The notes under the pieces are model-generated. The model worked only from the letters and a program-made list of their open reading frames with translations. It had not been told where the DNA came from and made no database searches. Below are positions 1 through 64,000 of a stretch of 64,000 nt of DNA, in pieces (position 1 is the first letter of the stretch; the number at the start of each line of letters is the position of its first letter). This DNA is from Chryseosolibacter histidinae (GTDB taxonomy: Bacteria > Bacteroidota > Bacteroidia > Cytophagales > Cyclobacteriaceae): NCBI RefSeq assembly GCF_018598225.1, contig NZ_JAHESF010000001.1:124001-188000 (forward strand), written 5' to 3'. Both the position numbers and the translations under genes were made by a program.

Positions 1-357
1 TTTCCCGGAACTGTAGTGTTCAGCGGTTTTGAGATCGGCGCCAGGATCAAGTCCGGGCTTCCGCTGATCAACAACAAGTCTATTCAGAAGAGCCCTGTGA
101 AAGATGTTTTCAGGATCGGCATCGCCAGCGCGGCAGAAGACAAGGAGGGAAGAAAGAGCTGGGATCAGACAGCCGTGTTGGTCGCCATCCGTGGTCACAA
201 ACCCTGGTACACACTGAAGGAAGGGAAGATCATTGTTGATGACAAAGGCAACAACCAATGGAACGACCAGGCAAAAGGTCAATTTTACCTGGCAGAAGAA
301 GCGCCGCCCTCAGAAGTTACAGCGCTTATCAATGAGTTGATGATGCACCAACCTTGA
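1..357 (+). CDS. Nucleoside hydrolase-like protein, C-terminal part (cut by window edge)
   Basis: The reading frame is open to the left edge, so this is the 3' end of a longer gene; the GTG at 16 is internal rather than a real start. The visible 118 residues contain VVFSGFEIG near the start and WDQTAVLVAIRG near residue 55, which I recognise as typical of the C-terminal half of inosine/uridine-preferring nucleoside hydrolase-like proteins of Bacteroidota, enzymes that cleave the N-glycosidic bond of nucleosides. The Asp-rich N-terminal metal site lies outside the window, so activity cannot be judged. The stop codon is followed within 3 bases by a palindromic intergenic repeat. Family call moderately sure. 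Confidence 0.6.
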   Translation, partial: FPGTVVFSGFEIGARIKSGLPLINNKSIQKSPVKDVFRIGIASAAEDKEGRKSWDQTAVLVAIRGHKPWYTLKEGKIIVDDKGNNQWNDQAKGQFYLAEEAPPSEVTALINELMMHQP

Positions 358-359
358 AT

Positions 360-502
360 GGTTGCCAGTTGCCGGTTACCGGATGGCCGGTTTCGGGTGG
401 TCTGACCATCACGCTTGTGTTTCAAAGGCTAACGATACGAAGCACAATTTAAATGGTTAACACTGCACGAACCGGCAACTGGCGACCGGCAACCGGCAAC
501 TA
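360..502. repeat. GTTGCC-type heptamer inverted-repeat element (copy A1)
   Basis: The left arm (361-390) is a degenerate array of GTTGCCR units about 7 bases long and the right arm (469-501) is its inverse, CCGGCAACTGG followed by further CCGGCAAC units. A roughly 80-base unrelated core separates them. The element fills the spacer between the nucleoside hydrolase stop and the convergent DUF2798 stop. It is one of five copies of this arm type in the window (360, 13968, 15811, 61436, 62041). Confidence 0.85.
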
Positions 503-508
503 AGTCGT

Positions 509-733
509 TCACGACTTAATCAACCTCGACACAACACCCTGCACCTTCGGTCCCAGGAACAGGATGGCGGGGATCACCACCACATAAGCTGTACCCCATG
601 ACCTCAACCAGATTCCCAGAAACTTTTCTGAGAATCCGATATTGATGCTGATCAGTGTGAACGAGATAATACCGGTGGTGATAATGCCCATCATCAGGGC
701 GAAAGCGATCCGTTGTTTAACTTCAGTTTTCAT
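509..733 (-). CDS. DUF2798 family small membrane protein
   Basis: A 74-residue protein with two predicted membrane helices (about residues 8-30 and 45-65) and the GIWLRSWGTAYVVVIPAIL segment typical of DUF2798. The ATG at 733 is chosen because upstream in-frame codons run into the thiolase gene; this start lies only 5 bases after the thiolase stop at 739, so the two are very likely translationally coupled. Function of the family is unknown. A second DUF2798 gene lies at 48215-48433 inside an ECF41 sigma operon, so this window holds two paralogues in different contexts. Confidence 0.75.
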   Translation of the reverse strand: MKTEVKQRIAFALMMGIITTGIISFTLISINIGFSEKFLGIWLRSWGTAYVVVIPAILFLGPKVQGVVSRLIKS

Positions 734-738
734 AATCT

Positions 739-2010
739 TTATTTTTCCATGATCATTGTAATGCCTTGTCCGCCGGCTGCACACACCGAGATGAAGCCAC
801 GTCCTGAGCCTTTTGTGTTCAGGAGCTTGGCCATCGTAGCAATGATGCGTCCGCCGGTGGCAGCGAAGGGGTGTGCGGCGGCAAGGCTGCTGCCTTTTAC
901 ATTCAATTTGCTGCGGTCAATGCTTCCCAGGGCCTGGTCAAATCCGAACGGCTTCATCAGCTCGGCACTCTCCCAGATCTTGAGCGTGGCAAGTACCTGC
1001 GCCGCGAAAGCTTCGTGGATCTCATAGAAGTCGAAATCCTGGAAGCGCAGCTCTGCTCTCCTGAGCATTCGTGTTGCTGCATACACAGGTGACAGCAGCA
1101 GGTTTTGTCTTTGTGTTACATATTCAATGGCGGCAACTTCCGCGTGGGTGATGTAAGCCAGCACCGGCAGCCCATGGTCCCGCGCCCATGCTTCGCTCGC
1201 CAGCAGCACACACGAAGCGCCGTCGGTGAAAGGAGTGGAGTTGCCTGCGGTAAGCGTACCGTTCACTTTGTCGAAGGCGGGTTTCAGCTTGGCCAGCTTC
1301 TCCATGCTTGTATCTTTCCGCACGTTGTTGTCGCGGTCCAGCCCGAGGTAAGGCGTGAGCATGTCTTTGAAGAACCCTTCTTCATAGGCCTTCACCATTT
1401 TCTGATGACTTTCCAGCGCAAACAGGTCCTGCGCCTCGCGGGTGATACCGTAATATTTTGCTGTGATCTCGGTGTGGCCGCCCATTGATAATCCGGAGCG
1501 CGGCTCGTCGATGCCCGGTGCTACCGGCGCAAGGTCCTTGAGCCTGATCTTCATAAATTTCCCGAGCCTTCCTCCGAAGCTCTTCTCTCGCCGTGCTTCC
1601 AGCAGGATCTTCCGAAGGCGTTCACCCAGCACCACGGGCACGTTGCTGGTGGAATCAACACCACCGGCAATGCCCACTTCGATCTGCCCGAGCGCGATCT
1701 TGTTCCCGATGTAGACCGCCGACTCTATCCCGGTATCGCACGCCTGCTGAATGTCACACGCAGGGGTGGAATGATCGAGCGTTGTACCCAGCACACACTC
1801 GCGCATCAGGTTGAATTCGCGTGTGTGCTTGATCACTGCGCCACCTGCCACTTCGCCCAGCCGCAATCCCTGCAGACGGTAACGGTCTATCAGTCCATTA
1901 AGCGCCGCCACCATCATGTCCTGGTTGCTGGCATTGGCGTAAGCGGTATTGTGACGTGCGAAAGGGATCCGGTTGTATCCGACGACTGCTACTTTGCGGG
2001 GTTGGTTCAT
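739..2010 (-). CDS. Acetyl-CoA C-acyltransferase (thiolase, FadI-like)
   Basis: 423 residues, the usual thiolase length. It would catalyse thiolytic cleavage of 3-ketoacyl-CoA in fatty-acid beta-oxidation (or the reverse condensation). The nucleophilic cysteine is C91 in QQACDTGIESA; the second-half motifs are HEAFAAQ (H332), AHPFAATGGR (H380) and the proton-transfer cysteine C410 in SVCAAGGQG. The HEAFA and HPFAATG forms match the trifunctional-enzyme beta subunit (FadI) class rather than biosynthetic AtoB. The usual glycine before HP is alanine here (AHP instead of GHP). No FadJ-type alpha subunit is adjacent; the only co-directional partner is the DUF2798 gene 5 bases downstream. Confidence 0.9.
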   Translation of the reverse strand: MNQPRKVAVVGYNRIPFARHNTAYANASNQDMMVAALNGLIDRYRLQGLRLGEVAGGAVIKHTREFNLMRECVLGTTLDHSTPACDIQQACDTGIESAVYIGNKIALGQIEVGIAGGVDSTSNVPVVLGERLRKILLEARREKSFGGRLGKFMKIRLKDLAPVAPGIDEPRSGLSMGGHTEITAKYYGITREAQDLFALESHQKMVKAYEEGFFKDMLTPYLGLDRDNNVRKDTSMEKLAKLKPAFDKVNGTLTAGNSTPFTDGASCVLLASEAWARDHGLPVLAYITHAEVAAIEYVTQRQNLLLSPVYAATRMLRRAELRFQDFDFYEIHEAFAAQVLATLKIWESAELMKPFGFDQALGSIDRSKLNVKGSSLAAAHPFAATGGRIIATMAKLLNTKGSGRGFISVCAAGGQGITMIMEK

Positions 2011-2047
2011 ATTATCTGGTTGTTGTTGTTTTTATCGCCTGGTTGTT

Positions 2048-2170
2048 AAAGTTGACAGTTGACAAAAGAGCAGTTGACAAAGTTCAGTGATACAGTTCAC
2101 TTGACCATTTATTATTCCGGGTAAGTTCACTCCGCACATTGTCAATTGCCCATTTGTCCATTGTCAACTA
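2048..2170. repeat. GTTGACA-type heptamer inverted-repeat element (E)
   Basis: The left arm (2050-2082) repeats AGTTGACA at about 7-base spacing and the right arm (2138-2169) is its imperfect inverse, TTGTCAAT...CATTGTCAACT. It fills the spacer between the thiolase start and the SDR stop; the last bases, CTA, are the complement of the SDR TAG stop codon. Confidence 0.8.
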
Positions 2171-2905
2171 TTTATTCATCGTTGCCAGTGCCTCTGCCGG
2201 AGACGTTCTGCTCAACTCATAAATATAGGCAGTATTGCCAACATGTATCTCGTATTCGTCTTTTTCAAATGCCTGGATGAGCGCCTCTGCAACCGTTACC
2301 GGAGGAATGCCATTGGCGCCGCCGATATCCTGCGAAAAATCTGTGTTCACAAGTGGTGGCATCAGCTCGAAAACTTTAATAGTAGTGTTCTTGGCCAGGT
2401 CAAGGCGCAGTGATAAGGTATAGGAGTGCAGCGCAGCCTTGCTGGCCGAGTAGGTTGCGATCACATGGTTAGGTGCAAAAGACACGATAGACGATACATT
2501 AACGATGGCGGCTTGTTTCTGTTGACGGAGCAGGGGCAGGAGCTTTTCGTTCAGCCGGATGATGGAGAGATAGTTTGTGAGGATCTCTTCGCCGGCTTTT
2601 TCGTAAGATGTACCACCGTTCGAAAGCTGGTGCACGAACGCACGGCCCGCATTGTTGATCACCACGTTTAGCGCAGGGAAATCGGCTTCGAGGCGTGACA
2701 CGAGCAGGTCCACATCGGCGGCGTTGGTTACATCACTTACAATGGCGGTGACACCCGGTACCAGCGATGCGGCCCGTTTCAGCCTGGCTTCATTCCTTCC
2801 GGTGATGATAACGTTGTTGCCCCGGGCAATAAACTGCCTGGCGATCTCCAGTCCGATGCCTGCGCTTCCTCCGGTGATCAGTACGGTGTTTTGTGTTGTT
2901 TTCAT
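2168..2905 (-). CDS. Short-chain dehydrogenase/reductase (DltE-like)
   Basis: A 245-residue classical SDR. The nucleotide-binding TGGSAGIG motif is at residues 11-18, NNAG near residue 86, and the catalytic Ser...YSASK region near residues 140-155. The tail (LMPPLVNTDF and a YEIHVGNTAYIYELSRTSP segment) resembles the DltE-like subgroup, whose substrates are generally unknown. The ATG at 2905 is preferred over one 33 bases upstream because the longer form would run through a palindromic operator at 2934-2953. The TetR gene lies directly upstream on the same strand, and both carry the same operator, so this is probably the regulated target. Confidence 0.88.
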   Translation of the reverse strand: MKTTQNTVLITGGSAGIGLEIARQFIARGNNVIITGRNEARLKRAASLVPGVTAIVSDVTNAADVDLLVSRLEADFPALNVVINNAGRAFVHQLSNGGTSYEKAGEEILTNYLSIIRLNEKLLPLLRQQKQAAIVNVSSIVSFAPNHVIATYSASKAALHSYTLSLRLDLAKNTTIKVFELMPPLVNTDFSQDIGGANGIPPVTVAEALIQAFEKDEYEIHVGNTAYIYELSRTSPAEALATMNK

Positions 2906-2933
2906 GGTTTTATGTTTATAGATCAATGTTAAA

Positions 2934-2953
2934 ACCATACCGATCGGTATGGT
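2934..2953. promoter_or_regulatory. TetR operator upstream of the SDR gene
   Basis: A perfect 20-base palindrome, ACCATACCGATCGGTATGGT, beginning 29 bases upstream of the SDR start codon. Its core ATACCGATCGGTAT recurs at the same distance upstream of the TetR gene, which makes a shared operator likely. Confidence 0.85.
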
Positions 2954-2970
2954 ATTGGGTAAATAAAAAC

Positions 2971-3561
2971 TTATTCGAGGTCATGGATCATTTTTTCAAC
3001 CGACTTCATGATCGTTTTCAGGTGATTGAGCTTACCGGTTGCCCGGGAGATCATGATCGCGCCTTCGATGGTGGCGATCATGGTCAGCGCTGTTGTTTCG
3101 GCATCCACCGACGGCCGGAATGCCTTTTCTTTAATACCCTTCTGAATGAGGCTTACGATCTTGTTTCTCCAGGCCATCAGCGCGGCACCCGCCCTCTTTT
3201 TGAGCTCGGGATGTGTATCGTCCGATTCAATGGCCGTATTCAGAATAGGACATCCGCCCAAAGGAAAAGGCTTTCTCAGGATATCGTTGGTGTATACCTT
3301 CACATAGCTGAGCAGCTGGTCTTTCGCGGAAGCATATTTGCCCATTTCCGCATCGATCACCGCATTGACCATTTTAAGGTGATGGTCAAAAACAGCCAGC
3401 GCCACCGCATTCTTGTCTGTAAAGTTGTTGTAGATGCTGCCCTTGGTAAGCCCCGTTGCCTTCTCCATATCCGAGAGCGTGGTACCGGCAAAACCCTTCA
3501 TATTGAATAAAGGAGCGGTTTTTTCAACAATGAGCGCTTTTGTCTGTTCGGCCTTGGGCAT
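2971..3561 (-). CDS. TetR/AcrR family transcriptional regulator
   Basis: 196 residues. The N-terminal helix-turn-helix (about residues 7-53) shows the family signature: LFNMKGFAGTTLSDM, then GLTKGSIYNNFTDK. The C-terminal part resembles the TetR_C domain found in regulators of oxidoreductase genes and carries a GGCPILN segment. The ATG at 3561 gives the standard N-terminus MPKAEQTK. It sits upstream of the SDR gene on the same strand, 65 bases apart, with identical palindromes 29 bases upstream of both start codons, so it most likely represses itself and the SDR. The inducing ligand is unknown. Confidence 0.9.
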   Translation of the reverse strand: MPKAEQTKALIVEKTAPLFNMKGFAGTTLSDMEKATGLTKGSIYNNFTDKNAVALAVFDHHLKMVNAVIDAEMGKYASAKDQLLSYVKVYTNDILRKPFPLGGCPILNTAIESDDTHPELKKRAGAALMAWRNKIVSLIQKGIKEKAFRPSVDAETTALTMIATIEGAIMISRATGKLNHLKTIMKSVEKMIHDLE

Positions 3562-3589
3562 ATTATTCTGCTTTTGGTTCCGTAAAAAT

Positions 3590-3603
3590 ATACCGATCGG
3601 TAT
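3590..3603. promoter_or_regulatory. TetR autoregulatory operator
   Basis: A perfect 14-base palindrome, ATACCGATCGGTAT, starting 29 bases upstream of the TetR start codon. It is identical to the core of the 20-base palindrome upstream of the SDR gene. Confidence 0.8.
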
Positions 3604-3656
3604 GCTTTTACAACCGGGGCATGTGAATTTTAGTTTCATACAATTGAGATTAATTT

Positions 3657-3907
3657 AAAAGTCTACGGTCGACAGTCCACCGCCGACTCGGGTTCCGTCA
3701 TTCAGCGCGGCGAATGTGGCGGGCATTGAGGGACGAGGAATCACCTTATCGCGAAGTGAAGGCCTTTGGAACAGTTGCTCGAATTAAGTGCGCAGTGACG
3801 TTCGGGGGATCCTTCGCTCGCACAGGCCATCGCTCCACTCGTCGCTCTGGATGACGGTCTTTGAAGGGATGCCGTGGTCTGTGGACCGTCGACTGTGGAC
3901 TAAAAAA
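3657..3907. repeat. GTGGACT-type inverted-repeat element with nested GGATCCTTCGC core (B1/C1)
   Basis: This fills the 361-base spacer before the pirin gene. The outer arms are a degenerate TCGACAGTCCACC array at 3660-3690 and its inverse, GTGGACCGTCGACTGTGGAC, at 3882-3902. Inside is a copy of another dispersed element, recognisable by CTCGAATTAAGTGCGCAGTGACG, GGGGGATCCTTCGCTCGC and CGCTCTGGATGACGG. Reading frames running through it into the pirin gene are not genuine N-termini. Confidence 0.8.
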
Positions 3908-3922
3908 TCGTTAATTTCCCTT

Positions 3923-4741
3923 ATGAAGAAAAAGATCACTCTCATTCTCAATGGCAAGGAAAAACACATCTCTGACGAAGATGTTGTTATACAGTCGTTG
4001 CCGACCGCTGAATTCAGGTTTGCAAACCCATTTATAGTAGTACACCACATGGGACCGAAGGTGTTGCCTCCCGAGACATCGGCCGGATCGTATCCTCATC
4101 CACACCGGGGTTTTGCACCTGTAACCTTTATTGTTCAGGGTGAGCTCAGTCATAAGGACAATGCAGGCCACTCGGGCAATGTAAAAGCCGGCGACGCACA
4201 GTGGATGTTTTCGGGCAAGGGCCTGCTTCATGACGAGGTGCCACCAGAACAATTCATGAAACGGGGAGGCACCCAGGAGTTTTTGCAGCTGTGGATCAAT
4301 GTGCCGAAAGCGAATAAATGGGATACGCCCGCTTATCAGCTGGTAAAAAAAGAACAGCAGCCGGAAGTATTGAAAAGTGACGGCGTGGCCTTGCGACTGG
4401 TCAGCGGCATTTATGATGGAAAGACCGGTCCAATGAAAACACATACACCGGTGATCTTTGTAATTGGAAGCATTGCCAAAGACAAAGCGGTGAACCTGAA
4501 AGCGACACCCGGCTACTGGACCCTGCTCTATATTATAAAAGGAGAGGTCACCGTCAACGACCGGGATGCCGCCATCCACAACCTGATCGTTTTTGAAAAA
4601 GAGAATGATGAGATCGGTGTGGTAGCCAAAACCGATACGCAGGTACTCTTTATGTCTGCGGAGCCCATCAACGAGCCCGTGGCGGCGAAGGGCAATTTTG
4701 TGATGAACACCCCGGAGGAGGTGAAGCAGGGCCATGGATGA
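3923..4741 (+). CDS. Pirin family protein
   Basis: 272 residues. A cupin-fold pirin: the N-terminal barrel carries the conserved PHPHRGFAPVTFIVQGE metal-binding block (about residues 54-70) followed by H in ELSHKD and by GKGLLHDE, and the C-terminal barrel starts near residue 165. Pirins are iron-binding proteins with reported quercetinase-type or regulatory roles; which applies here cannot be told. The ATG at 3923 is chosen because upstream codons lie in a repeat element. It stands alone between that repeat and the TonB receptor. Confidence 0.9.
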   Translation: MKKKITLILNGKEKHISDEDVVIQSLPTAEFRFANPFIVVHHMGPKVLPPETSAGSYPHPHRGFAPVTFIVQGELSHKDNAGHSGNVKAGDAQWMFSGKGLLHDEVPPEQFMKRGGTQEFLQLWINVPKANKWDTPAYQLVKKEQQPEVLKSDGVALRLVSGIYDGKTGPMKTHTPVIFVIGSIAKDKAVNLKATPGYWTLLYIIKGEVTVNDRDAAIHNLIVFEKENDEIGVVAKTDTQVLFMSAEPINEPVAAKGNFVMNTPEEVKQGHG

Positions 4742-4846
4742 CTTTGAAAAGGGATAATTCGGCGCGTGGTAAAAAAGATTTGAACTTCAATAGGGGTATG
4801 CGGATAAGTGATTGTCATAAAGCAAACAAAAACAAAACAAGGCTTC

Positions 4847-7201
4847 ATGAAATCACAAATCATCAACTTGCTCGCGGCCTTCACGTTGCTGCTGGCAATA
4901 CCAGTAACGGCCCAGCAGATCACCCAGAACATACGCGGCACCATCGTTGACCAGGACAGTCAGATGCCACTGGCTGGTGCCACCGTGATGGTGGTAGGTA
5001 CCAGTCCGATCATCGGCACCATGACCGATGGCGACGGAAACTTCCGGCTTACCGGTGTGCCTATTGGTCGCGTCACGTTGAAAGTGACGTTCATGGGATA
5101 CGAAGAGAGAACCATCCCCAACCTGCTGATCGGATCGGCCAAGGAAGAGATCCTGAACGTCACCCTGGCGGAATCCGTGAATACACTCGAAGCGGTCACC
5201 ATCACCGGCGACCAGAACAAAGGTGAAGTGCTCAACGAGATGGCCATGATCAGCGCACACACTTTTTCCGTGGAAGAAACATCACGCTACGCAGGTTCTT
5301 TTGACGACCCTGCCAGAATGGTGGTGGCCTTTGCCGGTGTGAACGGCGACGCGGAAGGCAACAACGACATCATCGTGCGGGGTAACTCTCCCAAAGGTAT
5401 CCTCTGGAGACTTGAAGGTGTGGCCATCCCCAACCCCAACCACTTTGCAGGTGAAGGTTCCACCGGTGGCCCGATCAACGCGCTGAGCAGCAAGATGCTG
5501 AGCAACTCGGATTTCTTCACAGGAGCGTTCGCAGCCGAGTATGGCGACGCTACTTCCGGTGTGTTCGATATGAGACTCAAACGTGGCAACAACGAGCAAC
5601 GCGAATATACAGCGTCGATCAGTACCCTTGGTCTCGACATGACAGCCGAAGGTCCTTTCAAGGCCGGTGGCCGCGGATCATACATCGCCAACTACCGTTA
5701 TTCAGCCCTCGATCTCCTCGACAAAGCAGGTGTGGTCGACTTCGGTGGTGTGCCCCGTTACCAGGATATGTCGTTCAAGATCCAGCTGCCCGTCAATGGC
5801 AAGCACAGCCTTTCGATCTTCGGCCTCGGTGGCATGAGCGGCATCGATACGGAAGAGAAGGACGAAAAAGATGAAGACATCATCACCGGTAAATTCAACG
5901 GCAGAAATAAAATGGGTGTGCTCGGGTTATCACACACGTACCAGATCAATGACGATATGTACCTGAAGAGCTCGCTTGCAGCCACCGGTTCGGATAACAA
6001 TTACAAGTTCGCGACGCCCAATGATGACGATCAGTTCCATGTCATCGAGCAAGGCAACATCAGCAAGTCGTCGATGATCGCAACAACCACTTTCAACTAC
6101 AAGCTTAACGCTAAGCACAAGCTGGAGTCAGGTATCATCCTGACAAGGTTGAACTTCAACATGAAAGCCGATGAGTGGGATTTCGACAAGGATGTGCTGG
6201 CGAATGAGCTCTCAGAAGAGGGCAGCTCCGCCACATTCCAGGCATTTGCCAGCTGGAAGTACCGGATCAGCGAGAACCTCACCATGATCAACGGTCTGCA
6301 CTACCTGCAGTTTGCCCTGAACAACAACAACTCCATAGAGCCGAGGATGGGCCTCAAGTGGCAGGTTGACGACAAACAATCGTTCAATGTGGGAGCAGGT
6401 CTGCACAGCAAGCTCGAAGGTGTGTCTACTTACCTGGCCAAACGTTATGCCGATGATGGTACCTTCACACAACCTAACAAGGACCTGGAGATCACCAAAG
6501 CCGCACACTTTGTATTGGGATACGACCGCCGGCTGGGAGAGAACACGCACCTGAAAGTGGAAACCTACTATCAGCACCTTTATGACGTACCGGTTGAAGA
6601 CTCCAACACCAGTGCATACTCGTTGCTGAACGTCAGCGAAGGTTATACCACACGTCAGCTGGTGAACGACGGCAAAGGCAAGAACTACGGTGTGGAGCTG
6701 ACCCTTGAACGGTATTTACACAATGGCCTTTACTACATGAGCACGCTCTCGTTGTTCCGCTCGTTGTATACAGCCAAAGATGGCATCGAACGCAAGTCGG
6801 CCTTCGACAATAACTACGTGGCCAACCTGATCGGCGGCAAGGAATTCAAAGTAGGGAACCCTTCGAAGAACAAGGTGCTGTTCGTGAATACGAAAGTGGC
6901 GCTGATCGGTGGCAAACGTTATTCACCCATCAACCTGGAAGCCTCCATCGCCCGCGGCGAAGAAGTTACGGATGAGCTGAATCCGTTCTCTGCAAAAGGC
7001 GACGATATCTTCCGCACCGATTTCTCTATCGGCCTGAGAAGGAACAGGAAACGCACGACTACCGAGTTCAAGTTCGACGTTCAGAACATCCTGAACAACC
7101 AGACCGTGGTAGGAGAGGATTATATCAACGCCACCGAATCAATATACAAGAGCAAGCAGCTGGGCATGTTGCCAACCATCAGCTACAAAGTGAGTTTTTA
7201 A
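4847..7201 (+). CDS. TonB-dependent outer-membrane receptor with CarboxypepD_reg-like domain
   Basis: 784 residues. A Sec signal peptide covers residues 1-22 (ending PVTAQQ). Residues about 26-105 form the carboxypeptidase-regulatory-like beta-sandwich typical of Bacteroidota receptors (GTIVDQDSQMPLAGATVMV, then GNFRLTGVPIGRVTLKV). A plug domain follows (VAFAGVNGDAEGNNDIIVRG, GAFAAEYGDATSGVFDM), and the rest is a 22-strand-type barrel ending in the aromatic ISYKVSF. No SusD-like partner or anti-sigma gene is adjacent, so the substrate is unknown and it need not be a polysaccharide receptor. A G/C-rich hairpin 22 bases downstream probably ends the transcript. Confidence 0.9.
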   Translation: MKSQIINLLAAFTLLLAIPVTAQQITQNIRGTIVDQDSQMPLAGATVMVVGTSPIIGTMTDGDGNFRLTGVPIGRVTLKVTFMGYEERTIPNLLIGSAKEEILNVTLAESVNTLEAVTITGDQNKGEVLNEMAMISAHTFSVEETSRYAGSFDDPARMVVAFAGVNGDAEGNNDIIVRGNSPKGILWRLEGVAIPNPNHFAGEGSTGGPINALSSKMLSNSDFFTGAFAAEYGDATSGVFDMRLKRGNNEQREYTASISTLGLDMTAEGPFKAGGRGSYIANYRYSALDLLDKAGVVDFGGVPRYQDMSFKIQLPVNGKHSLSIFGLGGMSGIDTEEKDEKDEDIITGKFNGRNKMGVLGLSHTYQINDDMYLKSSLAATGSDNNYKFATPNDDDQFHVIEQGNISKSSMIATTTFNYKLNAKHKLESGIILTRLNFNMKADEWDFDKDVLANELSEEGSSATFQAFASWKYRISENLTMINGLHYLQFALNNNNSIEPRMGLKWQVDDKQSFNVGAGLHSKLEGVSTYLAKRYADDGTFTQPNKDLEITKAAHFVLGYDRRLGENTHLKVETYYQHLYDVPVEDSNTSAYSLLNVSEGYTTRQLVNDGKGKNYGVELTLERYLHNGLYYMSTLSLFRSLYTAKDGIERKSAFDNNYVANLIGGKEFKVGNPSKNKVLFVNTKVALIGGKRYSPINLEASIARGEEVTDELNPFSAKGDDIFRTDFSIGLRRNRKRTTTEFKFDVQNILNNQTVVGEDYINATESIYKSKQLGMLPTISYKVSF

Positions 7202-7223
7202 GGTTCACGCTGATGCGTGTGGC

Positions 7224-7250
7224 AAGGGGGGAGCCGGGGGGTTCCCCCTT
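7224..7250 (+). terminator. Hairpin downstream of the TonB receptor
   Basis: AAGGGGG at 7224-7230 pairs with CCCCCTT at 7244-7250 across a 13-base loop, followed by the T-rich CTTATTTA. It lies 22 bases after the receptor stop codon, as expected of an intrinsic terminator, although the T tract is short. Confidence 0.55.
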
Positions 7251-7347
7251 CTTATTTACATTCAAGCCCTTCAGGCTTGGTTCGCCGCCTGGCCTGCCTA
7301 TTTTTGTCAGTAGACCATTTGTCGCGTTAATCTTGTCCATGCAATTG

Positions 7348-7399
7348 AAGCCCCAACGGGGCTTAATATGAATAACCCACGGTGAAGCCGTGGGTTATT
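7348..7399. repeat. REP-like double hairpin
   Basis: Two hairpins in tandem: AAGCCCC/GGGGCTT (7348-7364, loop AAC) and a perfect 12-base stem AATAACCCACGG/CCGTGGGTTATT (7371-7399, loop TGAAG). The pair of small GC-rich hairpins resembles REP-type elements that in other bacteria are mobilised by stand-alone TnpA-REP transposases; no transposase is in this window. Confidence 0.7.
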
Positions 7400-7475
7400 G
7401 ACTGTGATGGGAGACTTGCGACACGTTCGATCGTGATCACAGGCGATGCATGCTCATGGCGCATCACCGGGTGAA

Positions 7476-8162
7476 TCATGATCGGGCGGCAGTGATCGTA
7501 CGCGTAACCGTCTCTCCATTCTCGTATCCCACAATCACCTCGCTCACCATCGTGTTCAGAAACAAGCCCGTCTCCACCACGCCGGGAATTTTTTTGATGG
7601 CAGTATCAAGCGAAGCAGGATCTTCAATACGCGCAAACCTGCAATCGATGATCAGGTTTCCATTGTCCGTCACAAATTCCTTTCCTTCTTTTTTGCGGAT
7701 GGAGGGCTCGCATCCCAACGCCCGCAGTTGCTTCAGCGCGAGGGCCGGCGCAAAAGGCACGATCTCTACCGGAAGTGGAAAACTTCCTAACGTGTCCGTG
7801 AGCTTGGATTGATCTACTACAACGATGAACCGCCTGCTGGCAAAGGCCACGATCTTTTCGCGCAGCAATGCCCCGCCACCACCTTTGATCAGGTTTCCCC
7901 GGGCGTCCACCTCGTCGGCACCATCGATGGCGATATCAACCGACTCGATCGCGGCAAGCGGCAACAATGGAATGTTCACTTCTAGCGCAAGTTTTTCAGA
8001 CGCCACTGATGTAGCCACGGCTTTGATGACGAGCCCTTGTTTGATCCGTTCGCCGATCTTGTTGATAGCGTGCGATGCCGTAGAGCCGGTGCCCAGGCCA
8101 ACGACCATGTGATCCTCTATTTTTTCAACAGCCTTTTCTGCTGCAAGCTTCTTCGCATTCAT
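7476..8162 (-). CDS. rpiA: Ribose-5-phosphate isomerase A
   Basis: 228 residues, the normal RpiA length. It interconverts ribose 5-phosphate and ribulose 5-phosphate in the pentose phosphate pathway, in the cytoplasm. The family motifs are all present: VVGLGTGSTASH (phosphate loop, residues 20-31), DIAIDGADEVD (catalytic Asp/Glu), and LIKGGGGALLREKI (catalytic Lys and Glu). It is divergent from the P-type ATPase gene with a 104-base gap. No operon partner is visible. Confidence 0.96.
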   Translation of the reverse strand: MNAKKLAAEKAVEKIEDHMVVGLGTGSTASHAINKIGERIKQGLVIKAVATSVASEKLALEVNIPLLPLAAIESVDIAIDGADEVDARGNLIKGGGGALLREKIVAFASRRFIVVVDQSKLTDTLGSFPLPVEIVPFAPALALKQLRALGCEPSIRKKEGKEFVTDNGNLIIDCRFARIEDPASLDTAIKKIPGVVETGLFLNTMVSEVIVGYENGETVTRTITAARS

Positions 8163-8266
8163 AATGTGTTTCTAATCCAAGGATTATAAATCGATTAAAA
8201 GGTTTCTCCCCCTCAGATAAATTGACAGAGGTTGGCTAACTTTCAACAAACAGGAAATATCGGTTT

Positions 8267-10858
8267 ATGGATCATCACTTGCAACCGTCAGAGAAAGTGG
8301 CCGAAGCGCTGAAGACCAGCAGGTCCGGCCTCGACCCGCAAACAGCGCAGCAGCGGATCACAGAACATGGAAAAAATGTGCTGGAGGTCAAAAAGAAGAA
8401 AACCCTCCTCGGAATGCTGCTGACCCAGCTGACGGATTTTATGATCCTTATTCTCATGGCCGCCGCAGTGATCTCAGGTATCATCGGCGACCTTACCGAC
8501 ACCATCGTCATCCTAGCCATCGTCGTGATCAATGCCATCATCGGGTTGATCCAGGAGTGGCGGGCGGAGAAGGCAATGGAAGCTTTGGAAAGTATGGCCG
8601 CCAGCCACGCCCGGGTGCTGCGCAACAACCAGATCCTCGACATACCGGCGGCAGACCTCGTGCCGGGTGACGTGGTGCAGCTCGAGGCCGGCAACATCAT
8701 TCCTGCCGATATCAGGTTTATTGAAACGTACACACTCAAGGTGGACGAATCTTCCCTTACAGGTGAGTCGATGAATATCGAGAAGTCGGTTGATCCCTTG
8801 CCGCCCAAAACATATCCACTGGGCGACCGGGTGAATATGGGATACAAAGGCACCTTCGTCACCAATGGACGTGGTGTCGGCTACGTGGTGGCTACCGGCA
8901 TGAAGACCGAGCTCGGAAGGATCGCTAAAATGATCCAGGTAGCGGAGATCAAAACACCACTGCAGAAACGACTGGAGGTTTTTGGCAAACGCCTTACACT
9001 GATCATTCTGATACTCTGCGCTGTGTTCTTCCTGGTAGGATGGTGGCGGGGAGAAGCCTGGTCTACCATGCTGCTCACATCCATCTCGCTGGCCGTGGCT
9101 GCCATTCCCGAAGCGCTCCCTGCGCTTGTAACCATCGCGCTTGCGTTGGGAGCCAGGCGCCTGGTAAAAAGCAACGCCCTCATCCGCAAGCTTCCGGCAG
9201 TAGAGACACTGGGTTCTGTCACCTACATCTGCTCCGATAAGACGGGGACACTTACACTGAACAAGATGACCGTTCAGGAGATCTTTGAACCGCAGGAGGT
9301 CACTTCAACCCTTTCTGTTTTTAAGGGAAAGGATATACTGCTTCACGCCCTCGCGCTGAACAACGATGTCACTAAAGATAAGGATGGCGTGTGGGTAGGA
9401 GAGTCCACCGAAGTGGCGCTCGTGCAGTATGCGCAGGACCATGGCTACGATCGGTTTGCGTTGGAATCTGAATACGCGCGTGTGGCAGAGCTGCCGTTCG
9501 ACTCCAAGCGAAAATCGATGACCACTTTTCACCGGAACGGTTCGGGTGTAATAGCCATTGTGAAAGGAGCCGTTGATGTATTGGTGCGAAAGCTCGAGCC
9601 CACACAGCAAGCACTGATCCCATCCCTCGAGCGCCGCGCAGACGAGATGGCCGGGAAAGGTTTCCGCACGCTGGGTTATGCCATCCGGATGTTCGATACC
9701 ATGCCTGCTACACAAAATACTGGAGAGATCGAATCATCCCTGACGTTCATTGGTCTCGCCGGCATGATGGACCCACCCCGTGATGAAGCGCGGCAGGCCG
9801 TAACGGAATGTAAAACAGCGGGCATCCATCCCGTCATGATCACGGGCGATCACAAGCTCACCGCACAGGCCATCGCGCGTAACCTGGGCATCCTCTCTGC
9901 TGAAAGCGACCTGGTGCTCTCAGGCCCGGAGCTTCAGAAGCTGAGCGACGATGAGTTCGACGCCGAAGTAGAACGGGTGCGGGTGTATGCGCGGGTAGAT
10001 CCTGAACAGAAGCTCCGCATCATCGGTGCGTTGCAGCGACGCCATCACTTCGTAGCCATGACCGGTGACGGCGTGAACGATGCACCCGCACTGAAGAATG
10101 CTGACATCGGTATCGCCATGGGCATCAACGGCACCGAAGTATCCAAGGAAGCATCACACATGATCCTGCTCGACGACAATTTCGCCACCATCGTCAAGGC
10201 GGTGAAACATGGCCGCAGGATCTTCGATAACATTCTCAAGTTCATCAAGTATATCATGACCGGTAACTCGGGCGAGATCTGGGCCCTTTTCCTGGCGCCG
10301 TTCTTCAATTTGCCCATCCCGCTGCTGGCCATCCACATCCTCTGGGTCAACCTGATCACGGACGGGCTACCGGGACTGGCGCTCGCCTCCGAGCCAGCCG
10401 AAGCAGACATCATGAAAAGACCCCCGAGAGATCCGAAGCAGAGCATCTTCTCCGGTGGCATGGGCTGGCATATCCTCTGGGTAGGACTGCTCATGGGCCT
10501 CGTCACCCTCGGTATGCAGGCCTGGGCCATTCATTATGCCGGCGCCCACTGGCAGACCATGGCCTTCACGGTACTCTGCTTCGCGCAGCTCGGCCACGTG
10601 ATGGCCATACGCTCCGAGCACAGGTCTTTTTTCAGAACGAGCCTGCTCTCCAACAAACCCTTGCTGGGAGCGCTGCTGTTTACTTCCGGGCTACAGCTGA
10701 TGGTGATCTACACACCGTTCTTCAACGAGATCTTCAAAACACAACCCCTGACCCTCGGTGAGCTTGCCATATCCATCGCTGTTGCCAGCATCGTCTTCTG
10801 GGCAGTAGAGCTGGAGAAGTTCCTGAAGAACAGGCGGATCAATGTTCCTATGTACTAG
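8267..10858 (+). CDS. Cation-translocating P-type ATPase (type II, calcium-type)
   Basis: 863 residues. An N-terminal cation-ATPase domain starts near residue 5, followed by paired helices, an actuator domain containing DESSLTGES (near 165-173), PEALPALVTIALALGARR in M4 (near 280), the phosphorylated aspartate in CSDKTGTLT (near 325), the hinge TGDGVNDAPALK (near 600) and a six-helix C-terminal region. The order and the PE-L-P motif place it with SERCA/PMR1-like ATPases that export Ca2+ or Mn2+; the PEALP variant and lack of other evidence leave the ion uncertain. The start codon follows AGGAAA at a suitable distance. No regulator is adjacent. Confidence 0.92.
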   Translation: MDHHLQPSEKVAEALKTSRSGLDPQTAQQRITEHGKNVLEVKKKKTLLGMLLTQLTDFMILILMAAAVISGIIGDLTDTIVILAIVVINAIIGLIQEWRAEKAMEALESMAASHARVLRNNQILDIPAADLVPGDVVQLEAGNIIPADIRFIETYTLKVDESSLTGESMNIEKSVDPLPPKTYPLGDRVNMGYKGTFVTNGRGVGYVVATGMKTELGRIAKMIQVAEIKTPLQKRLEVFGKRLTLIILILCAVFFLVGWWRGEAWSTMLLTSISLAVAAIPEALPALVTIALALGARRLVKSNALIRKLPAVETLGSVTYICSDKTGTLTLNKMTVQEIFEPQEVTSTLSVFKGKDILLHALALNNDVTKDKDGVWVGESTEVALVQYAQDHGYDRFALESEYARVAELPFDSKRKSMTTFHRNGSGVIAIVKGAVDVLVRKLEPTQQALIPSLERRADEMAGKGFRTLGYAIRMFDTMPATQNTGEIESSLTFIGLAGMMDPPRDEARQAVTECKTAGIHPVMITGDHKLTAQAIARNLGILSAESDLVLSGPELQKLSDDEFDAEVERVRVYARVDPEQKLRIIGALQRRHHFVAMTGDGVNDAPALKNADIGIAMGINGTEVSKEASHMILLDDNFATIVKAVKHGRRIFDNILKFIKYIMTGNSGEIWALFLAPFFNLPIPLLAIHILWVNLITDGLPGLALASEPAEADIMKRPPRDPKQSIFSGGMGWHILWVGLLMGLVTLGMQAWAIHYAGAHWQTMAFTVLCFAQLGHVMAIRSEHRSFFRTSLLSNKPLLGALLFTSGLQLMVIYTPFFNEIFKTQPLTLGELAISIAVASIVFWAVELEKFLKNRRINVPMY

Positions 10859-11021
10859 CGGAGTCTCCGGTCTCCGGGACTCTGCGCTGTTGCGTGTTCA
10901 GCAAAGGACTAACGTACTTCGTTTCGCCGTCATCCTGAGAATTTATACAGCAGAGCGCCGTAGTGACAATAAGAATGACGTGTGCGTTTGTTTTCATTGC
11001 TGGCATTTCAAATTACGAATT

Positions 11022-11173
11022 CAGGAGGCTCCTACGGAGCCCAAGCGGATAAAATTGATCTATTCCTATAGACAGAACACTCCTATCGGAGTGAAATGCA
11101 TTTTAGCTCCGGATGGAGCTCCCTGTTTATAGAATGGAAGATTGGTTTATATTGGCTCCATAGGAGCCTCCTG
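11022..11173. repeat. Compound REP-like palindrome with four GCTCC hairpins
   Basis: Part of the 656-base spacer between the ATPase and the ABC permease. The outer arms CAGGAGGCTCC (11022-11032) and GGAGCCTCCTG (11163-11173) are perfect inverses. Within lie four small stems: GGCTCC/GGAGCC (11027-11041), CACTCC/GGAGTG (11078-11093), AGCTCC/GGAGCT (11105-11120) and GGCTCC/GGAGCC (11154-11168). An inner inverted pair, CTATAGACAG and CTGTTTATAG, is also present. The rest of the spacer from 10859 to 11021 shows nothing I can assign. Confidence 0.8.
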
Positions 11174-11189
11174 TGGACACGTCATCGGG

Positions 11190-11345
11190 AATGGCGGTTT
11201 GAGCGCACGAAGGTGCGAATGAAGGATCCCATTTGACAGCGTGCTTGCGAAGTACAATGCGCTCGAAATAAGTACGCAGTAACGACCGGGGGATCCTTCG
11301 CTCCCGCGTGCTATCACACCTGCATCGCTCTGGATGACGGGCCTC
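11190..11345. repeat. GGATCCTTCGC/CAGGATGACG dispersed palindromic element (C2)
   Basis: This carries GAATGAAGGATCCC near its left end, CGCTCGAAATAAGTACGCAG in the middle, and GGGGGATCCTTCGCTCCC then CATCGCTCTGGATGACGG at the right. The same sequence order recurs at 3700-3868, 27535-27670, 28490-28660 (inverted) and 47085-47250. From 11346 to the permease start nothing else is recognisable. Confidence 0.8.
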
Positions 11346-11514
11346 AAAAAAAAGAACTGTGTATCGGAAGCATGCAGAATCTTGTATCATTTTCGATACA
11401 TGTTTTTTTGATTGATTCCTGGCTGATTTAATGTAATCTGTTGATAATAAGTTGATTGTATCTTGTGGCACGGGGATTGGCTACAGGGACGGTAATTCCA
11501 TGTAAATTGACGAC

Positions 11515-13965
11515 ATGATGCTGCGAAACTACCTCCGCATTGCCTTCCGGAACATGACCCGGAGCATGCGGTTTTCCATCCTTCATATTTCAGGTCTCGC
11601 TGTGGGCCTTGCGTCCGTGATCCTGATCGCCTGGTATGTGTACGATGAGATCAGCTTTGATAACCTGCCCGGAGCAGCGCAGGTGTACCGCATCAATACC
11701 TACTGGGGCGATGACCCGGAGACGAATATGTACGCCACCACGCCACCGCCACTCGCAGCAGTGATCCAGGCAGAGATCCCCGAAGTGGAAAAAGTGGCAC
11801 GCGCCTTTACCTGGAATCACTCCACGATGCGGCTACCGGCGGAAGAGCACGCAGGAAAGGACGAGGTGGTGTTCCGTGAGACGCGCATTTTTATCGTGGA
11901 CCCGCAATTCCTGGACATCATGCAATATCCTGTGATCTCGGGTGAGCGGAAGTCTGCCTTCACACGGCCTGAATCGATCGTTATCACCAAAGAAACTGCT
12001 TTGCGTTATTTCGGTCAGGACGCCCTTGACCGCGGCGCTGTCATTGGCAAATCGATCCTCTTCGGCGGTGACCGCACAGCACGCATCGTATCCGCAGTGA
12101 TCGATCCCCCGGCCAACACGCATTTTCACTTTGACATGCTGGTGCACATGGGATTCGGTTACGATGAGTTGGGCACGTTAAAAGTATGGACCTGGAACAT
12201 CATGCACACCTATGTAAAAGTGAACGAGGCTGTGGCCAATGACCCGGACCGACTCAAGGCGTTGCAGGCCAAGCTTTCGTCGATCAGCACCCGGTACATC
12301 AAACCTGCTGCCGGCGACCACGATGATGTTTCCGCGGCCGATTTCAGGCTGCAGCCATTGCGTGATATTCACCTGCATTCGCATTTACTGCGCGAGCATG
12401 AGCCCAACGGAGACCATACAACCGTGCAGGTGCTCGTGACCATTGCCGTGCTCATCCTGGTGCTGGCCTGTGCCAATTTCGTGAACCTTTTTACGGTGCA
12501 GTCGGCACGCCGCGCCAAAGAAGTGGGCGTACGCAAAACGCTCGGGTCAGGCAAAGGTGGTCTTGCTTTCCAGTTCTTCGTGGAGGCTTCGTTGTATACC
12601 TTCATTGCGGCGCTGCTCGCCCTGGGGCTTGCCGAGCTGCTGCTTATTCCGTTCAATGCGCTCAGTGGAAAACAGCTCTCGTTCGACTGGGGAACGCACC
12701 CCGTGTTGTTCGCGGGTATGGCTGCGGTGTTCCTGCTGGTAGTATTCTTTTCAGGAAGTTATCCTTCCATCTATCTGTCATCCTTCAGTCCTGTACGTGC
12801 GCTCAAGGGGAACCTTCTGCAGCAAACTGGAAAAAATAACTTCCGCAACGCGCTGGTCGTGCTGCAGTTCAGCATCTCCATCGGCCTCATGATCTGCAGT
12901 GTGCTGGTGCTTCAGCAGTTGTTGTTCCTGCAAAACAGGGCGCCGGGTTATCAGCGTGAAAATGTGATCATCGTCAAGAACGACCGCGAGATCCAGGATC
13001 AATGGCGCGCATTCCGTGACGAGCTTCAGGTGCATGCTTCCATCACCAGCGTCAGTTTCACCACAGGCCTTCCTGCGCAACCCCTGAATGTGATGCGCGA
13101 CTTCCGCCTCCGGGGCGATGCCGCCAACACAGGCATGCACTGGTTTCTGGCAGATGAAAATTATCTCGCTGCACTCGGACTCGAATTGCAGCAGGGCTCC
13201 TGGTTTTCTCCCGATGAAACAGCCAACACACAAAAGGTGGTGATCAACGAGACCGCTGCCCGCATCCTGGCATTGGATGAGCCTGTAGGCCGGCAACTGG
13301 TGATGAACTACGGTGCGCCCGACGAAGAGCACCTGGAGATCATTGGCGTGGTAAAAGATTTCAATGTTGAATCGTTTCACAGCGAGGTCAAGCCCGTTGT
13401 GCTCCGCTACTATACACCTGACTATGCTATGGACTATGTTGCCGTTCGCATCCATCCCGGCAATCCCTCTGAGGCACTCTCTGTGGTCGAAAAAGCCTGG
13501 AAGAAGTTCGAACCAGAGAACCCTTTCGTTTATTCTTTCCTCGACAAGGACCTGGAGCGCCAATACCTTTCGGAGCAACGCCTGAGCAAGCTCTTCGGAG
13601 GGTTCACGCTGCTGGCCCTGATCATTGCTGTGCTCGGGTTAACGGGCCTTGCTTCTTTTATGGCCGAGCTTCGCACCAAGGAGATCGGTATCCGCAAAGT
13701 GCTCGGCGCTACGGCGGCAGGGATCATCGTACTTTTCTCGCGCGACTTCACACGGCTTGTGCTGCTGGCCACTGCCATTGCCATCCCCGTGTCATACTGG
13801 TTCATGAAACAATGGCTCGGCGATTTTGCCTACCGTATCGAGATGAGCGCGGGCGTCTTCATCCTGTGCAGCCTCGCAGCCCTGGTGCTGATGTGGGTCA
13901 CGGTGTCGTTGCTTTCATTCCGGGTAGCAAGGCTTAATCCAGCGGAGACGCTGAAGACGGAATAG
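11515..13965 (+). CDS. ABC transporter permease, MacB/FtsX type with periplasmic core domains
   Basis: 816 residues. The N-terminus NYLRIAFRNMTRSMRF plus a first helix near residue 25 leads into a MacB-like periplasmic core domain (about 45-240). A three-helix FtsX block follows (about 285-430, with FVNLFTVQSARRAKEVGVRK), then a second core domain and a second FtsX block at the C-terminus (with TKEIGIRKVLGATAAGI). This duplicated layout is typical of Bacteroidota permeases that work with a separate ATPase in peptide/lipoprotein export or envelope stress; no ATPase gene is adjacent here, so it is an orphan. Two adjacent ATGs (11515, 11518) are possible starts. Confidence 0.9.
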   Translation: MMLRNYLRIAFRNMTRSMRFSILHISGLAVGLASVILIAWYVYDEISFDNLPGAAQVYRINTYWGDDPETNMYATTPPPLAAVIQAEIPEVEKVARAFTWNHSTMRLPAEEHAGKDEVVFRETRIFIVDPQFLDIMQYPVISGERKSAFTRPESIVITKETALRYFGQDALDRGAVIGKSILFGGDRTARIVSAVIDPPANTHFHFDMLVHMGFGYDELGTLKVWTWNIMHTYVKVNEAVANDPDRLKALQAKLSSISTRYIKPAAGDHDDVSAADFRLQPLRDIHLHSHLLREHEPNGDHTTVQVLVTIAVLILVLACANFVNLFTVQSARRAKEVGVRKTLGSGKGGLAFQFFVEASLYTFIAALLALGLAELLLIPFNALSGKQLSFDWGTHPVLFAGMAAVFLLVVFFSGSYPSIYLSSFSPVRALKGNLLQQTGKNNFRNALVVLQFSISIGLMICSVLVLQQLLFLQNRAPGYQRENVIIVKNDREIQDQWRAFRDELQVHASITSVSFTTGLPAQPLNVMRDFRLRGDAANTGMHWFLADENYLAALGLELQQGSWFSPDETANTQKVVINETAARILALDEPVGRQLVMNYGAPDEEHLEIIGVVKDFNVESFHSEVKPVVLRYYTPDYAMDYVAVRIHPGNPSEALSVVEKAWKKFEPENPFVYSFLDKDLERQYLSEQRLSKLFGGFTLLALIIAVLGLTGLASFMAELRTKEIGIRKVLGATAAGIIVLFSRDFTRLVLLATAIAIPVSYWFMKQWLGDFAYRIEMSAGVFILCSLAALVLMWVTVSLLSFRVARLNPAETLKTE

Positions 13966-13967
13966 GC

Positions 13968-14126
13968 TGGTTGCCGGTTGCCAGTTGCCTGATGGCCGGT
14001 TAGGGTAGTCTCTGCCGTTGTTGGTGTTCTTCACCGACAACCTCACCAACTATCACACTATACGAAGCAGAGTAAGTTTGCCTACACCACCCCAACTGGT
14101 AACCGGTAACCGGCAACTGGCAACCA
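13968..14126. repeat. GTTGCC-type inverted-repeat element (A2)
   Basis: The left arm at 13969-14000 is an array of GTTGCCR units; the right arm at 14093-14125 is its inverse. It exactly fills the gap between two convergent genes. The core holds a hairpin, GTTGTTGGTG-TTCTT-CACCGACAAC (14017-14041), that recurs at 15920 and inside a coding gene at 16161. Confidence 0.85.
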
Positions 14127-14128
14127 TT

Positions 14129-14725
14129 TCACAACGCAGTTACTACCACATCCTTGCTGCGCTTCGTATCAGGCCATGGTGCCGGTATCTGACAAAACCC
14201 ATCCGACTCAATATCAAAAGCGCGGTTCATCAGGTTATAGATATGTTCACGCGTTACCGCCCAGGCGATCTCAACAAGCTCACGTTCTGAGAAATGCTTC
14301 TGTGCTTCGGCAAAAGTTTCGTCGGAGATCTTCTTGTAGAGGGTAAGCTCTTCGGCAAACAGGAGCGCGGCCTTTTCGCCTGCCGTGAACAGGGGGGAAG
14401 TCTTAAAAGTTGATACATTGAAGAATTTCTCCTGTTGATCGGGGTAATGTGTAATGGCCTGCATTTTGCCGATGTCGATACAGAATCCGCAGACGTTCAA
14501 TTGTGCTACATGGGTGCGCACCAGCACCGCAAGGTATTGGGGGAGCTGGTATTTTTTCTCGAGCTTTTCAAGCTTTTGAACAAACAGCCCGAAGCTCAGG
14601 GGAAGTCTTGCGGAGATCACTTTTAAGGGCGTCATCACTTTGCCATACTTTTTCCGGGTCATCCAATAGACAAATTTCATCATCAAACCGGAAGGTTTTT
14701 CAATAGGTGCAAGTTTCGTTTTCAT
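14129..14725 (-). CDS. Carboxymuconolactone decarboxylase (CMD)/AhpD-like protein
   Basis: 198 residues. The CMD/AhpD fold is indicated by NVCGFCIDIGKMQA with the redox CxxC at C79/C82, and by the later AALLFAEELT and WAVTREHIYNLMNRAF helices. AhpD-type proteins act as thiol peroxidases or reductases in the cytoplasm. The gene lies directly downstream of an ECF sigma gene with ECF41 hallmarks; CMD-family proteins are the classic target next to ECF41 sigma factors. The ATG at 14725 is chosen over upstream Met codons because a candidate ECF41 promoter lies 33-57 bases upstream of it. Confidence 0.85.
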   Translation of the reverse strand: MKTKLAPIEKPSGLMMKFVYWMTRKKYGKVMTPLKVISARLPLSFGLFVQKLEKLEKKYQLPQYLAVLVRTHVAQLNVCGFCIDIGKMQAITHYPDQQEKFFNVSTFKTSPLFTAGEKAALLFAEELTLYKKISDETFAEAQKHFSERELVEIAWAVTREHIYNLMNRAFDIESDGFCQIPAPWPDTKRSKDVVVTAL

Positions 14726-14757
14726 ATATAAGCGATTTTGTTTCTTTTCGCCCATAT

Positions 14758-14782
14758 GACGGAGACTACGCAACTTGTGACA
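14758..14782 (-). promoter_or_regulatory. Candidate ECF41-type promoter for the CMD gene
   Basis: Read on the minus strand, TGTCACA (14776-14782) is followed after 14 bases by CGTC (14758-14761), and the CMD start codon lies 32 bases further on. From memory, the ECF41 promoter described in other bacteria has a TGTCACA -35 box and a CGTC -10 box; the spacing here is slightly short of what I recall. Confidence 0.6.
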
Positions 14783-14906
14783 GTTTTTTAAAAAGATTTT
14801 TTTGAATGATGCAGGCTAACGGACGCTAAAACGGCATATGACGGGTCAGACCCTGTTTTGTGACATTTTTTATGAAAAATTTTGATGAGCCGGGCTCATG
14901 GGCGTC

Positions 14907-14932
14907 ACCCTCTCTCTTTCCTAAGAGAGGGT
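14907..14932 (-). terminator. Hairpin overlapping the end of the ECF41 sigma gene
   Basis: ACCCTCTCT (14907-14915) and AGAGAGGGT (14924-14932) form a perfect 9-base stem with an 8-base loop. The last three codons and the stop of the sigma gene form one arm. There is no T tract, so it may act as an attenuator or be a repeat rather than a full terminator. Confidence 0.4.
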
Positions 14933-15781
14933 CGGGGAGAGTTTGTCAGGGTTTCGCACAAAGTAGAGGCCTATAATGCTTTGCCCGTCTGTTTCCAGGG
15001 TACAGATCGTATCGACCAGGCCCGTAGCCTTGTTCAGTATAATTGCACCCGCAGAACCGTTGACCACTGCCGGTTTCACCTCAAAGTTGTTGGCTGTATC
15101 TTTCAGGATGTTGAGCATGAAGGTGATGATCTTCTGAGGCCCTACCAGGGGCACTACCGACGCACTCATCTTGCCGCCACCATCGGCGTACAGGATCACA
15201 TCCTGATGCAGGATCTCCTTCAAGGTGCTGGCATCGAGCTTTGCGCAAGCGTCGAGGAAGGCGTTCATCAGCCGTTGCCTTTCTTCTTGCGAGGCCTCAT
15301 ACCGGGTTCGTGGCTTCTGTAATTTTTCCTGGGCGCGGTGCACGAGCTGCCGGGCGTTTTCTTCGGGCAGATTGCATATTTCGGAGATCTCGCTGTAAGG
15401 AAAATCGAATGCATGACGAAGGATGAACGCTGCCCTTTCCACCGGGTTGAGCTTCTCGAGCGTGCTGAGCAATGCGTAGGGCAACGGATCGCCCGATTGC
15501 CTGTCGTCCGCAGCAGCGGTTTCTGAAACTATCGGCACCGGGAGCCAGGGACCTTTGTAGACTTCACGGGTTTTCTTCAGCGCCTCGAGCCGATCAATAC
15601 ACTTGTTTACAACGGCACGGCTCAGGTATGCTTTGGGAAACTGAACTTCCGGTTGTTTCGAAAACCAGCTTTCAAACACATCCTGAACGATGTCTTCCGC
15701 CTCCTGCACTTCTCCAAGCATATCATAAGCGAGCGAGAACAAAAGTGGCCGGTGTTGATGAATGTCTTCCATGATGACCAA
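14921..15781 (-). CDS. ECF41-type RNA polymerase sigma factor (SigJ-like, SnoaL-like C-terminal domain)
   Basis: 286 residues: a sigma-70 region 2 (about 8-75, YDMLGEVQEAEDIVQDVFESW), a region 4 (about 120-170, FPYSEISEICNLPEENARQLVHRAQ) and a roughly 110-residue C-terminal extension with the SnoaL-like fold. Two ECF41 hallmarks are visible: WLPVP in the linker and ADGGGK in the extension. In this family the extension acts as a fused regulator in place of a separate anti-sigma factor. It lies upstream of a CMD gene with a candidate cognate promoter. A second, divergent member is encoded at 47309-48139. ATG codons at 15781 and 15772 are both possible. Confidence 0.9.
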   Translation of the reverse strand: MVIMEDIHQHRPLLFSLAYDMLGEVQEAEDIVQDVFESWFSKQPEVQFPKAYLSRAVVNKCIDRLEALKKTREVYKGPWLPVPIVSETAAADDRQSGDPLPYALLSTLEKLNPVERAAFILRHAFDFPYSEISEICNLPEENARQLVHRAQEKLQKPRTRYEASQEERQRLMNAFLDACAKLDASTLKEILHQDVILYADGGGKMSASVVPLVGPQKIITFMLNILKDTANNFEVKPAVVNGSAGAIILNKATGLVDTICTLETDGQSIIGLYFVRNPDKLSPTLS

Positions 15782-15810
15782 AAATAATACGCACCGGGGA
15801 AAATAAAAAT

Positions 15811-16018
15811 GGTTGCCGGTTGCCAGTTGCCAGGTGGCCGGTTAAAGCGGTCAATACTTACACTATACTCCTTTCAAATTAAATTGAGGACAGAGCGCAC
15901 CCGCCGTTGTAGTGTCGCCGTTGTTGGTGTTCTTCACCAACAACCTCACCGACTAAGCACGAGTAAGTTTGCCCACAACCGCCAGAACTGGCAACCGGTA
16001 ACCGGCAACTGGCAACCC
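15811..16018. repeat. GTTGCC-type inverted-repeat element (A3)
   Basis: The arms at 15811-15843 (GTTGCCR array) and 15985-16017 (inverse) enclose a 140-base core. The core contains the perfect hairpin GTTGTTGGTG-TTCTT-CACCAACAAC (15920-15944) and shares AGTAAGTTTGCC with copy A2. It ends 2 bases before the stop codon of the phosphopantetheinyl transferase gene. Confidence 0.85.
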
Positions 16019-16020
16019 TT

Positions 16021-16713
16021 TCAGAACATAAACCTCCTCACTCTCAGCCCCTCCGTTATCATCTCGCTCGTGGCCAGGTGACAACAATACCCTTCCGAGA
16101 TGTTGATTTCGGTTAAGAACCAGGAACGGTTTTCAATAATAACTGGTTGTTGGTGTCGCCGTTGTTGGTGTTCTTCACCAACAACGCCAACAACTCCACC
16201 AGCCCCTATAACAGAAACCTGTTTCAACGGAATGCTCAATCCTTTTCCATCCGCTTTGATCAGCGCTTCTTTTTTGGTCCAAAGGTTATAGAAGTTCACA
16301 AAACTGCCATCGTCTGATTGTATCAACCTCATTTCATCATCCGAAAACTGTTCCTTGAAGTCAGTTACAGCCACAGGTTTGATCTGTTCAATGTCGATGC
16401 CCAGGCGTATGTTGTTAGCTGCGGCACAGACCACGAACTTGCCCGAATGCGAGATGTTGAAGTCGATGGCAGCATCGTTGAAGTACGGCCTTTGATGGCT
16501 GGTATAGCGGAGGTCTTCAAGACGGAGATGACCGATGCCGAGCTCTTCGAGGCAACGCAGCAACAACAGCTTGCCATAAAGACAAGCTTGCGCATCTTCC
16601 CGAAATTTGTATCTCAGCACCTGCTCCCGGTGTTCATTCGGCAGCCGGCACAAATATCCATCCCATACGTTGGGTGGGAAGGGTGCGCTATTTTCAGCAT
16701 AGGCAATGAGCAT
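16021..16713 (-). CDS. 4'-phosphopantetheinyl transferase (Sfp type)
   Basis: 230 residues. It transfers the phosphopantetheine arm from CoA to carrier-protein serines. The Sfp motifs are clear: FNISHSGKFVVCA (near residue 95), LGIDIEQIKP (magnesium-binding DxE, near 113) and FYNLWTKKEALIKADGKGL (near 150). The start at 16713 (MLIAYAENS) is chosen because upstream codons encode an unrelated hydrophobic stretch. Unusually, residues about 170-192 are a low-complexity Gly/Val/Gln/His insert encoded by a copy of the hairpin repeat found in the neighbouring spacers. No carrier-protein or synthase gene is nearby in this window. Confidence 0.9.
   Translation of the reverse strand: MLIAYAENSAPFPPNVWDGYLCRLPNEHREQVLRYKFREDAQACLYGKLLLLRCLEELGIGHLRLEDLRYTSHQRPYFNDAAIDFNISHSGKFVVCAAANNIRLGIDIEQIKPVAVTDFKEQFSDDEMRLIQSDDGSFVNFYNLWTKKEALIKADGKGLSIPLKQVSVIGAGGVVGVVGEEHQQRRHQQPVIIENRSWFLTEINISEGYCCHLATSEMITEGLRVRRFMF
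16153..16185. repeat. Dispersed hairpin inside the coding region of the phosphopantetheinyl transferase
   Basis: 33 bases identical to 15912-15944 in the intergenic element A3, including the 10-base perfect stem GTTGTTGGTG/CACCAACAAC with loop TTCTT. It sits in frame within the gene and encodes part of the low-complexity insert. Confidence 0.85.
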
Positions 16714-16793
16714 ACAAAATGAATTACCTGACACTAATATAGATATTGTAATAATTATTCGAAGCATGCCGTAGAATCCAACAATGTCCGGCA

Positions 16794-16825
16794 GTGGACT
16801 GTCGACTGTGGACTGTGGACTCTTC
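16794..16825 (+). repeat. GTGGACT heptamer array, direct-repeat copy 1
   Basis: 32 bases of four GTGGACT-like heptamers ending ACTCTTC. It is the same as 17618-17649 except for one base and is in the same orientation; the two copies bracket the pentapeptide-repeat gene. Confidence 0.8.
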
Positions 16826-16870
16826 CCGATAAATAGTATTATTGTGCTGGCAACTGCACTTTAAAAGTTT

Positions 16871-17440
16871 ATGAAACCCTACCTGAAAGACAAACACTTC
16901 GATCACACTGATTTCACTGAAAAAGGATTTGAGGCAGGAGAGTATGACCATTGCACTTTTCGCAATTGCAATTTCTCCGGTATCGACTTGTCTGAGTGCA
17001 TGTTCATGGATTGCCGGTTTGAAAGCTGCGACCTCAGCATGGCAAAGCTGAGAAACACCACTTTCCAGGATGTGACGTTCGCGCACTGCAAACAGCTGGG
17101 ATTACGTTTCGACGATTGCAGCAAAACGTTGTTGACATTTTCTTTCGATACGTGCTCGTTGAATTTCTCGTCGTTTGCCAGGCTGAAGCTGAAAGGAATT
17201 GTCTTCAGGGAATGCAGGCTACAGGAAGTTGAGTTTGCCGGGGCTGACCTCACCAACGCAAGCTTTGACAATTGCGACCTCGACAGGGCCGTTTTTCAAG
17301 GTACTGTGCTCGAAAGCTCGGACTTCAGAACAGCCTACAATTTCTCCATCGATCCCGAAATAAACCGCATGAAAAAAGCCCGGTTCTCGATCAACGGACT
17401 CCCCGGCTTACTGGAGAAGCACGCCATCATCATAGCGTAG
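16871..17440 (+). CDS. Pentapeptide-repeat protein
   Basis: 189 residues with A(D/N)LXX-type pentapeptide repeats along most of the length, for example CTFRNCNFSGIDLSECMFMD and AGADLTNASFDNCDLDRAVF, expected to form a right-handed quadrilateral beta-helix. Size and the interruption near residues 75-95 resemble the Qnr/McbG-like group that shields DNA gyrase, but family resemblance alone does not show quinolone protection. It stands alone, framed by a near-perfect 32-base direct repeat (16794 and 17618), which raises the possibility that the segment was gained or duplicated as a unit. Confidence 0.85.
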   Translation: MKPYLKDKHFDHTDFTEKGFEAGEYDHCTFRNCNFSGIDLSECMFMDCRFESCDLSMAKLRNTTFQDVTFAHCKQLGLRFDDCSKTLLTFSFDTCSLNFSSFARLKLKGIVFRECRLQEVEFAGADLTNASFDNCDLDRAVFQGTVLESSDFRTAYNFSIDPEINRMKKARFSINGLPGLLEKHAIIIA

Positions 17441-17450
17441 AGATCTTCTC

Positions 17451-17525
17451 GCCACGAAGGCACTAAGGTCACAAAGCATCCGCAAAGCAGTAGTGTTTTC
17501 CTCGTGTTCTTTGTGCTTTAGTGGC
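17451..17525. repeat. Palindromic GCCAC-AAGGCACTAAGG element
   Basis: GCCACGAAGGCACTAAGGTC (from 17451) and the inverse arm CTTTGTGCTTTAGTGGC (17509-17525) form an imperfect inverted repeat about 75 bases long just after the pentapeptide gene. Confidence 0.65.
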
Positions 17526-17567
17526 AAAAAAAAGCGGAGCTCCCGGCATCTCCGGAAAACTCCGCTT
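17526..17567 (-). terminator. Rho-independent terminator of the RND efflux operon
   Basis: On the minus strand AAGCGGAG pairs with CTCCGCTT (17532-17539 with 17560-17567) with a further CCGG stem inside, followed directly by a run of eight T. It lies about 85 bases past the TolC stop codon and is the natural end of that operon. Confidence 0.8.
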
Positions 17568-17617
17568 GGCACAGTCTTAATCCTGTCGCAGCCTTCACAA
17601 ACAGACTCCACTCAGCT

Positions 17618-17649
17618 GTGGACTGTCGACCGTGGACTGTGGACTCTTC
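17618..17649 (+). repeat. GTGGACT heptamer array, direct-repeat copy 2
   Basis: 32 bases, 31 identical to 16794-16825 in the same orientation. It ends 3 bases from the TolC stop codon. Confidence 0.8.
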
Positions 17650-17652
17650 AAA

Positions 17653-18987
17653 TCAATCCACTTCACTAACCCCCATTAATTTTCTCAATTGGATTCGTGC
17701 TGATAAATAATCATAAGCAGCCTCCAGGTAGTTGGATTGCGCCGTGGCAAGTGAAAGCTCGGCATCAGTCAATTCCAGTCTTGGCGAAATACCATTCTTA
17801 TACCTGTAGAGAATAATGTTGTAGCTCAGCTGGGCGGTCTCTTGTACGATGGCCGTGTTCTCCAGGCGCAGCAATGCTTCTTTATTGCTGGCGATCGCCT
17901 CGTGCACCAATGCCCTGAGTCTTTCCTGTGTGTGAGCCACACGAAGCTCGGATTGTTCTTTGGTCAGGTCTGCCTGTTTCACCCTTGCATAAGTGCTGAG
18001 CCCGGTGAAGAGCGGCACGGACAGCTGCAGGCCCACAAATGACGACGAAGGATAGTGAGCATTCTGGTATTCAAGATTGTTGGTTTGCGTCTGCACCTGG
18101 TATTGCGCCAGCAGCGACAGCACAGGCTTCCGGTAGGCCGATGCCGTGCGCACCTGTTGTTTGTCGAGCTGGGTTTGCAGGTTCAGCACCTGGAAGTCGG
18201 GATTGTTCTGTTTCACCTCTTCGTAGACCGTTGCTTCGTCGGGAATCACTTCCGCCACGGGAATGGTCAGCGAATCCGTCAGCACCAGGTCATTCAACGA
18301 ATCGATGCCAATCAAAGTCCTGAGCTGAAGCTTCTCTGTTTCGGCGGCGAACGTAAGCTTCACAAGCTCGGGTTCGAGATTTTTCACGGCGGTGTAGGCG
18401 CGCAGGGTGTCTACCCGCAGACCTTTGCCCTGGATGAACAACGACCGTGAGTCCTGCAGCACCCTTTTGTTCCGGTGGATGCTTTCCTGTTTCAGGCGAA
18501 TGCGCTCGTTCAGCACCAGCACTTTAAGATAGGTCTCCTTGATCGATGACAGCACCTCGATCTCTTTTGCCCTGGCGGCTACCGTGCTTTGACGCTGGCG
18601 AAGCTGCGCAAGCTGGAGCGACGGGAATGCCAACGGGTTGTATACGGGCTGAACCGCGGAGACAACAGCCGTGAGCTGGTCTTTTCCGCCAAACCTGCCG
18701 TACGGGATCTTGCCGCCCTCATTGTTCTCACCGAAGCCGAAGAACGCGGGAAGCTGAAAGTAGTGGTTGGCTTGTGCGCCGGCGGAAACTGTGGGTAAAA
18801 AGAGACTCCTGGCAATGACCCTTTGCCGTTCCGCTTTCTCTACCTCGAGGGCGCTGGATCTGAGCTCCGGGTTGGAAGCCCGTCCGAGGGACAGGGCTTC
18901 CTGGAGCGAAAGTTTTTGCTGTGCATGTACCTGTATTGCCAGGGCCAGGGCAAACGACCATGCAACTGTATGTTTGATGAATTTCAT
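17653..18987 (-). CDS. TolC family outer-membrane efflux protein
   Basis: 444 residues: a Sec signal peptide (residues 1-22, ending IQVHAQQ), then the two-fold OEP repeat with long amphipathic helices, beginning LSLQEALSLGRASNPELRSSALEVEKAERQ. It would form the outer-membrane exit duct of the RND pump. The start at 18987 is chosen because it opens a clean signal peptide and lies 13 bases after the RND stop codon; codons upstream overlap that gene. Last gene of the ArsR-MFP-RND-TolC operon, followed by a strong terminator. Confidence 0.92.
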   Translation of the reverse strand: MKFIKHTVAWSFALALAIQVHAQQKLSLQEALSLGRASNPELRSSALEVEKAERQRVIARSLFLPTVSAGAQANHYFQLPAFFGFGENNEGGKIPYGRFGGKDQLTAVVSAVQPVYNPLAFPSLQLAQLRQRQSTVAARAKEIEVLSSIKETYLKVLVLNERIRLKQESIHRNKRVLQDSRSLFIQGKGLRVDTLRAYTAVKNLEPELVKLTFAAETEKLQLRTLIGIDSLNDLVLTDSLTIPVAEVIPDEATVYEEVKQNNPDFQVLNLQTQLDKQQVRTASAYRKPVLSLLAQYQVQTQTNNLEYQNAHYPSSSFVGLQLSVPLFTGLSTYARVKQADLTKEQSELRVAHTQERLRALVHEAIASNKEALLRLENTAIVQETAQLSYNIILYRYKNGISPRLELTDAELSLATAQSNYLEAAYDYLSARIQLRKLMGVSEVD

Positions 18988-19000
18988 GTGTTGTAACGGA

Positions 19001-22000
19001 TTAAACTGTGAGTGGCTGCGCTTTAAGATCGGGTGTTCCTTCGGCGTGTTCACCAGCTTTGCGCGCATAAGGCCGCGAGATGTATGAATAAACCGAAGGG
19101 ATCACGTAGAGGGTGAGAATACCGGCGAAGATAAGCCCGCCCACCACGGCGATACCCAGCGATGTTCTGCTGCCCGACGATGTACCCAGCGAAAGCGCAA
19201 TGGGCAGAGAACCGAAGATCATGGCGAGCGTGGTCATCAGGATCGGACGAAAGCGTGAGCTGGCAGCGGAGAGCACCGCTTCACTTACGGAGAGGCCTTC
19301 TTCCTTACGTTGATTGGCAAACTCCACGATGAGGATCCCGTTTTTCGTGATGAGACCAATGAGCATGATGATGCCGATCTCGCTGAACACGTTGATGGAT
19401 TGCCCCGTGATCCAGAGGCTCAGCACCGCACCTGTGAGCGCCATAGGCACCGTGAGCAGGATGATGAACGGATCGATGAGGCTTTCGAACTGTGCGGCAA
19501 GTACCAGGTAGATGAGCAAGATGGCGAAGATGAACGCAAAGATCAGACTCGAGCTGCTTTCAGCGTAGTCGCGGCTTTGACCGGCCAGCGCTGTGGTGAA
19601 TCCCGGAGGCAGCACTTTTTTGGTGATCTGGTCCATGTCGCTGATGGCTTCACCCAGGCTGACGCCTGGCGCGGGCGTTGCAGAGATGGTTACGCTGTAG
19701 GACTGGTTGTAGCGGTAGATGGCGGGAGGGCTAACTGTTTCTTGCAAACTCACCAGGTTATCGAGCGACACCATGTCGCCATTCTCGGCGCGCAGGAACA
19801 ACGACTGCAGATCTTCCGGTGCGGAGCGTTCTTCACGGTCGAGCTGGCCGATCACTTCATATTGCCTGTCGTTATAGATGAAATACCCGTAACGTCTTCC
19901 GCTGAGCGCCAACTGCAACGTGCGGCCGATCTCTTGCGTGGAGATGCCCAGCTGTGCGGCGCGCTGGCGGTCTATGGTGATGCCGATCTCGGGTCTGTTG
20001 ATCTTGAAGTCAGGGTCCTGGAAGCTCAGCTTCTTGCTCTGATATACTTCGTTCATGATCTTGGGCGTAACTTCAATGAGGCTCTTCAGGTCAGGCGCCT
20101 GCACCACGTATTGCAGGGGCTGTGAGCTGGAGAATCCGCCGATGGTCGGGATCTGGATCGGTATAACGATCACATTACGGAACCGCGACGACGCCGCTAT
20201 CAGCTTCTCGTACACTTGTTGTTGCGTCATGCCGCTTTTGCGCTCATGCGGATCTTTGAGGAAGATCCACTGAAAGGCGCCGTTCACGGGCTGCACCAGT
20301 GTTCCAACCGAGGCTGCAATACCGGCATACGTACGGTTCTCGTTCAGATCAGGAATGGAGTCAGAAACATAGTTGTTGATCTCCTTCATGGTCTCTTCCA
20401 TACTTTCATAGGAGGTTCCCTCGGGAGCGATCACTGCCAGGCCCACCATGGAGCGGTCTTCCAGCGGCGCAAGCTCAGAGGGCAGGGTAGGCAGCAGGTA
20501 CCAGGCTATGGCGAATGAAAGCACCAGCAGCACAAACCCCATCCACCTTACTTTAAAGAAAGCCCTGAGGGAACGTTCATAGGCGTTGTTCAATCCCTGG
20601 AACCAGGGCTCCGTTTTCCGGTACAGCCACCCGTGCGACGCGTTTGACTTGAGCAGGTAGGCGCTCATCATCGGCGACAACGTAAGCGCGACAAAGGCAG
20701 AGATCAGCACCGAGCCGGCCACCACAATGGCGAACTCCTTGAACAGCTTACCCGTGATCCCGCCAAGGAAAAGAATGGGCAGGAAAACGGCCGCCAGCGT
20801 CACCGTGGTGGAGATCACGGCAAAGTAGATCTCGTCAGAACCTTTTCTCGCCGCCGCCAGGGGATTCATGCCCTGCTCGATCTTGCTGTAGATGTTCTCC
20901 AGCACCACAATGGCATCGTCTACCACAAGCCCGATGGCCAGCACAAGTCCCAGCAGCGTAAGCACGTTGATGGTAAAACCACCGATGTACATGATAAAGA
21001 ATGCCGAGATGATGGATACAGGGATCGCCACGAGGGGAATGAGGGTGCTTCGCCAGTCGCGCAGGAAGATGAAGATGATGAGCGCCACCAGTACGAATGC
21101 CAGGATCAGCGTCTCTTCCACTTCAGACAGTGAGTTACGCACCGGTACTGTGAAGTCTTTTCCCAGGGAGATGATATATTCTTTTGGAGCAGTTTTTACG
21201 ATCTCGTCGAAGCGGTCCTTGAACTCGTCTACGATGGCCAGTGAATTGGCGCCACGCTGGGGTTGTACGCCCGTGCCCACACCGTACCTGGCTGTTTTAC
21301 CTTCACCCACGATCATGGCCGTGCGCTCATTTTGCGACGACATGATGGCCGTGCCGATATCCTTGAACCGTACAATGGCACCGTTCTTCTGCACTACGAT
21401 CATGTTGTTGAAATCGTCTTCCGTCACCAGCCTGCCTTGTGTGCGCAGCGTTACTTCGGTGTTCTCACCTTCGATACGTCCACTCGGAAGGTCTACGTTC
21501 TCCCGTTGCAGGGCTGCCTGCACATCGGAAGGAGTGAGGCCGTACGAGGCGAGCTTCAGCGGATCCATTCGTAACCTCATGGCGCGCTTACGTCCTGCAT
21601 AAGTATCCACCAGCCTTACGCCGGGGATGGACTGCAGCTTTTCCTTGATGTTGATGTTGACGAAGTCCGTTACGTCTTCCAGTGTACGGGTATCGCTCTG
21701 CACCGTGAGGAACACGAGGAAATCCGGCGGGCCAGCCTTTTCAACGATGGTAGGCTCGATATCGGAAGGCAGCTGCTGGCGCGACTTCGATACTTTATCG
21801 CGCACATCGTTGGCCGCGGCTTCGAGGTCTGCATCCAGGTTGAACTCTACGGTGATGATGCTCACCTGCTCCCGTGAAACGGAAGATAACGCGCGGATCC
21901 CATTAGCTTCGGCGATGGCTTCTTCCAGTGGTTTGGTCACCTGCGAGGCGATGATGTCGGCACTGGCGCCTGGATACACCGTGGTGACCATTACGATAGG

Positions 22001-22129
22001 AGAATCGGTTACAGGGTACTCGCGGGTTCCCAGAAAGGTGTAGCCCACGATCCCGAACAAGATCAGCAGCACCGACATCACGCCGGCCAGCACTGGTCTT
22101 GATATACTTACTTGTGAAATTGCACTCAT
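19001..22129 (-). CDS. RND efflux transporter, HAE1-like inner-membrane pump
   Basis: 1042 residues, standard for AcrB-type pumps. The N-terminus SRPVLAGVMSVLLILFGIVG is typical, as are two large periplasmic loops and the TM4 motif AIGLVVDDAIVVLENIYSKI near residue 400, which carries the proton-relay aspartates. A second helix bundle near the C-terminus contains GLITKNGILIVEFANQ. It would drive proton-coupled export of hydrophobic or cationic compounds through the MFP and TolC partners on either side. The substrate cannot be read from sequence; heavy-metal (CusA) signatures are not evident. Third gene of the operon, 39 bases after the MFP stop. Confidence 0.94.
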   Translation of the reverse strand: MSAISQVSISRPVLAGVMSVLLILFGIVGYTFLGTREYPVTDSPIVMVTTVYPGASADIIASQVTKPLEEAIAEANGIRALSSVSREQVSIITVEFNLDADLEAAANDVRDKVSKSRQQLPSDIEPTIVEKAGPPDFLVFLTVQSDTRTLEDVTDFVNINIKEKLQSIPGVRLVDTYAGRKRAMRLRMDPLKLASYGLTPSDVQAALQRENVDLPSGRIEGENTEVTLRTQGRLVTEDDFNNMIVVQKNGAIVRFKDIGTAIMSSQNERTAMIVGEGKTARYGVGTGVQPQRGANSLAIVDEFKDRFDEIVKTAPKEYIISLGKDFTVPVRNSLSEVEETLILAFVLVALIIFIFLRDWRSTLIPLVAIPVSIISAFFIMYIGGFTINVLTLLGLVLAIGLVVDDAIVVLENIYSKIEQGMNPLAAARKGSDEIYFAVISTTVTLAAVFLPILFLGGITGKLFKEFAIVVAGSVLISAFVALTLSPMMSAYLLKSNASHGWLYRKTEPWFQGLNNAYERSLRAFFKVRWMGFVLLVLSFAIAWYLLPTLPSELAPLEDRSMVGLAVIAPEGTSYESMEETMKEINNYVSDSIPDLNENRTYAGIAASVGTLVQPVNGAFQWIFLKDPHERKSGMTQQQVYEKLIAASSRFRNVIVIPIQIPTIGGFSSSQPLQYVVQAPDLKSLIEVTPKIMNEVYQSKKLSFQDPDFKINRPEIGITIDRQRAAQLGISTQEIGRTLQLALSGRRYGYFIYNDRQYEVIGQLDREERSAPEDLQSLFLRAENGDMVSLDNLVSLQETVSPPAIYRYNQSYSVTISATPAPGVSLGEAISDMDQITKKVLPPGFTTALAGQSRDYAESSSSLIFAFIFAILLIYLVLAAQFESLIDPFIILLTVPMALTGAVLSLWITGQSINVFSEIGIIMLIGLITKNGILIVEFANQRKEEGLSVSEAVLSAASSRFRPILMTTLAMIFGSLPIALSLGTSSGSRTSLGIAVVGGLIFAGILTLYVIPSVYSYISRPYARKAGEHAEGTPDLKAQPLTV

Positions 22130-22168
22130 AAACTTGTTTAAAACGGTCTTATAGTATTAGTTAAAAGA

Positions 22169-23248
22169 TCACTTGATAGTGACCAGTGTTAAAGGCGCAC
22201 CGGGTGAAAGTCTCAGCAGGTTGCTGGTGATCACGGTGTCGCCAGGAGTGAGGCCCTGCAGGATCTCCACCTGACCTGTGCTCCGTTGTCCGATCTGCAC
22301 GGGACGCGCTTCGGCTTTATTGTTTTTAGCAACGAACAGCACATAACCGCGCGGAGAGGGGATCAATGCCTGTGACGATACAGAGAGGGCGTTGGCCGAG
22401 GTGTTGAGCGAGAGGTTGATCCTGGCACTTTGGCCTGGCAGCAGCTTGCCTTGCGGATTGGCTGTCACGCCCCTCACCAACAAGGTGCGGGTGTCCGTGC
22501 TCAGGCTCGCTGCCTTGGCTACGACCGTTGTCTTGTACTCGGTCTGGTCTGACGGCGTTGTGAACGTTTGCTGACTGCCGGCGTGGATCACGTTGGTGTA
22601 TTTCTCAGGAACGGAGAATTCTATCTTCACCACGCTGTTGTCCTGGATGTCTGTCAGCACGGTGCTCACAGAGACGATGGCACCCACGTGTGTGTTGATC
22701 ATGCCGATCTGTCCGTCGAAGGGCGCGGTGATCCTGGTTTTGTCGATGGTTGCCTGCAGCTCGGTGATCTGGGCTTGCAGCACTTTGAGGTTGGTGGCTA
22801 CTTCGTCGTAATCCTGCTGGGCAACGGCTTCATGATCGATGAGGTCTTTCAGGCGTTTCTCGTTCAGGATGGCGAGCTTTTCCTGCTGGTGAAGGCGCTC
22901 CAGCTGCGCGAGCAGGTCGGCCTGATCGAGCAGGAACAGCAGCGTACCTTTCTTTACTTTGCTGCCTTCCTTCACATTCACTTTCACCACTTTGCGGGTA
23001 AGCTCGCTGACGATGTCAACTTCCTGGTTGGCGAGCACTGTTCCGGTCACTTCGAGACGATCCTGCAGCTCGCTGGGGTGGATCACGGTTGCATCTACAG
23101 GTATTCCGGCGGGAACGGCAGCGGCTTCAGCGGTGGCTGGCAATTCTTCAGCTTTGATAGCACAGGCCACCACCACGGCGGCGAGTGCGGCAGAACCTGC
23201 TACGTATTGCAGGTTTCTGAATAACGGGTGTTTGAAGAGTCTGTTCAT
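22169..23248 (-). CDS. RND periplasmic adaptor (membrane fusion protein), probable lipoprotein
   Basis: 359 residues. The N-terminal hydrophobic stretch ends AAVVVAC with C29 as a candidate lipidation site. Then come a barrel-sandwich half motif (VKVNVKEGSKVKKGTLLFLLD), a coiled-coil hairpin (about 110-170), the second half motif (ITAPFDGQIGMINTHVGAIV) and beta-barrel domains. It links the RND pump to TolC. The ATG at 23248 is chosen; farther upstream codons run into an operator-like site. Two partial copies of the putative ArsR operator lie between it and the arsR-type gene. Confidence 0.92.
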   Translation of the reverse strand: MNRLFKHPLFRNLQYVAGSAALAAVVVACAIKAEELPATAEAAAVPAGIPVDATVIHPSELQDRLEVTGTVLANQEVDIVSELTRKVVKVNVKEGSKVKKGTLLFLLDQADLLAQLERLHQQEKLAILNEKRLKDLIDHEAVAQQDYDEVATNLKVLQAQITELQATIDKTRITAPFDGQIGMINTHVGAIVSVSTVLTDIQDNSVVKIEFSVPEKYTNVIHAGSQQTFTTPSDQTEYKTTVVAKAASLSTDTRTLLVRGVTANPQGKLLPGQSARINLSLNTSANALSVSSQALIPSPRGYVLFVAKNNKAEARPVQIGQRSTGQVEILQGLTPGDTVITSNLLRLSPGAPLTLVTIK

Positions 23249-23260
23249 ATGTATTGATTT

Positions 23261-23276
23261 ATTTAAATAATTCGAT
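23261..23276. promoter_or_regulatory. Candidate ArsR half-operator nearest the MFP gene
   Basis: ATTTAAATAATTCGAT, 13 bases upstream of the MFP start codon. It keeps the TTCGAT right half of the perfect palindrome at 23687 but has a degenerate left half. Confidence 0.45.
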
Positions 23277-23341
23277 ATGTTGTTCAAAAGGGGGGCAAAT
23301 GTAATCGGGTGTCGTGTCATGTCATAATGTTTAATAGAAAT

Positions 23342-23357
23342 ATTTAAATATTTCGAT
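23342..23357. promoter_or_regulatory. Candidate ArsR operator between arsR-type and MFP genes
   Basis: ATTTAAATATTTCGAT shares 13 of 16 positions with the perfect palindrome ATCGAAATATTTCGAT upstream of the regulator gene. Confidence 0.55.
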
Positions 23358-23374
23358 AAATAAGATACAAGAGA

Positions 23375-23653
23375 TCAGGTCGTTTTCAGTGAATGCAGGA
23401 AATCGATGTACTCCTCGATCAGGCTGTTGTTGAGCGCATACTTGACGTACCGGCCTTCCTTTTCCGGGATCAGGATCTCCGTATCGGTCAGCTGCTTCAG
23501 GTGGTGGCAGATCGAAGGCTGGGAGAGGTCGATGATCGCATCGATGTCGCAACAATAAAGCGCATCGTTTTGCTTTTTCACCTCTTTGATGATCATGATC
23601 CTGTTCGGATCGGCCAGTGCTTTCGAGATCTTTTCTGCTTTCTTGTGCTCCAT
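23375..23653 (-). CDS. ArsR family transcriptional regulator
   Basis: 92 residues, a compact winged-helix ArsR/SmtB protein: ALADPNRIMIIKEV, then the recognition region DLSQPSICHHLKQLTD, and the wing EKEGRYVKYALNN. A vicinal cysteine pair in ALYCCDIDAIIDL sits just before the recognition helices, roughly where metal- or thiol-sensing ArsR proteins carry theirs, so the signal may be metal or oxidant. It is first in the operon with the MFP, RND and TolC genes, and palindromes ending TTCGAT are found both upstream of it and before the MFP gene. Confidence 0.9.
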   Translation of the reverse strand: MEHKKAEKISKALADPNRIMIIKEVKKQNDALYCCDIDAIIDLSQPSICHHLKQLTDTEILIPEKEGRYVKYALNNSLIEEYIDFLHSLKTT

Positions 23654-23686
23654 TACCCTATCGCCTGTTAGCCTACTTATCTATTT

Positions 23687-23702
23687 ATCGAAATATTTCG
23701 AT
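23687..23702. promoter_or_regulatory. ArsR operator (perfect palindrome)
   Basis: ATCGAAATATTTCGAT is a perfect 16-base palindrome 33 bases upstream of the ArsR start codon; related sites lie at 23342 and 23261. Confidence 0.75.
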
Positions 23703-23874
23703 GTTTCATATTACGTCGATCCCGCCCGAAAAGTTCTGATGATCGAAAAATCTTTCTAATAAAGTTTCAGCGCTATGGCCTTGCTTCCTTTAGACTTCCC
23801 ATTCTTCTGTTCCCCCGCCCAATGTCTCATTTATGAAACACGCCTCCGAATCCACACACCTACCCACGAACGAC

Positions 23875-23923
23875 AGGCTCCTTACTCCTTACTACTGGCT
23901 CCTTACTCCTTTTTTACCCGCAT
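23875..23923 (+). repeat. ACTCCTT/GGCTCCTT heptamer array (H1)
   Basis: This is a degenerate array of CTCCTTA-type units. It sits in the 457-base spacer 23654-24110, which otherwise shows only the ArsR palindrome and a promoter-like TAAGTTTG. Related arrays lie near 49675, 46385 and, inverted, 58785. Confidence 0.65.
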
Positions 23924-24048
23924 AGTTTGCTGAGCACCACCGCGATAAGCAAAGACGGGTCTTTTTTAAGTAGCGACCCCGGTATTCAGTAGAACTACTG
24001 GTTTTTTAAAATACGGTATTCCCTGATCCCCGGTACCCTACTTAATAA

Positions 24049-24056
24049 TAAGTTTG
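24049..24056 (+). promoter_or_regulatory. Candidate Bacteroidota -7 element (TAAGTTTG)
   Basis: Exact match to TAnnTTTG, 54 bases upstream of the lipoprotein start codon. No convincing TTG box is seen at the expected distance upstream. Confidence 0.35.
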
Positions 24057-24110
24057 TCCGTCCGCTATTGTAAAAGCAATTCGGGCAACGGACCCCAAAA
24101 CTCAAAATGT

Positions 24111-25280
24111 ATGCATAGAACCAACAAAAAGGCCCCATTGATAATCCTATTGATGGCCGCAGTACTCGTATTCTCCTGCGAACGCGAGGGCGAAGTAGAT
24201 CAAAAGAGGGTGATCATTAACAACTCCTCGTTTGAGGACCGTATTAACTATAACGTAGACAGTACCATCACCGTTGGAACGCTCACTGGCGGAAGGACCA
24301 AAGCAGCCCTGAGCCTGAAGCTGAGGGCAGAGGTGCTGCCACCGGTATACAATGGCATCACGTTGCGGGCCTCCCATATTTATGTTGATAAAGACTATGC
24401 TTATGTTGTTTATAACCTTGAAGGTGAATCATACCTGGGCGGCGTCGAGATCTTTAACATCAGCGACATCAGGCATCCTTTTATTGATTCGCAGGCAATT
24501 TTCATCAACACGGATGTAAGCTCTGTCTGTTATGACGATAATGTGGTCTACCTGGCCGAGGCGACCGGTGACGCAGGGTTTGACGCGCCGGCAGTGCTGG
24601 AAGCGCTCCAGATCGAGAACGGCAGGCTCACAACGAAGTCCAGAAGGGTTGGTCTGACCAGTTACGCCGCTACGGATGTCAGTGTGTCTAAAGATTATAT
24701 CGCCGTGACTTCCGGTTCTGCTGGCGGACTATCTGTTTTAAACAGGAAGACGTTGGAGAGGACTGCCTTTGTCGGACTCGACGATGCGCGGGCCGTTGCT
24801 TTCGAAAACTCCGGCGGGATGATCACATTACAAGGGACTCCCGCCAGGGTCAGTATGTTCGATGCGGCTGGATCGCTCCAAAACAGTTTTGAGTTCAAGG
24901 GCGCCAACATTCCTGAATCCAAATCGATGCTGGCTTTGCATGGCAACGCTGTGTTTGTGGCCGCCGGAGATGGAGGAGCCTATTGTATCAACAAAAGCAC
25001 CGGCGTGGTAAACTTTAACATCCCCGTGCCGCAGGATGAAGACCTCGATCCGCACGAGTCTGTCTGCAACAGCGTGGCAGTGTTTGGTGATGTGCTTTAT
25101 ATGGCCTATGGCGAGGCGGGGTTATATGCCGCCAAAATTGATGGCGAGAGCGAAAAATTCAGTGACCTGAGTCCGATCAGGTTCAGTGGCAACTCATCTG
25201 TCAACCACGTTGCCGCCAGGAACAAAACCATTTTCCTGGCCACAGGAACCGGAGGGCTTAAGATCGTGGAGCTTGAATAA
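24111..25280 (+). CDS. LVIVD-like beta-propeller lipoprotein
   Basis: 389 residues. The lipoprotein signal ends LVFSC with C23 as the lipidated residue, predicting anchorage in the outer membrane. The rest is a series of blade-like repeats of the LVIVD type: IYVDKDYAYVVYNLEG followed by GVEIFNISDIRHPFID, then VCYDDNVVYLAEA, YAATDVSVSKDYIAVTSGS and VAVFGDVLYMAYG, closing with KTIFLATGTGGLKIVEL. The family is a probable surface beta-propeller with no assigned biochemical function. It stands alone between spacers; the ATG at 24111 is chosen for the signal peptide. Confidence 0.8.
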   Translation: MHRTNKKAPLIILLMAAVLVFSCEREGEVDQKRVIINNSSFEDRINYNVDSTITVGTLTGGRTKAALSLKLRAEVLPPVYNGITLRASHIYVDKDYAYVVYNLEGESYLGGVEIFNISDIRHPFIDSQAIFINTDVSSVCYDDNVVYLAEATGDAGFDAPAVLEALQIENGRLTTKSRRVGLTSYAATDVSVSKDYIAVTSGSAGGLSVLNRKTLERTAFVGLDDARAVAFENSGGMITLQGTPARVSMFDAAGSLQNSFEFKGANIPESKSMLALHGNAVFVAAGDGGAYCINKSTGVVNFNIPVPQDEDLDPHESVCNSVAVFGDVLYMAYGEAGLYAAKIDGESEKFSDLSPIRFSGNSSVNHVAARNKTIFLATGTGGLKIVELE

Positions 25281-25359
25281 TTAAACCGCAGCGGACGCCG
25301 GATGGTTGCATCACTCAGGATTAACGGGTTTCAAAAAGAAGCGCTACCCTTAAAGGCGA

Positions 25360-26625
25360 CTACCTTATGGGCTCAACCTCGTTCGGAGTCTCCACAAGGC
25401 TGGCTTTCGTTAGCTGTTTCTGTTTTACCATTTTGTCGATGAGATATAACATAGCGATGGTAACAACGGTAGCACCTGCAACCACATACCCCAGGATGTC
25501 ATAGTTCCTGATGCGCCCATCTTCGGACTGAAAAACGATGGCGCCGGCGATCAGCGAAGCGATACCACCCGATATCATGTTCACGGCGGAGTTGATGCTC
25601 ATGAAAGCACCACGGTCGAGGGCCTCCGGAACAGCGGTGATCAAAGCGGAGGAGGAGACCATACGCCCGGCGTAGCTGGTGAACATGAACGCGCTGAAAA
25701 CGGTCACTACCGCTACGGGTGTGATGCCAAGGTTACAATAGATCACCGTGGAAACGATCAGCACAACGGAGCAGATACAGAACACAACGTACTTTCCCAC
25801 GATGTCTGACAGCACACCGATGAGCGGCGCGGCACACATGGAGCAGACACCCGTAATGAAATACAGTTGAGGAAGATCACTCATCGAAATACCGTTATTC
25901 TGTACGGCGAATACGCTGCCAAAGGGCATCAGCATAAAACCTCCGGTGGCCAGTAGCAGGGTGGTGGCGAAAGCCTTGGCATACGAAGGGTTGGAGATGG
26001 TTCGGGCGAGATGTTCTGCCGGATTCCGTAGGGTACTGTTTGCCAGGTGCGCGTTCACCGGCTTCATGAAAACAATGATGAGAAGCAGCACAAAGACACA
26101 CAATCCTGCGATCAGGAGGAAGGGAATGTGCCATCCAAAGAAGGAAGCCAGGTAAAGTCCCGCGGGCAGCCCCAGCACCGATGCGCCGGCGAACGCCATC
26201 TGCAGAAAACCCATCACGCTGCCGCGAATTTGAATGACAAACAGGTCGGTAACAATGGCATAGATCACGGACCCGATCACGCCACCAAAGATGCCCGTAA
26301 TAATGCGTGCGGCGAGCAGAAATGTGTAATCGGTGGCAATGCCGCAAAGGGCCGTTCCGATAATGAATCCCGTGTAGAAGAAAAGCAACAGTTTCTTACG
26401 GTCGAACTTATCCGCAAAGCCGGCGGAAAACAGTCCTGAGATGCCCGCGCTCCAGGCATAGGCAGAGACCAGGATGCCAAATTGAGCTGCGGTAATGTCG
26501 AACTCCTCTAAAAGCATGGCGCCCAGAGGCGACAATACCATAAAATCGAGAATGACCGTAAACTGAAGGAATATGAGTACGACAACAATAAAGATCCCGT
26601 ACGGGGTGATGAGGGGCTTATTCAT
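25360..26625 (-). CDS. MFS transporter
   Basis: 421 residues with twelve predicted helices. The loop 2-3 motif appears as GFADKFDRKKLLLFFYTGF and there is a charged central loop near residue 205, as in drug:H+ antiporters of the AraJ/arabinose-efflux type. Family knowledge suggests export of a small molecule; the substrate is not readable. The ATG at 26625 is preferred to a GTG six bases upstream. A TAATTTTG promoter-like element lies 26 bases upstream. No operon partner. Confidence 0.85.
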   Translation of the reverse strand: MNKPLITPYGIFIVVVLIFLQFTVILDFMVLSPLGAMLLEEFDITAAQFGILVSAYAWSAGISGLFSAGFADKFDRKKLLLFFYTGFIIGTALCGIATDYTFLLAARIITGIFGGVIGSVIYAIVTDLFVIQIRGSVMGFLQMAFAGASVLGLPAGLYLASFFGWHIPFLLIAGLCVFVLLLIIVFMKPVNAHLANSTLRNPAEHLARTISNPSYAKAFATTLLLATGGFMLMPFGSVFAVQNNGISMSDLPQLYFITGVCSMCAAPLIGVLSDIVGKYVVFCICSVVLIVSTVIYCNLGITPVAVVTVFSAFMFTSYAGRMVSSSALITAVPEALDRGAFMSINSAVNMISGGIASLIAGAIVFQSEDGRIRNYDILGYVVAGATVVTIAMLYLIDKMVKQKQLTKASLVETPNEVEPIR

Positions 26626-26650
26626 GGGCACTTGAGCAATTGTGTACTGC

Positions 26651-26658
26651 CAAAATTA
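26651..26658 (-). promoter_or_regulatory. Candidate Bacteroidota -7 element for the MFS gene
   Basis: TAATTTTG on the minus strand matches TAnnTTTG and lies 26 bases upstream of the start codon. No clear -33 TTG is present. Confidence 0.4.
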
Positions 26659-26793
26659 GAATAATCCCGTTTGCTTCAGCACGGCGCCGGCATTTATTGT
26701 TGCCAGGGATGGGCCTTTGCCGGGAGAATCTTTGGCGAAAGTCTGTAACTTTTTTATCGCGGCGAAGTACTATATTAGTATAATCACATCCCT

Positions 26794-27489
26794 ATGAACC
26801 AATTTAGCCGCATTTCATCCGTTTTGTTGATCGTTTGCCTGACGTCAACACTGGCGTTCCCACAGCAAAGCGATCCCAAGCCCGCACCCAAAGGAAAGAA
26901 TCAGCCGGAACCGGCAAAAGAAGAAGCCAAATCAGAAGAGGAGTCTGATAAAGAGGCCTGGTTGGCCAAATGGAGGCGTGCCACCGGCGAGGATCGTGAT
27001 TGGGATTCTGACGTGCGCGTGGATATCGACCCCGATCTGGAAATAGTTGTTGAAGAAACAATGCAATCGCTCTCGAGGACACTTGGAAACCTGGAGATTG
27101 ACATGGAAGCCCTGCAGATGGACCTCGCGGACATAGACGTTGATATCGATCCCATCGAGATAGAGATCCCTGACATAGACATCGATATCGACCCGATTGA
27201 CATCGAGATCCCCGAGATAGATATCGACATAGATCCCATTGAGATAGAGATTGACGATATCGAGATTGATGACATAGACGTTGATGTAGACGTCGACGTG
27301 GATGACGACGATGACGTATCATTCAGACATCGCTGGAACAGGGACGACGATAACGACTCCGACCATCGCGACGATAAGGACGAATGGAAGGAGAAGGATA
27401 AGATCAAGAACAAGGATAAAGAAGAAAAAGAGAAGGACAAATCAGACAAGGCTGACGACAAGTCCAAAGGTCTTAAGAAGCTGAATTGA
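26794..27489 (+). CDS. Exported protein with alternating Asp/Ile 14-residue repeats
   Basis: 231 residues, family not recognised. A Sec signal peptide (residues 1-23) leads to a Lys/Glu/Pro-rich segment (25-60) and then a stretch (113-175) in which acidic and branched hydrophobic residues alternate strictly. Three 14-residue repeats can be aligned at 113-126, 127-140 and 141-154, with consensus (D/E)IDIDIDPIEIEIP, followed by a D/V run and poly-Asp. The tail (from 185) is Lys/Asp/Glu-rich. Strict alternation implies beta strands with one acidic and one greasy face, suggesting calcium-dependent or self-assembling structure; that is inference. It is convergent with an ECF sigma gene. Confidence 0.8.
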   Translation: MNQFSRISSVLLIVCLTSTLAFPQQSDPKPAPKGKNQPEPAKEEAKSEEESDKEAWLAKWRRATGEDRDWDSDVRVDIDPDLEIVVEETMQSLSRTLGNLEIDMEALQMDLADIDVDIDPIEIEIPDIDIDIDPIDIEIPEIDIDIDPIEIEIDDIEIDDIDVDVDVDVDDDDDVSFRHRWNRDDDNDSDHRDDKDEWKEKDKIKNKDKEEKEKDKSDKADDKSKGLKKLN

Positions 27490-27713
27490 ATTAGTCCACA
27501 CTGTTTTTTTGATCTGTCATTCATCAGAGCGGCACATGGTGTGCAGGCATGTGGGAGCGAGGAATCTCCTTGAAGCAAAGTGCACTTCACAAGGCGCTCA
27601 TTCGAAATAAGTTGGCAGTAATCATCAAGCGATCCTTCGCTCACACATTCCCCGCTTATGCATCGCTCAGGATACCGGTTTTCGAGGCCGCTGTGGACTA
27701 TCGACCGTGACTA
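27490..27713. repeat. GTGGACT-type inverted-repeat element with GGATCCTTCGC-like core (B4/C3)
   Basis: TTAGTCCACACTG at the left (27490-27502) is the inverse of CTGTGGACTATCGACC at the right (27691-27706). The core resembles the 11190 and 47085 elements (GATCCTTCGCTCACAC, CATCGCTCAGGAT). It fills the gap between two convergent genes. Confidence 0.7.
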
Positions 27714-28385
27714 TTAAATCTTTCTCATCACATTATTCACCAGCGCATCGCACCGGGCGCTGCCAAATTCAAAAATTTCCGGATCGGAAGAAAGCCGCAG
27801 CAAGGTCTCCTTCATGAGATTTTTAGCGCGGTGCAACCGTACTTTGACGTTGCTCTCCTGGATGCCGATGCATTCACAGAGCTCGTGCGTCTCCATGCCC
27901 TGGATCTCCTTTAACACATAGATCACACGATACTTTTCCGGAAGCTCGTCAATGGCGCGTTCGATCAGGTTTTTCACTTCTTTTCCGATCGTGATCTTTT
28001 CGGGGTTTACGTTCCTGGAGTCGGGTAGTTGAATCAGCTCTTTGTTCATGGGATCAGCGTCTCCTTCGTGTAGCCTTTTTATCCTCGTATCCTTTTTGAT
28101 CCGTTGCAGCGCTTCGTTGATGCCGATCCTGATCAGCCATGTAGAGAAGCTCGAATCACCCCGGAATTGGTCCAGCCGGTTGTAAGCTTTCAGGTAAGTA
28201 TCCTGCATAGCATCTTCAATATCGTCGGGGTTACGGAGATAACTTCTGATCACCCGGTACAATTTCTGGTTGTAGCGTCTGAGCAGCAATTCAAAAAGCT
28301 CTTTTTCACCCGCAATGATCCGCGCCACGACAACAGGGTCGTGCAGCTTCTGGATCGCCGGTTCATTCAGTTTAATGGCGTACAT
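27714..28385 (-). CDS. ECF RNA polymerase sigma factor
   Basis: 223 residues. Region 2 (about 38-105) contains RSYLRNPDDIEDAMQDTYLKAY and FSTWLIRIGINEALQ; region 4 (about 145-195) contains ELPEKYRVIYVLKEIQGMETHELCECIG. The tail EFGSARCDALVNNVM is a form I know from Bacteroidota ECF factors. No anti-sigma gene is adjacent: downstream is a convergent gene, and upstream is the divergent DoxX-like gene, which carries the same promoter-like motif (TTTTGTAAC-N13-TGTmATC) as the sigma gene itself. It probably controls itself and that membrane protein. Confidence 0.9.
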   Translation of the reverse strand: MYAIKLNEPAIQKLHDPVVVARIIAGEKELFELLLRRYNQKLYRVIRSYLRNPDDIEDAMQDTYLKAYNRLDQFRGDSSFSTWLIRIGINEALQRIKKDTRIKRLHEGDADPMNKELIQLPDSRNVNPEKITIGKEVKNLIERAIDELPEKYRVIYVLKEIQGMETHELCECIGIQESNVKVRLHRAKNLMKETLLRLSSDPEIFEFGSARCDALVNNVMRKI

Positions 28386-28394
28386 AATGGATTA

Positions 28395-28423
28395 GATGAC
28401 AGGTGCCTGATTTAGTTACAAAA
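28395..28423 (-). promoter_or_regulatory. Candidate autoregulatory ECF promoter
   Basis: On the minus strand TTTTGTAAC (28415-28423), 13 bases, then TGTCATC (28395-28401), 9 bases before the sigma start codon. The same pair with the same 13-base spacer lies upstream of the divergent DoxX-like gene. The leader would be nearly absent, so the true start codon or role should be treated with caution. Confidence 0.5.
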
Positions 28424-28436
28424 GAACGCCTTAAAA

Positions 28437-28712
28437 AATTCAAAATGCAGAACGCAAAGACCCGCGGAGGTACGTTCTTCTTTTGAAACCCGTTTTCCTG
28501 AGTGATGCTCGTGCGCTGGCCTGTGTGAGCGAAGGATCCCCAGGTCGCTTACTGCGTACTTAATTCGAGCGCATGGCAATTTTGAAGGCGCGTTGCCAAA
28601 CGGGGATCCTTCATTCGCGCATGCAACGCTCAAGCCCCCATTCAGGATGACGGCGAAAACGAAACACCTCGCGCTCTTTGCGTGAACCTGCATTTCTGCA
28701 TTTTGCATTTTT
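28437..28712. repeat. Nested palindromic element: AATGCAGAACGC arms around the GGATCCTTCGC core (D/C4)
   Basis: This fills most of the 383-base divergent spacer. The outer arms AAAATGCAGAACGCAAAGAC (28441-28460) and the inverse near 28678-28710 enclose an inverted-orientation copy of the C element (GCGAAGGATCCCC near 28519, CGCTCAAGCCCC and ATTCAGGATGACGG near 28650). Its reverse complement aligns with 47085-47250 over the full core. Confidence 0.8.
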
Positions 28713-28716
28713 TTTT

Positions 28717-28741
28717 GTAACCCAACTGACGTTTTGTAATC
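28717..28741 (+). promoter_or_regulatory. Candidate ECF promoter for the DoxX-like gene
   Basis: GTAAC (28717-28721) within TTTTGTAACCCAAC, 13 bases, then TGTAATC (28735-28741), 27 bases before the start codon. TTTTGTAAYCCAAC itself is directly repeated at 28713 and 28732. The motif pair matches that upstream of the neighbouring ECF gene. Confidence 0.5.
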
Positions 28742-28768
28742 CAACCCCAAACATTAAACAAAATTACC

Positions 28769-29176
28769 ATGATCACATCAGCTATTTCAGCGGGGGCAAA
28801 ACATTCTGAGATCTCCCGGTTGCACTTGATCTTAAAACTTACTTATGGCCTGGTGCCGGTGGTTGCGGGGTTGGACAAGTTCACCAATTTATTGACCGAT
28901 TGGAGCAAGTACCTGAATCCGGATCTGCTCCAGGTACTGCCTTTTGACGCTTCAACTTTTATGATGATCGTCGGCGTGATCGAAATCGCCGCTGGCATCC
29001 TGGTGCTATGGAAAACGGAGCTAGGCGCTTATGTAGTGGCTGCCTGGCTGATCTGTATCGCCCTCACCCTGATCCTTTCATTCAATTACCTCGACGTTGC
29101 CGTAAGAGATATCGTGATGGCCATCGGTGCCTTTATACTGGCACGCCTTTCACACGCAACGCAGGAAGGTGTGTAA
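28769..29176 (+). CDS. DoxX-like small membrane protein
   Basis: 135 residues with four predicted helices: LKLTYGLVPVVAGLDKF, MMIVGVIEIAAGILVLW, VVAAWLICIALTLILSF and IVMAIGAFILARLSHA. The pattern fits the DoxX/DoxD-like superfamily of inner-membrane proteins, some of which take part in quinone or oxidant-linked processes; no catalytic motif allows more. It is divergent from an ECF sigma gene and carries a promoter-like motif shared with it, so it is likely part of that regulon. A REP-like hairpin begins 8 bases after the stop. Confidence 0.75.
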   Translation: MITSAISAGAKHSEISRLHLILKLTYGLVPVVAGLDKFTNLLTDWSKYLNPDLLQVLPFDASTFMMIVGVIEIAAGILVLWKTELGAYVVAAWLICIALTLILSFNYLDVAVRDIVMAIGAFILARLSHATQEGV

Positions 29177-29183
29177 AGAATAC

Positions 29184-29248
29184 CCGTAGGGGTGACATGT
29201 TTGACGGTGCGCCGAAACTTCATAACGCGTAATATGTCATCCCTACGG
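29184..29248. repeat. CCGTAGGGGTGACAT palindromic element
   Basis: CCGTAGGGGTGACAT (29184-29198) pairs with ATGTCATCCCTACGG (29234-29248) with one G-T wobble. It lies just past the DoxX-like gene and may double as a terminator. Confidence 0.65.
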
Positions 29249-29287
29249 ACTTTGGTTATACAATTTCTCCTGGCTACTGGCTTCTTT

Positions 29288-30838
29288 TCATCTCCCCATC
29301 TCCTGCAGTAACAACTGCGCAGGCTCGTGTGCCGGATCGAGCGCCAGCGTCTTTTGAAGGTACTGCCATGCGCGGTCATCTTCTCTCAATTGATAATGAC
29401 AGGCCGCAAGATTAAAGAAGAGCGGCGCTGCCACATCCGGATAGTTTTTCATGGACTTACCAAAGTAAAAGATGGCGTCTTTGTAATAACTGATCTCATA
29501 ACATATGATGCCAAGGTCGAAAGCAAGATCCTGCGATTCGCCAATGAAGTAATATCCCTTCCAGATCTGCGCTGCCATGGCGCGGACTGCTGCCTTTTCA
29601 TCTTCACTGGCTTGAGGAAGCAGTGTGATCAGATGAGCGGTGCACTGTTTGAAAAAGCGCGCATCGTAGTGACTCAGACGGAAGTGCGCCAGCAGGTGTG
29701 CAATGCTCATGGTGTCGATGAATTTTTCGAAGTGTTTCTTCAGCGTGAAAAAATCATCAGGACCAAGATCCGATACGGAACGCTGGTAGGCTGACCGTGT
29801 TTCGGAATATTTTTCCGCATCCTCCAGAGAGAGCAGGCATGCCACATTGATGCCCGTATAGCCGTGTGGAGGAAAGAGCGACAGCGCGCCCTGCTGCTCG
29901 TAAAAGAACCGAATGGCGTGGTAGTTCACATTGAGCGAAAAGCTTCCATGGTTCACCGGTTGTGGTGCCGGCATGTTATCAAGGCCTTCAAGCCTGTGCT
30001 GTCCTTTATCGCACGAGAGCAACATGAACCCTTTTGACGAAAACGACCTGAGGCGCTCGAGGCAACGCAAACCGGTGTGCGGGAAAAGCACGTGGCTGGC
30101 CTCGAACTGTTCCTTGTAGCGCGAGAGTATTTTGTTGAATTCCTTTTCCGTGAAATACCCGCTCCGGCATTTTTTGTAAACGTACCGCAGCTGGAGATCA
30201 GGAAGGGTGAAGCTCGTTGTATCTTTCATATTCCCTTCCGCGCACAGGGCAACCTTACAGGAATAGAGCTCGTGGTCTTCCACATAGAACAGCTCCTGGG
30301 GAATAGAATCAAAAAAATAATTGCCGATCAGGATGAGGGGCTGATGGCACGTGCCTGCTTGCAGTGAGACACCTGCGTACAGCAGATGAATTGTATCATC
30401 TGCTGTAGCATCGAACCGTGCAACATCGAGCCATTGTCTTTCAACGAAGGGCTTCAGCCGGTCATGCTGCATCCAGAAGTCTACATTCTTTTGCGCCAGG
30501 TCTGTGAGCACATACCGGAAGTGTGGTACGGTAAAGCCGGCTTCATCACAGCATGTTTCCAGGCAGGTAAGAAAGTGGTAAGCGAAACGGCCTGAGCCGC
30601 CACCCAGCTCTAGAATGTAGAGGGGCTCATCAGATGTTACCTGCTGGCGCGCCACATCCCTTAAAAATGCAAACACAATTTCCGCATAAGCCCGGGCCGT
30701 AAAACGATTGCTGGTGATATAATGCGGCACAACGCCGTCTTTCCAGGCATCAATCCCGGCTTCTTCAAAATAAAGGCGCTGGTATTCCCACAGTCGCGAC
30801 CGGGAAAAGGGTTTGTATGGATCAACGATTCGGAGCAT
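29288..30838 (-). CDS. SAM-dependent methyltransferase (MidA-like) with C-terminal TPR region
   Basis: 516 residues. Residues about 70-85 hold the SAM-binding motif ILELGGGSGRFAYHF, and LILIGNYFFDSIPQELFYVE near residue 170 corresponds to the GN-DA-P motif of the MidA/NDUFAF7 superfamily of protein-arginine-type methyltransferases. From about residue 400 on there are helical repeats of TPR type (ICYEISYYKDAIFYFGKSM, FFNLAACHYQLREDDRAWQYLQKTLALDPAHEPA). The methyl acceptor is unknown; the TPR part suggests a protein partner. No operon partner: an aldo-keto reductase gene lies 100 bases upstream on the same strand. Confidence 0.75.
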   Translation of the reverse strand: MLRIVDPYKPFSRSRLWEYQRLYFEEAGIDAWKDGVVPHYITSNRFTARAYAEIVFAFLRDVARQQVTSDEPLYILELGGGSGRFAYHFLTCLETCCDEAGFTVPHFRYVLTDLAQKNVDFWMQHDRLKPFVERQWLDVARFDATADDTIHLLYAGVSLQAGTCHQPLILIGNYFFDSIPQELFYVEDHELYSCKVALCAEGNMKDTTSFTLPDLQLRYVYKKCRSGYFTEKEFNKILSRYKEQFEASHVLFPHTGLRCLERLRSFSSKGFMLLSCDKGQHRLEGLDNMPAPQPVNHGSFSLNVNYHAIRFFYEQQGALSLFPPHGYTGINVACLLSLEDAEKYSETRSAYQRSVSDLGPDDFFTLKKHFEKFIDTMSIAHLLAHFRLSHYDARFFKQCTAHLITLLPQASEDEKAAVRAMAAQIWKGYYFIGESQDLAFDLGIICYEISYYKDAIFYFGKSMKNYPDVAAPLFFNLAACHYQLREDDRAWQYLQKTLALDPAHEPAQLLLQEMGR

Positions 30839-30938
30839 GCCGGAGAGTTAATGGAATAAATTAACATGCCCGGGAAGCAGGTCATAATGATCTGTTTGAA
30901 AGGTGCGGCCCGTTGAGTGAATGCAGGCGGTTTATGAG

Positions 30939-32762
<1,824 letters not shown>

Positions 32763-35700
32763 ATGCGTAGATTAATCCTCGGCATCGGTATGATCATGGC
32801 CGTATGCCAGAGTCATGTAAGCTTGTACGCGCAGGGCAGTCAAGCCTCGGATGGCGGTACATTTTCGTTGAACACCCGCAACATCAGCGCGCTACAGAAC
32901 AGTGTGAACCTGGTGAGCGGGCAGGTAGCGTTTCCCCTTACCGTTGCATCCCTTACGGGGAAGAACGGGCCTGATGTAACCGTAACGTTTCAGTACAATT
33001 CGGCGCCGGTGGGCCAGCAGGCGAAGCTTAAGAACCTGTTTGCGCCCACTGGGATCCTCGGAATGGGCTGGACGATCAGCCAACCCCGCATTGTTTCTGA
33101 TCACAAACAAACCGGCACCCGGCACGATGACACTTTTTACCTGATCGAAGGGGAGGTCTCCAATCCGCTGATCTGTATCTCGCACACCGCCTCCCTTAGC
33201 AAGTATGTGCTGAAGAACTTTTCACCGTGGACCATCGAATATTACCCCGCTGATGAGAAGTGGTTGGTAAAACATGAAGACGGTTCTGTTTATGCTTACG
33301 GCGATAAGAACACAACACAGAACGCCGTACAATGGGCGGTGAAATGGGGGAACTGGGTCGGCAATAGCACGCAGCCCCAGAACCAGGAGCAAATGGCATT
33401 TGTATGGAACCTGTCGTCCATTACCAATATGTATGGCGACCAGGTGCTGTTCCAATACGAACACGTAGATGAATATGTGGCTAACGGAACGCCATCAAGC
33501 ACCGAGAAGCAGCATACCAAAGCTTCGTACATGAAGAAGATCACCAACGCCACGGGACAATTCGTGGAGTTTGAATATGCGGAAAAGACCTCCCAGGAAT
33601 TCAAAGACCCGCATACGGAGCGGTCGGAGCCCGATGGCTACCAGGAGAAGTTTGAAACCCGATACCTCACCAAGCTCAACACTAAAACGAAGGACGGCGC
33701 GCTGATCTATTCCGTGGAATGCACTTATGATTTCGTGGGGGAAGATGACGCCGTAAAACGTGTGCTTACGAAAGTGCAGAAGCGATTTCCCGGAAATGAC
33801 ACCCAGCCTGCTACCGTGTTCGACTATTTTGTGGATGGCGCCTCAAAAGGTTATCTGAAGAGTGTGCACAACTCGTTGGGTGCCCACATCGACTACTATT
33901 ATGAGACGATCACCATCGCGGATTCAGACCGGTCGCTGGGCATCGTTGCCCCTTCAGGATTCGGACAACCCAAAATATATGCAGATAACGACTACGTTGT
34001 GATCACCTGGCGAAAATTGAAAGCTGATGGTTCCGTAGACAGCGGCAGACAACCCGTGAAGATCTTCGCCTATTACTGGGATGGCCGGTGGATGGGCGAG
34101 GAGCTCTGGCAAACTCCCGCTGTAGCCAACTCGGACTATGATCGTTGCGCGATCTTGCTTTCGCCGCGGCATTTCATTTACCGCATCTATGAATCGCAGT
34201 TCAGTACACAGCAGATGTACATTGCCCGGAAGAAAACGCTCTACACGGGTGCTGGCCAGTGGGCAACGCTTCATTGGCCGCATGGCGCAGGAGGGGGTGA
34301 TCCGAACCTGACGGGAAATATCATGTCAGGCGATAATTATGTGGCGTATTCCATGAGAACCCTCGCGGAGATCCGCACAGCGGTGTGGAAGGACGAGCAG
34401 TGGGTGGAGCACAGGCTCCCGATCTCGGATGGCGGTTCCACGGAGCTGTATGTGGCAGGCGGACTGAATTACATGCTCATCCATAACGACAAAGGTGGTG
34501 CCTTCGATGTGATCCACATGTTTTATCTCGATGAAGAGCGCCAGTGGCGGCAGACCACGCTTCCATCGTCGGTTTCTTTCAGCTCGGATGGCGACAACAA
34601 TTACAGGAACTTCTGGTACGCCTCCAATTCATTCCTGGTTGCTTTGCCCCAATACAACCACGAATATCTTTATAACTGGGATGAGAATTATAGCAACTTC
34701 ACAAAAGTAGATGTCCTGGGTTACTGGCAGGACGACGCCTATGTGTATATAACCAATAACAGCCAGATGGCGATCGCTGAGTCCGGAGGCGGAGGCATCA
34801 GCGCGCGATTTGATGGGGCGAACTGGCTGGTGAAAGGACCGTACAGCAATTACTATTTCCGCCATATCGGAGTCGGCGAAGATTTCTTTGTGCGCGACCG
34901 CGACGCCCGAAGCAATCCCCGGGAAGTTTACCTCTCCACCTTCAATGTAAACACACGGAGCTGGAACGCCGATATTCAGTACATCGATAATCGCAATGGA
35001 TCCCTTAACGGCAATAACGGCATTCTTCTCAAATCCGGTGGAAACCTGATCGGTATGAAAGACGGCTGGATCTACCAGCGCGACACTGATGGAAGCTGGG
35101 ATTATCTCGACAAGATCTACCTGCAGGGTGTCCCTTTTGCGGAGATCGAGTGGGTGTCAGGTTACAGCACCCAGATCACCCCGAACTTCATCGTTTATGA
35201 ATACACGACAACACAATACGGCGGCGCCAGTGGCATCTACATCGCTTACCTGGAGAACAAGCAGATCGTGGGACAGACAAAATACCCTAGCCACACCGTT
35301 AAAAGTTTTCAGGGCAACATCAGTGCTACCACCGTGGGCGCCTTCCTGGGAACCAATGCTGTTGTACTCAAAAGGGTAGTGGACGGAGCGTCTTCCGGAA
35401 ACCTGGATACCCACATTGTGCGCCACGTAACATGGACCGACGGAAACCAGTTGCTTGAGACCTTTTACAACTATGAAAAAGGAAAAGCCCAGCCGGGAGG
35501 CAACATCGCGCATTACAACAAGGTGACCGTTGTTCCGGGAAGCAATAGCCTCACTGTTACACCTTATGGAAAAACGGTTCACTACTTTTACAACGGCCTT
35601 CCGGAAGACCAGCTCCTGGTATCACCATCCTACCACAACCCCGCGCGGGTGCAGCTGCTGACAGGGGCGCCTTACAGGATCGAGACGGTGAACGCTACCG

Positions 35701-36851
35701 GCGTCGTTGTAGCCTCCACGTTAGAAGCTCAGAAGGTCTTTTCAAAAGCAGTCCGGAATTCCAGCAACCAGTTGATCGATTCAAGTTATTTTGTAAGAAG
35801 CGTGCAGTCAAACGAGGTGGCAGACGGGTTGCAGACTTCGCGGCAAAGTGTATTTGATGCCGAGACCGGCCTGCTGAAACAAAGTATTCAGAACAATTCA
35901 AAAGGAGAGGGTGTTGTCGCGGAGTCGATCATTACATACCTGAAGTACTGGTGGGAAGCATATGATATCAACCGCGCGAAGAATATACTATCGCCGGTAA
36001 TCCAGTCGAAGGTGGTTCGGAATGGCTCAGCGGTGAGCAGTTCGGCGGTGCGCTGGAAATACCATGCTGCCGAACAGCGATACTTCCCCGAAGAAAGTTA
36101 TGTGTGGCTGAAAAATGGAAGCCCCGATTTCATCGCGTGGAATAACAATGATATACCATCTGGTGACTGGTCACTCAACGGCCTGATCACCAGGCTCGAT
36201 GTAACGGATGGAACAGTGCTGGAGATGCGCTCCGCCGCACAGGTGGTGAGCAGCTCGATCTTCGACGAATCGAAATTGAATGTGCTCGCCAGCGCCTCGT
36301 ATGCCTCGTACGATCAGATCGCCTATACCGGATTTGATGATCCCTCGGAAGGCAACTGGCAATACAATGAAGCGTTGTTTACAACGGCGTCGCCATTTGC
36401 CGGGGCGCGCTCTTTTGCGTCTACGGTGGTGAGTGATCCTAACTTCAACTACATCTCCAGGACGGTACCGGCCGGAAAATACGAAGTAAGCTACTGGATG
36501 AAGACGGCTTCGGTTACTATCGAGGTCACCAATGGCACGGTGCTCTCGTCGCAGCAGATCGAGCAGCGCAACGGCTGGACCCTGGTGCGTGGCGTTGTAG
36601 ACGCTTCCGCCGGCGCCACCGTGACCGTCAAGGTGCCGGTCTCCGGACTGCTGGACGAGCTGCGGCTCAAACCCCTGGATGCCCAGATGACCACCTACGT
36701 ATACGATGCAGTGGGCAACCTGCTCCGCCAAACGGACACCAACCTGCGCACATCGCATTACGAGTATGATGGTCAGTACAGGCAGGTAACGGTCCGCGAT
36801 CACGAGGGCCGCATCACCAGGACCATGGCATATCATTTCAGAAATCAATAG
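32763..36851 (+). CDS. Secreted SpvB/RHS-like protein, first half of a split RHS pair
   Basis: 1362 residues. The start at 32763 opens a signal peptide ending SLYAQ; the frame continues 132 bases upstream without one. Residues about 35-110 (SLTGKNGPDVTVTFQYNS, then LGMGWTISQPRIVSD) match the opening of SpvB and Tc-toxin B proteins, which start the RHS shell. A long beta-rich middle follows, then a carbohydrate-binding-like jelly roll (about 1180-1300) and two terminal YD repeats (TYVYDAVGNLLRQTDTN, HYEYDGQYRQV). There is no RHS core-associated hyperconserved end here; it is in the next gene, 24 bases downstream. Probably surface or secreted, partner of the following protein. Confidence 0.85.
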   Translation: MRRLILGIGMIMAVCQSHVSLYAQGSQASDGGTFSLNTRNISALQNSVNLVSGQVAFPLTVASLTGKNGPDVTVTFQYNSAPVGQQAKLKNLFAPTGILGMGWTISQPRIVSDHKQTGTRHDDTFYLIEGEVSNPLICISHTASLSKYVLKNFSPWTIEYYPADEKWLVKHEDGSVYAYGDKNTTQNAVQWAVKWGNWVGNSTQPQNQEQMAFVWNLSSITNMYGDQVLFQYEHVDEYVANGTPSSTEKQHTKASYMKKITNATGQFVEFEYAEKTSQEFKDPHTERSEPDGYQEKFETRYLTKLNTKTKDGALIYSVECTYDFVGEDDAVKRVLTKVQKRFPGNDTQPATVFDYFVDGASKGYLKSVHNSLGAHIDYYYETITIADSDRSLGIVAPSGFGQPKIYADNDYVVITWRKLKADGSVDSGRQPVKIFAYYWDGRWMGEELWQTPAVANSDYDRCAILLSPRHFIYRIYESQFSTQQMYIARKKTLYTGAGQWATLHWPHGAGGGDPNLTGNIMSGDNYVAYSMRTLAEIRTAVWKDEQWVEHRLPISDGGSTELYVAGGLNYMLIHNDKGGAFDVIHMFYLDEERQWRQTTLPSSVSFSSDGDNNYRNFWYASNSFLVALPQYNHEYLYNWDENYSNFTKVDVLGYWQDDAYVYITNNSQMAIAESGGGGISARFDGANWLVKGPYSNYYFRHIGVGEDFFVRDRDARSNPREVYLSTFNVNTRSWNADIQYIDNRNGSLNGNNGILLKSGGNLIGMKDGWIYQRDTDGSWDYLDKIYLQGVPFAEIEWVSGYSTQITPNFIVYEYTTTQYGGASGIYIAYLENKQIVGQTKYPSHTVKSFQGNISATTVGAFLGTNAVVLKRVVDGASSGNLDTHIVRHVTWTDGNQLLETFYNYEKGKAQPGGNIAHYNKVTVVPGSNSLTVTPYGKTVHYFYNGLPEDQLLVSPSYHNPARVQLLTGAPYRIETVNATGVVVASTLEAQKVFSKAVRNSSNQLIDSSYFVRSVQSNEVADGLQTSRQSVFDAETGLLKQSIQNNSKGEGVVAESIITYLKYWWEAYDINRAKNILSPVIQSKVVRNGSAVSSSAVRWKYHAAEQRYFPEESYVWLKNGSPDFIAWNNNDIPSGDWSLNGLITRLDVTDGTVLEMRSAAQVVSSSIFDESKLNVLASASYASYDQIAYTGFDDPSEGNWQYNEALFTTASPFAGARSFASTVVSDPNFNYISRTVPAGKYEVSYWMKTASVTIEVTNGTVLSSQQIEQRNGWTLVRGVVDASAGATVTVKVPVSGLLDELRLKPLDAQMTTYVYDAVGNLLRQTDTNLRTSHYEYDGQYRQVTVRDHEGRITRTMAYHFRNQ

Positions 36852-36875
36852 AACCAACCAAGACCCAGTTCTACT

Positions 36876-39800
36876 ATGAAATTTAACATCCTCACCTTCA
36901 TCCTGGCAGCGGGCTTTGCGTTTTCAGCAAGGGCACAGATGACACTTTTGGAAAATCCCGACCCGGCAGTAACACCTGCAGAAGTTGTTGAACCCGTCAA
37001 AAAAGGAAAGACTGCAGCAACATCCGGGCTTGTAACAACGCTGGCGCTGACACCACCGGCGCCAGGCACGTACAACTTATACTCTGATTCACTTGCGCTG
37101 GTTGATTTGTACAATGCAGCGAATGGACCGGGGTGGCTGCGCAAAACCAACTGGATGGTTGGTAAAGTGAATACCTGGCAAGGTGTTACCGTTTCGGGAA
37201 GCCGTGTAACGCAACTGCTGCTGCATGCCAACCAGTTGCAAGGCACTATCCCGAGCTCTATCGGTGATCTTACGGCACTTACCCGGCTTCACCTGCAAAC
37301 GAACCAGCTCTCCGGCGGCATACCGTACAGCGTAGGGAATCTCACCGGGCTCACGCAGCTTTTTCTCTTTGACAATCCATTGGGGGGAGAGATCCCCGCA
37401 AGTCTCGGCAATCTCATCAACCTTACACACCTGTACATTTACAGGAACAACCTCTCAGGAAGCATACCCTCTACGTTGGGCAATCTCACCAAGCTGCAGA
37501 TCCTGGCTTTCCACCAGAACGACCTGACGGGGAACTTCGACTGGCTGGGCCAGCTTAATCAGATAGTGGAATTCTACTTCTACAGTAACCCCAATCTTAC
37601 CTGCACCATTCCTGAAAACATAGGTAACCTCACCAAGATGACCAAACTGCTCGGTGGGGGATGGTTAGGTGACCGCGTCTACGAAAAACAAAAGATATAT
37701 GGTCCGATCCCTGCATCCATCGGAAGCTGCATCAAGCTTCAATATATTTTCCTGGACAACAGCGATCTGGATGGTACGGCGCCCAACACCATCGCGAGCC
37801 TCACCAACCTTGTAGAACTGGCGATCTTCAACAACGCAAATCTTACGGGAAATATCAGCACGATGGTAGCGGGGTTGACCAAGCTGCAATACGTTTATAC
37901 TTTCGGAACGCAGATCGGTGGTGCACCGCCAACCCTTCCCGCCCTTCCCCTCGTTGGATGGGATCTGGGAAAATGCAATGTTCGCGGAGCGTTACCCAAT
38001 CTTTCCGGTGCCACCAACATACAATGGATCGGCGCTGATGGAATGGACATCGGAACGCTGCCGGCCTGGACGACGAGCCTGACGAAATTGTGGTATATCA
38101 ACGCTTCCAACAACAAGCTCACCGAGATGCCGGGCTATTCGGCCCACGTGAACAAGGCGAACCTGGAGATCTATGTGCAGAACAACCAGCTCGACTTCGG
38201 CGACCTCGAACCGAACTACACCGGCCCCGGCACACATCCCTTCAAGGTATTTTCAGCCACAGGCCAGGCGGAGATCGGCACAGAGCAGCAGCTCTACTGG
38301 ACTACGGGCAGCACCGAGTCGCTCACCATTGCAACCAACGGAGCGCACAACCTGTATCAGTGGCAGAAGAAGAATGGTACTGCCTGGGAAGACCTGACGG
38401 GTGAAACGTCGAATACACTGACGTTCGACCCGGTGGGCGCTTCGGCTAACGGTCAATACCGTCTCAAGGTCACCAACCAGTGGGTGACAGGGCTTGAGAT
38501 CTATTCAAAAATAACTACCATCACAGCAACGGGACCGGTGCTGCCGCCCGATGCTGAAAACGTGACCATATGCTCGGGGCAAACGGCTACCCTGACCGCT
38601 ACAGGCACAGGAACGATCTACTGGTACGAAGTAGAGACTGGTGGCGATCCGCTGTCGCCGCAAAGCGAATACACAACGGTGGCACTGACAGCTGATAAAA
38701 CGTACTATGTTCTGCAGGATGTCGGTGGCACGCTCAGCGACCGCCGCCCTGTTACGGTGACCGTGAATCCGTTACCCACTGTCACTGCCAGTGAAGATGT
38801 CGAGGTCTGCGCGGGAGAACCCGCCGCGATCAGTGTGCTGGGTGATGCCGTGCAATACGACTGGGATTTTGGAATGGGCTCGTCACAGGTGCAGGTAGTG
38901 ACCCCCAACGCTACCACTACTTACGCCGTCACGGGTACGGGCGCCAACGGCTGCCAGCAGACAGACGAGGTTACGGTGGTGGTCCATGCGTTGCCCAATG
39001 CTTCGATCGCCCCTTCATCTGTAACGATCTGTGCCGGATCAAGTGCGTCGCTGACAGCTTCCGGTGGCATTATCTACCAATGGTCGCATGGTGCGTCAGG
39101 CAGGGTTGTCAAGGTTACACCCTCCGCTAACACCACGTATACCGTTACCGTTACAAACAGTGCCGGCTGCCATAATACAGCCCAGTCTACGGTGACAGTA
39201 AACGTTACCTGCCCGGCCACACCTGAAGAGTTCAGGGCTGCGGCGATCAGCACCACGGAGATCCGGTTGGCCTGGAGAAATGTTGCCACCAATTATACCG
39301 GGGTCCGCATCGAGCGGAAACTGCCCGCGGGCACATTCCAGGTGATCCAATCGCTGGGTATGGACATTGCTTCATTCACAGACAGCAACCTGCAGCCGAA
39401 CACGCTCTATATCTATCGCATCAAAGCTTTCAACAGCTCGGGAGAGTCAGACCCTTCGCCTGAAGAAGAGGAAAGGACCTTCAGCGTCGACCAGCATTAC
39501 ATCAAGGAAACGGTGGTGCTGAAAGATGAAGTGACGAACCCGGCCGTGGTGCCTACGCTGCCGGTAGGCGAAAGGATCCACACCTGGAACTACCTTGACG
39601 GAGAAACCCGCACCTTGCAGGAGGTGGTGCAGCAGGCGTCACCCGGCGAGAAAGATGAGATCCACCCGCGTATATATGACGCGTTGGGACGAACTCCGAA
39701 GCAGTATTTGCCGTACACCATCAGCGCCACAGCTCCTGGCAGTTTGCGGACAAATGTAGTGGGAGAGCAGGCATCCTTTTACAACGGTACCACCACACCA

Positions 39801-42800
39801 CCCGGGGTGCCGGTTGAAACCACCACTCCGTTCAGCGAGATCGTTTATGAGAACTCACCGCTCGGCAGGATCAAAGAGTCGGGCTCACCCGGCCAGGAAT
39901 GGAAGCTGAGCAACGGCAAAACGATAAAGTCTACGTACGCTGTGAACGGTGCCAGTGAAGTTCTTCTATGGACGGTCAATGGAAACACACTGGAAGCCCA
40001 CCGCTATTACGAGCAGGGTGAGCTGACCAAAAACACGAAGACCAACGAAGAAGGTGTGGAGTCGGTGACCTATACCGACAAAACAGGCAAAACGGTGCTG
40101 CAGAAAAATACGGACACCGGTGGAAACTGGGTGTCGTCATACGTCATTTACGACGGGCAGGGAAATATCCTGTTCCAGATCTCGCCCCTGGCTGCCAGCA
40201 TTGCCGAGCAGCAAGGCGGATTCCCGAAGGTGCTGAGCGAAACCGTGATCAATAACCTGTGTCACCGGTTCGCTTACGACAAGCTCAACAGGCTGGTGGA
40301 GAAGAAGGTGCCTGGCGTGGAGCCCGTGTACCAGGTATATGACCGGTGGGATCGCCTGGTGCTGACGCAGACTGGCAACCAGCGCCCTTCGCAGCAGTGG
40401 ACCTTCACCAAGTATGATTCATGGAACCGTGTGATCATAACCGGGCTCACAACCGATAGCCGGTCGCGTGCCGATATCCAGGCAGCGCTCGAGGGCGAGA
40501 CCCAGCGTTTTGAGTTCACTACCAGCGCAGGCGGTAATGTGGAAGGATATTCTAACCAGACCTACCCGACCACTATTAACGAAGTGTTGTCAGTCATCTA
40601 TTACGACAACTATGACTTTGCGACTACCCAGCTGAACGATGGCCGTTATAATTACGACGACGGTGCGCTCGAGGGCTTGCCTGCGTCTGCACGTACGCTG
40701 GTGCAAGGATTGGCCACCGGTGGCAAGCTCAAAGTATTGGGCACTGCCAACTGGCTCTGGACGGTGACCTACTATGACGAACGGTACAACATTATTCAAA
40801 ACGTGACCGGCAATCACCTTTCCGGTATCGACCGTTCATCGCAGCGCTATGATTTTCCCAACCGGATCACCCATTCCAATTTCATCCATTTTGAAAATGA
40901 CGCCAGGGAGCATATCATCGCCAAACGTTTCCTCTATGATCATGCTGGCCGTTTGTTGCAGACGTTCCACCAGATCGATGGCCAACCGGAAGTGCTGCTT
41001 TCGGAGCTGAGCTATAATGAGTTGGGGCAACTGGTTCAGAAACGTTTCCACACCACAGACGACGGACCCTTGCAGGTGATCGACTTCGAATACAATATCC
41101 GCGGCTGGCTCACGGGTATCAACACCACCACGCCGCAGACGGATGATCCTGCTGACTATTTCAGCGCGTCGCTGGGCTATGAAAGCTCCCTTGGCTCCGG
41201 TAACACAACACGTGCGGATGGTCTTCTCTCAGCGATCCACTGGAAAAGCGACCTGGATCCCAAAAAAGAGTCTTACAACTTCCAATATGACAAGCTGGGG
41301 CGACTGACGCAAGCCAATTATAAGGCGCAGAACGATGTGGGCAACTGGAACGAGAAGATCGACCTCTACTCGGAGAACAACATTTCGTACGACAAGAACG
41401 GCAACATCCAGACCCTTGACAGGTTTGGCGTGGCGGCTGTTGTGGATGGGTACGAGATTGCGGACCGGATCGATGCGCTGAGCTATACTTACCCTACCAA
41501 CAGCAACCAGTTGGGATCTGTGACAGACAATGCCACTAACAATGCCGACGATGGTTTCGGAGACGGAAATACCGGCACCGCGGATTATGAATACGATGCC
41601 AATGGAAATCTTACCAAGGACCTGAACAAAGAGATCGAATCGATCACTTATAACTTGCTGAACCTGCCTGCACAGGTGAACTTTGCCGATGGATCGTATA
41701 TCACCTACCTCTACGATGCCTCCGGTCTCAGGCTGCGGCAGACGCATTACGATGCGGACGATGAACAGGTACTGAAAATCGACTGGAGCGACTGGTTTAA
41801 TTACGTCAATGACACGCTTTCATTCATCAACCACGATGAAGGTCGTTATGCCCTTGACGAAGGCGTGGTTGCCGGCGGAAATTACCAGTACTACCTGGTG
41901 GATCAAACCGGTAGTCCGCGCGTGGTGCTGCAGACGTCCACACCGGTTCATACCAGCGTTGCTACCCTGGAGACATCCAATGCCGGCAGTGAGCAAAACA
42001 AATTCCTTTATTACAATGAAGCGGTGCGTGTGAATTACCCATTGTTTGACCATACAGCACAGGGCGGTACATTCTATTCAACACGGCTGAACGGAACTTC
42101 GAATGAACGGACGGGTCTGGCAAAATCGCTCAGCGTGATGCCGGGTGATACCGTACGCATGGAAGTGTTCGCCAAGTATCTGGATCCGGACCCTGAAACA
42201 TGGTCGCCACCGCTGGCAGACTTCCTGGATGCCATCTCGCAGGGCACTGCGCCGGTGGGATCACTCGTTGACGGTGGTGCCGTCGGAAGTACGGGAGGTG
42301 TGCCCAACTTTTACGCTACGTTCCTGCTGAAGGAAGAAGACCAGGGCAACGTATCACCGAAAGCATATCTGAATTACATCTTGTTTGACCGCAACTTCAA
42401 TGTGGTGGATGGTGGCTTTGTGCGGATGACCGACATCGCCCGTGAAGACGGAACCGGTGTAGACCATGAACGCCTCTTCAGCGAGGTGGTGGTGCAACAG
42501 CCCGGATACATGTACGTGTACCTTTCCAACGAGAACGATACGCCCGTTGAAGTGTATTTTGACGACTTCACCATTGAGCATGCAGAGGGCCCTGTGGTAC
42601 AGATCAACAACTTCTATCCATATGGATTGCTCGCAAGCTCGCATATCCGCGAAGGCGAAGAGTTTTGCAATGAGCTGTTCCAGGGCAAGCAGTTTGACAG
42701 CCTTACGCAGTGGCACGATTTCCAGGCGCGCCAATATGATGCGGCCCTGGGAAGATGGTTTGCTGCCGACCCTGCCAACCAGTTTGCCAATCCTTACCTG

Positions 42801-43805
42801 GCCATGGGCAATAACCCGATCCTCGCTGTTGACCCGAACGGTGAGTGGATCCAGATCGTGATCGGTGCCATTGTGGGCGGTATTACTGGCTACATCTCAG
42901 GGCGTTCGATGGGCATGCGCGGCTGGGAGCTGTTCGGATTCACATTTATGAGCGCGGGCATCGGGGCGATCTCCGGTGGCGTAGGTGCGGCGGTGCAAAC
43001 GTCGATAGGCACGGCAACCTTTGGCAGTTACCTGCTCTCGTATACGGCAGCGGGTATTGTCAGCGGTGCCATCACGGGTGGCTTCACCAGTGCCATGATG
43101 GGTGGCGACTTCTTGCAGGGCGCGGGCAGGGGAGCCATCGTTGGCGGTATCACGGGATTGGTCTCCGGCGCGATCTTCGGAGGCATCAACTATGGCCAGC
43201 AGATCGCAGCTGCAAGACGTGCGCTGATCGCAGCAGGTTATGATCCGAAGGGTGCAGTTGCCATGACCGATCAGGAGCTTCTCAGGTTTGTGCAGGCACA
43301 TCCAGAGCTCAATCAGCTTTACGCCGATGCAGGTAACCCTACGTTGGTAGCAGGCAGAACACCCCAGGACTCACCTTACAATGTGAATCCCAACAGCGGG
43401 CTCTTTGAAGCGCCCAGGCCACAGCTTGTGAACGGCCAGGTCGTGCCCGGCACGCAAAAAGTGGCAGCGCTCACGGTGCAGGGAAATGAAGTGATAGCAG
43501 GTTCCGGCCGTTATACCTCAACCATTTATGTGGCACCTGACCGGTTCACCCGTGCCATCAAGCTGTACATGACCGTTGGCCACGAGATGCATCACGCCAT
43601 GCACTATTACAACGGTGTCTTTGACGTCTGGCTGTCGATGGGTGGTCCGGCTTTTGCGAAACACATGACCGAGACGGCTGCGCACCAGTGGGGCTACCAG
43701 TTAGGAAAAAGCATTGGCAGTGAAGCTGGCCGCAACGCCACCCAATTCAGGTTGCATAATAATGCGTTACCGAAAATCCACCGGCTGCAGTTGAGATTCC
43801 GGTAA
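36876..43805 (+). CDS. Secreted LRR-Ig-FN3-RHS polymorphic toxin with putative HExxH metallopeptidase tip
   Basis: 2309 residues. In order: signal peptide (1-21); plant-type leucine-rich repeats (about 70-415, units like LTRLHLQTNQLSGGIPYSVGN); Ig/PKD-like CHU_C-type modules (about 440-770); one FN3 (about 775-865); a DUF6443-like entry domain (about 870-1000, with YDALGRTPKQYLPY); YD/RHS repeats (1000-1945); and the RHS core ending ARQYDAALGRWFAADPANQF and MGNNPILAVDPNGE (about 1950-1991). After this conserved boundary comes a Gly-rich hydrophobic stretch (1995-2110) and a variable tail with HEMHH at 2236-2240, a zinc-metallopeptidase-type HExxH. This layout is that of a polymorphic toxin. 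The LRR and Ig modules suggest cell-surface display. Confidence 0.88.
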   Translation: MKFNILTFILAAGFAFSARAQMTLLENPDPAVTPAEVVEPVKKGKTAATSGLVTTLALTPPAPGTYNLYSDSLALVDLYNAANGPGWLRKTNWMVGKVNTWQGVTVSGSRVTQLLLHANQLQGTIPSSIGDLTALTRLHLQTNQLSGGIPYSVGNLTGLTQLFLFDNPLGGEIPASLGNLINLTHLYIYRNNLSGSIPSTLGNLTKLQILAFHQNDLTGNFDWLGQLNQIVEFYFYSNPNLTCTIPENIGNLTKMTKLLGGGWLGDRVYEKQKIYGPIPASIGSCIKLQYIFLDNSDLDGTAPNTIASLTNLVELAIFNNANLTGNISTMVAGLTKLQYVYTFGTQIGGAPPTLPALPLVGWDLGKCNVRGALPNLSGATNIQWIGADGMDIGTLPAWTTSLTKLWYINASNNKLTEMPGYSAHVNKANLEIYVQNNQLDFGDLEPNYTGPGTHPFKVFSATGQAEIGTEQQLYWTTGSTESLTIATNGAHNLYQWQKKNGTAWEDLTGETSNTLTFDPVGASANGQYRLKVTNQWVTGLEIYSKITTITATGPVLPPDAENVTICSGQTATLTATGTGTIYWYEVETGGDPLSPQSEYTTVALTADKTYYVLQDVGGTLSDRRPVTVTVNPLPTVTASEDVEVCAGEPAAISVLGDAVQYDWDFGMGSSQVQVVTPNATTTYAVTGTGANGCQQTDEVTVVVHALPNASIAPSSVTICAGSSASLTASGGIIYQWSHGASGRVVKVTPSANTTYTVTVTNSAGCHNTAQSTVTVNVTCPATPEEFRAAAISTTEIRLAWRNVATNYTGVRIERKLPAGTFQVIQSLGMDIASFTDSNLQPNTLYIYRIKAFNSSGESDPSPEEEERTFSVDQHYIKETVVLKDEVTNPAVVPTLPVGERIHTWNYLDGETRTLQEVVQQASPGEKDEIHPRIYDALGRTPKQYLPYTISATAPGSLRTNVVGEQASFYNGTTTPPGVPVETTTPFSEIVYENSPLGRIKESGSPGQEWKLSNGKTIKSTYAVNGASEVLLWTVNGNTLEAHRYYEQGELTKNTKTNEEGVESVTYTDKTGKTVLQKNTDTGGNWVSSYVIYDGQGNILFQISPLAASIAEQQGGFPKVLSETVINNLCHRFAYDKLNRLVEKKVPGVEPVYQVYDRWDRLVLTQTGNQRPSQQWTFTKYDSWNRVIITGLTTDSRSRADIQAALEGETQRFEFTTSAGGNVEGYSNQTYPTTINEVLSVIYYDNYDFATTQLNDGRYNYDDGALEGLPASARTLVQGLATGGKLKVLGTANWLWTVTYYDERYNIIQNVTGNHLSGIDRSSQRYDFPNRITHSNFIHFENDAREHIIAKRFLYDHAGRLLQTFHQIDGQPEVLLSELSYNELGQLVQKRFHTTDDGPLQVIDFEYNIRGWLTGINTTTPQTDDPADYFSASLGYESSLGSGNTTRADGLLSAIHWKSDLDPKKESYNFQYDKLGRLTQANYKAQNDVGNWNEKIDLYSENNISYDKNGNIQTLDRFGVAAVVDGYEIADRIDALSYTYPTNSNQLGSVTDNATNNADDGFGDGNTGTADYEYDANGNLTKDLNKEIESITYNLLNLPAQVNFADGSYITYLYDASGLRLRQTHYDADDEQVLKIDWSDWFNYVNDTLSFINHDEGRYALDEGVVAGGNYQYYLVDQTGSPRVVLQTSTPVHTSVATLETSNAGSEQNKFLYYNEAVRVNYPLFDHTAQGGTFYSTRLNGTSNERTGLAKSLSVMPGDTVRMEVFAKYLDPDPETWSPPLADFLDAISQGTAPVGSLVDGGAVGSTGGVPNFYATFLLKEEDQGNVSPKAYLNYILFDRNFNVVDGGFVRMTDIAREDGTGVDHERLFSEVVVQQPGYMYVYLSNENDTPVEVYFDDFTIEHAEGPVVQINNFYPYGLLASSHIREGEEFCNELFQGKQFDSLTQWHDFQARQYDAALGRWFAADPANQFANPYLAMGNNPILAVDPNGEWIQIVIGAIVGGITGYISGRSMGMRGWELFGFTFMSAGIGAISGGVGAAVQTSIGTATFGSYLLSYTAAGIVSGAITGGFTSAMMGGDFLQGAGRGAIVGGITGLVSGAIFGGINYGQQIAAARRALIAAGYDPKGAVAMTDQELLRFVQAHPELNQLYADAGNPTLVAGRTPQDSPYNVNPNSGLFEAPRPQLVNGQVVPGTQKVAALTVQGNEVIAGSGRYTSTIYVAPDRFTRAIKLYMTVGHEMHHAMHYYNGVFDVWLSMGGPAFAKHMTETAAHQWGYQLGKSIGSEAGRNATQFRLHNNALPKIHRLQLRFR

Positions 43806-43825
43806 GCCATCGTTACCTTCGTTGA

Positions 43826-44320
43826 ATGAGAATACGAACGTTTTTGTCGATAGCTTTGATTGTGATATCAGGAACCGGCTTTTCGCAGGTTCCTGATTCC
43901 CTTTCTGCTGTTTACAGCGTCATCAATGCAGTTTTTCCCGCAGCATCCAAAACAAAACTTCTGGATACACCGCTGGCGTTCTCGCGGCTCAATGAAGACC
44001 TGCTCCAGGAACTGGTAAAACTTAACAAGATCTCAGGCGAGGAGAAAGCATTTATCCTCCGGCAAACACAACAAACCCCTTTCAAAAAATGGGATGAGGC
44101 CCGTTTACCAGGCGTAAAAACATTCCGGCTTTCGCCTTCAGGCAGTTATTCAACGGGTAGCTATGGCGTTGCCGTGCCCGTCTTCTCCAGGAACGGAAAG
44201 CTTGCTATCATCTATGTTCACTACCTGGCATCTGACATGGTGCACACCCAGATCCTTGTTTATGAGCTCGTGAACGGGAAATGGCAATACACCCAATCCT
44301 TGCTGTCTGAGATGAGCTGA
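43826..44320 (+). CDS. Small exported protein, candidate immunity protein of the RHS toxin
   Basis: 164 residues, family not recognised. A clear signal peptide (MRIRTFLSIALIVISGTGFS) is followed by a helical part (25-75) and a beta-rich C-terminal half (LPGVKTFRLSPSG, VAVPVFSRNGKLAIIYVHY, ILVYELVNGKWQYTQ). It starts 20 bases after the RHS toxin stop and ends the operon, just before a hairpin. Position and small size fit a cognate immunity protein, and export would suit a toxin acting outside the cytoplasm; there is no sequence-based proof. Confidence 0.6.
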   Translation: MRIRTFLSIALIVISGTGFSQVPDSLSAVYSVINAVFPAASKTKLLDTPLAFSRLNEDLLQELVKLNKISGEEKAFILRQTQQTPFKKWDEARLPGVKTFRLSPSGSYSTGSYGVAVPVFSRNGKLAIIYVHYLASDMVHTQILVYELVNGKWQYTQSLLSEMS

Positions 44321-44330
44321 CCGTGTGCAG

Positions 44331-44356
44331 TGAAAGTGCGTGGGGCGGCACTTTCA
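44331..44356 (+). terminator. Hairpin closing the RHS operon
   Basis: TGAAAGTGC (44331-44339) and GCACTTTCA (44348-44356) form a perfect 9-base stem with an 8-base loop, then TTTAATG. It lies 10 bases after the last gene of the RHS operon and can serve the convergent lipoprotein gene too. Confidence 0.7.
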
Positions 44357-44370
44357 TTTAATGCAGTGTA

Positions 44371-44931
44371 TTATAACGGACAGCACGGTGCAACGATGGC
44401 ATAGGGATGGCAGGATGTGCCTGCTTTCAGCCATGCCGTTGATGTAACAAAATTTCCTATGAGCTTATCCAATTCGAAAACGATCTTGTAGGATGAGGCG
44501 CTGGGTAGGTTGTCGAACTTCACAAAGTTGGTGGTGACAGACTGGATGTCGCAGCCGTTTCTTCCGTTGGAGCTTTCCAGTGTCGCTGGCTTACCATTCA
44601 CGGTTGCCCATACGATATTGTTGATGGTGGAGCTGTTCAGTCCGCAGTTCTGTAAGTTGATCGAGAAGTTGCTGAGATCTTTGGCACCTTCACATTTCGT
44701 GATGCAATAGGTCCAGATCTTTCCATTTACCGTAACAGTTATTTTGTAGTCACCGGGATAGCTCGCCGATTTGGCATTGGGGTTGTCGGCTTCAAGGCTA
44801 CGGCCGCTTGCAGTAAACGGCTGTTCAGGTGAAACCTCGTCCTGATGGATACATCCGGTAACCCATAAGAATACCAGCACAAGAACAGGAAGCGCACGAT
44901 GTGGGGTCGCGATGTTTAAAAATAATCTCAT
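44371..44931 (-). CDS. Lipoprotein of unknown function, cysteine-containing
   Basis: 186 residues. The lipoprotein signal ends LWVTGC with C27 lipidated. The mature part is beta-rich (DYKITVTVNGKIWTYCITKC, ASSYKIVFELDKLIGNFV) with seven or so cysteines that could form disulfides outside the cytoplasm, ending in CCPL. I do not recognise a family. It is convergent with the RHS operon, sharing the hairpin between them, and has no partner. Confidence 0.7.
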   Translation of the reverse strand: MRLFLNIATPHRALPVLVLVFLWVTGCIHQDEVSPEQPFTASGRSLEADNPNAKSASYPGDYKITVTVNGKIWTYCITKCEGAKDLSNFSINLQNCGLNSSTINNIVWATVNGKPATLESSNGRNGCDIQSVTTNFVKFDNLPSASSYKIVFELDKLIGNFVTSTAWLKAGTSCHPYAIVAPCCPL

Positions 44932-45118
44932 AACGTGTTTGTTTTATTATGGTGTGAATTTCACGGTAAACGCCACGCTGATCAATTATTTCGGTAAGAC
45001 TGTTCTACGGTATTTTAAAAACATCCATCATCGATTTCTGTCATTGACGCCTTGATCCATACAGCATCAGAAAAATAATGCAGGCATGACTGGCGCTGAT
45101 CGGCTTGATATGCACACT

Positions 45119-45757
45119 TCAGGTCTTCCGCTTCAGGGATAATATCACTTCGTAAACAAAAAGCGGAACGGACCATCCCATCCAGAACAGCGAAGGGGAG
45201 ATATCAGCAAAGTTGCCAAGCTGTTGAACAAAGGGCAGCTTAATAGCAGAGCCTGAAATGATGAAGGCCACTGTTACAATGTAGCTTCTGGTCATCCATT
45301 CCCTGTGCAGGTTAAATTTTCTTTTCAACGCGGCGCGGTACGCAATGAAGGTGGAGAGTATCCACACGCTTACCCAAACCTGGAGAGAAAATGCATAGGG
45401 CCAGTTGATCACATAGGCTGTGGTAAAGGCCAGGATAACGGCGCAGGTGGCACTGGTAAGGATGGCGAGCAGGTACAATATGCCCATGACGCGGTGTACT
45501 TTCCAACTGCTTTGTTGTAGCCGCTTCCAGAACTGCATGGGGCCAAGCACCAGCGCTCCTCCGCCGGCAGTGATATGGGCGATCAGGACCCATCTTACTT
45601 CAAAGTACTTTCCCAGTGCCTCGGGCGTCAGCGCCAGGAAGTGATCGGCGCCACGCATAAAGTTCCAGGTCAGGGCCACAATGCAAAACCAGAAGACCAA
45701 CGTAACGATATCGGTGGCGCCCCAGTTTCTCAGGGCAAGCTTCGTTTCAAATTTCAT
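45119..45757 (-). CDS. DUF2306 family membrane protein
   Basis: 212 residues with about six or seven helices. VRWVLIAHITAGGGALVLGPMQFWKRLQ and KVHRVMGILYLL are the conserved blocks of DUF2306, a family with a likely haem or quinone-related histidine pair (the histidines in LIAHITAG and WKVHRVMG). Function unknown. The ATG at 45757 is chosen; the earlier Met would add a charged non-membrane stretch. It is divergent from an HxlR regulator with tandem palindromes between them, so it is probably regulated by it. Confidence 0.8.
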   Translation of the reverse strand: MKFETKLALRNWGATDIVTLVFWFCIVALTWNFMRGADHFLALTPEALGKYFEVRWVLIAHITAGGGALVLGPMQFWKRLQQSSWKVHRVMGILYLLAILTSATCAVILAFTTAYVINWPYAFSLQVWVSVWILSTFIAYRAALKRKFNLHREWMTRSYIVTVAFIISGSAIKLPFVQQLGNFADISPSLFWMGWSVPLFVYEVILSLKRKT

Positions 45758-45811
45758 ATAACAGCATTTTTTTGAATGCAAATTTTCGACGGGCAGCCTT
45801 GTGAAAGAATA

Positions 45812-45850
45812 ACCGAAAAATTAATCGGATACCGAAAAATTATTCGGTAT
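45812..45850. promoter_or_regulatory. Tandem palindromic operator between DUF2306 and HxlR genes
   Basis: Two units repeated at a 19-base period: ACCGAAAAATTAATCGGAT from 45812 and ACCGAAAAATTATTCGGTAT from 45831. The second is an inverted repeat with 8-base arms (ATACCGAA/TTCGGTAT, 45829-45850). The likely binder is the adjacent HxlR protein. Confidence 0.7.
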
Positions 45851-45901
45851 GGATGGATGTGAGATTCAAGGGTAAATGCCTTACCTTTCCATGAAAAAAA
45901 C

Positions 45902-46318
45902 ATGTACAAGAGAAAGATAAAGGAGGACCTCGACTGCGGGATCGTGGTGGCGATGAAGGTGTTTGGCGGAAAGTGGAAACCCTGTATCATTGACGCCATC
46001 AGCCGTGGCGCAAAACGCCCCAGCGAGCTTCATCGTGAGATCGCTTTCACCAGTCCCCGCGTGATCGATATGCAGCTAAGTGAGCTGATGGATTTTGGTG
46101 TGGTCACCAAACAAACTGCGCCGGGTTTTCCGTTATACGTGGAGTACTCGCTTACCCCTCTGGGCAAAAGCATCGTGCCCATCCTGAAACAGCTGGGTGA
46201 ATGGGGCACGAAGAATAAGGACTTCGTAAAAGAAAGAGCTGAATGGCAATCCACAGAGTCAGACCAGCAGCCCAGGCGTAATATGCATCAACTACTGGCA
46301 GACCCAATCTGTCAATAG
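45902..46318 (+). CDS. HxlR family transcriptional regulator
   Basis: 138 residues, a small winged-helix protein. Typical HxlR blocks are present: CGIVVAMKVFGGKWKPCIID with a cysteine near the N-terminus, then RPSELHREIAFTSPRVIDMQLSELMDFGVV and YVEYSLTPLGKSIVPILKQL. HxlR proteins usually respond to electrophiles or redox stress through the N-terminal cysteine. It is divergent from the DUF2306 gene, with a tandem operator in the shared 144-base spacer. Confidence 0.9.
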   Translation: MYKRKIKEDLDCGIVVAMKVFGGKWKPCIIDAISRGAKRPSELHREIAFTSPRVIDMQLSELMDFGVVTKQTAPGFPLYVEYSLTPLGKSIVPILKQLGEWGTKNKDFVKERAEWQSTESDQQPRRNMHQLLADPICQ

Positions 46319-46419
46319 CAATAACAGCGCCTTGCATAGATACCGTTACTTCCAATTGCGGCTCAGTGCCTTTGTAAGTTCCAACTCCTTGCTACTTACT
46401 ACTTGATTCTTACTGCTTT

Positions 46420-46965
46420 TCAAGATGCAAACGCTCTGACAACTTCCATATCGATCCGGTCTGTGAGCCCCTGCGCATAATGAACTTTCTTGAGGATCAG
46501 GTCTTTGTCTACCAGGAATTCTGCCGGAATGGTGCTGATGGATTCGCCATCGGCCATCATGTGAATGGGCAGGCCTTGTGAGCGCGCCTTGAATGCCGTC
46601 TGAACGAACGATGTCAGGTGACTTACGGCAGACTTCAGCCCGGAGGTTTCAAGACCATATGCGCTGTACCATATTTTCTGTGGATCGGAGATCAACGGGA
46701 TAGGAGAGACCTCCTTATGGAAAATGCTCTTCAGCAGGATGTGCTCCTTCGATTCAAAAAAGAAGATCATCTCCAGTCCTTTCTCTTTCAGCTCAGGATA
46801 TGCCTTCGTCAGCGCATGCACCCTCAGGTTGCAGAATGGACAACCGGCATGCCTGAAAAAGCCGATGAATAACCGCTTATCGCGATAGCTTTCCAGGTCG
46901 ATCATTCTCCCATAAATATCTTTCAGCTTAAAGACCGGAGCGGTGAGGTTCGTTTCGAGTTTCAT
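46420..46965 (-). CDS. AhpC/TSA-type thioredoxin-like (peroxiredoxin-like) protein
   Basis: 181 residues. The thioredoxin fold is recognisable from LIGFFRHAGCPFCNLRVHAL-type sequence with CxxC at C42/C45, preceded by the AhpC-type APVFKLKDIYGRMIDL. It would act as a thiol peroxidase or thiol-disulfide reductant. There is no signal peptide when the ATG at 46965 is used; a longer frame to 47148 begins in a repeat element and is rejected. Neighbours: HxlR gene (convergent) and an ECF41 sigma gene upstream on the same strand, separated by a large repeat. Confidence 0.8.
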   Translation of the reverse strand: MKLETNLTAPVFKLKDIYGRMIDLESYRDKRLFIGFFRHAGCPFCNLRVHALTKAYPELKEKGLEMIFFFESKEHILLKSIFHKEVSPIPLISDPQKIWYSAYGLETSGLKSAVSHLTSFVQTAFKARSQGLPIHMMADGESISTIPAEFLVDKDLILKKVHYAQGLTDRIDMEVVRAFAS

Positions 46966-47017
46966 GGAAACAGGTATTGGTTTCCAAAATATACGGAGTA
47001 TTGAGGTAAAACGGATT

Positions 47018-47306
47018 TCGGAAATGCAGAACGCAACGACCGCAAAGAAAAGCACGCAAAGACCGCAGAGGAGCGTCTCGTTTTTGCCGTCATCCTGAAT
47101 GGTGGTTTGAGCGTAAGGATGCGCGAATGAAGGATCCCCATTTGACAAAGCGCCTACGAAAGTGCCATGCGCTCGAATTAAGTACGCAGTAAGCGACTTG
47201 GGATCCTTCGCTCCTGCGTGCGATCACACCTGCATCGCTCAGGATGACGGGCTTCGATATAGAGTCTCTGCGCCCTTTGCGTGAACCTGCATTTTGCGTG
47301 AACCTG
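47018..47306. repeat. Nested palindromic element (D/C5)
   Basis: This occupies nearly all of the 343-base spacer. The outer arms AAATGCAGAACGCAACGACC (47021-47040) and the inverse TTTGCGTGAACCTGCATTTT (from 47276) enclose a C element (GCCGTCATCCTGAATGG, GAATGAAGGATCCCC, CGCTCGAATTAAGTACGCAG, GGGATCCTTCGCTCC, GCTCAGGATGACGG). It matches 28437-28712 in inverted orientation. Confidence 0.85.
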
Positions 47307-47308
47307 CA

Positions 47309-48139
47309 TTAGTGTTTCGCCAGTGCCTTCAGTTTTTCAGGATCCAGCACCGTGTTGATGCGCTGGATCTTGCCGTCAGGGGAGAGCTCCAGTACCTGGC
47401 AGCTTTTGATGACGTCTCCATCGTAATACAGCAACGCCAGCTGATGGTTGATGCTGGCCGGAACAACCCGGTAATATTGCTGGAACCGTTGATGGATGAC
47501 CATGAGCAGCTCCACCACCTCGTGCAGGCCGGTGCATATTTTCTTGATGACTTTTACGGTGTCGCCACCATCGGCGTAGAAGGCAATGTCGTTCGAGAGC
47601 AGGCTTTCCAGCGCGCGGGTATCGCGGTCACGGATAGCCTGAACGTAATTTTCCAGGAACTCCAGCGACAACGTTTCCTCTGCAGGCTTGTGCGACTGAT
47701 CGAGCTTCTCTCTGGCGCGGCTCAGCAGCTTCCGGGAGTTTTCAACATTGCTGGAAAGCACTTCTGCGATCTCCTCGTGCGAATAACCGAAGCCCTCTTT
47801 CAGAATGAACACGGCGCGCTCTTTGGGATTCAGTTGTTCCAGCAGCACCAGCAATGAGTATGACACGATGTCGCGAAGATTGAGATCCGTATCTGCCTCT
47901 TCCGTGGCCAGCGGCTCCGGTAGCCACACCTCTCCATGCCGGAGCTTCTTCTGCCTGTTCTTAACGTTGATGGAATGATTGATAACACTTTTGATCAGGT
48001 ACCCTTTTTCGTTCGCAATGCCTTCCCGTGGCGAAGCGATAAAATTGGATAACACTTCCTGCACGGCATCCTTGGCATCGTCTGACGACCCGAGGATGTT
48101 ATAAGCATAGGGAAACAGCAGGTTATGATAGTCTTTCAT
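47309..48139 (-). CDS. ECF41-type RNA polymerase sigma factor (second copy)
   Basis: 276 residues with the same plan as the protein at 14921: region 2 (AYNILGSSDDAKDAVQEVLS), linker motif WLPEP, region 4 (GYSHEEIAEVLSSNVENSRKLLSRAREKLD) and a SnoaL-like extension. The WLPEP linker is the canonical ECF41 form, while the DGGGK motif is altered to ADGGDT, which could change autoinhibition. It is the last of four genes on this strand (CMD, ABM-like, DUF2798, sigma). Identity to the first ECF41 protein is moderate by eye, so an old duplication or separate gain is likelier than a recent one. Confidence 0.9.
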   Translation of the reverse strand: MKDYHNLLFPYAYNILGSSDDAKDAVQEVLSNFIASPREGIANEKGYLIKSVINHSINVKNRQKKLRHGEVWLPEPLATEEADTDLNLRDIVSYSLLVLLEQLNPKERAVFILKEGFGYSHEEIAEVLSSNVENSRKLLSRAREKLDQSHKPAEETLSLEFLENYVQAIRDRDTRALESLLSNDIAFYADGGDTVKVIKKICTGLHEVVELLMVIHQRFQQYYRVVPASINHQLALLYYDGDVIKSCQVLELSPDGKIQRINTVLDPEKLKALAKH

Positions 48140-48214
48140 TGGTGGTCAAATTTAGGACCAGGATTGATATGATTAAGAGGATTGACAGGATTAATGTGGC
48201 AGGATTTCACGCAA

Positions 48215-48433
48215 TCAATTGTTCAACCATTGCTGAAACAGCTTTTGCAAGGCGGGTATGATGGAGAATACCATCAGGGGCACCACCAGCACTGTAGTGG
48301 CCAGCGTGCGAAGCGGCATTGGTGTGATCAGCTCGAAGTAACTGCCCATCAGCGCGTAGAGGATCGTGATGGTAGGGTAGATGGCCAGCCAGACGATGAC
48401 GGCCATCTTCCATTTTTTTGGTGGTTTTGTCAT
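48215..48433 (-). CDS. DUF2798 family small membrane protein (second copy)
   Basis: 72 residues with two predicted helices (WKMAVIVWLAIYPTITILYALM and LRTLATTVLVVPLMVFSIIP). Same family as 509-733, in the longer form starting TKPPKKWK. It starts 6 bases after the stop of the ABM-like gene, so the two are co-translated, and lies 75 bases before the ECF41 sigma gene. Confidence 0.75.
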   Translation of the reverse strand: MTKPPKKWKMAVIVWLAIYPTITILYALMGSYFELITPMPLRTLATTVLVVPLMVFSIIPALQKLFQQWLNN

Positions 48434-48439
48434 GACCTG

Positions 48440-48757
48440 TTAAACCTCCTGGAACTGGTTGTACGATGCGGCTACTGTTTCGATGGTCTCGATGCGGGGA
48501 GCCACTTCCAGCCCGCTGTCGTCGCGCTGCTGCTGAAATGACCTGAACGACTCCAGTCCAAAGAGCACCTTCTGTCCTTCGTCACTTTCATACGAAGCGA
48601 TGTGTGTGAACGTTTTGCCATCCTCGCCCAGGTATGCGATGTAGCGGATAGCCGGGTGGTTGATCTTTTCAAGGTCTTTGATAAATGCCCGCACGTTTTC
48701 CTGATTCTTCTGCGCAAAGGCCTGTTTTACCGTGTATGTTACTTTAATGGTTTTCAT
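48440..48757 (-). CDS. Small ABM-like (dimeric ferredoxin-fold) protein
   Basis: 105 residues. KTIKVTYTVKQAFAQKNQEN, then RYIAYLGEDGKTFTHIASYE, fits a small alpha/beta barrel of the antibiotic-biosynthesis-monooxygenase or heme-degrading-like superfamily, but no catalytic residues can be assigned. Second gene of the ECF41 operon, upstream of DUF2798. A function linked to the sigma-dependent response is inferred from position only. Confidence 0.6.
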   Translation of the reverse strand: MKTIKVTYTVKQAFAQKNQENVRAFIKDLEKINHPAIRYIAYLGEDGKTFTHIASYESDEGQKVLFGLESFRSFQQQRDDSGLEVAPRIETIETVAASYNQFQEV

Positions 48758-48775
48758 ATTCTTAGTTGTTAAGTT

Positions 48776-48846
48776 TTAGATTTGAGATTTGAGACTTGAG
48801 ATATGAGACTTGAGACCGAACCCGCCATCCTCATATCTCATATCTA
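48776..48846. repeat. TTGAGAY-type heptamer inverted-repeat element (F)
   Basis: TAGATTTGAGATTTGAGACT followed by two more TGAGA-type heptamers, with a short right arm CTCATATCTCATATCTA (48830-48846) inverse to it. It separates the CMD gene from the ABM-like gene within the putative operon. Confidence 0.75.
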
Positions 48847-49305
48847 TTACCCATGCATCCCCACGGCGTAATTTCCGGGGATCCGTTTGAATGCACAGTT
48901 GATCCGGTTCCAGCTATTGGTCTGGGAAATGGCCAGCGTCAGGTCTGCTATTTCAGCCTTCGGGAACAATGTCGACAAGCGCTCAAAGGTGCTGTCGATG
49001 GCGTGATGGTCTGAGGCAGTCAATGCTTCGGCGAAAGCCAGTGCCGCGCGCTCTTTGTCATCGTAGTAGGCACACTCCGTCCACGCCGCAAGGGTATGAA
49101 GCCGCAGCTCTGTTTCACCCGCCGCGATCGCTTCTTTGTGGTGCATGTCGAGGCAATAAGCACAACCGTTGATCTGCGACACCCTGTACTTCAGCAGCTC
49201 CAGCAGCTTGTGGTCCACCCCCGAACCTTTGAGATAAGATTCTGTCTTTACCATACCATCCAGTAACCCTTTCCGGGTATCCTGAAATGAAATTCTTTCT
49301 GTCAT
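48847..49305 (-). CDS. CMD/AhpD-like protein of the second ECF41 module
   Basis: 152 residues. NGCAYCLDMHHKEA gives the AhpD-type CxxC (C48/C51) plus H55, in the standard order with the upstream glutamate; the later AALAFAEALTASD and ISQTNSWNRINCAF helices complete the fold. Shorter and closer to canonical AhpD-type than the 14129 protein. First of four genes on this strand ending in an ECF41 sigma factor. A candidate promoter lies 41-67 bases upstream. Confidence 0.88.
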   Translation of the reverse strand: MTERISFQDTRKGLLDGMVKTESYLKGSGVDHKLLELLKYRVSQINGCAYCLDMHHKEAIAAGETELRLHTLAAWTECAYYDDKERAALAFAEALTASDHHAIDSTFERLSTLFPKAEIADLTLAISQTNSWNRINCAFKRIPGNYAVGMHG

Positions 49306-49345
49306 CTTTTCCGTATTTAGTGAATGATCGATTTTTCACCCACAA

Positions 49346-49372
49346 GACAAACACCCCCGGAAAAACGTGACC
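49346..49372 (-). promoter_or_regulatory. Candidate ECF41-type promoter for the second module
   Basis: On the minus strand GGTCACG (49366-49372) is followed by TGTC (49346-49349). It shares the GTCAC core with the other ECF41 candidate, but the spacing is longer (16 bases between the boxes), so the match is weaker. Confidence 0.4.
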
Positions 49373-49424
49373 AACTTTTAAAGATTTTCTAGGATTCTTC
49401 GTATCTGCCTGAGATTCAATTCAA

Positions 49425-49460
49425 AAGTCCATGGTTCATAGTCGATGGTCCATGGTTTAG
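49425..49460 (+). repeat. CATGGTY heptamer array (I)
   Basis: GTCCATGGTTCATAGTCGAT followed by GGTCCATGG: units of about 7 bases in the 447-base spacer 49306-49752. Other contents of that spacer are the ECF41 promoter candidate, a terminator, a fragment of the C element (GGATCCTTCGCTCGCACTCC near 49558) and the array at 49670. Confidence 0.65.
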
Positions 49461-49466
49461 GGCGCA

Positions 49467-49500
49467 TAAAAAAAGGCTGTCACCTCACGGCGACAACCTT
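49467..49500 (-). terminator. Rho-independent terminator of the giant T9SS protein/lipoprotein operon
   Basis: On the minus strand AAGGTTGTCGCC and GGTGACAGCCTT form a 12-base stem (two G-T pairs) with loop GTGA, followed by seven T. It lies about 250 bases past the lipoprotein stop. Confidence 0.8.
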
Positions 49501-49669
49501 GCGAACCTACTATTTATCTACCTCGTGCTATTTAATGCGGGCACCAGTCCTCACCTGGATCCTTCGCTCGCACTCCCATAGCTATCCGGACCGTCACATA
49601 AAACACCGCTCAGGAAAACGGTCTTTAATATGGTACGAAGCTCCACTTCGCCATCCGTGGGAGTTTCCC

Positions 49670-49752
49670 TCCTTATTCCTTACTCCTTAATTCTTACTCC
49701 TCCTTCTGACTCCTGGCTCCTGACTTCTGGCTCCTGACTTCTGGCTTCTTTT
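49670..49752 (+). repeat. CTCCTTA/CTGACTY heptamer array (H2)
   Basis: A long array of about ten units, first TCCTTAYT-like then CTGACTCCTGGCTCCTGACT-like, running up to the stop codon of the lipoprotein gene (49753). Confidence 0.75.
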
Positions 49753-50181
49753 TTATCTCTTCACTAACTCAAACACGTGCTCCCCACTCACTGATCGTGC
49801 CCTTCCTCCCGCATAAGTGGTCCTGGACCAGTGCAGGGAGAGGGTCAGGGTGCTGGCGTCGAGGTGTTCGATCTTTACGATGGTGCCGTTGTCACGGTCG
49901 ATGGTAGTGGCATCGGTCAGCTTCCAGGTGCCGGATGCCGGCCACACCGGTTCACCGTTTTGCACTGTGTACGTGCTGGCCGTGATCGAGAGAACCATGT
50001 CCTGAAAGAGGCTGGTCTGGTCGGTACCATCAACCGTGAGCTTGTTCAACGTCCAGGTTGCTGATCGCAGCAGGCGGCTTGTTCTTTCTGTGGCGCTCTC
50101 GTCGTCTTTTCCGCAGCCCTGCAGCAGGAGTACGGTGCAGAGGCAGAGGAGTGCGTAGGGGAATCTGAATATTTTATTCAT
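49753..50181 (-). CDS. Lipocalin-like lipoprotein
   Basis: 142 residues. The lipoprotein signal ends LLLQGC with C23 lipidated. The mature part begins with a Ser/Thr/Glu linker and then alternating strands (WTLNKLTVDGTDQ, LSITASTYTV, GTWKLTDATTIDRDNGT, LTLSLHWSRT) resembling the small lipocalin-like lipoproteins common in Bacteroidota. Ligand unknown. It starts 21 bases after the stop of the 2628-residue T9SS protein and is therefore probably co-transcribed with it. Confidence 0.72.
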   Translation of the reverse strand: MNKIFRFPYALLCLCTVLLLQGCGKDDESATERTSRLLRSATWTLNKLTVDGTDQTSLFQDMVLSITASTYTVQNGEPVWPASGTWKLTDATTIDRDNGTIVKIEHLDASTLTLSLHWSRTTYAGGRARSVSGEHVFELVKR

Positions 50182-50202
50182 AAAGGTTTAAACTTTGTGA
50201 TT

Positions 50203-53200
50203 TTACTTTTTTACAAATCGCACAACCTCGTTGCCACGGGCCGAGCTGACCGAAACCAGGTAAACACCGGCGGCATAATCTGCAACGCTGATGATCACAG
50301 CCTGCCCGGATGTTTCCTGTTCATGCACCACCTTGCCGTCATGACTGGTGATGCTGAGGCGTTTGTTCCCTTTTCCGGGCAGTGTGACGCTGATCTTTTC
50401 CGCGGCAGGGTTCGGGTACACCGTCAACAGGGTTGTGGCCTCGGCTGGTAGGGTTGCCGTGATCACAATGGGCATGGCCGCTGACAACTCGCTCGCGCAA
50501 TCATCGGCAGTAACCTTAACCGTATAGATGCCTTGCGCCGATACAGTATGCGAAGCTTGTGTGGCCCCTGCGATGGCAGTACCGTTCAGGAACCACTGGT
50601 TGCCTGAAGCTGCGTTTGATGTGAGCATGGGCGTTTCAGGATTGTCGAGGTTCAGGCTCACTGCAGGCCGGGCAGGTACAATGCAAAAAGTGTGTGTTAC
50701 AGATGTTGCGGCTGTGTACCTGTCATCCCCCGGCTGATTGGCAGTGATGCTTGCCCTTCCTGGCTTCAATAGCGTGACTGTGTTGTTCGTGATGCCGATC
50801 AGCTCCGTGGTGGTGCTGCTGAAGTTTACTGACAGCCCTGACGTAGACGCTGCTGTCAGTGTGAAGGCGTTATCACCGATCTTCTTGTCGGCAAGTGGCA
50901 GGAACGCAATGGTCTGGGTTCCCTTCGATACAACAAGCGCTCGCGGAACATCAGTAGCGGCGAAGTGTGTTTCACTCTGTGGCTGACTGGCAGTGATGGT
51001 GGTAGTACCTGCACCCGTCAGATGGATCTTTCCATCCACGATGGTGGCCACAGCTGCATTGCTGCTGGCATAAAGAACAGGCGTAGCAGTGTTGGTGCTG
51101 GTGGCGCCGGGCGCGAAGTCTGCAACACCGTAAGCAACCGCGGCCAGTGCCGGGAACGTGATCGTTGCATTCACACGGATGGCAGCGCGGGCATCTGCGG
51201 TCTTCTCACTTTCATAACCGAAGGTCTTCACCGCTGAAATGCGATAATAATATAACGTTCCATGTTCAACGCCGGCGTGTGTGTAGGTAGTTGCCGGAGC
51301 ATCGATGGTAGTGAGCAGGGTAGTGGGCTCCGGCGTTGTGCCGCCGTAAACTTTGTACGATGCCAGGTTGATATCTGTGTTCGCATCCCAGGTGAGCACG
51401 ATGTCGTTCACTCCGGCAGTAGCGACCAGATCTACAGGAGTCGCGGGAGCCGCAAGATCCATCGCATTGTGGAAGATCTGGATCTCGTAGTCAGTACCAT
51501 TTGGAACGATCATGTCAGACTTTCCATCACCATCCAGGTCACCAAGCAGCATGACGTAAGAATCTTGAACGTTCCCCATGGAGAAATCGATCTTGGCCCC
51601 GAAGGATTCTGATGTGATACTTCCCGGTGAAGACAGGTTGCGGAACACGGTGATGTCACCATGGGAAGGATGGATGGAGGTAATATCCGGTCTTCCGTCG
51701 CCATCGAGATCATCAACGGCAAGTGTAAAGACAGTATTGGTAGAAGTGATATCGACTTTCGGGGTAAATGAGCTTTCATCGATCGCTCCCGCAGCCCATG
51801 TATTACGAAATATCGAAATAATGGTCTCTCCCAAGGCTCCCACCAGGACGTCTGTCTTTCCATCGCGGTCTATATCAGCAAGGGCCACAGGGGCAGGTGC
51901 GGCTCCCGTACCGAACGCCACGGGTACAAAATCCTCTCGTGAAATATTTCCCATGCTGCTGAGGTTCTGATACACTATTACTGTGCTGGCGTAATAATCC
52001 GTTCCAACGATCTCCGGCTTGCCGTCGCCATTGAGGTCGCCTACCGCTAATCCACGGTATGTGATATGATCACCCACGCGGACATAGCTTCCCAAATCTT
52101 CGGCATTGATATTTCCCGGAGTAGAACGGTTGCGGTGAACAAAGATCCCATCTAGTGTTGAGCGGATAATATCCAGCTTTCCATCAAGGTCGATGTCGGC
52201 GATGCTCAGTCCATTGGTCCATTCAGTATTCAAAACTTCAGGTTCTGCGAAAGAGTCAGCATCGATGCCACCTGCAGATGATGTATTGTGGTAAATGTAC
52301 AGCGTGCTTTCATCGGTTGTTACCACCAGGTCTTTCTTGCCGTCGTTGTCGAGGTCGGCCAGGGCCACATATTGAGGGCCCCATCCGGTACCGATGGTTA
52401 CCGGTTCAGCGAATGAGCTTGCGGTAATACTTCCAGAAGAAGATATGTTTCGGTAGAGGGATACAACAGGCGGGTCAGTGTCATAGGTAGCGGCAACAAG
52501 ATCTGGCTTTCCGTCGCCATCGATATCGCCCATCGTCATGCCCATGGCCCAGGGAGTGTTCGTGATCTTCACGGCCGGATCGAAGGAATTTTCTGTAAAA
52601 TCTTGTCCCATGCCCGCGCCTACCTTGCCGGCAAATGGTATGGGTGACGTTGCTGAACGCCCTGTTTCAATGTTCGTGACAGAGACGGGGCCGTATGTTG
52701 CGCTCACCGATACCGTTACCTTCAGCTGTGTTGCGCTGGCCTGTGTCACTTCAGCCTTGGTGACGCCGAAATGAACAAGGTTATTGGCAGGTGTTGTATT
52801 GAAATTCTCACCTGTAATGGTGACTGATGTTCCCGCCACGGCCGAGCCAGGTGCTACTGCTGTGATGACAGTGCCGGGAAGCACATTAGGTGTCACTGCT
52901 ATTTCCGGACTGAAAGGGCTTTTGTTTCCGTAAGTGTCTACGGCAACCACCTTGATATAGTATGTAGTGCCATTCAAAAACAATCCTTCTCCCGGACCTG
53001 TCATTGTAAAGCTGTCTCCTGTGGCTTCATATGCCGCCATCAATTGCTCGTCTCCGGGTGTTGTGCCGCCATAGACGACGTAGGAGTAAAGGTCTTCTTC
53101 TGTGTTCGGGGTTAACCGGATCGTGACGATCGCATCACCACCGGTAGCCGTTACGTTTTGCGGCGTAGCGGGCGCTGTGAAATCAACGGTGTTACGGAAT

Positions 53201-56200
53201 CCGGATACGTTGTGTCCATACTGGCTTACCCACAGCAGGTCTGGCTGTCCGTCGTTATCCACATCACTGAGGGCAATTGCCGAGGGGCCGTTATTACCTG
53301 TTTCGAAATCCACGTAACGGAAAGAATTATTGTTTATCGTTCCCGGCTGAGAGGTATTCCGGAAGGCTCTCATCAAATAATAGTTAACATTGAAGCTCAC
53401 AACGAGATCCTGCCTGCCATCGCCATCAATATCGCCAATGCCGATGTCGCTGGGATAGTCGTCTACTGGCAAATCTATGCCGGCTGCGAAAGAGTTTGTG
53501 GTAAGACTTCCCTGCGAGGCGGTGTTGCGGAATACCACCGCTCTTCGATTGTTGTAGCTGATCACGGCAACATCCTGCTTCCCGTCACGGTCGAGGTCAC
53601 CGGCAACGAGTCCTGACGCCCGGGGTACATTGAAGCTGGTCCGTGCTGCAAAAGATGTGTTGCCAATGCTTCCTGGTGTAGCAGTATTGCGGTACACAGA
53701 GAACGAATTGCCATGGGCCACCGCCAGGTCAAGGGCACCGTCGCCATCCAGGTCGGTAAGCGTGGCATCCAGGGGCTCGCCTCCGGGAACAAGGCTTACA
53801 CCATATTCGAAATCACCTGCTGTCATGCTGCCTGGTGAGGTCATATTTCTGAATACAGCAACATCAAAATTTCCCAACCGGTGCACCACGACGATATCAC
53901 GTTTTCCATCGCCGTCTACGTCGCCAACAGCAAGCGCCGTGGCAGGTGATCCGGTATCAATGGTTACAGGTGCTGCGAAAGAAGCAGCGGTAAGCTCTCC
54001 TGCTGTGGCTGTGTTGCGGTAGAGGTACATCAGGTGGATGGCATCCAGGTGTACTACAATGAGATCCTGCTTTCCGTCATTGTCAAGGTCTGCGAGCGCT
54101 GCCGCCACCGGGTGGTCGCCTGTGCTCATCTCCACCGGAGCAGCAAATGAATCATCTGAGACGGTGCCCGTAACCGCCGTGTTGCGATACAGCGAAACTG
54201 AGTTCCCATCATAATTCACCACTGCCATATCGGATTTCCCATCACCATCGATATCACCGGTCACGACAGCAACGGGCGCTGATCCTACATTAAGATCGGC
54301 CATGGGACCGAAAGTATGGCTGTTAAAATTCGCATTCTGGTCGCCTCCGAAAGTTGGCGCGAAAGACGTGGGAGAGCTTCCTGTCAGTCCTGTGGTTGTA
54401 TTCAATACTGAGATGGACGCATAGGTTGCTCCCGCCGGAACAGTGACGGTGAGCTGCGTAGCGCTCGCTGATGTCACGGTTGCCCTGGTGGCGCCGAAGT
54501 TTACCACGTTATTGCCGGGCGTCGCTCCGAAATGTGCGCCGGTAATGGTTACCGCGGTTCCGATATTGCCTGTAGAAGGCGTTACCTGTGTGATGGAAGG
54601 TACCTCGATGTTGACCGGTATTGACGTGATCTCTGAAGAAGGATCACTTACGTTGCCAAGGTTGTCCGTAGCGGTTACCCGGTAATAATAGGTTGTTCCG
54701 TTGACAAGCCCTGTATGGGCATAAAGCGTTTGAGGATACTCGATGGTGGCCAGCAGTGTACTGGCGCCGGATGATGTCCCGCCGTACACATTGTAAGATG
54801 CTATATCACTCTCCGGACCAGGTTGCCATGACACGGTGTTTTTGGCATTGCCGGGCACAGCCCTCACCGCAGCGATCGTGGGAGGGGTGAAATCCATGTC
54901 GTTCCTGTAAATGACAAAGTCATTGGAGCTCCATTGCGATATGGCAATATCGGGAGCTCCGTCTCCGTTCAGATCACCGATGTCCATCACACCTGATTTT
55001 GAGGTGGCGGCAACATCCTGGCGTTCCTGGAACGAACCTGCGGAGATGCTTCCGGCAACTGACTTGTTCCTGTAAATGGACAGGGTGTAAGTGTGGCTGG
55101 TATTGTCGCCGGTCGTAACCACCATATCGGGCTTTCCATCGCCGTCGAGGTCGGCCACGCCAACTTTATCAGGCGCTAATGGTGCGGTGCTGAAATCCGT
55201 AGCGGCAAAAGAGGCTGCTACGATACTCCCTGCTGAAGACGTATTGCGGAAAATGGTAACCTTTTTACCTTGTTCGCTGGCCGTGACAAGGTCCGTTTTG
55301 CCATCGCCATCCACGTCTGCGGTCACCAGTCCACGGACCGCCACAGGCGAGGTGATACTCACATTGACCTTGGCGTCAAAGGATGCAGCGGTAACACTTC
55401 CGGGAGAAGATATATTACGGAATACAGAATAGAAATTCTCGGTGTTGCTGGCGGCGATCAGGTCTGGCTTTCCGTCGCCATCGAGATCGCCGAGTGCCAG
55501 GCTGGTTATTTCGGCGCCGAAGCCACCGATCGATGCAAAATCGAACGTCATTGAACCTGGCAACGATGTATTTCTGCAAACGGTGATCCTGTCGGAATAA
55601 TAGCCGTCGCTGATCACCACATCTTTGAGGCCGTCACCATCGATATCGGCTACGGCCATCGCTGAGATAGGCCAGGTATTGACATCAAAGTAGCTCAAGG
55701 TAAATGAATTGATGCTGATGCTATTGCCTGTATTGCGAAGCACCAGGAATCCATCATACCATCCTCCTACAGCGATCACAATGTCCTGCCTGCCATCGCC
55801 ATCGATGTCGTCGATCACGATCTGGTTGGACGATACACCGTCCTGCGCGTAGTCAAACACAACGGGGGCGCTGAATGCCGAAGCGGTCAGGTCACCACTT
55901 GCGGACGTGTTACGGTACAGGAGGATCTTGCCGTGTAATCCTACAACCAGGTCCGGTTTGCCATCGTCATCAAGATCGCCGATGGCGGTCGATTGCGCAA
56001 AATTACTCGGATAGTTCATACGCAGGCTTGCATTATAGCTTTCTGGCGCAAAATCCCTTCCTGTGCCGGCCATGATCCTGACCGCAAAGGGATAAGGCGA
56101 TCTGGCTGACAACCCGTTGGCGAGGTTCGTCACCGTTACAGGCTGATAGGAGGCGCCTGAGGGAACCGTCACCGTAAGCTGCGTGGCACTGGCAGCCGTT

Positions 56201-58089
56201 ACAGCAGCGCGCGTGGCACCAAAGTAAACGTTGTTCTGTGAGGCTGTGGTATTGAAGTTCATTCCGGTAATGGTAACCGCGCTCCCGACGCGGGCCCAAG
56301 CCGGCGAGATGGAGGCAACGGCGGGCAGCGCAGGCGCAACGACGGGTGTAACGGTAACATCTGCTGTAGGTGAGCTTTCATTTCCCGATGCATCGACAGC
56401 CGTGAGCCGGTAGTAGTACACAACGTTGTTAGACAGTCCTGTATGCCGGTAGCTGTTGCCCGGCGCATTGACCGTTGCCAGCAATGCGGTAGGATTGGGT
56501 GTGGTACCTCCGTAGATTTTATATGAAGCAATGTCACTTTCTGCATTGGCATTCCACACCACGGCGCTCTGTTGGTTTCCAGCGGACGCGCGCAATCCGG
56601 AAGGAACTGCCGGTGCGACAAAATCAAGCACATTGCGGAAAAGTGTTACGCGATTTATGTCCAGCGCAGCGATGTCGGGCTGGCCGTCATTGTCGATATT
56701 GGCAACCGCCACGGAATAATTGGCATTCCTTGCGGGAAGCGTTACAGCACTTGAAAAAGAACCTGTGCTAAGGCTTCCGGAAGAAGATTTGTTCTGAAAC
56801 AGCGAGACGGTGCCAGTATTATCATTAGGATTTGTGTTCGCCGTCACGATATCCGGTTTACCATCTCCGTTGAGGTCGCTGATGGCGATATAGCGTGGCT
56901 CAGTGGCCACCGGCAGATCTGTACGGGTATCAAAGACAATATTTCCAAGGGTGGAGGCATTGTGCAGGATCGACACAGCCTCTCCGCTTTGTCCGACGAT
57001 CACGTCAGTCTTGCCATCTCCATCGAGATCAGCGGTCTTTACGTCGTACGCGTCACCGGGAATGGATGTGTCGCTCGCGTTGTCGAATGAAATATTGCCG
57101 GGAGAAGATGTGTTGATCCGGTAGGCAACGTCGTTGGTGCCATAGTTGGCAACGATCATATCAGGCTTGCCATCGCCGTTCATATCATCAAGCGCCAACG
57201 CATTAGCGCCGCCCATACCGAAGTCCACGGGAGCTGCCAGCGAGTTTACATCAATGACGTTCATAGTAGTAGCGGTGTTCCTGTAAACCGAGACAGAAGC
57301 GGCCCAGGAATTGACGACGACCACATCGAGCCTTCCGTCACGGTCCACATCCTGAACATCAACATCACTCGGATGGGAACCGGTAGTAAAGTCAGTGCGC
57401 TCAAATTTTTGCGGCCACCATTCGGAGCTTCCAATAGTGATCTTGTTGGTAAAAATGGATAAAGAATTCGCCAGGTAATTGGCGACAAGTATATCCAGGT
57501 CTCCATCATTATCGATGTCCGCTAAGGTTACGGCGCGGGGGCCATCGCTGGAAGAAAGCTCGATGGGCGTCGCGAACGTGTTTGTTCCTGTGGTCGACGT
57601 GTTCTTGTAAAGATAAAGCTTGCCGTTGTACGCGTCTGAGACAACCATATCTGTTTTCAGGTCCTGGCTGAGATCGCCGAATGCTACGCTGTAGCTTTGT
57701 GCGTTCAGCGAGATTGGTGTCGCCGCAACATAGGTGTTGTTATCCAAAGCTCTTGTGCTTCCGCTGCCAAACGTTACATTGAACGGCTGAGGAGACAACG
57801 CACATTGACCTGTATACCACCTGAGAACAGAGATCGGTGCATAGGTAGCTCCGGCAGGCACCTTGACTGTGATGTGCGTGGTGGACACGGAAACAACTTG
57901 TTCTGCGCGTACGGCGCCAAAGTAAATGATCTGATCGGTTAGCTGTGTCCCGAAGCCGCTACCGTTGATGGTCACGGTAGAGCCAACAGCACCCTGCGAT
58001 GGCGTGACGCTTGTGACTACCAGGGGCTGCGCCATACCTCCGGTGGCCAGCAACACAAGCATCAGAAAGACAATTGATAGTTTGTTCAT
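50203..58089 (-). CDS. Giant T9SS-secreted protein: four IPT / 7-bladed FG-GAP propeller / FN3 units
   Basis: 2628 residues. After the signal peptide (1-20) come four near-equal units of about 575 residues: an IPT/TIG domain (near 24, 583, 1156 and 1735), seven FG-GAP/VCBS repeats with calcium-loop motifs such as DLDGDGKPDLVV, and an FN3 domain (near 488, 1065, 1633 and 2210). I count exactly seven FG-GAP repeats in each unit, 28 in all, so each unit should fold as one complete seven-bladed propeller. Bacterial Ig-like domains follow (2300-2540), and residues about 2550-2628 (TVYPNPAAEKISVTLPGKG to VVRFVKK) are a type A T9SS sorting domain. A surface or secreted adhesin-like role is likely. 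The promoter carries a palindrome shared with the 33-residue peptide gene. Confidence 0.92.
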   Translation of the reverse strand: MNKLSIVFLMLVLLATGGMAQPLVVTSVTPSQGAVGSTVTINGSGFGTQLTDQIIYFGAVRAEQVVSVSTTHITVKVPAGATYAPISVLRWYTGQCALSPQPFNVTFGSGSTRALDNNTYVAATPISLNAQSYSVAFGDLSQDLKTDMVVSDAYNGKLYLYKNTSTTGTNTFATPIELSSSDGPRAVTLADIDNDGDLDILVANYLANSLSIFTNKITIGSSEWWPQKFERTDFTTGSHPSDVDVQDVDRDGRLDVVVVNSWAASVSVYRNTATTMNVIDVNSLAAPVDFGMGGANALALDDMNGDGKPDMIVANYGTNDVAYRINTSSPGNISFDNASDTSIPGDAYDVKTADLDGDGKTDVIVGQSGEAVSILHNASTLGNIVFDTRTDLPVATEPRYIAISDLNGDGKPDIVTANTNPNDNTGTVSLFQNKSSSGSLSTGSFSSAVTLPARNANYSVAVANIDNDGQPDIAALDINRVTLFRNVLDFVAPAVPSGLRASAGNQQSAVVWNANAESDIASYKIYGGTTPNPTALLATVNAPGNSYRHTGLSNNVVYYYRLTAVDASGNESSPTADVTVTPVVAPALPAVASISPAWARVGSAVTITGMNFNTTASQNNVYFGATRAAVTAASATQLTVTVPSGASYQPVTVTNLANGLSARSPYPFAVRIMAGTGRDFAPESYNASLRMNYPSNFAQSTAIGDLDDDGKPDLVVGLHGKILLYRNTSASGDLTASAFSAPVVFDYAQDGVSSNQIVIDDIDGDGRQDIVIAVGGWYDGFLVLRNTGNSISINSFTLSYFDVNTWPISAMAVADIDGDGLKDVVISDGYYSDRITVCRNTSLPGSMTFDFASIGGFGAEITSLALGDLDGDGKPDLIAASNTENFYSVFRNISSPGSVTAASFDAKVNVSITSPVAVRGLVTADVDGDGKTDLVTASEQGKKVTIFRNTSSAGSIVAASFAATDFSTAPLAPDKVGVADLDGDGKPDMVVTTGDNTSHTYTLSIYRNKSVAGSISAGSFQERQDVAATSKSGVMDIGDLNGDGAPDIAISQWSSNDFVIYRNDMDFTPPTIAAVRAVPGNAKNTVSWQPGPESDIASYNVYGGTSSGASTLLATIEYPQTLYAHTGLVNGTTYYYRVTATDNLGNVSDPSSEITSIPVNIEVPSITQVTPSTGNIGTAVTITGAHFGATPGNNVVNFGATRATVTSASATQLTVTVPAGATYASISVLNTTTGLTGSSPTSFAPTFGGDQNANFNSHTFGPMADLNVGSAPVAVVTGDIDGDGKSDMAVVNYDGNSVSLYRNTAVTGTVSDDSFAAPVEMSTGDHPVAAALADLDNDGKQDLIVVHLDAIHLMYLYRNTATAGELTAASFAAPVTIDTGSPATALAVGDVDGDGKRDIVVVHRLGNFDVAVFRNMTSPGSMTAGDFEYGVSLVPGGEPLDATLTDLDGDGALDLAVAHGNSFSVYRNTATPGSIGNTSFAARTSFNVPRASGLVAGDLDRDGKQDVAVISYNNRRAVVFRNTASQGSLTTNSFAAGIDLPVDDYPSDIGIGDIDGDGRQDLVVSFNVNYYLMRAFRNTSQPGTINNNSFRYVDFETGNNGPSAIALSDVDNDGQPDLLWVSQYGHNVSGFRNTVDFTAPATPQNVTATGGDAIVTIRLTPNTEEDLYSYVVYGGTTPGDEQLMAAYEATGDSFTMTGPGEGLFLNGTTYYIKVVAVDTYGNKSPFSPEIAVTPNVLPGTVITAVAPGSAVAGTSVTITGENFNTTPANNLVHFGVTKAEVTQASATQLKVTVSVSATYGPVSVTNIETGRSATSPIPFAGKVGAGMGQDFTENSFDPAVKITNTPWAMGMTMGDIDGDGKPDLVAATYDTDPPVVSLYRNISSSGSITASSFAEPVTIGTGWGPQYVALADLDNDGKKDLVVTTDESTLYIYHNTSSAGGIDADSFAEPEVLNTEWTNGLSIADIDLDGKLDIIRSTLDGIFVHRNRSTPGNINAEDLGSYVRVGDHITYRGLAVGDLNGDGKPEIVGTDYYASTVIVYQNLSSMGNISREDFVPVAFGTGAAPAPVALADIDRDGKTDVLVGALGETIISIFRNTWAAGAIDESSFTPKVDITSTNTVFTLAVDDLDGDGRPDITSIHPSHGDITVFRNLSSPGSITSESFGAKIDFSMGNVQDSYVMLLGDLDGDGKSDMIVPNGTDYEIQIFHNAMDLAAPATPVDLVATAGVNDIVLTWDANTDINLASYKVYGGTTPEPTTLLTTIDAPATTYTHAGVEHGTLYYYRISAVKTFGYESEKTADARAAIRVNATITFPALAAVAYGVADFAPGATSTNTATPVLYASSNAAVATIVDGKIHLTGAGTTTITASQPQSETHFAATDVPRALVVSKGTQTIAFLPLADKKIGDNAFTLTAASTSGLSVNFSSTTTELIGITNNTVTLLKPGRASITANQPGDDRYTAATSVTHTFCIVPARPAVSLNLDNPETPMLTSNAASGNQWFLNGTAIAGATQASHTVSAQGIYTVKVTADDCASELSAAMPIVITATLPAEATTLLTVYPNPAAEKISVTLPGKGNKRLSITSHDGKVVHEQETSGQAVIISVADYAAGVYLVSVSSARGNEVVRFVKK

Positions 58090-58118
58090 AAGAATTGGGG
58101 GTTAGCTTATTGCTGGTT

Positions 58119-58168
58119 CAAAAGTATCGTGCGCGTGATCGCTGCATCAATACCTGAGGGCAGGTATT
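58119..58168 (-). promoter_or_regulatory. Promoter and palindromic operator of the giant T9SS protein
   Basis: On the minus strand: palindrome AATACCTG-N4-CAGGTATT (58149-58168), TTG (58148-58150), a 21-base spacer, then TACTTTTG (58119-58126), an exact TAnnTTTG; the start codon is 29 bases on. The same arrangement with the same spacing stands before the peptide gene at 58555-58656. The TACCTG...CAGGTA dyad is of the type bound by NarL-family regulators. Confidence 0.75.
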
Positions 58169-58186
58169 TTGAACCTGAGCGGTGAT

Positions 58187-58332
58187 GGAGTGGTGGAAGT
58201 GTGGGAGCGAAGGATCCCCCTATTAGAAGGTACATAAGGTACGAGGTACGAAATACGAGGTACGATGAATGCAGATCGAGCTGCCGTACCTCGTTCCCGA
58301 TAGCTATCGGGATCGTACCTCGTACCTTGTTT
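58187..58332. repeat. TACGAGG heptamer inverted-repeat element (G) with a C fragment
   Basis: A fragment GTGTGGGAGCGAAGGATCCC (58198-58217) is followed by GTACATAAGGTACGAGGTAC and further TACGARR units (58228-58266). The inverse arm is GTACCTCGTTCCCGATAGC and GATCGTACCTCGTACC (58283-58328). Part of the 888-base spacer 58090-58977, which also holds a terminator, a small gene, two promoters and other repeats listed separately. Confidence 0.8.
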
Positions 58333-58358
58333 ATAACGACTTGGGTATACGCAAATAG

Positions 58359-58390
58359 AAAAAGGCCCTCGTTCTGGAAGAAGGGCCTTT
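58359..58390 (-). terminator. Terminator of the small membrane-peptide transcript
   Basis: On the minus strand AAAGGCCCT pairs with AGGGCCTTT (9-base stem, 12-base loop), continued as TTTCTATTT. It lies about 165 bases after the peptide stop codon, so the transcript would be roughly 320 bases. Confidence 0.75.
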
Positions 58391-58554
58391 CTCTGTAACT
58401 CCATTGGAAAACTAAACTAACTAACTACTTCCAGAACTTCAAGGTTAGTACCGGTGGCAGGGCCATAAAGACGCCCCCGTCTCGTTGCCTGTATGGTTCC
58501 TGCCAAAAACCACAAGTTACTCCGGTACAAGATCGCCTGACCGACGTCAGGTAC

Positions 58555-58656
58555 TCAGGCGAGCACCCGCGTCAGCACCGCCAGCAATGCCAGGAACATC
58601 ATGATGACCAAGGCACTGTAAATTTCTCTCTTTAAATGATTGGATATACTTTTCAT
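58555..58656 (-). CDS. 33-residue single-span membrane peptide
   Basis: Not a family I recognise. The peptide begins MKSISNHLKREIYSA (basic, cytoplasmic) and continues as a hydrophobic span (residues 15-33: LVIMMFLALLAVLTRVLA). It has its own promoter with exact Bacteroidota elements (TTG, 21 bases, TACTTTTG), a start codon about 24 bases after the expected transcription start, and a terminator about 165 bases past the stop; the long 3' part may be a regulatory RNA. The promoter shares a 25-base operator region with the giant T9SS gene. It lies 320 bases before the divergent histidine kinase gene. Confidence 0.65.
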   Translation of the reverse strand: MKSISNHLKREIYSALVIMMFLALLAVLTRVLA

Positions 58657-58686
58657 GGAGTGGTTTGGATTTCGATTCTCAACGAT

Positions 58687-58736
58687 CAAAAGTAGGATGG
58701 GAACGTGACAGGGATCAATACCTGATGGCAGGTATT
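58687..58736 (-). promoter_or_regulatory. Promoter and palindromic operator of the small membrane peptide
   Basis: On the minus strand: AATACCTG-N4-CAGGTATT palindrome (58717-58736), TTG (58716-58718), 21-base spacer, TACTTTTG (58687-58694). Over 58715-58739 it differs by one base in 25 from 58147-58171. Confidence 0.78.
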
Positions 58737-58782
58737 TTGGAGGTGAGGAATTTAGCGTTGTTTTGAGCTTTTAAAAAGGAGT

Positions 58783-58912
58783 AAGAAGTAAGAATTAAGG
58801 AGTAAGTAGAGGGCGTACCGTGCAGCGAAGGGGCTTCTCCTTTACACCCTAAACCGTCATCCTGAGCGGTGGTAGTGTGGTGGGAATGTGGGAGCGAAGG
58901 ATCCCCTGTTCG
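58783..58912. repeat. GGAGTAA heptamer array (H3) and C-type fragment
   Basis: AGGAGTAAGAAGTAAGAATT and AAGGAGTAAG (58785-58806) are the inverse of the CTCCTTA arrays elsewhere. From 58856 a C-type end is present: GTCATCCTGAGCGGTGG, then GTGGGAGCGAAGGATCCCC. It stands between the peptide promoter and the kinase. Confidence 0.7.
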
Positions 58913-58937
58913 AAGATGCAGATGCCGAAGATAATGT

Positions 58938-58945
58938 TAAATTTG
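58938..58945 (+). promoter_or_regulatory. Candidate -7 element for the histidine kinase operon
   Basis: TAAATTTG matches TAnnTTTG and lies 32 bases before the kinase start codon; no TTG is seen at 19-21 bases upstream, and no copy of the palindrome is present here. Confidence 0.4.
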
Positions 58946-58977
58946 AAAAGCTATAACGATGTAAAATCCACGGGTTC

Positions 58978-60816
58978 ATGAAGAAAGTACAGGGCGTTCT
59001 TATTTTTTGCGCGATACTGTTGTGCCGTCATGTGACGTGGGCACAGGCACCGGTGGTAGTAGGGGAGGGCGATGATGATGTGGTGCTGAATCCGCATGCG
59101 TGGTTGTACAAAGATCACCGGGCAGGGCTCGAAGCCATCGACAGGCTGGTGACGTTGCCCGCTTCGGCGTTTGAACGGAATATTTATGAGCAGGAAGTCA
59201 CGTATGGGTTTCTTCAGCCGCGGGGATGGTGCAAGTTCCTGATCAAAAATACGTCCAGCCAGCCCGACTGGATCCTCCGGATACACCAGACACGGCTGGA
59301 TTCCGTGCAGCTCTTTGTGGTGAGGAAAAACGGGGCGCTGGAACGATACCCGCTCACGGGACACTTCCATACCATCAGGCAACGTCCGGTGTACGCCATG
59401 CACTTTGTTTACCGGATCCCCATTGAAAAAGATGAGACCGTTACCTGCTACCTTTATACTCAGCGTAAGCATGGGCGCCATGCCACCATCCTCAACCTGC
59501 AGCGCGAGGGTTACTTCCAAAACTATGAGCACGTGTTCAGCGTTGGCATCGCTTTCATCAGCGGCATGATCCTGCTGGCGGGCCTCATCGGCCTGGTGCT
59601 GTATTTCTTTGTGAGGCAAAAGGTGTACCTCTACTACAGCGTTTATTGCCTGAGCTTTTTTGTGCTGATCATGGTAGACACGGGCTTTGCGCACAGCGTG
59701 ATCTCACACCCGCAGTACCAGGAGGTGATCAACACGTTCACCACCATCTTTTATTACTGGATCTGCGGCTGGCATATCCTGTTCACCATCGAGCTGCTGC
59801 GCATCAAAGATTACCGTTTCAAATCCGTTTACTGGCTTGGATTCACCAGCGGTTGGTTGTTCTGCATCATCTCCATACTGCTGATGATCCCGGCACTGCC
59901 CGACGAGCTTCGCTGGTGGATCTTGCTCTTTTCCTATTACATCGTATTCTTCATGAACGTCTACATCCTGTATGCCATCAGCATCAGCATCGTGAAAGGC
60001 GAGCCCGTGGTCTACTTTTACCTGGCCGGGTTCATGGTAACGCTGATCGTGGCTACCATCCTGGTGCTGGCCGACCTGCAGATCCTCGATGGTGTGAACC
60101 AGAATACGGACATCTACTACTTCACACCTTTGGTGGAGATCCTCTTCATGGTGGTGGGATTGGGCATCCATTTCTCCCGCAATGTCAAGGAACGCTTCAG
60201 GGTGCAGCTCGCCCTCAACCAGACGCAGAACCAGATCATCACCATCCAGGAAGATGAGCGCCGCCGCATTGCCCAGGACCTTCATGACGACGTGGGCAAC
60301 TCCCTGGCCGCTGTCAAGAACATGGTGATCCAGAAGCGCGAGTCCGTGGCCGTGGAAAAAGAGATCGACAACCTCATCGGTACCATCCGCAACATCAGCC
60401 ACAATCTGATGCCGGTAGATTTCAACGAATTCAACCTGCACGACATCATCGGCCATACGGTGAACAAGTTCAAAGACCATCCGTCGGTAAATCTCGAGTT
60501 CGATTATACGGGAGAGCCCGTCAAGATCACACCGCTTACCGAACTCGTTATCTTTCGCATCATCAACGAGGTCATCAACAACATCCTGAAACATTCGCGC
60601 GCCACCACAGCGTTCATCCAGCTCATCTACCAGAAAGAGACCCTGGTGGTGACGGCTGAAGACAACGGCATCGGCATGGAAAAATTAAAGGCTGGCGAAG
60701 GCATCGGCATGAGAAGCATCCGGCTGCGGGCAGCGTACATCAATGCTCAGCTGAATATAGAAAGCGACGACAAAGGCACACTCATCATTCTTGAAGTTCC
60801 CTATGAGACCATCTGA
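58978..60816 (+). CDS. Sensor histidine kinase, 7TM-DISM type with HisKA_3 core
   Basis: 612 residues: signal peptide (1-22), a periplasmic DISMED2-type beta domain (about 35-180, YGFLQPRGWCKFLIKNTS), seven transmembrane helices (about 185-400), a short coiled coil, then a NarL/DegS-class kinase. ERRRIAQDLHDDVGNSLAAV contains the phospho-acceptor H436. The ATPase domain has the N box (NEVINNILKHS) and G boxes (DNGIGMEK, GEGIGMRSI). It is translationally coupled to the response regulator: the two genes overlap by 14 bases. DISM sensors often detect carbohydrates or other envelope ligands; no ligand can be named. Confidence 0.93.
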   Translation: MKKVQGVLIFCAILLCRHVTWAQAPVVVGEGDDDVVLNPHAWLYKDHRAGLEAIDRLVTLPASAFERNIYEQEVTYGFLQPRGWCKFLIKNTSSQPDWILRIHQTRLDSVQLFVVRKNGALERYPLTGHFHTIRQRPVYAMHFVYRIPIEKDETVTCYLYTQRKHGRHATILNLQREGYFQNYEHVFSVGIAFISGMILLAGLIGLVLYFFVRQKVYLYYSVYCLSFFVLIMVDTGFAHSVISHPQYQEVINTFTTIFYYWICGWHILFTIELLRIKDYRFKSVYWLGFTSGWLFCIISILLMIPALPDELRWWILLFSYYIVFFMNVYILYAISISIVKGEPVVYFYLAGFMVTLIVATILVLADLQILDGVNQNTDIYYFTPLVEILFMVVGLGIHFSRNVKERFRVQLALNQTQNQIITIQEDERRRIAQDLHDDVGNSLAAVKNMVIQKRESVAVEKEIDNLIGTIRNISHNLMPVDFNEFNLHDIIGHTVNKFKDHPSVNLEFDYTGEPVKITPLTELVIFRIINEVINNILKHSRATTAFIQLIYQKETLVVTAEDNGIGMEKLKAGEGIGMRSIRLRAAYINAQLNIESDDKGTLIILEVPYETI

Positions 60817-61438
60817 CGATACCATCAAAGTGATCATTGTTGACGATCACCGCCTCTTCAACGACGGCCTGAACGCCATGTTACGATCGGAACCTGAAAT
60901 AGAGGTGCTGGCCCAGGTGTACGACAGCCGCGAAGCCGAGCACAAGATAGCCGAGCTCAAACCCGACGTGGTGCTCGTGGACTTCAACATGCCCCACATC
61001 AACGGCATCGACCTCACCAAACAGCTTACGGCAAAGCGGGGAGATACAAAGGTGCTCATCCTGAGCATGTACAACGAGGAGATGTACATCGAGAGCTTCA
61101 GGAAAGCCGGCAGCAGGGGATATCTTTTTAAAACCGCCTCGGTAGGTGAAGTGGTGTCGGCCATCCGCAAGGTCCATGATGGCGACCTGCATTTTCCGGC
61201 CACGTATACCAAAAGCAACCACGCCGATGACCTTTTCCTCAAAAAGCTGAAGCTCTCCTCCCGCGAGATCGAAGTGATCAAGCTGGTCAAGGCCGGCCTC
61301 AAAACAAAGGAGATTGCCGAAAAACTCAACATCTCATTCTACACTGCCGAAACCCACCGCAAGAACATCAAGCTGAAGATCGGCGTAGAAGGTGAAGCTG
61401 CGTTTCTCAGGTTTATCTATAGTAGTGAGCTTGAATAG
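60803..61438 (+). CDS. NarL/LuxR family response regulator
   Basis: 211 residues. A receiver domain (about 8-125: IIVDDHRLFNDG, acceptor D60 in VVLVDFNMPHING, Lys in YLFKTAS) is followed by a LuxR-type helix-turn-helix (about 150-205: LSSREIEVIKLVKAGLKTKE, then IAEKLNISFYTAETH). The ATG at 60803 overlaps the kinase end by 14 bases. Family knowledge predicts binding of short dyads with TAC...GTA ends; two AATACCTG-N4-CAGGTATT sites next to this operon are good candidates. The TAG stop codon is the first three bases of a palindromic repeat. Confidence 0.93.
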   Translation: MRPSDDTIKVIIVDDHRLFNDGLNAMLRSEPEIEVLAQVYDSREAEHKIAELKPDVVLVDFNMPHINGIDLTKQLTAKRGDTKVLILSMYNEEMYIESFRKAGSRGYLFKTASVGEVVSAIRKVHDGDLHFPATYTKSNHADDLFLKKLKLSSREIEVIKLVKAGLKTKEIAEKLNISFYTAETHRKNIKLKIGVEGEAAFLRFIYSSELE

Positions 61439-61568
61439 GTTGCCGGTTCAGTCGGGTATTAAAAATCTGTTCGGACTTTGCCTCAATGTGAATTGAAACA
61501 ATCATGTGACGACCGTGCTCTTCCCTCAACTGGTCATCCGGCAACCGGCAACTGGTAACTGGCAACTA
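61436..61568. repeat. GTTGCC-type inverted-repeat element (A4), supplying both stop codons
   Basis: This begins TAGGTTGCCGGTTCAG and ends CCGGCAACTGGTAACTGG then CAACTA. The TAG at its left edge is the response-regulator stop; the CTA at its right edge is the complement of the TAG stop of the convergent SRPBCC gene. The core (GGTATTAAAAATCTGTTCGG, GTGAATTGAAACA) is shared with A5. Confidence 0.85.
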
Positions 61569-62018
61569 GTTTTCCGGTGGAAATCCTGGCTTCCCTCTGC
61601 CTTCCGTGATCAGGGGCAACAAACTGTATTGCAGATACTGATCCCATGATGTTGAGCATACATCGTAGCACTCGACCTTAGGCATTAGCCCAACGTGTGT
61701 TAAACGAAGCTCGGTTTTGTCTCCGTTCCTGGCGATCTCGAAGCTGATCTTGGTTCCGGTCCATTCCGTTTTATCGGTGAGGAAGCTCAGTTGGCTGTCG
61801 GTAACAAGCCACACCATTTTTTTGCCGGGGATCACCTCGACCAGTTTCTGCTTGGAGTAATGTACATTGGCGAAATAGGTCTCGAACTCGTCGCCCAGTT
61901 TTTCAGAAGCGCCTATCGCCATGTTATTCCACCATCCGCGAACATTGCTGAGGGCCCGGAATACTTCTTCCGGTGTCCGGTCTACAGAGATTGTTGTTGT
62001 GAAATCTTGTGTTTTCAT
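61566..62018 (-). CDS. SRPBCC/AHSA1-like protein
   Basis: 150 residues. The START/Bet-v1-like fold is indicated by FTTTISVDRTPEEVFRALSN at the N-terminus with the WW after it (VRGWWNN), the central GKKMVWLVTDSQLSFL and the C-terminal helix STSWDQYLQYSLLPLITEGRG-like segment. Such proteins bind hydrophobic ligands or, as AHSA1 relatives, partner other proteins; a specific role is unknown. It stands alone between two copies of the same palindromic repeat. Confidence 0.85.
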   Translation of the reverse strand: MKTQDFTTTISVDRTPEEVFRALSNVRGWWNNMAIGASEKLGDEFETYFANVHYSKQKLVEVIPGKKMVWLVTDSQLSFLTDKTEWTGTKISFEIARNGDKTELRLTHVGLMPKVECYDVCSTSWDQYLQYSLLPLITEGRGKPGFPPEN

Positions 62019-62040
62019 TTTTTTTGGATTGTTTAATTTT

Positions 62041-62185
62041 TAGGTTGCCGGTTGCCAGTTACCGGTTGCCGGTTCAGTCCGGTATTAAAAACTCTGTTCG
62101 GACTTTCTCAACGTGAATTGAAACAGTCATGCGACAACCGGGCACGCTTTCAACGGGCCACCTGGAAACCGGCAACTGGCAACTA
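62041..62185. repeat. GTTGCC-type inverted-repeat element (A5)
   Basis: The left arm TAGGTTGCCGGTTGCCAGTT (62041-62060) and the right arm AACCGGCAACTGGCAACTA (62167-62185) are inverse. The core is homologous to that of A4 (GTTCAGTC, GGTATTAAAAA, TCTGTTCGGACTTT, GTGAATTGAAACA), showing that whole elements, not only arms, have been copied. It is 22 bases upstream of the SRPBCC start, with the AraC-type gene 110 bases on. Confidence 0.85.
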
Positions 62186-62294
62186 TTTCCGACAAAGCTA
62201 GCGTCTGAAATATCTCCACGTGGGGGGTAATATGGACTTTATAGCGGGTTGATTCAGACGGGGGTGACTGTCTATCATTGTCTAAAAAATTGCT

Positions 62295-63275
62295 ATGAAA
62301 CACCTTACCATCGTGGTGCCGGAAGGCGACAACAACCTGAGCAGCATCGCAGGCGCCTATGAGATCTTTACACAGGCCAACGACTACGCGAAGAGAACGG
62401 GAGGAAAGGCACTGTTCAGGATCGAGCTGGCGGGAGCTTCCGAGAAGGTTGAGTTCTACAACGGACTGTTTACCAGCCGGCCGCAGGTAAACATCGCTGA
62501 GATCGACAGGACCGACCTCATCATCATTCCATCACTCAACCACGACTTTGAAAAGACGATCCGGGAGAATCAGCCGCTCATCGCATGGATCAGGGAGCAG
62601 TATAAGACGGGTGCTGAAGTGGCCAGTATCTGCACCGGTGTTTTTATGCTGGCCGTGTCAGGCTTGCTGGATGGAAGAACGTGCTCCACCCACTGGCTGG
62701 CGGCCGATGTTTTCAGAACACGGTTTCCTAAAGTGAACCTGCAGGTCGATAAGCTGATCACAGATGAGAACGGCATCTACACCAACGGTGGCGCCTTTTC
62801 TTTCCTGAACCTGTTGATCTACCTCATCGAAAAATATTATGGCAGGGAGACCGCCATCTTCTGCGCTAAGATATTTCAGATCGAGATGGACAGGCAAAGT
62901 CAATCCGCATTTGCCATCTTTTCTCCTCAGAAGATGCACGGCGATGAGATGGTGAAAAAAGCGCAGGCTTACATTGAAAGCAAGCTCCATGAAAAGATCT
63001 CTGTCGAGGATATGTCTTCCCGGTTCAACATCGCCAGGCGTAATTTTGACAGGCGCTTCATCAAAGCTACCGGGAATACCCCGATTGAATATTCGCAGCG
63101 GGTAAAGGTCGAATGGGCAAAGAAGGCACTGGAGACCACGCGTAAAACGGTTGGCGAAGTCATGTACGATGTGGGCTACTCTGATGTGAAAGCTTTCCGT
63201 GAGGTGTTCAGGAAGATCACCGGCATGTCACCCATCACCTACAGAAGCAAGTACAACAAGGAAGCGCTGGCGTAA
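62295..63275 (+). CDS. GlxA-type AraC family transcriptional regulator (DJ-1/PfpI domain plus HTH)
   Basis: 326 residues. Residues 1-190 form a DJ-1/PfpI-like domain with ASICTGVFMLAVSGLLDGR (nucleophile-type cysteine in the elbow) and STHWLAADVF. Residues about 220-320 form the AraC DNA-binding domain with two helix-turn-helix units (SVEDMSSRFNIARRNFDRRF and VGEVMYDVGYSDVKAFREVF). The GlxA group is often tied to nitrogen or small-amine catabolism, but its target here is unknown. The HTH proteins beside it are not paired with an obvious target gene. Confidence 0.9.
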   Translation: MKHLTIVVPEGDNNLSSIAGAYEIFTQANDYAKRTGGKALFRIELAGASEKVEFYNGLFTSRPQVNIAEIDRTDLIIIPSLNHDFEKTIRENQPLIAWIREQYKTGAEVASICTGVFMLAVSGLLDGRTCSTHWLAADVFRTRFPKVNLQVDKLITDENGIYTNGGAFSFLNLLIYLIEKYYGRETAIFCAKIFQIEMDRQSQSAFAIFSPQKMHGDEMVKKAQAYIESKLHEKISVEDMSSRFNIARRNFDRRFIKATGNTPIEYSQRVKVEWAKKALETTRKTVGEVMYDVGYSDVKAFREVFRKITGMSPITYRSKYNKEALA

Positions 63276-63358
63276 CCGGCTCAAAAATTCAGTCCAATAA
63301 CATCCCTATGGACGAATTTGACCGGGAAAATCCGCTTTCTTTGTCTTAAAATCTTAGT

Positions 63359-64000
63359 TTGCCAGTACTTGAACAGCTTTCCCTGGTGGTGATCTACGCA
63401 GGCATCGTGCAGGGGCTTTTTGTCGCTTTTTTGCTGAACAGCCGGGTTGTGCGAAGGAGCCGGGCCAACGTGTTCCTGTCGGTGCTGCTCATTGCGCTTT
63501 CATTCAGCATTGCCCACACCGTGTTTGCAGGCCGGGTGGTCACGCACCTGTCGGTCAGGGTGTATTCCATCGGCGACCCCACCTTCCTGCTAATCGCACC
63601 ATTGATCTGGTTCTATGTTTTAGAGCTTACCGGAAAAAGGGTAAGGCCGGGCTGGCGTACACTGCTTCACTTTCTTCCGTTCCTGCTGGTGATCGCTTTC
63701 TCGTTGACGTTCGGAGCGCTGAAACTTGCCCCGTTTCCAAACAGAGGGCATTGGCGGCCTAACGTAGTGTTCTGGACGATGGTGCTTCTTCAATTTTCGT
63801 GTTACCAGTTCTTCATTCACAAACGCTGGATCCGGTCACGCGAGATCATGCAGCATGAGGTGTCTAACATGGAGGACGTGAACATCTCATGGGTACGCTT
63901 CTTTATGGGCGTTTTCCTCCTGGTCAACGCCTTTTTCCTGTTCAGTCTTTTTGCCACCATCCACCTGCAAGGCGGGGAGTGGCTATGGCGGTCAGTAGCC
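63359..64000 (+). CDS. Membrane-anchored (probable AraC-type) regulator, N-terminal part cut by window edge
   Basis: The frame runs from a TTG start at 63359 (in-frame stop TAA at 63347) to the window end without a stop: 214 residues visible. It has about six or seven hydrophobic helices, among them LSLVVIYAGIVQGLFVAFLL, IGDPTFLLIAPLIWFYVLEL and RTLLHFLPFLLVIAFSLTF. This is the arrangement of the N-terminal membrane region of Bacteroidota helix-turn-helix regulators of the AraC family with a 7TM sensor; the DNA-binding part lies outside the window, so the assignment is by the membrane part only. No ATG start fits; TTG is assumed. Confidence 0.55.
   Translation, partial: MPVLEQLSLVVIYAGIVQGLFVAFLLNSRVVRRSRANVFLSVLLIALSFSIAHTVFAGRVVTHLSVRVYSIGDPTFLLIAPLIWFYVLELTGKRVRPGWRTLLHFLPFLLVIAFSLTFGALKLAPFPNRGHWRPNVVFWTMVLLQFSCYQFFIHKRWIRSREIMQHEVSNMEDVNISWVRFFMGVFLLVNAFFLFSLFATIHLQGGEWLWRSVA

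Follow-up and report, generated by a model that had tools for sequence, protein, structure and literature searches.

Among the described systems closest to the locus analysed here, the E. coli regulator NarL is associated with the half-site consensus TACYYMT, and PorX-type regulators are not known to carry a GerE output domain. Bacteroidota encode many 7TMR-DISM kinases as well as many T9SS cargo proteins and, to our knowledge, the pairing of sensors with surface proteins is mostly unknown in this phylum. At the E. coli promoters of ogt and yeaR-yoaG, a NarL/LuxR-type regulator acts through 7-2-7 inverted elements located by the -35 element and, at ogt, NarL acts from the 7-2-7 site II centred at -44.5 (PMC7419079). 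Two-component control tied to type IX secretion is represented by PorX/PorY–SigP of Porphyromonas gingivalis (PMC8265659). A third related case is MgrB, a small membrane peptide that belongs to the regulon of PhoQ/PhoP, the system that it modulates (PMC2789325).

The locus in the 64-kb window (the whole stretch of Chryseosolibacter histidinae DNA that was analysed) resembles the first of these cases in its type of regulator, in its 7-2-7 inverted elements and in the location of the site by the promoter, and it differs from the E. coli NarL systems in its Bacteroidota promoter, its 7TMR-DISM kinase and its predicted targets, which would be T9SS surface proteins. Moreover, its half-site TACCTGA deviates from the E. 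coli NarL consensus at the last two positions. The genes under PorXY control are sigP and those of the secretion machinery, whereas cargo proteins are the proposed targets here and the regulator belongs to the NarL type. Since this regulator carries a GerE domain, it departs from the PorX-type architecture. The resemblance to MgrB concerns a putative peptide, encoded by a 33-codon ORF known from sequence alone, and no sequence relation to MgrB is claimed. A literature search, judged by title and start of abstract and incomplete in coverage, gave no report of a TACCTG-dyad operator among the matches listed.

We estimate a probability of roughly three in four that the 7TMR-DISM kinase and the NarL-type regulator of this locus control T9SS surface proteins from the dyad operator, with the regulator probably acting as an activator. 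A site that keeps a fixed promoter position and accompanies one gene pair in each of three genomes offers a concrete and cheap test of one sensor–cargo link, and the dyad motif may serve to predict other links of this kind.

Putative operator dyads and promoters between the cargo and kinase genes

The minus-strand gene at 50203–58089 encodes a T9SS cargo protein of 2628 aa with FG-GAP, TIG, fn3 and Por_Secre_tail matches (Pfam; 9.5e-10 for the tail) and an N-terminal signal peptide, MNKLSIVFLMLVLLATGGMAQ, apparent by eye. On the plus strand, a sensor kinase gene (58978–60816; 7TMR-DISMED2, 7TMR-DISM_7TM, HisKA_3 and HATPase_c in Pfam) is overlapped at its 3' end by the gene of a NarL/LuxR-type response regulator (60803–61438), whose Pfam matches are a receiver domain (Response_reg, PF00072, 4e-24) followed by a LuxR-type helix-turn-helix (HTH; GerE, PF00196, 6e-14). 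By sequence, VraR, EvgA and NarL are among its relatives of solved structure (2.7e-20 for E. coli NarL), and the aspartate within its DFNMP motif is presumably the phospho-acceptor.

Two exact copies of the dyad AATACCTG-N4-CAGGTATT, neither assigned to a strand, are found between the cargo and kinase genes: operator 1 at 58149–58168 (AATACCTGAGGGCAGGTATT) and operator 2 at 58717–58736 (AATACCTGATGGCAGGTATT). No third dyad occurs in the window, even at three mismatches, and shuffled windows (n = 100, up to three mismatches) contained a mean of 0.10 sites, none of the 100 having two. The surroundings are nearly identical, with a single differing position between 58146–58171 and 58714–58739. On the minus strand, the edge of each dyad overlaps a TTG and TACTTTTG begins 21 nt past this TTG, that is, 22 nt past the dyad. 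The pair of dyads, their near-identity and this spacing had all been claimed in the preliminary description, and each of these statements proved accurate. The window core, TACCTGA-NG-GCAGGTA, has the 7-2-7 geometry with one half off by one base, and two inverted 7-base elements, 2 bp apart, are perfect in two other genomes of the family, G178 and G392 (TACCTGA-CG-TCAGGTA).

It is extremely improbable that the two operators are non-regulatory sequences belonging to a mobile or dispersed repeat, a reading favoured by the 88% likeness of the 34-nt stretch spanning each dyad and by the dispersed GGGAGCGAAGGATCC-type repeats (eight window matches) that flank the operator region. Against it, the flanks of the two operators diverge outside the dyad and a few bases, and the exact 20-mer occurs just twice in the 8.04-Mb genome, as operators 1 and 2, with one further place at one mismatch and four at two mismatches. 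Moreover, orthologous genes in other genera are accompanied by a dyad of the same core and spacing.

In Flavobacterium psychrophilum, the sigma-A -7 consensus is TAnnTTTG, located at -12 to -5 (PMC9723704). In the window, the -7 box TACTTTTG that faces the giant gene is found on the minus strand at 58119–58126, 22 nt past operator 1, and the ATG of this gene lies 29 bases beyond it. A second TACTTTTG box on the same strand, at 58687–58694 and 22 nt past operator 2, faces the 33-codon ORF. On the other side of operator 2, a weaker and possible -7 box, TTGTTTTG (58758–58765, plus strand, 21 nt past the dyad, five of six matches), which was missed in the preliminary description, faces the kinase gene. 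The sequence TATTGAT adjoins the dyad on the side facing the cargo or the peptide at operators 1 and 2 and in G178 and G392.

By the box position in F. psychrophilum (PMC9723704), operators 1 and 2 would be centred at -44.5 and sites with a 21-nt distance at -43.5. Activation is the likelier mode of the regulator at the dyad, as judged from position and by analogy, because a 7-2-7 dyad lies near -44.5, where NarL acts at ogt. Repression could also be exerted from -44.5; in this case, the dimer would cover the -33 region and block RNA polymerase until a signal arrives. We regard such repression as unlikely: the edge of each window dyad does overlap the TTG of the -33 region, as it would require, whereas the tight distance between dyad and box (22, 22 and six times 21 nt at the eight boxed intergenic sites of the family described below) is expected of an activator that touches the polymerase, and NarL is able to activate from -44.5 (PMC7419079).

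In the proposed mechanism, the 7TMR-DISM kinase would sense a cue and phosphorylate the NarL-type regulator, a dimer of which is predicted to bind dyads of the type TACCTGA-N2-TCAGGTA (7-2-7). In the sigma-A promoters of Bacteroidota (TAnnTTTG), these dyads would lie directly against the -33 region, centred near -44.5, and RNA polymerase would most likely be activated from there, as by NarL at E. coli ogt. The predicted targets are the 2628-residue T9SS protein and a short transcript containing the 33-codon ORF, and the kinase operon may be a target of its own product via the other side of operator 2.

Recurrence of the site and gene pair in three genomes

Among 390 genomes of the family, with three candidates scored per genome, close orthologs of the kinase (E ≤ 1e-55) were found in three: the window genome, G178 (53% identical) and G392 (52%). 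All three ortholog loci contain an exact core dyad between the kinase/regulator genes and the gene of a T9SS-tailed protein. In G178, AATACCTGACGTCAGGTAT lies 47 bases downstream of the regulator gene and just upstream of a gene whose 2574-aa product combines seven HYR stretches with a Por_Secre_tail at the Pfam cut-off (27.1 vs 27), and TACCTTTA is found 21 nt past the dyad. In G392, the dyad is situated between the kinase gene and a divergent gene for a 1306-aa Por_Secre_tail protein, with five-of-six boxes at 21 nt on both sides, one of them facing the kinase. A core would fall at random within 1 kb of the pair with a probability of about 8e-4 for G178 and 1e-3 for G392, and the association at the genome level between the 18-base dyad and the kinase ortholog has a hypergeometric P of 6e-4, or 7e-3 without the window genome.

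The G392 site was also reached by a promoter search that used no protein information, in which TACCTG-N4-CAGGTA together with TNNNTTTG at the right distance was sought in the 390 family genomes. This combination occurs in 12 of them; among the nine others that were read (G244 and G308 being left out), seven are coding and those of G392 and G102 are not. The perfect dyad of G392 lies upstream of a gene that proved to be homologous to the window kinase.

The regulators of the window and G392 share a 30-residue HTH segment, LNISFYTAETHRKNIKLKIGVEGEAAFLRF, without any difference, and that of G178 has a similar one. Regarding the cargo proteins, the window giant is 38% identical to the G392 protein over its last 319 aa, and the G178 giant resembles that of the window in the tail region only (25%). 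Since the HTH and the dyad are shared and the likeness of the cargo proteins is found mostly at the tail, the regulator and its site are conserved and it is the displayed part of the cargo that varies. The kinase is absent from the two other genomes of the window's genus and, thus, the module is sporadic. An order-wide kinase search (390 genomes, three candidates each) found, besides the window genome, only three relatives at 36% (G055, G423 and G501), and in G055 the exact core dyad is absent. When the kinase pair served as query for related loci, the sole record was JACPVX010000078.1, from a groundwater Bacteroidetes metagenome-assembled genome, whose contig equals contig C66 of G392 in length.

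The preliminary description had inferred, from proximity and from the TAC...GTA ends of the dyads, that they are controlled by the kinase/regulator pair encoded next to them, and the comparison of sequences supports this proposal, since both other genomes with an ortholog have the dyad beside the pair and a T9SS-tailed gene. The suggested association of the dyad with the kinase pair is drawn from these two genomes beyond the window (orthologs in 3/390).

Distribution of the dyad within the genome and across the family

The core TACCTG-N4-CAGGTA, at up to one mismatch, has 26 matches in the C. histidinae genome, and all of their contexts were read. Four are intergenic, namely operators 1 and 2, a third site on contig C26 (own3, C26:16369) and C34:4147, and 21 of the 26 are inside ORFs, L129 being counted as coding for its open 667-codon frame. 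A further match (own4, C100:205442, L006) is inside a mechanically extended ORF whose true start is uncertain. The preliminary description had named random scatter, or location within genes, as the outcome that would speak against an operator. Boxes at 20–22 nt are present at operators 1 and 2, own3 and own4 and absent from C34:4147 (4/5), vs one of the 21 coding sites (L034).

Own3 precedes the gene of a 1612-aa LRR/PKD protein with a Por_Secre_tail, which is followed by that of a CHAT/TPR protein, and own4 is upstream of the probable gene of a secreted protein that starts at a TTG and matches ankyrin weakly. A scan of the genome for a half-site plus box gave 16 places, 11 of them coding and the rest being operator 1, operator 2 (both sides), own3 and own4. 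Thus, the suggestion that the pair possibly controls more genes across the genome holds to a modest extent, with a good case at own3 and a weaker one at own4; within the proposed mechanism, the LRR/PKD protein of C26 would be a further target of the regulator, and perhaps also the ankyrin-type secreted protein of C100. Another candidate, L047 (C51:7552), has TACTTTTG at the right distance, yet it lies within a 158-aa ORF and was rejected. As a side observation on contig C26, the genes led by own3 (LRR/PKD and TPR-CHAT; L056:8351-16914) have a small lipoprotein gene upstream. This lipoprotein is 35% identical to one encoded behind the cargo gene of G392.

The 18-base dyad ATACCTG-N4-CAGGTAT is found at 37 places in 34 of the 390 genomes, and all 37 were read. 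Nine are intergenic (operators 1 and 2, G178, G392, G337, G085, G102, G258 and G312). A box was scored when at least five of six positions matched TAnnTTTG at 20–22 nt from the dyad, a rule set after operators 1 and 2, own3, own4, G178 and G392 had been seen, G102 being also known earlier. By this rule, boxes are present at eight of the nine intergenic dyads (G312 being the exception) vs none of the 28 inside ORFs (Fisher P 2e-7, partly post hoc); in G065, inside an ORF, a box at 19 nt falls outside the rule. Against the noncoding background of 5.6% for a box on either strand, its presence at six of the seven intergenic dyads outside the window genome has a P of 2e-7, partly post hoc, and of the four places first seen after the rule was fixed (G337, G085, G258 and G312) three have a box (P 7e-4).

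Weaker sites are less regular. Of 17 loci fetched from relatives for the 20-mer at one mismatch, four are intergenic and 13 inside ORFs, with a box at two of the four (both weak) vs one of the 13. In G178, the 15 of 36 core sites that were read include, apart from the dyad next to the regulator gene, two intergenic one-mismatch sites without a box and a coding one with a box. Because weaker sites in relatives and in G178 behave unevenly, only near-perfect dyads are informative. The raw counts at one mismatch, which exceed those of the reversed control, were discarded as evidence, since they largely reflect codon usage (13/17 coding).

Four of the boxed dyads (G085, G337, G102 and G258) are in genomes without a close kinase ortholog and, therefore, another regulator probably can use the site; the dyad is probably not exclusive to kinase pairs of the window type. 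In G085, it precedes, with the same spacing, a gene for a beta-propeller protein of some 3740 aa that bears a T9SS tail (Por_Secre_tail; L164:1-9713, L172:17485-19200), and inspection by eye of ORFs of at least 90 aa, spanning about 10 kb in one direction and 29 kb in the other, revealed no kinase or regulator. In G337, the dyad lies between the genes of a TPR/HisKA_3 kinase and of its GerE regulator (...TVETHRKNI...). The box of G258 faces no ORF of at least 90 aa within the stretch read. Moreover, G392 has a second exact core dyad (contig C26, L104:9530-9545), located where the gene of a TPR/HisKA_3 kinase begins; TACTTTAG lies 21 nt from the dyad, and the GerE regulator of this kinase reads ...TIETHRKNL....

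These places lend weight to a rival reading in which the dyad is a generic operator for several NarL-type regulators with an ETHRKN helix, the neighbouring pair being one of its users or not the main one. The boxed dyads of G085, G337, G102 and G258 favour it, G085 through a giant T9SS gene with no pair recognised nearby, and so do the ETHRKN-type regulators of the TPR/HisKA_3 kinases next to the G337 dyad and the second G392 dyad. We hold this reading to be possible, if the less probable one, and direct control by the neighbouring pair best accounts for the adjacency at all three orthologous loci (3/3). Control of the T9SS genes by the 7TMR-DISM kinase and its regulator is, hence, the interpretation that we prefer. 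We consider it quite doubtful that a family code exists in which TACCTGA dyads, fixed some 44 bp ahead of the start site, are read by NarL-type regulators with an ETHRKN recognition helix, allowing kinases to be matched to giant T9SS proteins by sequence, with the 33-residue membrane peptide, expressed in the window from the same operator, as an MgrB-like brake on the kinase.

The predicted short transcript and the neighbouring repeats

The 33-codon ORF faced by operator 2 (58555–58656, minus strand) would encode a putative peptide with one hydrophobic stretch of membrane-span length, and it is unusually hydrophobic: of 196 small noncoding ATG ORFs, itself among them, 1 attains the same value. 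No homolog of the putative peptide was found in the 58 other relatives searched, and nine fetched loci gave no convincing match either. The preliminary description had the two dyads driving the giant gene and this peptide; the promoter layout is indeed present at both, with the 33-residue peptide as a putative product. An MgrB-like feedback role, should the peptide be real, is a guess made by analogy.

Downstream on the same strand, a GC-rich hairpin followed by a T-rich tract (58357–58394; inverted repeat I3, fold) probably terminates the short transcript that would start at operator 2; it was not called by a simple terminator scan. The fold of the short transcript is slightly more stable than that of shuffled sequences (z -2.41), a margin too small to support a role as a structured RNA, and a search of 57900–59100 against Rfam gave seven matches, every one under its gathering score.

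Two kinds of repeat accompany this region. The dispersed GGGAGCGAAGGATCC-type repeat has eight matches in the window at up to two mismatches, vs 0.16 expected; the copies at 58203–58217 and 58890–58904 flank the operator region, and six more are found elsewhere. Moreover, nested inverted repeats of the GGTACGAGGTACG type, perhaps another dispersed repeat, occupy 58231–58333, between the hairpin and operator 1.
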